Shown here piece by piece: positions 1 through 26,954 of a stretch of 26,954 bases of DNA. The notes below the pieces were generated by a model that saw nothing but the letters and a program-made list of their open reading frames with translations, did not search any database and was not told the origin of the DNA. Source of the DNA: a virus. Location: positions 1-26,954 of IMG/VR virus record IMGVR_UViG_3300021960_000417, one strand, 5' to 3'. The translations under genes and the position numbers were made by a program. The stretch's first letter is position 1. Each line of letters begins with the position of its first letter.

Positions 1-178
1 CCTCAATGTGGGACAAAAGTTGAGACGAAGTATTCCACCAAACTTGCTGGACATCCGACCAATTATCAAATATTGTAGCATTCCCGTGAATGTCTACAAC
101 CTTATACCTATGGCGAATATAAGGTTCATTGGACGTTTCAGTAAAATACCGAGAGTCCTTTTTATCAATCAGTTTCAT
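1..178 (-). CDS. Hypothetical protein, C-terminus cut by window edge
   Basis: An open frame starts at ATG 178 and runs off the left edge, giving the first 59 residues (MKLIDKKDSRYFTETSNEPY at the start). It begins 2 nt after the stop of the preceding 40-aa gene, so it belongs to the same cotranscribed string of short genes behind the sliding clamp. The visible part is soluble, aromatic-rich (two adjacent Trp near residue 48) and has no signal peptide or membrane segment. I do not recognise a family. Small genes of this sort are common in cyanophage operons. Confidence 0.6.
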   Translation of the reverse strand, partial: MKLIDKKDSRYFTETSNEPYIRHRYKVVDIHGNATIFDNWSDVQQVWWNTSSQLLSHIE

Positions 179-180
179 AA

Positions 181-303
181 TTAAACCCAATCAGGTTTTT
201 TCAAATAAGAACTAGGGACAATCTCCCACCATTCATTCCCATCAAAAATATACAACTTGTGCGTATGTTTGTCAAGGAAAACATCACCCTTCTGGTAGTT
301 CAT
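181..303 (-). CDS. Small hypothetical protein, 40 aa
   Basis: ATG 303 overlaps the TGA of the 169-aa gene as ATGA (4 nt), which supports this start, and the frame ends at TAA 183-181. The protein begins MNYQKGDVFLDKHTHKLYIF and then has an aromatic patch (EWWEI). The alternating hydrophobic and polar pattern suggests one small beta-hairpin domain. It ends KKPDWV, very like the RKPEWV end of the protein encoded just upstream. No family is recognised. The tight overlap is the main evidence that it is expressed. Confidence 0.6.
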   Translation of the reverse strand: MNYQKGDVFLDKHTHKLYIFDGNEWWEIVPSSYLKKPDWV

Positions 304-809
304 ACCCATTCTGGTTTTCTTTCTGGCATACGGAGGTAGTTATCCTTCACCCAAGGCTTGGATGCAATATACATCTTGTATGCATCAAAGGTAGAAATAC
401 TAGTATCAAACTTGTATTCCTCAGGCATTGCTCGTGCGAAAGGAGTTACTTTTGTCAATTTACCTTTGGGGAAAAGGTAGTAGGCATGAGTCAGTGTCCC
501 TTCACAGGAGTGTGTCTTATTATAGCGTAAAGTATACTCTTGACACAAATTCAATCCCCATTTAATGAGCCAGTAGGCATTGTCCACTGTCTCTGCTGCC
601 CATTTGGTGCAGGGGTGGTTTCGAAATGCCCCCTTCTCTGTCTTGTAGGCAGTGCCATCTTGCTTGGGAAGAACCCCGTAATCATGATACCAGGGAGAAG
701 CAATAATGCTAAGCATCTGGCAGCACTCAAGCGGCATCTTGACAATGTGTTTGTCGGGAAGACAGATAGCACTTTCAGCGGGGAAAGGATTTGTGACAAA
801 AATATTCAT
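300..809 (-). CDS. Conserved phage protein with N-terminal DKHxVKM motif, 169 aa
   Basis: The protein opens MNIFVTNPFPAESAICLPDK and continues into a DKHIVKMPLE motif (residues 19-28). This matches a phage family whose pattern is a short N-terminal strand, a D-K-H-x-V-K-M helix, a later HPC..WA segment (residues 65-71) and an EYTLRY helix (about 91-96). Some annotations call relatives pyrimidine-dimer DNA glycosylase-like because the N-terminal helix resembles the xDxHL..E region of T4 endonuclease V. I consider that link weak and do not assign activity. ATG 809 overlaps the speD stop by 4 nt (ATGA), so the two are probably translated together. Conserved His, Lys, Glu and Cys residues would suit an enzyme. 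Confidence 0.8.
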   Translation of the reverse strand: MNIFVTNPFPAESAICLPDKHIVKMPLECCQMLSIIASPWYHDYGVLPKQDGTAYKTEKGAFRNHPCTKWAAETVDNAYWLIKWGLNLCQEYTLRYNKTHSCEGTLTHAYYLFPKGKLTKVTPFARAMPEEYKFDTSISTFDAYKMYIASKPWVKDNYLRMPERKPEWV

Positions 810-1141
810 TCTAAAGGTCTGACAAATTCATTACAAACCATATCGGTTGCCCGCATGGATGAATACAAGTATTCTACACCCCTGCGAGGATCTGTATGCT
901 CACCACAAGTAAAAACGTCACATACTGCCATACCTTTTTCTGGCCAAGTGTGCATAGAGATATGAGACTCGGCAAGGAGAGCAACGGCAGTTACTCCCTG
1001 TGGTTGAAACTTATGTGATGTCATGCCAAGAAGGGTAGATCCACACTTTCTACTTGCTTCGGCAAGAGCATCCGTAACTTTTTCCTCATCATCCAGAAGA
1101 TGTTGTGGACAACCCTTTAAAGTAAAAAGAATGTGTCTCAT
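806..1141 (-). CDS. speD: S-adenosylmethionine decarboxylase proenzyme (SpeD)
   Basis: AdoMet decarboxylase makes decarboxylated AdoMet, the aminopropyl donor for spermidine synthesis, using a pyruvoyl cofactor generated by self-cleavage. The 111-aa product carries the family core LLAESHISMHTWPE (residues 55-68). Cleavage is expected between Glu58 and Ser59, with Ser59 becoming the pyruvoyl group. His64 and Cys79 (DVFTCG) match the processing and catalytic residues of the short bacterial/archaeal class. ATG 1141 overlaps the gene 45 stop as TGATG; an in-frame TTG one codon earlier is a less likely start. speD is a recognised cyanophage auxiliary gene. Polyamine supply for packaged DNA or for host metabolism is the usual inference, not something the sequence shows. 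Confidence 0.96.
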   Translation of the reverse strand: MRHILFTLKGCPQHLLDDEEKVTDALAEASRKCGSTLLGMTSHKFQPQGVTAVALLAESHISMHTWPEKGMAVCDVFTCGEHTDPRRGVEYLYSSMRATDMVCNEFVRPLE

Positions 1142-1815
1142 CAACCGAAAGTGGAATCAGGTTCCAGAGCGATGTAGTAAGTCAGATTATACTTGGTGTT
1201 AGTAAACTGAGAAAGAAGTTTAGAAGAAACAACAACATCATAGGCACCAGGAATAATCTTGATGTTTTCTACCTTGAAGTTGAAAGTAAACTCTTGGTCA
1301 GTCTCACCCACAACGATAGCATACTCATTAGAAGTATCATTCTTCTTGTCACGGACGACCAGTTTGATAACGCCAGCTTCACCAATTGCAGAAAGATCGG
1401 GAAGTTGATAAACTGCTGCTGCTTTCACCAGTTTCTCAAGAGAAGCACTATCCAGTTGGAAGCAGACATCTTGAGAGGGGAGTTGAATATCTTTATCTGG
1501 AGGAGAAGTGATTACGTTGGGATCTGCAAAGAAATACTTTACACGACGCTTTCCTTCACGAATGCTCAAATAAGAATCTTCCTTAAAATCCAGGTCAGGA
1601 TCTTGGTGCAAACTCAGACCATTCAGAAACTGGTTGAGATCATAAATGGCAAAGTCGCGGGGGAACTCTTCAGTAATATCCGCTTCAGCAAGAATATTTT
1701 TTGCCATTGAAATCGTGCGAAGACGGTTTCCTTCCTTTACCAAGATCGAATTGTTGATCCCAGCAAAGTTCTTCAGAATAGTCAGGGTATTGTCAGAGAG
1801 TTTCATATTGCTCAT
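1141..1815 (-). CDS. 45: Sliding clamp, DNA polymerase processivity factor (gp45)
   Basis: This is the phage sliding clamp, which forms a ring on DNA, tethers the replicative polymerase and, in T4, activates gp55-dependent late transcription. The 224-aa length is close to T4 gp45 (228 aa). The N-terminus (MSNMKLSDNTLTILKNFAGI), the IYDLNQFLNGLSL segment (about residues 58-70) and the C-terminal YYIALEPDST all align by eye with T4 gp45. ATG 1815 overlaps the upstream stop by 4 nt (ATGA). The second ATG at 1806 gives MKLS, which matches the T4 start and is a real alternative. It lies immediately before speD, so replication/late transcription and polyamine synthesis are coupled on one transcript. 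Confidence 0.96.
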   Translation of the reverse strand: MSNMKLSDNTLTILKNFAGINNSILVKEGNRLRTISMAKNILAEADITEEFPRDFAIYDLNQFLNGLSLHQDPDLDFKEDSYLSIREGKRRVKYFFADPNVITSPPDKDIQLPSQDVCFQLDSASLEKLVKAAAVYQLPDLSAIGEAGVIKLVVRDKKNDTSNEYAIVVGETDQEFTFNFKVENIKIIPGAYDVVVSSKLLSQFTNTKYNLTYYIALEPDSTFG

Positions 1816-2291
1816 TGGTTGTAGGTTTCACGAACGGCGTTTTTATCGTTAAAGTTTAGCAGAAGAACAGCATAGTGCAGAATCTTCATGATGTCACGGC
1901 GGGCACTTCCCTTCTTATCATAACGGGAAGCATACTTGAGGATATTGCTGCGACAGAATGCCTCACCATCGCCACATGCTTCGATCAAATCCAAAGTTTG
2001 GATCTTTTGATCACCAGCAGAATAATGCTGGTTGTAAGTGCCACGGATGTACTCAAGGAGTTCTTTTACGATTTCTTCTTCGTTGTACTTCCAAGGAGTG
2101 CTGGGAGATTGTTTAATAATTTCTTCGCTCATTTTATTTTGAATCAAAAATTCATAGTCACTGTGTCCCCAAGGGGTCATTCCATCATTGATAGAATAGG
2201 GGTATTCGTCCATAACAATAGGTTCATCAAGGTTGTTTGGAATATCAGGGTACATGGAATCAAGATATTCCTGTACCCAGTTATTAGTCAT
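1812..2291 (-). CDS. DUF3310 domain protein, 159 aa
   Basis: The C-terminal half (about residues 80-155) fits the DUF3310 pattern: an HYSAGDQKIQTLDLIEA segment followed by a helix ending FCRSNILKYASRYDKKG and a final RRDIMKILHYAVLL helix. The family is common in phages and is sometimes loosely called nucleotide kinase-like, but its biochemical role is not established. The N-terminal 50 residues are acidic and Pro-rich and may be a separate extension. I chose ATG 2291, 5 nt after the MoxR ATPase stop (TGA 2298-2296); the open frame extends further upstream only by overlapping the ATPase gene. A shorter start at the internal MSEEII is possible. It overlaps gene 45 by 4 nt. Confidence 0.88.
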   Translation of the reverse strand: MTNNWVQEYLDSMYPDIPNNLDEPIVMDEYPYSINDGMTPWGHSDYEFLIQNKMSEEIIKQSPSTPWKYNEEEIVKELLEYIRGTYNQHYSAGDQKIQTLDLIEACGDGEAFCRSNILKYASRYDKKGSARRDIMKILHYAVLLLNFNDKNAVRETYNQ

Positions 2292-2295
2292 TATA

Positions 2296-3384
2296 TCAGA
2301 AAGGTGCTTCAGGTGCAACTGGAAGTTGGAAATCAGCATCAACTTTATCATACAGTTCCAGGAAGGACTGTTTGGTTTCATCATCAAAGCGGTTGACGCA
2401 AACTTGAATTGCCTTTGCCTTGTCATTGAAGATGCTGTAGGCACGGATGATATGGACCAGGCGACGGGTGCTGATGATCTCCTCAATACCACCGTCATAG
2501 AAAGTCTTACGGATGATATCTCCCCAGTCCACCAGGCGCTTACAGAAGTCAGAATCGCTCACACCAAGGTCCTTAGCGACACCCTCAAGAATACGCTGTT
2601 CAATAGAGGGGGAAGGATAGGACTGCTCAAAGGTCACAGGGAAACGCTCAAGGAATGCCTCATTGAGAACATTGGTGCCAATGAAGCGTCCATCATCAGA
2701 ACCCTTACCCTTGGTGTTGGCAGTGGCAATGACATTGAAACCAGCGGCAGGTTTCACCCAACGACCGATCTTCTTAAGGAAAACACCCTTGCCTTCTAGA
2801 ATGGACTGAAGGCAGAGGATTTTATTGGAAGCCAGGTCGATTTCGTCCAGGAGAAGGATTGCTCCTCGCTCCAGTGCTTCGATGACGGGACCGTTATGCC
2901 ATGCAGTATTCCCATCAACAAGCCTAAAACCACCGATAAGGTCATCTTCATCAGTCTCAATCGTAATGTTTACACGGATCAGTTCACGACCCAACTGAGC
3001 ACATGCCTGCTCAACAGAAAACGTTTTACCATTACCAGACAGACCCGTAATGAACGTTGGATAGAAAAGACGGGACTGAATAATTTTCTTAACATCAGTA
3101 AAGTTACCAAACTTGACGAAGGTATCATCTTTCTCGGGAATGAGGTTTTGTTCAATGGCGGGAATAGCGGCAGGTGCTTTCACAGTTTCTTCAAGTTGCT
3201 CACGCACCTCTTGAATAGTCAGATTCCACTTACCACGACCAGTTTTATATTGATCCAGTTTCTTAGTAACAGTCTGGTAATTGGAACCATTCATAGCACA
3301 CCATCCACGAATATCAGCAGCAGTAACGGACTCGCCGTAAACTGCCTGAAGAGAAGTGATGATGTAGTCAGCAGAGATGGTCAT
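2296..3384 (-). CDS. cobS: MoxR-family AAA+ ATPase, CobS-like
   Basis: A 362-aa AAA+ ATPase of the MoxR/CobS clade. Visible elements are Walker A GLSGNGKT (residues 114-121), Walker B ILLLDE (176-181), the sensor ATANT (220-224) and an arginine-finger region LERF (245-248). The N-terminal 60 residues look like a small helical domain. Cyanophage copies are usually named cobS after the ATPase subunit of aerobic cobaltochelatase, which with CobT helps CobN insert cobalt. MoxR ATPases also act generally as chaperones with VWA partners. A VWA protein is encoded two genes upstream (3709-5862), so a MoxR-VWA remodelling complex is at least as likely as a B12 role. A terminator and a TATAAT-like element precede the gene. 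Confidence 0.93.
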   Translation of the reverse strand: MTISADYIITSLQAVYGESVTAADIRGWCAMNGSNYQTVTKKLDQYKTGRGKWNLTIQEVREQLEETVKAPAAIPAIEQNLIPEKDDTFVKFGNFTDVKKIIQSRLFYPTFITGLSGNGKTFSVEQACAQLGRELIRVNITIETDEDDLIGGFRLVDGNTAWHNGPVIEALERGAILLLDEIDLASNKILCLQSILEGKGVFLKKIGRWVKPAAGFNVIATANTKGKGSDDGRFIGTNVLNEAFLERFPVTFEQSYPSPSIEQRILEGVAKDLGVSDSDFCKRLVDWGDIIRKTFYDGGIEEIISTRRLVHIIRAYSIFNDKAKAIQVCVNRFDDETKQSFLELYDKVDADFQLPVAPEAPF

Positions 3385-3414
3385 TTGTTTGGGTTGTCTT
3401 TTTCAACTGAAGTT

Positions 3415-3420
3415 ATTATA
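3415..3420 (-). promoter_or_regulatory. TATAAT-like element upstream of the MoxR ATPase gene
   Basis: TATAAT, within TATATAATAAC, lies 30 nt before ATG 3384 and just after a terminator, where a new transcript would be expected to begin. I see no good -35 hexamer at 16-18 bp, so this could be an activator-dependent promoter or a diverged late promoter. Confidence 0.4.
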
Positions 3421-3425
3421 TACGG

Positions 3426-3448
3426 AAAAGGGGGTCGCAAGGACCCCC
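3426..3448 (-). terminator. Intrinsic terminator after the Pro/Glu/Val-rich gene
   Basis: Read on the minus strand, GGGGGTC pairs perfectly with GACCCCC (7 bp) around a 5-nt loop and is followed by TTTT. It lies 28 nt past the stop of the 67-aa gene and before the MoxR ATPase gene, so it separates two transcription units. Confidence 0.85.
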
Positions 3449-3475
3449 AGTGGACAGTTTAGAAAGTGGACAAGA

Positions 3476-3679
3476 TCACTTCTTGCCTCTACGGAGCGTT
3501 CTTCTTTCAGACTTTAATGGGGCAGGGGGTGCCAAAGGTTCTACCTCAGCAACTGGTTCAACAACAGGTTCTGGTGCTACTTCAACAACAGGTTCTGGTG
3601 CAGGTGCTGCCTCAACAACAGGTTCTGGTGTGGGTGCTGGAGCAGATGCACCCCTCAGCAAATCTCCAAATCTACTCAT
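3476..3679 (-). CDS. Pro/Glu/Val-rich low-complexity protein, 67 aa
   Basis: The protein has three parts: a short N-terminus MSRFGDLLRG that could form an amphipathic helix, a central segment built from repeated A-P-E-P-V-V-E units (about residues 15-48), and a basic C-terminus ending ERRTLRRGKK. Such Pro/Glu-rich segments are usually extended linkers. MSRFGDLL-type Pro-rich small proteins recur in cyanophage genomes, but their function is unknown. The repeat units are reflected in DNA as three identical 19-bp repeats. A GATAAATA late-promoter-like motif lies 24 nt before ATG 3679, and a terminator follows, so it could be made from its own short transcript. No Shine-Dalgarno is obvious. Confidence 0.75.
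   Translation of the reverse strand: MSRFGDLLRGASAPAPTPEPVVEAAPAPEPVVEVAPEPVVEPVAEVEPLAPPAPLKSERRTLRRGKK
3558..3630. repeat. Three identical 19-bp direct repeats inside the 67-aa gene
   Basis: TCAACAACAGGTTCTGGTG occurs at 3558-3576, 3582-3600 and 3612-3630. On the minus strand each copy encodes part of the A-P-E-P-V-V-E unit. The unequal spacing of 24 and 30 nt keeps frame, so these are coding repeats that arose by in-frame duplication. Confidence 0.9.
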
Positions 3680-3702
3680 TTTTCTTTGGATATACTTTTA
3701 GT

Positions 3703-3710
3703 TATTTATC
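3703..3710 (-). promoter_or_regulatory. Late-promoter-like motif GATAAATA
   Basis: GATAAATA on the minus strand differs at one position from the T4 late consensus TATAAATA. It lies 24 nt before ATG 3679 and overlaps the TGA stop (3711-3709) of the HExxH-VWA gene. Confidence 0.45.
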
Positions 3711-5862
3711 AGGCAATAAGTTCTACAAACTCCCCAAGAATTTTCTTGTTCATCTTCTTAGACTTAAGACTTTTCACAAAAGCACTCTTGATTTGAGTTT
3801 TAGTTGCATCTTCAGCAACATCAAACTCAGCATCTCTAGCAAGGGTATTTGCGGAAAGACCGAAATAAGTGTGATATCCAGAATTTTTAATGGAGACTGC
3901 TTTTTCCTTACGCCAAATAGTTGAGATCTTGTCATATTCAGGACCATAGTATCCATAGTAGCGTCGAATAAAGGAATTGCCTGCACCAGACTCAACAATA
4001 CGAATACCAATAAAGTTGATATCTTTAAAATTATCCCTCAGATTGCGAAGGAGAATATCAGTGAATCCGCACCAATCAACATCACAAGAATAAGTATTAC
4101 CAGTCTTACGATCACGCAAGAAAGCATTAGGTCCAATGTGAGCAGTACCCATGAAAGGTTCTTCTTCCCATCGACGCTGAACTTCACGATGATACTTAGG
4201 CATTGCTCCTTCACCATCAGTCAGAACAACACACTGAACCTTCTGAAGTTTGTTCTCCTTTTGGAACTTGGGGAGAATTTGATGAAGAGAAATCATTGCC
4301 TCATTCAGAGGAGTTCCAGACAGACTCAATCCAACAGGAATATTGTAACGGCAGGAAATCGTGCGGTAATCATATTTAAATGACTGAGCGATTCGGAAAA
4401 TATTTTTCATCTGATGCTCAAGAGTCTTACCATTTACTTTACTGGTAAGCAAATTCATCATAGAGAACCACTCACCAACTTGAACCAAACCATCACGCTT
4501 ATTGTAAGAAAGTTCACGAATAGTTGCCTTATTGTCCTCATCATACTTCACCAAAGGATAGTCGCTGGTGAAAGCATAAACCTCAAAGGGAATAGCAACC
4601 TTCTTACAGAACCACACAAGATTGTACAACTGCTTCACAGTGTCCAGCATCACATCGCACATTGAACCAGACCAGTCAAGGATGAACACCAGACCGTGGT
4701 TCTTACCATCAGCAAGAGTAGTGACCTTCTTGAAAAGGTCTTCATTGTACTTGTAAGTGTGAAGTTTAGTGCAGTCCAGAACACCAGTACGGGCAGTAGT
4801 AGCACGGGCATAGGAGTCTGCTGCCTTACGGCACTCAAACTCTTTGACCAAATAGTTTACTTCTTTCTGAGCGGAACGCTTGAACTCTACAAACTTACGA
4901 TCGATTTCGCCAAAGATTTCATCTTCAGAATACTCTTGCTCCTGGAGCCAAGAACCCCAATACTCATCACACTTGGAATGAATTTCAGAGTTAGAAACAA
5001 TAATTTTATTCAGATCAACCTTAGGCAACTCAAGATAAACATTCTCATAACCATCCATGTTGGCAAGATCTTTTAATGCCTCTTCCAAAGAATCAGCAGT
5101 CTTGATCTCAGGTTCTTCATTCTGCTCACCCCCAACAGGTGCGGTTTTCTGTTGTTGCTCGGCAGTGCCACCATAAGAGTCAGTTTCACCAGGTTGCTCC
5201 TGTTCACTCTCATTCTCACCTTCAGGTTGATCGGAGAAGTCAGAAGCACCTTGATTGGAACCAGAAGTCTGAGACTCCAGATCATCCATAGGAGTCTTCA
5301 TTTCTTCTTCCTGCTTTTGCTTACAGAACTTGTAGAGTGCCTCAGCAGCAATCAAAACATCAGCAAAGGTTTCGGTGTCGGCAATCATATTGATGATTTC
5401 CGTTTCTTCACCACGCTCAACAGGAATATCTACAAAGTTACCAATCTTGAACCACAAGTTAGCACGATCTGCAAGATTATAAGTATCGATATCTTCATTC
5501 TCCAATTGGAAGAAATCCTGCTCAGACAACTCCTTATAACCGTTATAGAAGGTCTTTGCCAAACCAGCATAACGACGCTTCATCAGTTTCTCAATACGGG
5601 CATCCTCAACCACATTCACAAACTGTGGGGGGATCTTGTGCTCCTTCAACCAATCCTCATCAGGAGTGTAGAGAGCATGTCCAACCTCATGACCCACCAG
5701 AAGATCATATACGATATTGCTTGCCTTCTCCCACATCGGCAGAGTCAATACACGAGTATGCACATTGAACTGTGCGGTCTCTACCTTCTTGTGCTCAACC
5801 ACAAGGTCTTCGGTAGCAAGAAGTTTGGCGAGTTGGGACTTGATTTCGTGATTGACTGCCAT
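3709..5862 (-). CDS. CobT-like protein: HExxH metallopeptidase-type domain plus VWA domain, 717 aa
   Basis: The N-terminal domain carries HEVGH (residues 58-62) and, 24 residues on, EDARIE (86-91), an arrangement that suits a zinc peptidase with a downstream acidic ligand. Residues 184-260 form an acidic Glu/Gln/Ser-rich linker like that of CobT. The C-terminal VWA domain shows a complete MIDAS: DWSGSM (396-401), Thr517 in SGTPLNE and Asp549 in LTDGEG. VWA proteins of this kind are partners of MoxR/CobS ATPases, and such an ATPase is encoded just downstream at 2296-3384. Cyanophage homologues are often annotated simply as peptidase. I chose ATG 5862, giving MAVNHE; an in-frame TTG at 5892 would lie inside the TATAAT element. 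Substrate and cellular role are unknown. Confidence 0.88.
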   Translation of the reverse strand: MAVNHEIKSQLAKLLATEDLVVEHKKVETAQFNVHTRVLTLPMWEKASNIVYDLLVGHEVGHALYTPDEDWLKEHKIPPQFVNVVEDARIEKLMKRRYAGLAKTFYNGYKELSEQDFFQLENEDIDTYNLADRANLWFKIGNFVDIPVERGEETEIINMIADTETFADVLIAAEALYKFCKQKQEEEMKTPMDDLESQTSGSNQGASDFSDQPEGENESEQEQPGETDSYGGTAEQQQKTAPVGGEQNEEPEIKTADSLEEALKDLANMDGYENVYLELPKVDLNKIIVSNSEIHSKCDEYWGSWLQEQEYSEDEIFGEIDRKFVEFKRSAQKEVNYLVKEFECRKAADSYARATTARTGVLDCTKLHTYKYNEDLFKKVTTLADGKNHGLVFILDWSGSMCDVMLDTVKQLYNLVWFCKKVAIPFEVYAFTSDYPLVKYDEDNKATIRELSYNKRDGLVQVGEWFSMMNLLTSKVNGKTLEHQMKNIFRIAQSFKYDYRTISCRYNIPVGLSLSGTPLNEAMISLHQILPKFQKENKLQKVQCVVLTDGEGAMPKYHREVQRRWEEEPFMGTAHIGPNAFLRDRKTGNTYSCDVDWCGFTDILLRNLRDNFKDINFIGIRIVESGAGNSFIRRYYGYYGPEYDKISTIWRKEKAVSIKNSGYHTYFGLSANTLARDAEFDVAEDATKTQIKSAFVKSLKSKKMNKKILGEFVELIA

Positions 5863-5883
5863 TGGTTTGATGCGTATGGACCT

Positions 5884-5889
5884 ATTATA
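5884..5889 (-). promoter_or_regulatory. TATAAT element upstream of the HExxH-VWA gene
   Basis: A perfect TATAAT lies 21 nt before ATG 5862 and immediately follows a terminator hairpin. No -35 match is visible at 16-18 bp, where the terminator stem lies instead. Confidence 0.45.
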
Positions 5890-6037
5890 CAAAAGAACCT
5901 CGCTTTTTAGGCGAGGTCATGTGCCGCTTTTTAAAGTGGCTCAGTCGTGCTTTTGCTTGTCGGAGTGCTTGCGGTTTCAGTTTCCGCTTCTGCTCCTTCT
6001 TAGAGTGGTGTTGCCAGTTCGGGGTAGAGTTGCTCAA
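5885..6037 (-). CDS. Possible 50-aa highly basic peptide (TTG start)
   Basis: A 50-codon frame opens at TTG 6037 behind AGGAGG with 4-nt spacing. It overlaps the 3' end of the sulfotransferase gene in another frame and stops at TAA 5887-5885, inside the TATAAT element. The product would be strongly basic: it starts MSNSTPNWQHH, then has Lys/Arg/Gln clusters and ends KKRGSFV. Against it are the non-ATG start, the two hairpins inside it (one a likely terminator) and the absence of a recognised family. I list it because the SD is strong and the reading frame fills an otherwise unexplained 137-nt gap. Confidence 0.25.
   Translation of the reverse strand: MSNSTPNWQHHSKKEQKRKLKPQALRQAKARLSHFKKRHMTSPKKRGSFV
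5891..5917 (-). terminator. Intrinsic terminator after the gp55-to-sulfotransferase cluster
   Basis: On the minus strand ACCTCGC pairs with GCGAGGT (7 bp) around loop CTAAAAA and is followed by TCTTTTG. The position, after the sulfotransferase stop and before the next gene, suits a terminator. The T tract is interrupted by one C. A second imperfect hairpin (5923-5940) lies just before it in the transcript. Confidence 0.65.
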
Positions 6038-6629
6038 AGTCCCTCCTGTAGAAGTTCCTTACATTATCTATGATTTTAGCAGACCTGACAACCTTATTAG
6101 TCTCATCAACGACCAGTTTAGCAGGTGTCACATCAAGAATCTCAAATGGCAAATCTATGATATGGGAAACCCAGTCAGCGAAGTCTTTTCCAAATCCATT
6201 CTCAAATTTCCATACATGTGTCTTGTCTGAGACAAAATCAACTTGTTGCCTGAACCAATTAACTGCTTCAGGGAAAGGAAAATTGTGAATCATGCTATTG
6301 AAAAGGTATTCATCTTCAAGCATTTCATCAATATCATCACCGTACATTTTTCTCATCCACATAGATCCAGAGAAAAACCTATCAATTGGATTTCTAACAA
6401 TGGATATATGTGGAATATCTTTTACATCCAAATACTTCTCATAGTATTCTCTGTGAAAGTGTGCAAGTTCTATTCCATGCACAAGAAAGTATGGTTTGTC
6501 CGTCCCTAAATGATCGTCCCAAACAAAGTTTTGTTCTTTCAGGTTTGCTTCAAAGAACCTACCTGCTGTTCTTGGAATATGGACAAATAAAAATCTTTTA
6601 CCAGTCGGAAGATGTTTGTATGTTGCCAT
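6000..6629 (-). CDS. Sulfotransferase family protein
   Basis: Sulfotransferases move a sulfuryl group from PAPS to a hydroxyl or amine acceptor. The N-terminus has the PAPS 5'-phosphosulfate loop FLFVHIPRTAG (residues 13-23), and SIVRNPIDRFFS (about 76-87) matches the 3'-phosphate-binding motif with its Arg and Ser. At 209 aa it is a compact single domain of the heparan-sulfate 2-O-type superfamily, with no membrane anchor, so it would be cytoplasmic. ATG 6629 overlaps the gene 46 stop as TGATG; a TTG one codon earlier is less likely. The acceptor is unknown. Phage glycan, host polysaccharide or a small molecule are all possible. Its translational coupling to a recombination nuclease subunit is unexpected. 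Confidence 0.88.
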   Translation of the reverse strand: MATYKHLPTGKRFLFVHIPRTAGRFFEANLKEQNFVWDDHLGTDKPYFLVHGIELAHFHREYYEKYLDVKDIPHISIVRNPIDRFFSGSMWMRKMYGDDIDEMLEDEYLFNSMIHNFPFPEAVNWFRQQVDFVSDKTHVWKFENGFGKDFADWVSHIIDLPFEILDVTPAKLVVDETNKVVRSAKIIDNVRNFYRRDFEQLYPELATPL

Positions 6630-8338
6630 CAAACAATCTTACTAAATCCTTTGACCTTATCAAATCTGATAACGTTTTCAAACTTGTCATGAAGGTCTGT
6701 CTTGTGAGAGATCACAAAGATATTAGCGTCTTTGATGACGTAACGGATAATCTTAAGGAACTCATCGGTGCCGAAGCCATCAAGGGAAGAGTCAAATACC
6801 TCATCCATAATCAGCAGGTTTGTATTGGCAGAGTTTTTGACACGCGCTACTTCACGCCAGGTGAAGAGTAGGGCAAGGTCGATTCTCATTTTCTCACCCT
6901 CACTGAAGGAACTATAAGAAAAGTCTTCGTGAATGGGTGATTTTACCGTTTCGTTAAATTCTTCATCCAAATGGAAATTAATGTAAAAGTCCATCATCTG
7001 TAGGTAACGATTGACCTGCTGATTTATGAACGGAAGATACTTCTTAATGATCTTCGTTTTTACACCATCATCCTTAAGTAAGGAGTAGGCAAAATCGTGA
7101 TAAACGATTTCTTGTTTTTTGTCGGAGAGGTCTTCTATTGTCTTTTGGAGATTGGTTCTAAATTCCTCTAACTTCTCATGTTCAGAATTTCGGTTTGCAA
7201 GGTTCTCGGCAATTGTTTGAATTTCATGCTCAAGATCTCTGATTTGTCTCTGGTTGAGGCTAATCCGAGTATTGTTTTGAGAAATGCCATGTGTTAGTTT
7301 TGTAATCTCCTTTGAAAGTGCATTGAATTGACGCTCTCTCTCCTGTTCGAACTTTATTGTTGATTCAAGTTCTTCATACCCATCTTTAAGTTCCTTTGCC
7401 TTATTTTGAGCGTCGCTAATTCTATTTAACCTAAACTCCTCTTCAATGGTCTGAGTGCAGGTAGGGCATACCGTATTTTCGTTGAAAAACTTATGCTCCT
7501 TGGTAATAGCAGATACTTTCTGAGAGATTTTACCTTTGAGATTGTTAAGCTTTACTAACTTATCACCAGCACCAATAAGCATCTCTTGCTCTTTTGTGAG
7601 TGAATGAATTTGCTCTTCAGTAGTATCATTTTCTCCCATATAAACACCAACTTCTTTATCTAAATTGGCAATCTTTTCTTTATTGGTATTGATATTGGCA
7701 TTTCCACGATTCTCCAGTTCTTCAATGAAGTTCTGCTGCATCTTCATCTTATCCTTAAGAGTCTCTTTTTTCAAATCAAGGGACTTAATCTGAGACTTCT
7801 TCTCTTTAATAGCATCTTTGAGAATGTTATTCATCGCAGAAAAGATGCGAATGTCCAATAAGTCTTCAATAACTTCTCTACGGTTTGCAGAAGTCAATTG
7901 CATAAAAGGCACGAAGGTGCTGCTACCCAGAATAACAATCTGAGTAAAAGACTTATAGTTAAGTTTTAAAATACTTTCTTCCAGAATACGCTGCATTGCA
8001 CGATCATCTGCTTCACGGTGCAATGGAGTACCATTCACAACAATATCAAACACTGATGGTTTGATACCACGACGAACTGTATACTGACGATTATTAATTG
8101 TAAACTCAATCTCAACTAAACACTCACGTTCGTTTGCAGTGTTGATTAGTTGTGGTTTGTTAATCCTCCGAAATGGTTTGTTAAAAAGAACAAACGTTAG
8201 AGCATCAAGAATGGTGGATTTACCGGCACCATTAGTTCCAACAATAAGATTTGTATGATGTTCCTGAAAATTAACTTCAGTGAACTGGTTGCCAGTAGAA
8301 AGAAAATTTTTCCACTTAATTTTTTGAAATGTTATCAT
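6629..8338 (-). CDS. 46: Recombination endonuclease subunit gp46 (Rad50/SbcC-like)
   Basis: This is the ATPase subunit of the gp46/gp47 complex, which resects DNA ends for recombination-dependent replication and for host DNA breakdown. Visible features are Walker A GTNGAGKST (residues 34-42), long coiled-coil arms (about 170-285 and 305-405), a zinc-hook CPTC (291-294) at their apex, the ABC signature FSEGEK (478-483) and Walker B LLIMDE (508-513). The 569-aa length matches T4 gp46 (560 aa). It overlaps the DUF3110 gene by 23 nt at its start and the sulfotransferase gene by 1 nt at its end, within the 55-47-DUF3110-46 operon. Confidence 0.97.
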   Translation of the reverse strand: MITFQKIKWKNFLSTGNQFTEVNFQEHHTNLIVGTNGAGKSTILDALTFVLFNKPFRRINKPQLINTANERECLVEIEFTINNRQYTVRRGIKPSVFDIVVNGTPLHREADDRAMQRILEESILKLNYKSFTQIVILGSSTFVPFMQLTSANRREVIEDLLDIRIFSAMNNILKDAIKEKKSQIKSLDLKKETLKDKMKMQQNFIEELENRGNANINTNKEKIANLDKEVGVYMGENDTTEEQIHSLTKEQEMLIGAGDKLVKLNNLKGKISQKVSAITKEHKFFNENTVCPTCTQTIEEEFRLNRISDAQNKAKELKDGYEELESTIKFEQERERQFNALSKEITKLTHGISQNNTRISLNQRQIRDLEHEIQTIAENLANRNSEHEKLEEFRTNLQKTIEDLSDKKQEIVYHDFAYSLLKDDGVKTKIIKKYLPFINQQVNRYLQMMDFYINFHLDEEFNETVKSPIHEDFSYSSFSEGEKMRIDLALLFTWREVARVKNSANTNLLIMDEVFDSSLDGFGTDEFLKIIRYVIKDANIFVISHKTDLHDKFENVIRFDKVKGFSKIV

Positions 8339-8597
8339 TCACTCTTGGGGGAATAACGATGTCGTTGGGTGTTATCACTGCGTATTTGTAATTATACATC
8401 TTACACGTCCTGATGGCAAGTGCTCCATCAACTTCTACAACTTCCATCTCAGTAGAATCTTCTTCATCCTCAAGCATCATAGCATAACGCTCAGCATCAT
8501 CTTCTTCTTCAAATAAAAACAGAACTTTTTCTCCACGTTTGTTTTGTACGGCATAAGCACCGTCGTCTTTTCTGTCTTTAAGAGTGAGAAGAAACAT
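8316..8597 (-). CDS. DUF3110 domain protein, 93 aa
   Basis: The segment VLFLFEEEDDAERYAMMLED (about residues 25-44) is the hallmark of DUF3110, a small family found in cyanobacteria and their phages, where a beta strand leads into an acidic E-D-D-A-x-R-Y-A-x-x-L-E helix. A later I-x-P-x-D-x-V-I-P-P segment also fits. The function is unknown. ATG 8597 overlaps the gene 47 stop as TAATG, and the 3' end overlaps gene 46 by 23 nt, so it is translationally embedded between the two nuclease subunits. That placement recurs in cyanophages and hints at a role linked to gp46/47, but this is only inference. It supports a cyanobacterial host. Confidence 0.85.
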   Translation of the reverse strand: MFLLTLKDRKDDGAYAVQNKRGEKVLFLFEEEDDAERYAMMLEDEEDSTEMEVVEVDGALAIRTCKMYNYKYAVITPNDIVIPPRVNDNISKN

Positions 8598-9637
8598 TAC
8601 TCAACCTCGCAAGCCTGTGAATATATTTTTTGCAGAATACCTTTTACGATAGACTTATCACATTCCATTTCTGCCTCATCAATATATCTATTCAAGATAG
8701 AAATTGTGTTCTCAGTCTCATCAACCTCAAAGTCCTCATCTATGTGGATTTCAAAGTTTTCAACAATCTTGAGTTCTTGAACTCCCACAGAATAAAGTTT
8801 GTCAATGAATTTTTCAAACTCCTTAGGTTTAGACTTTTTCTTGACAATGACTTTTACAATCTTACCCTGATACTCACGGGCATCAAAGAGTTTGTAGTTG
8901 TTGTCTTCGTAGTAGATATTATGGAAAATTCTATAAGGATTATTGATTGGTGTATGCTCTAGAGTTTCAGTATCGAAGATGTGAAATCCACGAGTGTCAT
9001 TCACATCATTCCAGAACATCTCATAGGGGTTACCTAGATAGAAGATTTTTCCGTCATCCGATCGAGTGTGATAGTGTCCCGAGAAGACAGTTTGGAACTT
9101 CTCAAATAGTTCGCAGTCCATACCGTCTTCCATGACGTGCCCGCGATGAGCTCTGAATCCGTTGAGTTCAAGGTGCCCCATCGCACATATGCTACGTGAA
9201 GCTTTAATAGATGAGACAGTATTTTCAAAATTTTCATTATTGATCCAAGGAATAAAAAGTGTATTTAAGTTACCGAGTTTGACTTCTGTACATTCAGAAT
9301 ATATTTTTACATTCTTGTACTGCTTTAACAACAAATCTACCGTATTAATATCATTGGTATTTTTATAATATGCAGTATGATTACCAACAATCGTATGGAC
9401 AGTTATTCCCATCTCTTCAAGACGGTTATAATAATTCTCCTTTGCCCATTCAAGTGCCCACAAATCGATAGAGCGACGATTATCAAATGTATCGCCCATA
9501 TCGATTACGACTTTGATGTCATTTTCTTTTAGATAAGGAAAGAAAATATCATCATAAAACTTTTTGAAATAGTCATGAAGGAACTTCGAACTCTTACGAG
9601 CGCCGAAGTGCTGATCAGTAATAATGGCAACCTTCAT
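8597..9637 (-). CDS. 47: Recombination endonuclease subunit gp47 (Mre11/SbcD-like)
   Basis: This is the metallophosphoesterase nuclease partner of gp46. The five-motif pattern is intact: DQH (residues 8-10), GDTFDNR (48-54), GNH (85-87), GHLELNG (about 152-158) and SGHYHTR (about 184-190); these residues bind two metal ions. The length of 346 aa is close to T4 gp47 (339 aa). ATG 9637 overlaps the gp55 stop by 4 nt (ATGA), placing late sigma factor and recombination nuclease in one operon. The C-terminal region (about 250-330) would contact the gp46 coiled-coil base. Confidence 0.97.
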   Translation of the reverse strand: MKVAIITDQHFGARKSSKFLHDYFKKFYDDIFFPYLKENDIKVVIDMGDTFDNRRSIDLWALEWAKENYYNRLEEMGITVHTIVGNHTAYYKNTNDINTVDLLLKQYKNVKIYSECTEVKLGNLNTLFIPWINNENFENTVSSIKASRSICAMGHLELNGFRAHRGHVMEDGMDCELFEKFQTVFSGHYHTRSDDGKIFYLGNPYEMFWNDVNDTRGFHIFDTETLEHTPINNPYRIFHNIYYEDNNYKLFDAREYQGKIVKVIVKKKSKPKEFEKFIDKLYSVGVQELKIVENFEIHIDEDFEVDETENTISILNRYIDEAEMECDKSIVKGILQKIYSQACEVE

Positions 9638-10152
9638 CGATTAGTCTTATACGTGATGTTATCCTTAATCGTATTATAGTCTGAACTGCTGCCAGAAAGC
9701 AAGCTATCGTCAACCATCATCACCTCATCAAAACCAGTACGTTCAATAATCTTGGTCTTGATTTCAAGTTGCTTCTTCTCCTTCTGAATACGACGGAGAA
9801 AGGCATAGTGAATGATCTGCGTAAAGTAAGCAAAAGGATTCTTCGACTTCTCAGGATCAAAGTTGTGAATGTACTGAACACAGTTTTCAATACCATCAGA
9901 GATCATATCGTCTCTGAACATATAATTCACAAAGTTGGGTTTGTATGAGAGGTGCGTAGCAATCTTCAAGAAACACTCACCCAGATAGTTTGGAATCATT
10001 GGTTTTCCTTCCCAATGCTTTGCTCTATCCTGTTTGGTTGGTTCTCTATCGTATTTCTTGATAAAATCCCTTTCTACCTTTTTTCTATAAACAATTAGTG
10101 CTTCGAGCAACTCCTTGTTGTTGACATAATGTTCAGACTTCTTTTTAGACAT
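9634..10152 (-). CDS. 55: Late transcription sigma factor gp55
   Basis: gp55 is the minimal sigma factor that directs host RNA polymerase to T4-type late promoters (TATAAATA) with help from the sliding clamp. The 172-aa length is near that of T4 gp55 (185 aa). The central region (about residues 70-125: FRDDMISDGIENCVQYIHNF, then NPFAYFTQIIHYAFLRRI) matches sigma region 2, and the basic N-terminus is typical. No sigma region 4 is present, as expected. A sigma70-type promoter lies directly upstream, so the gene could be transcribed by host sigma70 holoenzyme before late transcription starts. Gene 45 is in this window as well, at 1141-1815. Confidence 0.93.
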   Translation of the reverse strand: MSKKKSEHYVNNKELLEALIVYRKKVERDFIKKYDREPTKQDRAKHWEGKPMIPNYLGECFLKIATHLSYKPNFVNYMFRDDMISDGIENCVQYIHNFDPEKSKNPFAYFTQIIHYAFLRRIQKEKKQLEIKTKIIERTGFDEVMMVDDSLLSGSSSDYNTIKDNITYKTNR

Positions 10153-10192
10153 AAGGACATCTGTTTAATTCAATAGATTGTTGTTACTGTTT

Positions 10193-10220
10193 ATTATAGC
10201 ACACTTTTAGGACTTGACAA
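10193..10220 (-). promoter_or_regulatory. Sigma70-type promoter for the gp55-gp47-gp46 operon
   Basis: On the minus strand TTGTCA (10220-10215) is followed after 16 bp by TATAAT (10198-10193). The predicted start is near 10186, about 34 nt before ATG 10152. The 115-nt gap 10153-10268 contains no gene and this is its main content. Confidence 0.75.
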
Positions 10221-10268
10221 CATTGGAAAATATGTGTAGACTACCTTTGTCTGGTTTGAAGATGAGAT

Positions 10269-10679
10269 CTAGCTTTCTTTAGAGCCTTTAAATAAATCTT
10301 CTAGTTTCTTTCTTGCTTCTTCTACTGAAGATACGTAACCCATCTTATCGGTTATTTTTGTTTCATAGTTATCTTTTTTCTCTTGATATTCCTCTTCACA
10401 CTCTTCAATGTAGTTGTGATAGATCTGAATTACAGACTCATCGGTAATTTCTGACATCGTAACTACTTTATCCATGTTGAGAACAAAGATATCATCATTC
10501 GGCAATTGCATCCATGGTTTGACCTTCAGTAGAGATCCATGAGATGTTGTAATAACTTTAATAATAACTGGAGATTGAAGTATTAATACTTGCCTATCTT
10601 CTATCATATCTGGAAGAACAAGAGCAAAGATTTCTTCTCCAGTGATTAGTTTTATTGAACTGTAGAATTCATCTCCCAT
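10269..10679 (-). CDS. Conserved cyanophage protein, possible Sm-like fold, 136 aa
   Basis: The first half reads as a small beta barrel: SSIKLITGEEIFALVL (residues 7-22), then VLILQSPVIIKVI (31-43), a short strand around KVKPWM and FVLNMDKVVTM (65-75). The G-E-E turn after the first strand resembles the Sm1 motif of Sm/LSm/Hfq proteins, and an Sm-like protein of putative cyanophage origin has been described structurally from marine metagenome data. The second half (about 80-136) is a charged helical tail rich in Glu and Lys. ATG 10679 overlaps the uvsW stop as TAATG. RNA binding or a role with UvsW is possible but not shown. Confidence 0.72.
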   Translation of the reverse strand: MGDEFYSSIKLITGEEIFALVLPDMIEDRQVLILQSPVIIKVITTSHGSLLKVKPWMQLPNDDIFVLNMDKVVTMSEITDESVIQIYHNYIEECEEEYQEKKDNYETKITDKMGYVSSVEEARKKLEDLFKGSKES

Positions 10680-12142
10680 TAGTTTTTAAGCGGTATGTTT
10701 ACAATATCATAATTAAAGTTTTCTTCGTTATAAACTTTTATTCTCTCTATCAAATGATTAAGCGTGTAGTTTCTCCTGGCTTTGTAGGAAATGTCGTCAG
10801 CAATATCATAAAGAGTTGCTTTTGTTTTGTTATTGCCTTTCCTAAGGACTCGTCCGATGCTTTGGAGGTTTCTGATTCTGGATTTTGAAGGAGAAGCAAA
10901 AATAACATTGTGGAGATTCTTAATGTTAATGCCTGTGCTAAAAGTTCCGTATGAAGCAACAATTATGGCATTATCTTCCTTCTCAGTAATCTCTCTTACT
11001 TGTTCTCTGTCTTCGGTAGCAACGCCACCATGGACAAAGAATACATGACGTTTATCATCCTTTGAGTTATTTATCAGATCGAATAAGGGTTGTCCATGCC
11101 CTTCAACACGGGAAAATAATATGAGCGTATTACCTTTAAGATCAAGGGCAAGGTTACGTATAAACTTGTTTCGTCTATCATGGTTAATAATGTACTGGAC
11201 TTCTTCTTCAAAGTTTTCGAATTTATGTGGTGGGTGTTTCAATAGAAGCACGTTGATATCCAACTTGGCAACGTGACCCTTCTTCATCAGTTCTTCTGTT
11301 CTGATGATTTTGTAGGAGGGACCGAATAATCCCTCCAATACCCATTTGTGAGTTTGTGTTCCATCCAGAGTGCCAGTAAATCCATAACGATACTTTGCAT
11401 CTGAAAGTTTTGTCATTATAGATATTAATGACTTAGATTTGAACTGGTGTGCTTCATCTCCAACGACCACATTAAATCGTGAGAAATACTGTCGGGGAAG
11501 CTTGTAGATGGACTGCCAGGTGGTGATTATCACCTGAGAATCAGTCTCTCTTTCCCTCCCCGCATAGATCTTGTGGCAAAATGAACCTACGTCCCAACCA
11601 TAGTCTGCAAAGTCTTTATACATCTGTTCTACTAGCGAAGTCGTCGGAACGACTATCAGAGTATTTTGCCCTTTCTCAACGTGATATCTCACAATCGAAT
11701 ATATCATCAGAGACTTTCCAGAAGCAGTTGGGGATATCAACAACTTTCTATTATGTCTTAGGGCGTCGTATACTCCCTCTACTTGGTACTCACGGGGAGC
11801 ATACTTGCAAATAGCATTCATATAATCCTTCACACCTTCCATTGAGATCATTTCATTAGTCTCGAAAGGAAGACCATAGAATTTGTTATCAACAAACTCA
11901 TAGGTATATTCATGGTTCTCGCAGAACCTTGTCAGTTTGTCTAATAACCCAACATATATCTCACCAGTCTGGGTATTGAATAGGCGAATTTTTCCGTCCC
12001 AGTACTTATTTCGGTACTGAGGCATAAACTTTGCGCCTGGTACATCAAAGGTAAATTGGTCTGCCAGTTCGTAATAGACGTGTGGCTCTGCTTTTACCTG
12101 AAGATATACTTCATTCTTTTTGGATATAACCAAATGAGACAT
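10679..12142 (-). CDS. uvsW: UvsW-type RNA-DNA / recombination helicase
   Basis: UvsW is a superfamily 2 helicase that unwinds R-loops and branched DNA, shutting off origin-dependent replication and promoting recombination-dependent replication. At 487 aa it is near T4 UvsW (about 500 aa). The N-terminal substrate-binding domain (about 1-90, with RNKYWDGKIRLF) is followed by Walker A SPTASGKS (137-144), motif II DEAH (229-232), motif III-like TGTLDG and motif VI SIGRVLRKG near the C-terminal end of the second RecA domain. Its stop overlaps the next start as TAATG. An AATAAATA motif 24 nt before ATG 12142 suggests late expression, as in T4. Confidence 0.96.
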   Translation of the reverse strand: MSHLVISKKNEVYLQVKAEPHVYYELADQFTFDVPGAKFMPQYRNKYWDGKIRLFNTQTGEIYVGLLDKLTRFCENHEYTYEFVDNKFYGLPFETNEMISMEGVKDYMNAICKYAPREYQVEGVYDALRHNRKLLISPTASGKSLMIYSIVRYHVEKGQNTLIVVPTTSLVEQMYKDFADYGWDVGSFCHKIYAGRERETDSQVIITTWQSIYKLPRQYFSRFNVVVGDEAHQFKSKSLISIMTKLSDAKYRYGFTGTLDGTQTHKWVLEGLFGPSYKIIRTEELMKKGHVAKLDINVLLLKHPPHKFENFEEEVQYIINHDRRNKFIRNLALDLKGNTLILFSRVEGHGQPLFDLINNSKDDKRHVFFVHGGVATEDREQVREITEKEDNAIIVASYGTFSTGINIKNLHNVIFASPSKSRIRNLQSIGRVLRKGNNKTKATLYDIADDISYKARRNYTLNHLIERIKVYNEENFNYDIVNIPLKN

Positions 12143-12165
12143 GATCCATAAGTTTCACCTATGGA

Positions 12166-12173
12166 TATTTATT
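12166..12173 (-). promoter_or_regulatory. Late-promoter-like motif AATAAATA before uvsW
   Basis: AATAAATA on the minus strand is one base from TATAAATA and lies 24 nt before the uvsW ATG in the short gap after the 440-aa gene. Confidence 0.45.
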
Positions 12174-12181
12174 TCAGTATC

Positions 12182-13504
12182 TCAAGACATATGTTGGGAG
12201 ATTTGATCTGCCGTTTGCTGTCTCACCTGAGAGTTTTTAAGTGCAGTTTGCTGATGCCTACGTGGTAAGTTTGCAATCCTTTCCCTTTCACTTGCTGCCG
12301 CTCTCTGGCGGGCGATTTCTTCAGGACTTGGTTGTTGTGCTGCTTGCTGCTGAGCAGCTGCTTGTTGTGCTGCCTGTTGCTGCGCCATCGCTTGTTGTTG
12401 TGCGGCTGCCTGTTGTTGTGCTGCGGCTTGTCTGTCAGCAATACTTTGTCTCAGTTGAGCAATTTTTGCTTGACGTGGAGTTTGTGGAGTTTGATCTGGT
12501 CCTTGTTGTGGTTGTTGTGGGGCAGGTCTATAATCAACTTTTACGTTACCGGGTCTTGCTTCACCTTTTGGTAAAGCTTGTCTTGGTCTTGCACTAACCT
12601 GTTGTTCTGCTGATTTTGCTGTAGCGGCAGTTTTATCAGTTCTTCCAGTCAAAACCATACCAGCAGTTCCTGGTGCATTAGATCCACCAAATTTTTGTGC
12701 TCCAGTAGTTGATACTTGTGATACATGACGAGTTAAATTTGGATGTTCATCATGGAGACCGTCAAGAATGTCTTGTGCGGCAACTTTTAATGATTGTTTT
12801 TCATCACGTCCAGCACCTTTCATGTCTGTATTTGCATTAGCAACTCTTTCAATTCTATTCATAATATCTTGACGAATTCTATTTCTTTCTTCTTTTGATT
12901 TATCACCATGAAATCTTTGAACGAAAGATTTTGATGCTGCCTTGTAAGTTGCTAAAAGTTCTCCCGCTTCTGCAGAAGCAAGTTGAGCACCACCACCTTT
13001 TTTCATACTAATTCCCCTTCTCTCTTTGGGGTTATCTGGATTATAAATTTCCAAGTCTCCTTTTGGAGTTACATTTTTACCACCAGCACCTTTCCAAGTT
13101 CTTGAAAGTTTTGCATTTGGATCTGATCCACCAGTAACTCTTGCGGGATGCATTTTCTCAACAGCACCTCTTAATTTTTTCTGAGATGCTAATTTGTGAA
13201 CTCCGTATATTGCATCATCCAGTTCTCTATTATAATCATCCTCATCACTTGCACGTTTTCCATGTTTTGCTGAAAAACCTTTATTAGATTTATCAAAGTG
13301 CAGGGGGTGTTCTGGATCAGTTTTTGAGTACTGAACCTCTGTATTCATTATCTCTAACGCCCTATCATAATTTTTATCTAAAAGAGCATCTCTTACTTCT
13401 TTCCCATGTTCTGGATGGGAGATAAAATAATTCCACAGTTTTCTGTGTGCGTGCTCTTCGCTATATTTTTCGCAAATAATTTTAAATTCTATAAACGTCT
13501 TCAT
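12182..13504 (-). CDS. 440-aa protein: head-targeting-like N-terminus, nuclease-like motif, Ala/Gln-rich tail
   Basis: Three regions are visible. (a) The N-terminus MKTFIEFKIICE resembles the capsid-targeting sequence of T4 internal head proteins (MKTYQEFIAE), with ICE as a possible (L/I)-x-E prohead-protease site. (b) Residues 143-190 contain KGDLEIYNPDN, then RGISMKKGGGAQLASAEAGE. The D150...S166-x-K168 pattern followed by GGAQL resembles a PD-(D/E)xK nuclease core with Ser in place of the usual Asp/Glu. (c) Residues about 325-405 are Pro/Gln- then Ala/Gln-rich, likely disordered or coiled. The protein is basic overall, with no signal peptide or membrane span. A CTAAATA motif precedes it. 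Function is inferred only: a candidate packaged, perhaps DNA-binding, protein. It could also be structural. Confidence 0.7.
   Translation of the reverse strand: MKTFIEFKIICEKYSEEHAHRKLWNYFISHPEHGKEVRDALLDKNYDRALEIMNTEVQYSKTDPEHPLHFDKSNKGFSAKHGKRASDEDDYNRELDDAIYGVHKLASQKKLRGAVEKMHPARVTGGSDPNAKLSRTWKGAGGKNVTPKGDLEIYNPDNPKERRGISMKKGGGAQLASAEAGELLATYKAASKSFVQRFHGDKSKEERNRIRQDIMNRIERVANANTDMKGAGRDEKQSLKVAAQDILDGLHDEHPNLTRHVSQVSTTGAQKFGGSNAPGTAGMVLTGRTDKTAATAKSAEQQVSARPRQALPKGEARPGNVKVDYRPAPQQPQQGPDQTPQTPRQAKIAQLRQSIADRQAAAQQQAAAQQQAMAQQQAAQQAAAQQQAAQQPSPEEIARQRAAASERERIANLPRRHQQTALKNSQVRQQTADQISQHMS
12320..12440. repeat. Ala/Gln codon-repeat tract
   Basis: Low-complexity DNA made of repeated GCTGC, TTGTTG and TGTGCTG units encodes alternating (A)n(Q)n blocks on the minus strand, about residues 355-395 of the 440-aa protein. 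Copies are imperfect and in frame. This also creates long spurious frames on the plus strand. Confidence 0.85.
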
Positions 13505-13524
13505 CTCTATAGACAGTTTATTTG

Positions 13525-13531
13525 TATTTAG
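13525..13531 (-). promoter_or_regulatory. Late-promoter-like motif CTAAATA before the 440-aa gene
   Basis: CTAAATA lies 20 nt before ATG 13504, and its TAA is the stop codon of uvsY. The same heptamer precedes gp18, gp20 and the 51-aa gene. Confidence 0.5.
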
Positions 13532-13959
13532 TTAAATCCTGCCTGGAACTTATTCCAATCAATTGCATTCTTGATTTGAAAAGTTCTATTCGAAATCGTC
13601 TTAATGATCTCCTCAAGAAACTTCAGCATCACATCATAATACCTGATCTTGAGGTCAATAGCATTTAACTTCTCATCAGCGTCCATATGCCTCTGTATGG
13701 CGTCTTTCTCCCTAACTTTATACGGGAAAGGTTCTTCCTCATAAACCTCTGGATCTGCCTTTCCAGTGTAGTAGTTGTATCTTTCTAACTTGATTCGATT
13801 ATAACTATCTCTTGCTTTTTCACGCAACAGAGTAATCGTATTATACATCGTATAATACTTTGCGTGGAGTTGTGGAGTTTTTAATGACTCATCATGTAGA
13901 TTATCAGGATCAATGACAGAATCTCTCTGCCACATCTCCTGAATTTGATCAAGATTCAT
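13528..13959 (-). CDS. uvsY: UvsY-type recombination mediator
   Basis: UvsY loads the UvsX recombinase onto gp32-coated single-stranded DNA. The 143-aa length matches T4 UvsY (137 aa) and the layout aligns by eye: an N-terminal LDQIQEMWQRDSVID segment (residues 3-17), a central basic helix ending YNYYTGKADPE (about 61-71), and a C-terminal FLEEIIKTISNRTFQIKNAI segment plus W-x-x-F-Q-A-G-F, equivalent to the T4 ending FEAGK. ATG 13959 overlaps the gp3-type gene stop by 4 nt (ATGA). Its partner UvsX is not in this window. Its position between a tail gene and a possible late promoter suggests expression with the morphogenesis genes. Confidence 0.93.
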   Translation of the reverse strand: MNLDQIQEMWQRDSVIDPDNLHDESLKTPQLHAKYYTMYNTITLLREKARDSYNRIKLERYNYYTGKADPEVYEEEPFPYKVREKDAIQRHMDADEKLNAIDLKIRYYDVMLKFLEEIIKTISNRTFQIKNAIDWNKFQAGFN

Positions 13960-14504
13960 AACTTAGTTCGTCCGTCCGATCCTACGATATTGTAGATAGT
14001 ATACTTGAAAGATGCCTGTGCTGTAAAGTATTGGATGTCCTGATTCTGGGTATCAAAATCCAAGGACGTTAAGGAGTATGGGAAAAGATCTTTAAACTTT
14101 ATAATTGCACTTGTTCTGTAGTTACTGTTGAGAATTGATAAACTACCATCACTAAACTGTTCGGACATATCTCTTTGTCCGTCTGCATCTGTAACCAGAT
14201 CTTTGAAGTTCCCAGTTGTTTCTGGATAACCAAGACCAGTCAACCAGTTGTGAATTGCCATATAATTTTCAAGGTTCTCATCAACCAAGAATTTTACGGT
14301 CAAATCACCATATGCAAGTTTTTCTCCAGGTACATCAAGGTTCTTTAAGTAGTAAGGTTCAATTACTGTTTCCAGTGTGATCTCTGGTATCGTAGCACTG
14401 GTACAGAAAAATGATGCCTTAGGAGTCTTTGAAAGACTAAACTTAAATCCTGTTGGAGATAAAAAATTTCTATTTTGTATCTGATTATCAAATGCAGATG
14501 CCAT
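13956..14504 (-). CDS. 3: Tail completion / sheath stabiliser protein, gp3-type
   Basis: The 182-aa protein has the pattern of myovirus tail-tube-like proteins: FLSPTGFKFSLSKTP (residues 14-28), FFCTSATIPEITLET (32-46), a central GDLTVKFLVDENLENYMAIH region (about 66-85) and a C-terminal TAQASFKYTIYNIV (about 161-174). Cyanophage proteins of this form next to uvsY and gp23 are named gp3, the protein that caps the tail tube and stabilises the sheath; T4 gp3 is 176 aa. An alternative is another tube-related protein such as a baseplate tube initiator. ATG 14504 overlaps the tandem TAATAATG end of the 51-aa gene. Confidence 0.8.
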   Translation of the reverse strand: MASAFDNQIQNRNFLSPTGFKFSLSKTPKASFFCTSATIPEITLETVIEPYYLKNLDVPGEKLAYGDLTVKFLVDENLENYMAIHNWLTGLGYPETTGNFKDLVTDADGQRDMSEQFSDGSLSILNSNYRTSAIIKFKDLFPYSLTSLDFDTQNQDIQYFTAQASFKYTIYNIVGSDGRTKL

Positions 14505-14506
14505 TA

Positions 14507-14662
14507 TTACCCAACAATAATGTTATACCATTGCTCACTCATTCCACCGATGATTTTATCTGCGGATTCTTTGTCGTCGGCATATCCTTCAGAGATCAGA
14601 TGCTCAACAACTTTTTCATAATGCCTAAACGCTTCTTGCGTCTCTCTAGGTGTTGGTTTCAT
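14507..14662 (-). CDS. Small conserved-type hypothetical protein, 51 aa
   Basis: The frame runs from ATG 14662 to TAA 14509-14507, with a second TAA directly after it. The product starts MKPTPRETQEAFRHYEKVVE and continues LISEGYADDKESADKIIGGMSEQW. It is a small helical acidic protein with a E-G-Y-A-D-(D/T)-x-x-x-A-x-x-I-I-x-x-M-S-x-x-W pattern that I recall from small cyanophage proteins of unknown function. It sits between the gp23 terminator and gp3, follows a CTAAATA motif by 18 nt, and its double stop overlaps the gp3 start, which suggests coupling. It is too short to be found by length alone, and its function is unknown. Confidence 0.75.
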   Translation of the reverse strand: MKPTPRETQEAFRHYEKVVEHLISEGYADDKESADKIIGGMSEQWYNIIVG

Positions 14663-14680
14663 CTCTAATACTTTTATTTC

Positions 14681-14687
14681 TATTTAG
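14681..14687 (-). promoter_or_regulatory. Late-promoter-like motif CTAAATA after the gp23 terminator
   Basis: CTAAATA lies 18 nt before ATG 14662 and directly after the T tract of the gp23 terminator, where transcription of the 51-aa/gp3/uvsY unit must restart. Confidence 0.5.
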
Positions 14688-14689
14688 AT

Positions 14690-14716
14690 AAAAAAAGAGG
14701 GGCATTCGCCCCTCTT
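14690..14716 (-). terminator. Intrinsic terminator after the major capsid gene
   Basis: On the minus strand AAGAGGGGC pairs perfectly with GCCCCTCTT (9 bp) around a 4-nt loop and is followed by an unbroken T7 tract. It lies 22 nt past the gp23 stop and is the strongest terminator in the window. Confidence 0.95.
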
Positions 14717-14738
14717 GATTAACTCTTGTGAGTATGGA

Positions 14739-16145
14739 TCACATGAGGTTTTGAACTTTAACGCGCTGGTAGTAGCGGTTGCTGTTAGCGGTAAGACCAG
14801 GTGAGGTGATCGCGGTTGTACCCTGTGAGAATGGGTTAGCAACGATACCATAACGGGTCTTAAAGCCAATCTTGGGCTGGAAGTTGTCCTGACCAACGGC
14901 ACGAACCATCTGAAGAGGAACGTATGGGCAGTAGAACAGACCAGCGTCATAAGGAGAAGAACCCTTATAACCAACAACGTAGTATTGATCAGCAGCAGAG
15001 TTTGCCGAATATGGGTCGATGTAAACTCTGTACTTACCGTTCAGAACACCTGCGAAGGTGTTACCGGTGTCGTCAACGTTGAGGTTAGCGTTCAGAGCAG
15101 GGGTGTAATCGAGTACGCCTGCCATGGTCAGAGCGGAGGCAACGTCTGCAGAGCAGAGGATCATGTTGCCCTTTCCTCTACGAGTTCTTTGTGCAATGCG
15201 GTTGGCATCGCGCTCGATTTGGAAGATCAGACCCTTGAACTTCTCAACGCTCCAACGTCCGTTGGAATCAACGTCGAGGTCGAAAGCACCAGCGGTAGCG
15301 GTGTTAACTTGTGCACCAGACTCAGCAACCTTGTAGATGGTTCTGATGACTTCACGGTTGATCTCAGCCAGGATCTCAGTTGAGAGAATGTTGGCGAGTT
15401 CCGCTTCAGCGTTCAGACCATGGATTGCCTTGAGGTCTTGTGCCAGTTCCAGTGAGTACTCAGCTTTCAGAGCACGTGACTTCGCTGTAACGGTGACTTT
15501 CTCGATCGAGAATGCCATTTCGTTGAAAGCATTGGAGGTTCCATCTCCGAGTGCTTCAGCGTCGTCGGTTCTCATACCCTGACCAACAGGATATGTGGTT
15601 GCTGTTTGTGAACCTTGTGGGTTCAGTGCAGCAGGGTTAGTTGCGTTGGAGAGTCCAGTGCCACCAGTAGTACCGAAACCAACCGAACCGCCAGTGAAAC
15701 CATCGGTGAGGTTACCACTGTTGTTCTGGGAGGAGAAGGAGGTGTCGGGCTCGTTGAAGAATGCCTCAGCGCCATTCTGATTAGCATAGCGTGAGCGCAT
15801 TGCGAAGATCAGTCCAGTAGGACCGTTCATTGGTTGAACGCCAGCGAGGTCATAAGCGACCAGGTTAGGCATTGAGCGTCTGATCAGTGAGATCAGAACG
15901 GGATCGAAACCAGCAACAGGTGAAGAAGCACTTGCAGAGAAACCTGCATTAGCACCTGAGTTGGTGTTCATTGTTGGAGCAGCTTCGTACAGGAATTCCT
16001 TTTCCTCACGGAGTGCTTTTTCTTGGTTCTCCAGGAGAACGGCAGTTACCATTCTACGGTGTGAATCTTTGATTGGATCAAGACCCTCGTAGTTAAGGAG
16101 TGGTGCCCACTTCTCCTGCAGGTACTCTTGATTGTACATCTGCAT
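14739..16145 (-). CDS. 23: Major capsid protein gp23
   Basis: gp23 builds the hexameric capsid lattice. The 468-aa protein aligns by eye with T4 gp23 throughout: YLQEKWAPLLNYEGL (residues 8-22), SMPNLVAYDLAGVQPMNGPT (about 88-107), AEYSLELAQDLKAIHGLNAE, GKYRVYIDPYS and FQPKIGFKTRYGIVANPF near the C-terminus. T4 gp23 is trimmed by gp21 at FLTE|A. Here FLYE|A at residues 51-55 is the equivalent site and would remove 54 residues. ATG 16145 is preceded by AGAGGT at 9 nt, which favours it over ATG 16139. It follows the scaffold gene and is closed by a strong terminator. No late-promoter octamer is visible directly upstream. Confidence 0.98.
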   Translation of the reverse strand: MQMYNQEYLQEKWAPLLNYEGLDPIKDSHRRMVTAVLLENQEKALREEKEFLYEAAPTMNTNSGANAGFSASASSPVAGFDPVLISLIRRSMPNLVAYDLAGVQPMNGPTGLIFAMRSRYANQNGAEAFFNEPDTSFSSQNNSGNLTDGFTGGSVGFGTTGGTGLSNATNPAALNPQGSQTATTYPVGQGMRTDDAEALGDGTSNAFNEMAFSIEKVTVTAKSRALKAEYSLELAQDLKAIHGLNAEAELANILSTEILAEINREVIRTIYKVAESGAQVNTATAGAFDLDVDSNGRWSVEKFKGLIFQIERDANRIAQRTRRGKGNMILCSADVASALTMAGVLDYTPALNANLNVDDTGNTFAGVLNGKYRVYIDPYSANSAADQYYVVGYKGSSPYDAGLFYCPYVPLQMVRAVGQDNFQPKIGFKTRYGIVANPFSQGTTAITSPGLTANSNRYYQRVKVQNLM

Positions 16146-16193
16146 TTGAATTTTACCTCTTTAAAAAAGTTAGTTTGAACTATAATCTAAAAA

Positions 16194-17261
16194 TCACTTT
16201 TGGGAGACTCTTCTCAGAGTATTCATGTAGGATTCCATCAGTGGTGAAGCAGAAGACTGCTCAACAACTTCGGTTCCTTCAGAAATGGTCTCAGTATGGT
16301 CTCTTTGAGCGCCGTTTGCTGGGAAATAAGAATTTCTCAGGGTAACGAGCTTCTCACGATAGTCTGCTTCACTTCCAAACTCAACATTTTCGGCAAGAGA
16401 AGCGAGTTTGTCCTTCTGAGAAAGTGCGAGACCCTCAGCGACCTCTGCAAAAATAACATCTGCAGTGGACTCAGCTAATCTACGATTAAGAGCAACGTTT
16501 CTTTCGATTTGCTCGTTGAGTTTTGACTCCATTTCATCTAGTTTATCTACCATGCTCTCAAGTACATCATATCTATCTTCAGGGATGGTTACATAATGAT
16601 CTTCAAAAAGACCCTTCATTCCTTGGAGGAATGATTCGGTCATTTCGGTCTTAAGACCTGCTTCAACTGCAAGTGCATTTTCTTGCAGCCATTCGTCGGC
16701 AACATACTCAAGGTAGGAATCGACTCTTTCGGTCAATCCTTCTCTGATTGCCTGGACTTCTTCTACGAGTGCTTGCTCGTATGCTACTTGGAGTTCTTCT
16801 TTGATTTCTCCAACTTTTGCCTTGATAGCAGTTTCGAAGATGGTACGTGCTTTCTCTTGGAATTCCTCAGAGAGATCCTCACCCTCAAGCAGTGCTTGAA
16901 CATCGTCTTCGATGCTATACTCAACAATCTCTTCAGCAGACTCTTCTTCGGTTACTTCTTCTTCAGAAACAACCTCATCAGTGGTCTCTTCTTCCTCTTC
17001 GCTGACAAGTTCCTGACCGTCTTCGATTTCATCTGAAACGGCTTCGGCAGATGCTGCCTTAGCATTGACGACATCCTTAACTTGCTTCAGAGTGGAAGCA
17101 GGATCTTTGAGTTTTGCTGAATCGTCATCTGGACGATAATTTTCGGGAGTAGGACCGCCGAGATCTTCAACTGGTACACCAGAAGAAGGCATTTTCTCAG
17201 CAGGTGCAGCCCCTTTGGTTACTACGTTTTCCATTTCTTGTAAATTGCTACCAACGGACAT
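16194..17261 (-). CDS. 22: Prohead scaffold core protein gp22
   Basis: The scaffold protein forms the prohead core around which gp23 assembles and is later degraded to peptides by gp21. The 355-aa product lies between protease and major capsid genes, as in T4. It has an N-terminal Pro-rich segment, a very acidic Glu/Val/Ser stretch (about residues 85-130), a long helical, coiled-coil-prone centre (130-285) and a conserved-type C-terminus PLMESYMNTLRRVSQK. It is longer than T4 gp22 (269 aa), mainly because of the acidic insert. TATAAATA lies 28 nt before ATG 17261; no clear Shine-Dalgarno is seen. Confidence 0.93.
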   Translation of the reverse strand: MSVGSNLQEMENVVTKGAAPAEKMPSSGVPVEDLGGPTPENYRPDDDSAKLKDPASTLKQVKDVVNAKAASAEAVSDEIEDGQELVSEEEEETTDEVVSEEEVTEEESAEEIVEYSIEDDVQALLEGEDLSEEFQEKARTIFETAIKAKVGEIKEELQVAYEQALVEEVQAIREGLTERVDSYLEYVADEWLQENALAVEAGLKTEMTESFLQGMKGLFEDHYVTIPEDRYDVLESMVDKLDEMESKLNEQIERNVALNRRLAESTADVIFAEVAEGLALSQKDKLASLAENVEFGSEADYREKLVTLRNSYFPANGAQRDHTETISEGTEVVEQSSASPLMESYMNTLRRVSQK

Positions 17262-17288
17262 TTTTGATTAGATGTTTTAATCTATATT

Positions 17289-17296
17289 TATTTATA
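17289..17296 (-). promoter_or_regulatory. Late promoter TATAAATA before gp22-gp23
   Basis: An exact match to the T4 late-promoter consensus, 27 nt before the gp22 ATG in a short AT-rich gap. It probably drives scaffold and, in the absence of a clear promoter of its own, the major capsid gene. Confidence 0.75.
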
Positions 17297-17298
17297 AA

Positions 17299-17949
17299 TT
17301 AAAGATTTGACAGAAAATCATTGAAAAGATTGAGCTTATGCTCCTCAAGTCTTCTCTGATCAACTAAGGTATTTATTCTTCTTTTAGTTTGTTCTGCGAG
17401 TTTTTCACGAAGGATTCCACCTTCCCAAACCCACTCTTTTCCTTCCATGATTCCATTGACAAAAGCGTCAGGAGCGGAAGGATCGGCAACGATATCAGCA
17501 GCAGTTGCTAACTGGAAATCTTCACCGACAATTTTATGACCTTCATTGGTCATACGGAGTGAACCAACACCACGAGAGGAAACGCCGAGACAAACGCCTT
17601 CATCAAGAAGAGAAGATGCAATCTTACCCATGGGGGTAGAAAGAATCTGTGCCTTACCTTTGAAATTATTTCCCTCTTGAACGAGAGAAGTGATTTTGTG
17701 AGAGACACGATCAAGGTTGACGGTAGGACCATCGGGGTGACCGAGTTCTCCAAGAGCACGACCCTTAGCAACAAAATTTTCGCAGTAACGTCCTACTTCA
17801 CGGGAAAGAGTGTCAATGGGATACATTCTCCCATTGCGGTTCTTGATTTCACCCTGAAGAAATACACCTTCGATGTACAACTTCTTATTGGCACCTTTGC
17901 CTTCGGTGATAATCTTTACGTTTGTTACTTCTTCTGTGATAAGTTTCAT
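17299..17949 (-). CDS. 21: Prohead core protease gp21
   Basis: gp21 is the serine protease that matures the prohead by cutting gp22, gp23 and internal proteins at (L/I)-x-E sites. The 216-aa length matches T4 gp21 (212 aa). Catalytic elements are visible: His71 in GELGHPDG (67-74) and the serine in LGVSSRG (Ser124 or Ser125). The sequence NRNGRMYP (about 38-44), typical of the family, is also present. The start ATG 17949 is 4 nt after the 89-aa gene stop, without an obvious Shine-Dalgarno, suggesting reinitiation from the upstream gene. Confidence 0.96.
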   Translation of the reverse strand: MKLITEEVTNVKIITEGKGANKKLYIEGVFLQGEIKNRNGRMYPIDTLSREVGRYCENFVAKGRALGELGHPDGPTVNLDRVSHKITSLVQEGNNFKGKAQILSTPMGKIASSLLDEGVCLGVSSRGVGSLRMTNEGHKIVGEDFQLATAADIVADPSAPDAFVNGIMEGKEWVWEGGILREKLAEQTKRRINTLVDQRRLEEHKLNLFNDFLSNL

Positions 17950-17953
17950 TTGT

Positions 17954-18223
17954 TTATGCGGTAAATCCTACTTTTGCACCAACAACACCATCTGCATTTG
18001 CAAATACTGTGTATGCTGCATTCTTTTCTAAGTATTCTGTAGTGGAACCCAACATAGTAAATGTTCCAACTCCAGTTCCGCCAGCAGTTTCTTGAACTGT
18101 AATTACTCTGGCATTTGCAGTTGTGTTTACCAATCTAACTACTGTAGCTTCAGAAAAACTGACGCCAACACCAGCAGTTGTTGGTACATTTACCTCATTT
18201 CCCTTAATTAAGGTTCTTGCCAT
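17954..18223 (-). CDS. Small virion-region protein, 89 aa, unknown function
   Basis: The protein starts MARTLIKGNEVNVPTTAGVG and is rich in Val, Thr, Ala and Gly with alternating hydrophobic residues (TVVRLVNTTANARVITVQET). This predicts an all-beta, possibly Ig-like or jelly-roll, single domain. Small beta proteins of this type occur between portal and protease genes in T4-like cyanophages. A head-associated role is plausible from position only. ATG 18223 overlaps the stop of the 57-aa core-type gene as TAATG. No signal sequence or membrane helix is present. Confidence 0.75.
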   Translation of the reverse strand: MARTLIKGNEVNVPTTAGVGVSFSEATVVRLVNTTANARVITVQETAGGTGVGTFTMLGSTTEYLEKNAAYTVFANADGVVGAKVGFTA

Positions 18224-18396
18224 TATTCTTGATCCTCTTGTGATTCTTGATCCTCCATGTTAAAGAGGGATGCGGAGACTATAGGTCTACCAGCTTCAAC
18301 TCTTTCTGCTGCTTTTGCATAAAGATGACTTTTGATAGCATCCGATACATCAGAAGCAGAAGAATCCGTCGCAATCAAATCGATAATATTTTCCAT
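18223..18396 (-). CDS. Small prohead core-type protein, 57 aa (gp67/gp68 position)
   Basis: An open frame from ATG 18396 to TAA 18225-18223 encodes MENIIDLIATDSSASDVSDA, then a helix with KSHLYAKAAERVEAGRPIVS, and an acidic Glu/Gln/Asp end. In T4 this slot between portal and protease holds gp67 and gp68, small acidic prohead core proteins, and cyanophage genomes carry short proteins with the same N-terminal pattern here. The assignment rests on position, size and this pattern. An exact TATAAATA lies 22 nt before the start. Its stop overlaps the 89-aa gene start (TAATG). It is shorter than either T4 protein. Confidence 0.72.
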   Translation of the reverse strand: MENIIDLIATDSSASDVSDAIKSHLYAKAAERVEAGRPIVSASLFNMEDQESQEDQE

Positions 18397-18418
18397 GAAA
18401 ATAATGTGGTATATCTTT

Positions 18419-18426
18419 TATTTATA
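18419..18426 (-). promoter_or_regulatory. Late promoter TATAAATA before core and protease genes
   Basis: An exact T4 late consensus lies 22 nt before ATG 18396. The portal gene's TAA stop (18424-18422) lies inside the octamer, so promoter and stop codon share bases. Confidence 0.7.
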
Positions 18427-20155
18427 TCTCAGCCTTTTTGGTGTCCTTTTGTAGTTGAGCGTCTGTTGCTGCTGCTTGTGCTTCTAAGTCAGGTTCTGCT
18501 GGAATTTCTCCCATACCCATTACATCCTGTCCCATGCCATCCATACCACCACCCATTTCTTCAGGTGGTGCCTCTTGTGGTAACGGTTCTCCAGTTATTG
18601 GATCTTGACCGTTTGGATCTGGAATAATTCCCTTTTCAATCTCATCATCAATTTGTGAATCAATTTCAAGAATTTCAGAATCAGTCTGACGCAGAACTCT
18701 CTTGCGTACATATTCTGTTGAATAGAACTTACCGATATAAGGTTCGATTGTTGCCAAAAGACCTAAACGGTTTTGTGTAAGTTCTGCTTCTTTGAGTTCT
18801 GCAAATTGATTATCATACAAGAAGTCATATTGGATATGATCCTTCATCGTTTCCCAATCTTCAGGACTTACGATGTTCTTGAGAATCAATTGCGTTCTCA
18901 ACATGTCATTGAACATCTGAGCAAAACGCTTTCTCAAACGACCAACAAACTTAGCAAACTTAAGTTCGTCTCTCAGAATCTCAGAAGAACGACCAAGATT
19001 GAAACCACCATCAGCAGCAATTCTTGACTCGGGAACTCCAAGTGCTCTGTAGAGTTTCTTTTGGAAATATTCAATATCAGCAAGTTCGCCTAAGTTTTGT
19101 CCACCAGGAAGTGTGGTGATCTCAGTTCCCCTACCACCTTCACGGCGAGGTAACCAAAAATCTTCCATCATTGACATGAACTTACGATCATCACGAACTT
19201 CGCCCGTGTTTGCATCATATGCCAATTTATTTCTATAGCGAGACATAACCTCTTTGAGGTATTGCTCTGCCTTTACTTTTGGAAGATTGCCAACGTCAAT
19301 ATAGAAAATTCTTCTTTCTGGTGCTCTTGACAAACGATAGATGACCAAGGAATCTTCAATCATTCTCAGTTGATTGAGTGCCTTGATCGCCTTGTGCATG
19401 TAAGATAGAACAGTGCCTTTATTTCTATCTACAAGACCTGAACTGCAATAAGTAACAGAATCTTTTGCAATCTTTACGCCTTCGGACTTTTTACCACCAG
19501 CACCAGAGAACATTCCACTTGGATAGTTTGGTTTTGGTGTGTATAAGAAATACTCCTCTATTTCTGGTTCGATTATTTTTTCGTTACCACCACCAGTTGG
19601 ACCAAGACCACCAGTTCTGATTGCTAAACCTCTTGCATCAGTTTTCTTTTCTTGACGAATATATCTCATCCTCATTGGATCAATATATCTCAGATCCTGA
19701 ATACCTGCCTGAGGATTTTTTACATCGATAACTTTGAGGTAAAATACTCTTCCGTCAACATACCAGTTTCTAAAAATTTCATGGCACTTTCTATCGAAGT
19801 CCATGATTTCTTTGAGATATTTAAATTCTTCTCTAATTGTTTTTTTCAGTTTGTCGCTAGCGTTGAGATTTGATAATTCGATCTCTACTGGAGAATCATA
19901 CAAATCGCTAACAATTGCTTCATTTACAACATCTTCAATCGCACCATCACATTCTGGGTGAAGTGCCATTTCACGATATCTTTTAATTAAATCATGTTCT
20001 GTGCGATAAACACCTTCGATGTCAAGATAATGACCATAAAAACCACTTGCAATATAATTATCAACCCCGTCCTCATTGGTTTGAGGAACGGGGGAAATAA
20101 CTGAAGGTGGCTTTCTTTGGCTATCGTCAATTGAAAAACCAAAAAGTCTTGCCAT
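18422..20155 (-). CDS. 20: Portal protein gp20
   Basis: gp20 forms the dodecameric portal at the head vertex, nucleates prohead assembly and is the channel for gp17-driven packaging. The 577-aa protein (T4: 524 aa) matches cyanophage gp20: MARLFGFSIDD start, RYREMALHPECDGAIEDVVN (about residues 60-79), the RYIDPMRMRYIR strand region (about 178-189), LSRAPERRIFYIDVGNLPK (about 284-302) and GTEITTLPGGQNLGELADIE (about 363-382). The C-terminal 70 residues are Pro/Gly/Met/Gln-rich and probably disordered. CTAAATA lies 29 nt upstream of ATG 20155. Confidence 0.97.
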   Translation of the reverse strand: MARLFGFSIDDSQRKPPSVISPVPQTNEDGVDNYIASGFYGHYLDIEGVYRTEHDLIKRYREMALHPECDGAIEDVVNEAIVSDLYDSPVEIELSNLNASDKLKKTIREEFKYLKEIMDFDRKCHEIFRNWYVDGRVFYLKVIDVKNPQAGIQDLRYIDPMRMRYIRQEKKTDARGLAIRTGGLGPTGGGNEKIIEPEIEEYFLYTPKPNYPSGMFSGAGGKKSEGVKIAKDSVTYCSSGLVDRNKGTVLSYMHKAIKALNQLRMIEDSLVIYRLSRAPERRIFYIDVGNLPKVKAEQYLKEVMSRYRNKLAYDANTGEVRDDRKFMSMMEDFWLPRREGGRGTEITTLPGGQNLGELADIEYFQKKLYRALGVPESRIAADGGFNLGRSSEILRDELKFAKFVGRLRKRFAQMFNDMLRTQLILKNIVSPEDWETMKDHIQYDFLYDNQFAELKEAELTQNRLGLLATIEPYIGKFYSTEYVRKRVLRQTDSEILEIDSQIDDEIEKGIIPDPNGQDPITGEPLPQEAPPEEMGGGMDGMGQDVMGMGEIPAEPDLEAQAAATDAQLQKDTKKAEI

Positions 20156-20184
20156 AGTATAAACTTGTTTTATTCGTTATGAAC

Positions 20185-20191
20185 TATTTAG
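20185..20191 (-). promoter_or_regulatory. Late-promoter-like motif CTAAATA before gp20
   Basis: CTAAATA lies 29 nt before the portal ATG. Its TAA is the stop codon of the tail tube gene. Confidence 0.5.
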
Positions 20192-20784
20192 TTAATGTCT
20201 TCACCGCCTGCATTTGCAGCATTACCTCTTACTGCTTCCCACCACTGAACTTGAAGTTCAACAGTGAACTCTTGAATACCTTGTGCATCATATGAAAGTT
20301 CAATAGGTGCTACCTGAGTTGGGAAAACATCATAGAAGTGATACTTTCTGAGAGTTTCTCCACTACGATCAAGTTGATAAACATAAGCATCAGCTTGATA
20401 GAGTGCTGGGTCAGTAATACCTGTGTTATCCGAAACTTTGTTAATCGTGTTCATCCACTTTTCAAAAGCGGAACGAATTGCAAAGTCGGTGTCGTTGATA
20501 ACTGTGATTGTCCAGGTATCAAAGGTTCTGTCTCCAGCAATCTTGAGAGTTCTTCCTCTGAAAGGAACTTCAATTGGAGCGACGTTTGATGCGGGCAGGT
20601 TTGCTGCCTTTACCAAAAATCTTGCCTTTTGAAGAATGTCATTCAGACCTTCAACACTAACTGCACCAGGGAATGAAAGCTCGACTTCGAACAGGTTAGA
20701 GCGAGCACCACCACCAGCAAGCTTGCTCTTGAAGTCAGTAATCTTTCTTAGTGGGGGTGGATTAAGTTGGTTTCTAGTTGCCAT
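20188..20784 (-). CDS. 19: Tail tube protein gp19
   Basis: gp19 stacks in hexameric rings to form the tube through which DNA passes. The 198-aa protein (T4: 163 aa) contains ARSNLFEVELSFPG (residues 27-40), the FLVKAANLPASNVAPIEVPFRG segment typical of myovirus tubes (about 56-77), TFDTWTITVINDTDF (about 88-102) and a C-terminal FTVELQVQWW strand. It follows the tail sheath gene, as in T4. ATG 20784 is preceded by AGAGGT at 8 nt. A GC-rich Gly/Ala loop (GGGARS, residues 24-29) and a longer C-terminus account for the extra length. Confidence 0.96.
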   Translation of the reverse strand: MATRNQLNPPPLRKITDFKSKLAGGGARSNLFEVELSFPGAVSVEGLNDILQKARFLVKAANLPASNVAPIEVPFRGRTLKIAGDRTFDTWTITVINDTDFAIRSAFEKWMNTINKVSDNTGITDPALYQADAYVYQLDRSGETLRKYHFYDVFPTQVAPIELSYDAQGIQEFTVELQVQWWEAVRGNAANAGGEDIN

Positions 20785-20813
20785 TGTTTGTTACCTCTAA
20801 GTTTGATTAATAA

Positions 20814-22994
20814 TTAAACGTTACCAATTACTTCTTCAAAAGAAACACCAGTTCTGGTGGCAACGAAGGTCAGACCAATAAAATTGATCGATCTCGCTGG
20901 TTTGATAAAGATGTCGGCAATGAACTCATTGTTATCAATCACTGCGGCAGTGTTGTTGGTTTCATCACAAATTACAACATAATCAAAAATACCTCTCTTG
21001 GATTGAACATCGCGGAGGAATGGTTCGACGATATTTACAAAGTTGGTTCTTGTGATCTCATCGTTGAACTCAAACAGTTGATCCTTAGCAGCAGCAGAAA
21101 TTGCATCTTCAAGGTAGATGAACAGGCGACGAACGTTAATTCTGTCGAATGCTGATGCCTTAGCAAATCCAGTCTTATCACCGAAGAGGATGATTCCATC
21201 TCCAGGCGAGAAGATAACAGGGTTGATTCTGCTGGAATACAACTTATCTCTTTGAACCTTGCTTGGGTTGTATGCAAGTTTGACTGCATTGAGGATAGTT
21301 CCTCTTGCAGTTCCAGCAGGTGAGAACCATGGGAACTGGTTAATGTCATTTCTTGCACATGTTCCAGCAATGTCACCGTTCAGTGGAACATAACGGAAGG
21401 TGTCACTGAATCTATCATACATGTACTTATAACCGCTATCAAACACCGCATAGGTTGATGAGGTTATAGGTGCGTAGAACGAAAGGACGTTATCGGTGAT
21501 TTGAGAATCATCGTAGACGGTTACCGTTCCAACAGTTCCATCGGAGAGGAAAGATCCTCTATTTGGTGAAATGAATGCAACAGCATCCTTTCTCAGTTCG
21601 GCAACAGAGATCAGTTTGTTTGCAAGTGCCTGTGCTTGTGACTGAGTATAATTTCCCGATCCCATCAGGAGGAAATCAACCTCATATTGCTCACTGTTTT
21701 CAAACAGAGCGTATCCACTAGAGATTTTACCGAGTGTTGAACTCAGTGCTCCAGAAGATGTGAGATCGGTTCCGTCATCATAGTTCTTACCTCCACCTAA
21801 ATTGTAGGTGTTTGATCCAGAAGCACCAAAGATAATTCCTTCAGCATTCTGATCCCATCCTTGATCCGACTGGAGTGTGAAGCTTGCACTGAAACCAGTT
21901 GTAGTGATTCCTGCAGGTTGTGATCCTCCAAATACATAATCGGATGTATTGAAAAGATACTTTCTCCAGTATGCGGTGCTTCCGAGTGAGAACTCAGCAT
22001 CCTTCGCCTTAGACAGACTTACGTGCTTCTCTAAGATCGTTCCAGCATTTCCTGTTACTTCACCTTTTCCATCAATAACAAGAACGTGGATTTCGTCAAA
22101 TCTAGAATTTCTATCAGCAGCATACTGTGAAGTTCCTGGTCTATCAACAATAGTATTCCAGGAGATCGTCGAACCAACACTAGTGAGTGTTAAAGTCTGC
22201 TGATCGAACCAGTCTTGACGTGAAGTGAATGTGGTTGAACCAAGGGCAGTTGTGCTTCCGTCGAGTGGGTGGAAGAACAGTGAACCTGAAGCGTCAAATC
22301 TGTAAATACCTGAGGATTGGTAATCTACCGATGTTTCTGTTCCAGCAGATGAAACGTGCGAAAGAACTTTGACAGAAACATTGCCACTGCTCAGTTCTTC
22401 TGTTACAACACCTTTCAGGTAACCGTCCAGAGTGCTGGTTGAACCAGAACCTGGAAGTGTTGCTGAGAAGGACTGGGTAACACCCATGCCTGCTCTTACT
22501 GAGGTGATACCAGATGCTGTTGACGTTGAGATACCACCGAGGATTTGGTCTGCCAATCCATCGATCGTGGCAACTCTAATTCCATTTGCCCAAGAACCTG
22601 GGTTTCTTGCTGCAAAAGTTACATCGGTAATTGTGTTATTATCGTATCCCAGTTGCTCATAATGCTCTTCACTCTTAACCTTAATGCTGCTTGCCGCACC
22701 AACGAAAGCGTTGGTTAACTGGTCGTCATCTGCTCTTACAACTTGCAGATTTCCGCCGTATGCAAGGTATGATGAAGCAACGAGCCAATGCTCATAGTGC
22801 TTATCTGTTTCATATGGTTCACCAAAGGTCTTCAGGAGGTCTGACTCACTTTCGACTAAAACTGGTGAATCAACGGGACCCTGAACGAAAGGTGCTACTA
22901 TTGCACCAACAGCAGCTGACGTTGCATCAACTCTGCCGACAGTTAGATCAACTTCTCTAACTACAATTCCAGGAGATGCTAAATTGAGTGGCAT
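20814..22994 (-). CDS. 18: Tail sheath protein gp18
   Basis: gp18 is the contractile sheath subunit. The start MPLNLASPGIVVREVDLTVG and the PFVQGPVDSPVLVES segment (about residues 35-49) are typical of sheath N-termini. The C-terminal domain (about 560-715: AYNPSKVQRDKLYSSRINPV, DRINVRRLFIYLEDAI, FEFNDEITRTNFVNIVEPFL, ARTGVSFEEVIG) is the conserved core that binds the tube. At 726 aa it is longer than T4 gp18 (659 aa), with Ser/Gly/Thr-rich middle domains that would be exposed on the sheath surface. AGGAG lies 9 nt before ATG 22994, and CTAAATA lies 35 nt upstream. Confidence 0.97.
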   Translation of the reverse strand: MPLNLASPGIVVREVDLTVGRVDATSAAVGAIVAPFVQGPVDSPVLVESESDLLKTFGEPYETDKHYEHWLVASSYLAYGGNLQVVRADDDQLTNAFVGAASSIKVKSEEHYEQLGYDNNTITDVTFAARNPGSWANGIRVATIDGLADQILGGISTSTASGITSVRAGMGVTQSFSATLPGSGSTSTLDGYLKGVVTEELSSGNVSVKVLSHVSSAGTETSVDYQSSGIYRFDASGSLFFHPLDGSTTALGSTTFTSRQDWFDQQTLTLTSVGSTISWNTIVDRPGTSQYAADRNSRFDEIHVLVIDGKGEVTGNAGTILEKHVSLSKAKDAEFSLGSTAYWRKYLFNTSDYVFGGSQPAGITTTGFSASFTLQSDQGWDQNAEGIIFGASGSNTYNLGGGKNYDDGTDLTSSGALSSTLGKISSGYALFENSEQYEVDFLLMGSGNYTQSQAQALANKLISVAELRKDAVAFISPNRGSFLSDGTVGTVTVYDDSQITDNVLSFYAPITSSTYAVFDSGYKYMYDRFSDTFRYVPLNGDIAGTCARNDINQFPWFSPAGTARGTILNAVKLAYNPSKVQRDKLYSSRINPVIFSPGDGIILFGDKTGFAKASAFDRINVRRLFIYLEDAISAAAKDQLFEFNDEITRTNFVNIVEPFLRDVQSKRGIFDYVVICDETNNTAAVIDNNEFIADIFIKPARSINFIGLTFVATRTGVSFEEVIGNV

Positions 22995-23029
22995 CTTTCT
23001 GTTCTCCTATTCCAGAATATTTCTGAAAT

Positions 23030-23036
23030 TATTTAG
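23030..23036 (-). promoter_or_regulatory. Late-promoter-like motif CTAAATA before gp18
   Basis: CTAAATA lies 35 nt before the sheath ATG, in the 84-nt gap after the zinc-ribbon gene. It is the same heptamer as before gp20. Confidence 0.5.
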
Positions 23037-23078
23037 GAAAAGGGGCATTTTCAATGGGAAAACAATGCATGAACAGAA

Positions 23079-23309
23079 TTACCAGTCAGGATATTCCCAC
23101 TTATCAAGAACCCTAGAAATCATCCTACTAGCAACAACTCTTTTTATCGTACATTCTTTACACTCATAAGAATATGATGATGGGAGAGTAACTCTTCTTT
23201 TTCTTATTAGATAATAGTCTTCTAATAAATTTTTGACAACCCCACAAGTTCTACATCTCCTATCAGAAAATAGTAAATGTTCTAAATCTATATTGTCATC
23301 TAAATCCAT
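23079..23309 (-). CDS. Small zinc-ribbon protein between gp17 and gp18, 76 aa
   Basis: Two CxxC knuckles, CRTC (Cys19, Cys22) and CKEC (Cys50, Cys53), are separated by 27 residues, so a four-cysteine zinc ribbon is likely. The surrounding pattern CRTCGVVKNLLEDYYLIRKR then SYECKECTIKR resembles the zinc-binding N-terminal part of phage HNH endonucleases. No HNH core follows, so the protein may be a stand-alone zinc module. ATG 23309 overlaps the terminase stop as TAATG; a GTG five codons earlier is less likely. Its location invites a role in packaging or DNA binding, but that is only positional inference. Confidence 0.8.
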   Translation of the reverse strand: MDLDDNIDLEHLLFSDRRCRTCGVVKNLLEDYYLIRKRRVTLPSSYSYECKECTIKRVVASRMISRVLDKWEYPDW

Positions 23310-24952
23310 TATCGATAATCCCACATGTAAGAACGATCACCATATTCATCAAGATGCCAGCGGTCTCCATCTTGATCGACAAAACTAGACTCATCTAAAC
23401 CATCAAGAATGAAACCAAATGGTGCCATATCTTGTTCGATTTGATTTTTCTGCTCTTCATAGATTCTTTTGCGGACATCATTATCCGTCATTTCTTTAAA
23501 GTAATCTTGAGCAACTAACCAAGAGAATATAACAAGACACATTGCCAAGTCATCATTACAACCCTCTTCTGCTTCAAATGAATTGTGCCTTTGGGCGAAT
23601 GTTGTAAGTTCCGATATAATCTCATAATCTACAGTCAGTAACTTATCATCCTCCATCAAAGTTTTTAAGTTTGAACATCCCAACTTTTTCACTGCTTGAG
23701 TCATCCTAACTCCAAGTTGGGATTTCTTACCACTAAAACCAGTTCCTACGATTTGACCTGCACGTCCTCTCATTGCACACATGAGAACGTTATCATATTC
23801 CAAGTCAAAGTGAAGTATGTTTGCAACTTGATCCCCAATATCATTAACTTCTACAAGTAACCAAGCACCATTATATCCTTTTGCAACTTCATAGATTACG
23901 CTTGGAAACAACATGGGTTTGATTTCATTGTTTCTATATTTTGCCACCACCTTGTATGGAAACTCGGTGATGTCAAACACAATGAATGCAGAATAGTCAT
24001 TACCCATACCACGGGCAACGTCAACTGTCATCAAATAGTTGTGCTCTTCTTTCGGGTGCTCATAAATGTCAAGTCCTGCATTTCTTTGTATCGGGCTTTC
24101 GTATACAAGATTTCTAAGTTTTGCTGGATTGATAAGGGTATTAACAGATCCTAAGAACTCACACTCAAACTCAACTTTGAATTGTGCTTCCGAAGTGTTT
24201 GCAATAGTCTGTTCTTTCCAGGCATCATCTCTACCTGGAACTTCTGACCAGTGAACGTCTGTAGGTACATATTCATTTTTATTTCTTTCCGCATCATGCC
24301 ACATGCGGTAGAAATGATTCATACCGCGAGGTGTGGAGACGATAATTACTTTTGTGCTCTGTCCAGAAGAAATAGTAGGATAAACAGAGGCAAAGAAGTC
24401 ATCAGCAATGTGATTCGGGATGAACGCGAACTCGTCAAGAAAGATGACATTATAGGATCCGCCTCGGACAGCAGATGACGAAGTAGAGTTAGACGAAATT
24501 TTGGAGCCATTTTCTAATTCTAGACTACCTTTGTTCCATGATATAATACCTTGCTGCATCCACTTTGGCAAGTTTTCGTAGGCAAGTTGTAACCTACCAA
24601 GAAGATCTCTTGCCGTTGACGCCTTGTTGGCAAGAATAGCAATATTTACGTTGTCATTGAATACTGCATAGTGTAAGAGATAGGACACGCAAGTTGTTGA
24701 CTTACCTGTCTGTCTGGGCATCTTACAGATATTAAATCTGTTCTTGTGGAAGTTTTCAATAAGTTTCTCTTGAAAGGGGTACATATCAAATGGAACAAGT
24801 CCATGATCAAGAGAGACGATTTTTATATAATTTTTTGCAAAATATACCGGATCTTCTTTACACTTGAGGAACTCAATGATTTGATCCTCAGTGAATTCTA
24901 TTTGTGTATTTGCTCTTTTTAGATTAGGATTACCAAGATAAACTTCACTCAT
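23309..24952 (-). CDS. 17: Terminase large subunit gp17
   Basis: gp17 is the ATP-driven packaging motor and headful nuclease. The 547-aa protein has Walker A PRQTGKST (residues 79-86), Walker B VIFLDE (169-174) and coupling motif STPRG (206-210) in the ATPase domain. In the RNase H-like nuclease domain the three acidic positions are visible: Asp311 (TVDVARG), Glu368 (LLVEVND) and Asp467/468 (GCNDDLAMCLVIF), equivalent to T4 Asp401, Glu458 and Asp542. It is shorter than T4 gp17 (610 aa), mainly at the termini. Its stop overlaps the zinc-ribbon start. The small terminase gp16 is not directly upstream, unlike in T4. Confidence 0.98.
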   Translation of the reverse strand: MSEVYLGNPNLKRANTQIEFTEDQIIEFLKCKEDPVYFAKNYIKIVSLDHGLVPFDMYPFQEKLIENFHKNRFNICKMPRQTGKSTTCVSYLLHYAVFNDNVNIAILANKASTARDLLGRLQLAYENLPKWMQQGIISWNKGSLELENGSKISSNSTSSSAVRGGSYNVIFLDEFAFIPNHIADDFFASVYPTISSGQSTKVIIVSTPRGMNHFYRMWHDAERNKNEYVPTDVHWSEVPGRDDAWKEQTIANTSEAQFKVEFECEFLGSVNTLINPAKLRNLVYESPIQRNAGLDIYEHPKEEHNYLMTVDVARGMGNDYSAFIVFDITEFPYKVVAKYRNNEIKPMLFPSVIYEVAKGYNGAWLLVEVNDIGDQVANILHFDLEYDNVLMCAMRGRAGQIVGTGFSGKKSQLGVRMTQAVKKLGCSNLKTLMEDDKLLTVDYEIISELTTFAQRHNSFEAEEGCNDDLAMCLVIFSWLVAQDYFKEMTDNDVRKRIYEEQKNQIEQDMAPFGFILDGLDESSFVDQDGDRWHLDEYGDRSYMWDYR

Positions 24953-24962
24953 AAAAAATTAC

Positions 24963-26318
24963 CTATCTAGTTTCTCGCCATTGAATAGTATTAAACACAT
25001 CCGTTGTTGTATTAGTATCTAGGTTGGTCACAATAACAGCAAAAATATTACTATCGTTAGAATCAATATTCTGTGCAATATAAGATCTTCTTGCAGCAGT
25101 TGGATTGAATGCAACGGTAGCAGATGCTTGCTGACCTGATGGGTTATTAGCAGCAATCAAAGATGCCTGTCTCAAATCTCCATCAGTTGTTGTGAAGTTG
25201 GTTCCTACAGTAACATTATACTCAACTGCTGAATCAGAATCAGCATCCACCCAACTTCCACCAGTAATATTGTTATTACTTGGTAGTCTCCAAATCTCAA
25301 TTCTACAGTTTGCGGCATCACTCAAACATTCAATATCCGTTACTCTTACAGTTGTTCTATTAGGAATTCCCTTAAATGTGTTCTTACAACGAATTGCCAT
25401 AACACACTGTCTCGCAGTCGCACCACCAGAAGAAGAGAATGATATTGGACCATTGAAGGCACCAAACTCAACACCAGTCTCAACATATCCACCTTCACTC
25501 ATTACAGTGGCACAAATTTGTTCCATTGATGTAATGCCAACAGCAGTTCCAGTATTTGCAACTTCACAACGAATCGGGAGTGAAGGTAAACTCCAATATG
25601 CGTGTTCTAACTTATTTGCATGTTGAAACTCGTGGAAGTAAAAATTAACTCCATCTAAAACTATTCCACATCTAAGTCTTCCAACTCCCAACCACTGAAA
25701 GTCTGTAATAAACAATTGAGTTTTTGTCCAATCAGCAGTTACACCAGATTGTCCAGTTCCATCTAAAGGATCTAAACTCCAGTCAGATTGATTGACAACT
25801 GTATCACTGGTAATTCCCGTATTATATGATCTTCTTACAACAGAAACAGTTCCGTCTCCTGCTTGCTGCAAAAATACTCCATTCCTATCATCAAAATATC
25901 CAACCTTTTTAGTTGTGTTTGCTCTATAATCAATAAAGTTGAAACTTGCCATAGCAAATTGAGATTTGCCCGGCATATAGTGGTGATACATTCTTGACTG
26001 ATGTATTACCTGTGAGGTTGAACCAACACCAACTATAAGACCAATAGATGCTGTGTTTGCATTTACAACTGTTGTTGAACCAGCGCCAATTTTTTTCGTT
26101 AATAATTCAACTTCTTCACCATAAATGTGAGAATAATCTGCAAGAGTGTGTGGCTCAGATACGCGCATTCTACCAAACGCATCAAATCCTCCACCACCTA
26201 CTCCAGTAGATACCCCACAGTTACCAATGTTGCCGTATCTATCGGCACACATAATAACTTCATGTAGTGTTCTTTCTTGATTTAAATAATCTTGTGTATT
26301 CTTATTCCACTGAGCCAT
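24963..26318 (-). CDS. Virion-type structural protein with DAFGRMRVSEP motif, 451 aa
   Basis: The motif GGFDAFGRMRVSEP (residues 43-56) after an N-terminal helical part is shared by many marine phage structural proteins (usual form DAFGRLRVSxP.TLFDS). The rest is Gly/Ser/Thr/Asn-rich and predicted all beta, with strand-like repeats such as KKVGYFDDRNGVFLQQAGDG and RTTVRVTDIECL, and has four or more cysteines. There is no coiled coil, signal peptide or enzyme motif. Relatives are usually annotated as virion or tail-associated proteins. Whether this one decorates the head, the neck or a fibre cannot be told from sequence. ATG 26318 is 2 nt after the preceding stop, and gp17 starts 10 nt after its end. 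Confidence 0.75.
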   Translation of the reverse strand: MAQWNKNTQDYLNQERTLHEVIMCADRYGNIGNCGVSTGVGGGGFDAFGRMRVSEPHTLADYSHIYGEEVELLTKKIGAGSTTVVNANTASIGLIVGVGSTSQVIHQSRMYHHYMPGKSQFAMASFNFIDYRANTTKKVGYFDDRNGVFLQQAGDGTVSVVRRSYNTGITSDTVVNQSDWSLDPLDGTGQSGVTADWTKTQLFITDFQWLGVGRLRCGIVLDGVNFYFHEFQHANKLEHAYWSLPSLPIRCEVANTGTAVGITSMEQICATVMSEGGYVETGVEFGAFNGPISFSSSGGATARQCVMAIRCKNTFKGIPNRTTVRVTDIECLSDAANCRIEIWRLPSNNNITGGSWVDADSDSAVEYNVTVGTNFTTTDGDLRQASLIAANNPSGQQASATVAFNPTAARRSYIAQNIDSNDSNIFAVIVTNLDTNTTTDVFNTIQWRETR

Positions 26319-26320
26319 AA

Positions 26321-26647
26321 TTAATCAGTCCAAGTTAATCTTTCTGGTTGATATCTTTTTACCCCTGTTATTCTAAGAGTACTATTTGATGATACATTCG
26401 CTGGATAAATGTTATGAACAACTGCTCCAGGATATTCTCCTTGTATTTGTTCCCCAAGGTGTTCTCTAGTTGGTAAATCTTTACAATTTATGTCCATACG
26501 ATAAAGACTACCTTGCCACATTACGTCTGCAACATAACTTTCACCAAAGTTTTGTGAGTTTGGTTGTGATCCACTCACATTTAAAGTTCCATTGAAATCA
26601 CCATTGATAGTAATACTCTCGGATAAAAATTTTTTAAAATCTTTCAT
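26321..26647 (-). CDS. 108-aa protein with head-targeting-like N-terminus
   Basis: The product begins MKDFKKFLSESITINGDFNG. MKDFKKFLSE matches the layout of T4 internal-protein targeting sequences (MKTYQEFIAE), and LSE|S is a good (L/I)-x-E cleavage site for gp21. The remainder is a beta-rich 98-residue domain with WQGSLYRMDINCKDLPTREH and a charged middle, unlike gp16. ATG 26647 overlaps the upstream stop as TAATG and has GGAGGT at 7 nt; the in-frame TTG at 26662 lies upstream of that ribosome site and is rejected. I do not recognise the mature domain. A packaged internal head protein is the inference from the N-terminus. Confidence 0.72.
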   Translation of the reverse strand: MKDFKKFLSESITINGDFNGTLNVSGSQPNSQNFGESYVADVMWQGSLYRMDINCKDLPTREHLGEQIQGEYPGAVVHNIYPANVSSNSTLRITGVKRYQPERLTWTD

Positions 26648-26954
26648 TAGTTGCACCTCCAACGACGCAGTGCTTTGTTAATTCTTGAATCTGGATCTCT
26701 TGCTGTTTTTGATGATGTTAGTTTTGATTTCATTCCTTTCATACGACGACAGAAGTTAGCACGACGTTCTGCTCTCTTCCCCTTTGGTTTCTTTTCAGTT
26801 ACTGCAGTTTGAAGTTTTGATCCAGGATTCTCACGACGATAAGCATCAACTGCTTTTTGACTTAAACCATCAGTTTTATCTTGACGATTGACTTTCTGCC
26901 AATCCTCATCAAGTTCTTCTCTCCAGTTTGAATATTCTTCCTCCTTAACACATC
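26647..26954 (-). CDS. Basic protein, N-terminus cut by window edge
   Basis: The open frame enters from the right edge and ends at TAA 26649-26647; the visible 101 residues contain no required start. The first part has EEEYSNWREELDEDWQ, a Y-S-N-W-R-x-(D/E)-L motif I associate with cyanophage virion proteins. The last 45 residues are basic and Cys-containing: KGKRAERRANFCRRMKGMKS, then DPDSRINKALRRWRC at the end. This fits a short conserved C-terminal domain found in marine phages (R-x-x-F-C-x-R...N-K-A-L-x-x-W-x-C), probably binding DNA or metal. The role is unknown. The stop overlaps the next start (TAATG). Confidence 0.75.
   Translation of the reverse strand, partial: CVKEEEYSNWREELDEDWQKVNRQDKTDGLSQKAVDAYRRENPGSKLQTAVTEKKPKGKRAERRANFCRRMKGMKSKLTSSKTARDPDSRINKALRRWRCN

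Follow-up and report, generated by a model that had tools for sequence, protein, structure and literature searches.

Introduction

In phage T4, a short N-terminal tag recruits the internal proteins into the prohead core, the gp21 protease trims it, and the protein is injected into the host with the DNA (PMC3012670, PMC9026906). Truncation and suppressor experiments on IPIII assigned targeting to residues 4 and 7 of the tag, and processing to residues 8 and 10 (PMC9026906). Foreign proteins can also be packed by this route, staphylococcal nuclease and EcoRI among them (PMC3012670, PMC9026906).

Restriction enzymes are the other described systems to which the present locus can be compared. A migrated-carboxylate form of their active-site motif is known (PMC551604, PMC6344858); such sites are active in Cfr10I/NgoMIV-type enzymes, E201 being the migrated Glu of NgoMIV, and Gln is tolerated in place of Glu in Kpn2I (PMC6344858). 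The site of MspI contains an Asn (review PMC4081073), so that the textbook motif does not strictly apply to the MspI group either.

Here we describe a marine phage gene whose product shares with T4 IPI, IPII and IPIII the aromatic residues at positions 4 and 7, a hydrophobic-x-Glu cleavage site, an accompanying gp21 protease, and a conserved tag borne by varying cargo. It differs in that the cargo, in a protein of 440 aa, has a predicted restriction-enzyme-like fold, whereas the T4 ipII and ipIII genes encode about 100 and 193 aa. The gene also lies between uvsY and uvsW, and the T4 internal proteins of known role are GmrSD inhibitors. While the T4 proteins are packaged and injected, packaging of this one is proposed from its sequence.

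Gene and genomic setting

The window, i.e. the whole stretch of 26,954 nucleotides that was analysed, is part of the genome of a T4-like marine phage. Its minus strand encodes homologues of gp17, gp18, gp19, gp20, gp21, gp22, gp23, a gp3-like protein, uvsY, uvsW, gp55, gp47 and gp46, several of these names being based on similarity and gene order and only some on a profile match. Of cultured phages, Synechococcus phage S-SKS1 matches the DNA best, with 75% identity over 74% of the searched stretch. Next to gp46, at 6000-6632 on the minus strand, is a sulfotransferase-like gene (PHROG 3347, E 3e-23).

The initial annotation had reported a 440-aa gene at 12182-13504 without giving its strand. 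The gene is real and runs on the minus strand from an ATG start, and it is supported by a 99% identical relative on another contig (locus L003). Translation of the window gives a pI of 9.70, the highest among the 26 window proteins; the T4 internal proteins likewise carry basic cargo. A 118-aa ORF on the plus strand (12241-12597) was rejected because it reads the Gln-rich tail in antisense. The features discussed below are as follows.

12182..13504, minus strand: gene for the 440-aa tagged, restriction-endonuclease-like protein (ORF, translation, relatives)
13469..13504, minus strand: capsid-targeting-like tag, residues 1-12 MKTFIEFKIICE, with a predicted gp21 cut after E12 (pattern match, conservation in relatives, T4 residue roles from PMC9026906)
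13319..13468, minus strand: residues 13-62, the helical N-terminal part, which contains KYSEEHA; in branch A, E17 is invariant
13295..13309, minus strand: HPLHF motif, residues 66-70; H66, P67, L68 and F70 invariant in branch A
12917..13252, minus strand: nuclease-like core, residues 85-196 (hhalign homology to the modelled branch-B domain, and the fold of that domain)
13055..13069, minus strand: T-P-K-G-D motif, residues 146-150; D150 invariant (alignment)
13001..13009, minus strand: S166-M-K168, (D/E)xK-like with Ser replacing the acid; S166 and K168 invariant (alignment)
12959..12961, minus strand: E182, candidate migrated carboxylate, K-x13-E (E/Q at x12-13 in 44/45 relatives; motif type from PMC551604, PMC6344858)
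12185..12526, minus strand: residues 327-440, a Gln/Ala/Pro-rich tail of low complexity, whose length and sequence vary
17299..17949, minus strand: prohead protease of the gp21 type, which would be expected to cleave the tag (Peptidase_S77, E 1.4e-36)
26321..26647, minus strand: second tagged gene, MKDFKKFLSES..., PHROG 1742 (function unknown)

The 440-aa protein matched no family in Pfam or PHROGs, and sequence searches of the PDB gave no usable match. Among 50,697 phage records, a direct relative was found in cyanophage P-RSM6 only (29% identity), and IMG/VR yielded 35 and then 55 relatives, which we call branch A. Through one branch-A member we reached a larger group, branch B, with at least 348 IMG/VR loci and including proteins of Methylophilales phage Melnitz and Pelagibacter phage HTVC008M. 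A further branch-B-type member, from Microcystis phage Mel-JY01, retrieved no additional relatives when used as query, and the broad family found none in the prokaryote genome collection searched. The two branches align by hhalign (prob 98.2, E 5.6e-14) along 172 columns, the catalytic-type residues among them.

The gene sits between uvsY and uvsW. Its start lies 23 bases past the uvsY stop, which makes co-transcription with uvsY likely, and the T4 late-promoter motif TATAAATA is absent before it. The same spot holds a 60-aa ORF in S-SKS1 and three short ORFs in P-SSM2, and is therefore variable between phages. In branch A, conservation of the order gp20-gp21-gp22-gp23-gp3-uvsY-[gene]-uvsW-gp55-gp47-gp46 extends to members of only about 30% identity to the window protein, and two members have the gene between gp23 and gp3 instead; this synteny led us to reject a purely random insertion. 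In P-RSM6, Melnitz, HTVC008M and several contigs, the gene has DUF6267 and cytidylyltransferase genes as neighbours, some of them tagged (for the three phages, such neighbourhoods span L002 457-2733, L231 4863-8204 and L244 5025-9026). The genes of Melnitz and HTVC008M also stand beside RecA/UvsX and a primase-helicase.

The N-terminal tag and its predicted cleavage site

Residues 1-12 (MKTFIEFKIICE) had been likened to the T4 targeting sequence MKTYQEFIAE, with a possible prohead-protease site of the I-x-E type. Both points hold: F4 and F7 are present, as is I10-C11-E12. Because the relatives were fetched with internal peptides (KYS[ED]EHA, RKxWNY, HPLHF, PKTD and FxxEAMSG), their N-termini were not selected for a tag, yet the tag is conserved in them. 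Among 45 non-redundant relatives, an aromatic residue occupies position 4 in 40 and position 7 in 43, against a background of 0.3% for the pair, and [ILVF]xE occurs within residues 8-24 in all 45, against a background of 9%; both backgrounds were computed inside the same 45 proteins. A few relatives from the same locus have no plain tag (L193, L207 and L215).

The window site lies two residues later than the I8-A9-E10 of T4. This shift is explained by close relatives, in which MKTFRSFITE is directly followed by KYSEEH, and MKTFQEFLIICE by KYSDEH, just as MKTFIEFKIICE is followed by KYSEEH in the window protein. Across the family, the linker from the tag to KYS[ED]EHA ranges from 0 residues, as in the first of these relatives, to about 20 (MKSFGDFIFECYFNKFSLFLFEGKYSDEH), and such variability fits the expectation for a module.

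At the DNA level, the pattern M-K-x-(F/Y)-x-x-F has two matches in the window where dinucleotide shuffles predict 0.30, and both are gene starts, that of the 440-aa gene and that of the gene starting at 26647 on the minus strand. None of 1380 internal Met sites matched the tag. The second tagged gene has orthologues in S-SKS1 and on other contigs that keep the tag (MKNFKQFLSE, MKSFKQFISE).

Nuclease-like residues and fold

D150 and S166-M167-K168-K169, which the initial annotation had compared to a PD-(D/E)xK active site, are present. An alignment of 39 sequences from both branches has seven invariant columns (G125, D150, S166, K168, Q174, S177 and G268 in window numbering), among them the three residues D150, S166 and K168 whose conservation was in question. 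The chance that three named residues are all invariant is about 6e-6 at random, but these three had been picked because they looked motif-like. The acid position of the canonical (D/E)xK is Ser in all members. E182 is near-invariant: 44 of 45 relatives have K-x12/13-[E/Q], and one branch has Gln at this place.

The resulting order D...xxK...E, with E possibly Q, is shared with the CCGG-family enzymes Cfr10I, NgoMIV, PspGI and EcoRII. The spacing from K168 to E182 (x13) equals that from K187 to E201 of NgoMIV.

Structure prediction supports the nuclease call through a homologue. An AlphaFold model of window residues 1-300 (pLDDT 69, pTM 0.60), compared with solved structures by Foldseek and VIA, gave no fold match, only helical bundles on residues 169-263. 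The model of the branch-B protein L302, built with 39 sequences of both branches, was better (pLDDT 83.9, pTM 0.76). With Foldseek it retrieved MspI first (E 1.5e-3, prob 0.99) and HinP1I second (E 0.018, 0.92); no other listed hit reached a prob of 0.1. VIA-align ranked HinP1I highest (Z 10.7 and 10.2 over 202 and 188 residues), then MspI (9.8 over 202) and HhaI (6.4 over 158); after these came an unrelated chain (Z 3.5) and the Holliday-junction resolvase Hjc (3.2). On the strength of these matches, the branch-B domain, as modelled, has a PD-(D/E)xK fold and is nearest to monomeric type II restriction enzymes.

That the window protein has the same predicted fold is supported by homology (hhalign E 5.6e-14); the assignment rests on the homologue, since the protein's own model matched no solved structure. 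The homologous domain has in common with HinP1I and MspI the overall fold (Z about 10, about 200 residues), with the D and the xK motif on adjacent strands, whereas the window family differs from them in its capsid tag and in the Ser at the acid position. Profile searches of the PDB found no sequence likeness to MspI or HinP1I. Fold and motif order indicate different restriction-enzyme groups, the fold search having pointed to MspI/HinP1I instead of the CCGG family.

Proposed function and alternatives

The gene, its conserved tag with the cleavage-site pattern, the nearby gp21 gene, the invariant catalytic-type residues and the fold of the homologue were all obtained by computation. Their best explanation, which we consider probable, is a T4-type protein that is packaged in the head, cleaved by gp21 and injected, and that carries a PD-(D/E)xK nuclease domain; packaging, cleavage, injection, catalysis and target are what we infer. 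The N-terminal tag would recruit the 440-aa protein into the prohead core, gp21 would cleave behind residue 12, where the I-x-E ends, and the basic protein in its mature form would remain with the DNA and enter the host alongside the genome. Its body would be a nuclease domain of the PD-(D/E)xK superfamily with a D...SxK...E site and a fold nearest to monomeric HinP1I/MspI. The most likely target would be non-phage DNA, either the host chromosome or resident competitors, cut at the start of infection.

A nuclease packed beside the phage's own DNA needs restraint, be it a lack of free metal, DNA modification, or the choice of site; we found no means of such restraint for the packed protein. Four-base palindromes are rare in the window (observed vs expected: GGCC 1 vs 22, CCGG 5 vs 26, AGCT 21 vs 69). 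We rejected this avoidance as a clue to the cut site; phages without the gene also have these tetramers below expectation, so that host restriction is the likelier cause.

Several other readings deserve consideration. A packaged and injected protein might use the fold not as a nuclease but as a DNA-bound inhibitor or decoy against host restriction, in line with T4 Ip1-3, which all inhibit type IV (GmrSD) restriction enzymes (PMC12373910; PMC3012670), and with the replacement of the usual acid by Ser and of E182 by Gln in one branch. We hold this to be unlikely, as a decoy would have no need of the D, SxK and Q that stay invariant across very distant members, and the Cfr10I/NgoMIV-type enzymes are active with migrated carboxylates, Kpn2I even with Gln (PMC6344858). 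The same invariance of catalytic-type residues argues against a head-core or DNA-condensing structural protein that keeps the nuclease fold as a relic and whose basic body and Gln/Ala/Pro-rich tail would aid DNA packing. Such a role would suit the high pI and the low-complexity tail, and T4 internal proteins are embedded in packed DNA (PMC3012670), but the distribution of the gene is patchy, the nearest phage, S-SKS1, having only its 60-aa ORF at the spot, and the gene is accordingly not essential for head assembly; we give this reading little credence.

It is equally improbable, in our estimate, that the protein is a late cytoplasmic recombination or repair nuclease acting with UvsY/UvsW or UvsX, of which the tag packs spare copies only. 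The conserved uvsY-uvsW position and the RecA/UvsX and primase-helicase neighbours in Melnitz and HTVC008M would fit, but this role makes a conserved packaging tag and cut site needless, and the P-RSM6 gene lies elsewhere, grouped with a tagged cytidylyltransferase. The likeness to the T4 tag might finally be a coincidence, considering how short the tag is and that it is displaced by two residues in the window protein. We regard this as very improbable, because positions 4 and 7 and the cut site are conserved across unrelated linkers, the internal Met sites lack the tag (0/1380), and all 90 listed environmental matches to a strict MKTFxxF[IM]xE pattern (see below) fall at ORF starts.

Tag use in other phages

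The strict pattern M-x-x-(F/Y)-x-x-F-(hydrophobic)-x-E gave 15 matches in 12 whole phage genomes, against 2 in the reversed control. In T4 it matches three gene starts, those of ipII, ipIII and the uncharacterised gp61.1. The latter, a hypothetical protein of 54 aa (T4 18966-19130, minus strand; L268 467-631), begins MKTFKEFIKE and, judging by this start, may be an unrecognised internal protein.

In S-SM1, the only strict-pattern match is the start of SSM1_190, a cytidyltransferase of cluster T4-GC190, and the P-SSM2 orthologue (PSSM2_194) is also tagged. These are T4-like marine phages with the same type of tag as the window protein, although the enzyme is unrelated to the nuclease-like one. 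The T4-GC190 protein was detected by mass spectrometry in purified S-SM1 virions (Sullivan and colleagues, PMC3037559). On evidence published independently, a cyanophage particle does contain a protein tagged in this way, which does not imply a causal role of the tag or its cleavage; for the window protein, this serves as an analogy. S-SKS1 has a tagged 111-aa ORF (MKSFFQFLFESAAQQ) in an unannotated gap, from 73234 down on the minus strand (L271 about 2400-2735); its start resembles that of the P-SSM2 cytidylyltransferase, and it is possibly a disrupted gene.

A related pattern gave 12 matches, and none in the reversed control, in six IMG/VR records with the nuclease-like family or other tagged genes. 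We also searched IMG/VR with a strict DNA pattern for MKTFxxF[IM]xE, which returned at least 120 stretches; 80 loci (L063-L142) were analysed. Among the matches listed for these loci, 90 of 90 stand at the start of an ORF that either has 50 aa or more or is truncated at the contig end, and no more than 25 open codons precede 85 of them. Pfam matches among the 86 distinct tagged proteins listed include SAM lyase (9), cytidylyltransferase (5), DUF6267 (3) and zeta toxin (2); ART-PolyVal, HicA toxin, HD_4, lytic transglycosylase and HNH were each matched once. Tagged genes also occur in clusters, four in L134 and three in L138. In the open-licence literature we found the tag described for T-even phages, and no description for cyanophages or for enzymes of these kinds.

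On balance, we favour the view that marine and freshwater T4-like phages use T4-type capsid targeting as a general route of delivery, by which many unrelated tagged proteins would be packaged in the head, undergo trimming by gp21 and be injected as an arsenal of effectors before phage gene expression. The tagged proteins suggest that its cargo comprises restriction-enzyme-like nucleases, SAM lyases, cytidylyltransferases, ADP-ribosyltransferases, zeta- and HicA-type toxins, and HD hydrolases.

Conclusions

Injected proteins of T-even phages are known mainly as restriction inhibitors. If our reading is true, a restriction-enzyme-like cargo on a T4 tag would be the host's kind of weapon turned into a weapon of the phage, and an injected nuclease would account for the presence of a variable gene at the uvsY-uvsW position of marine T4-like phages. 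The tag also offers an explanation for a published puzzle, the presence of the cytidylyltransferase T4-GC190 in cyanophage virions. Because the tag can easily be read from sequence, candidates for injection can be listed, and then tested, in viruses that rank among the most abundant of the ocean.
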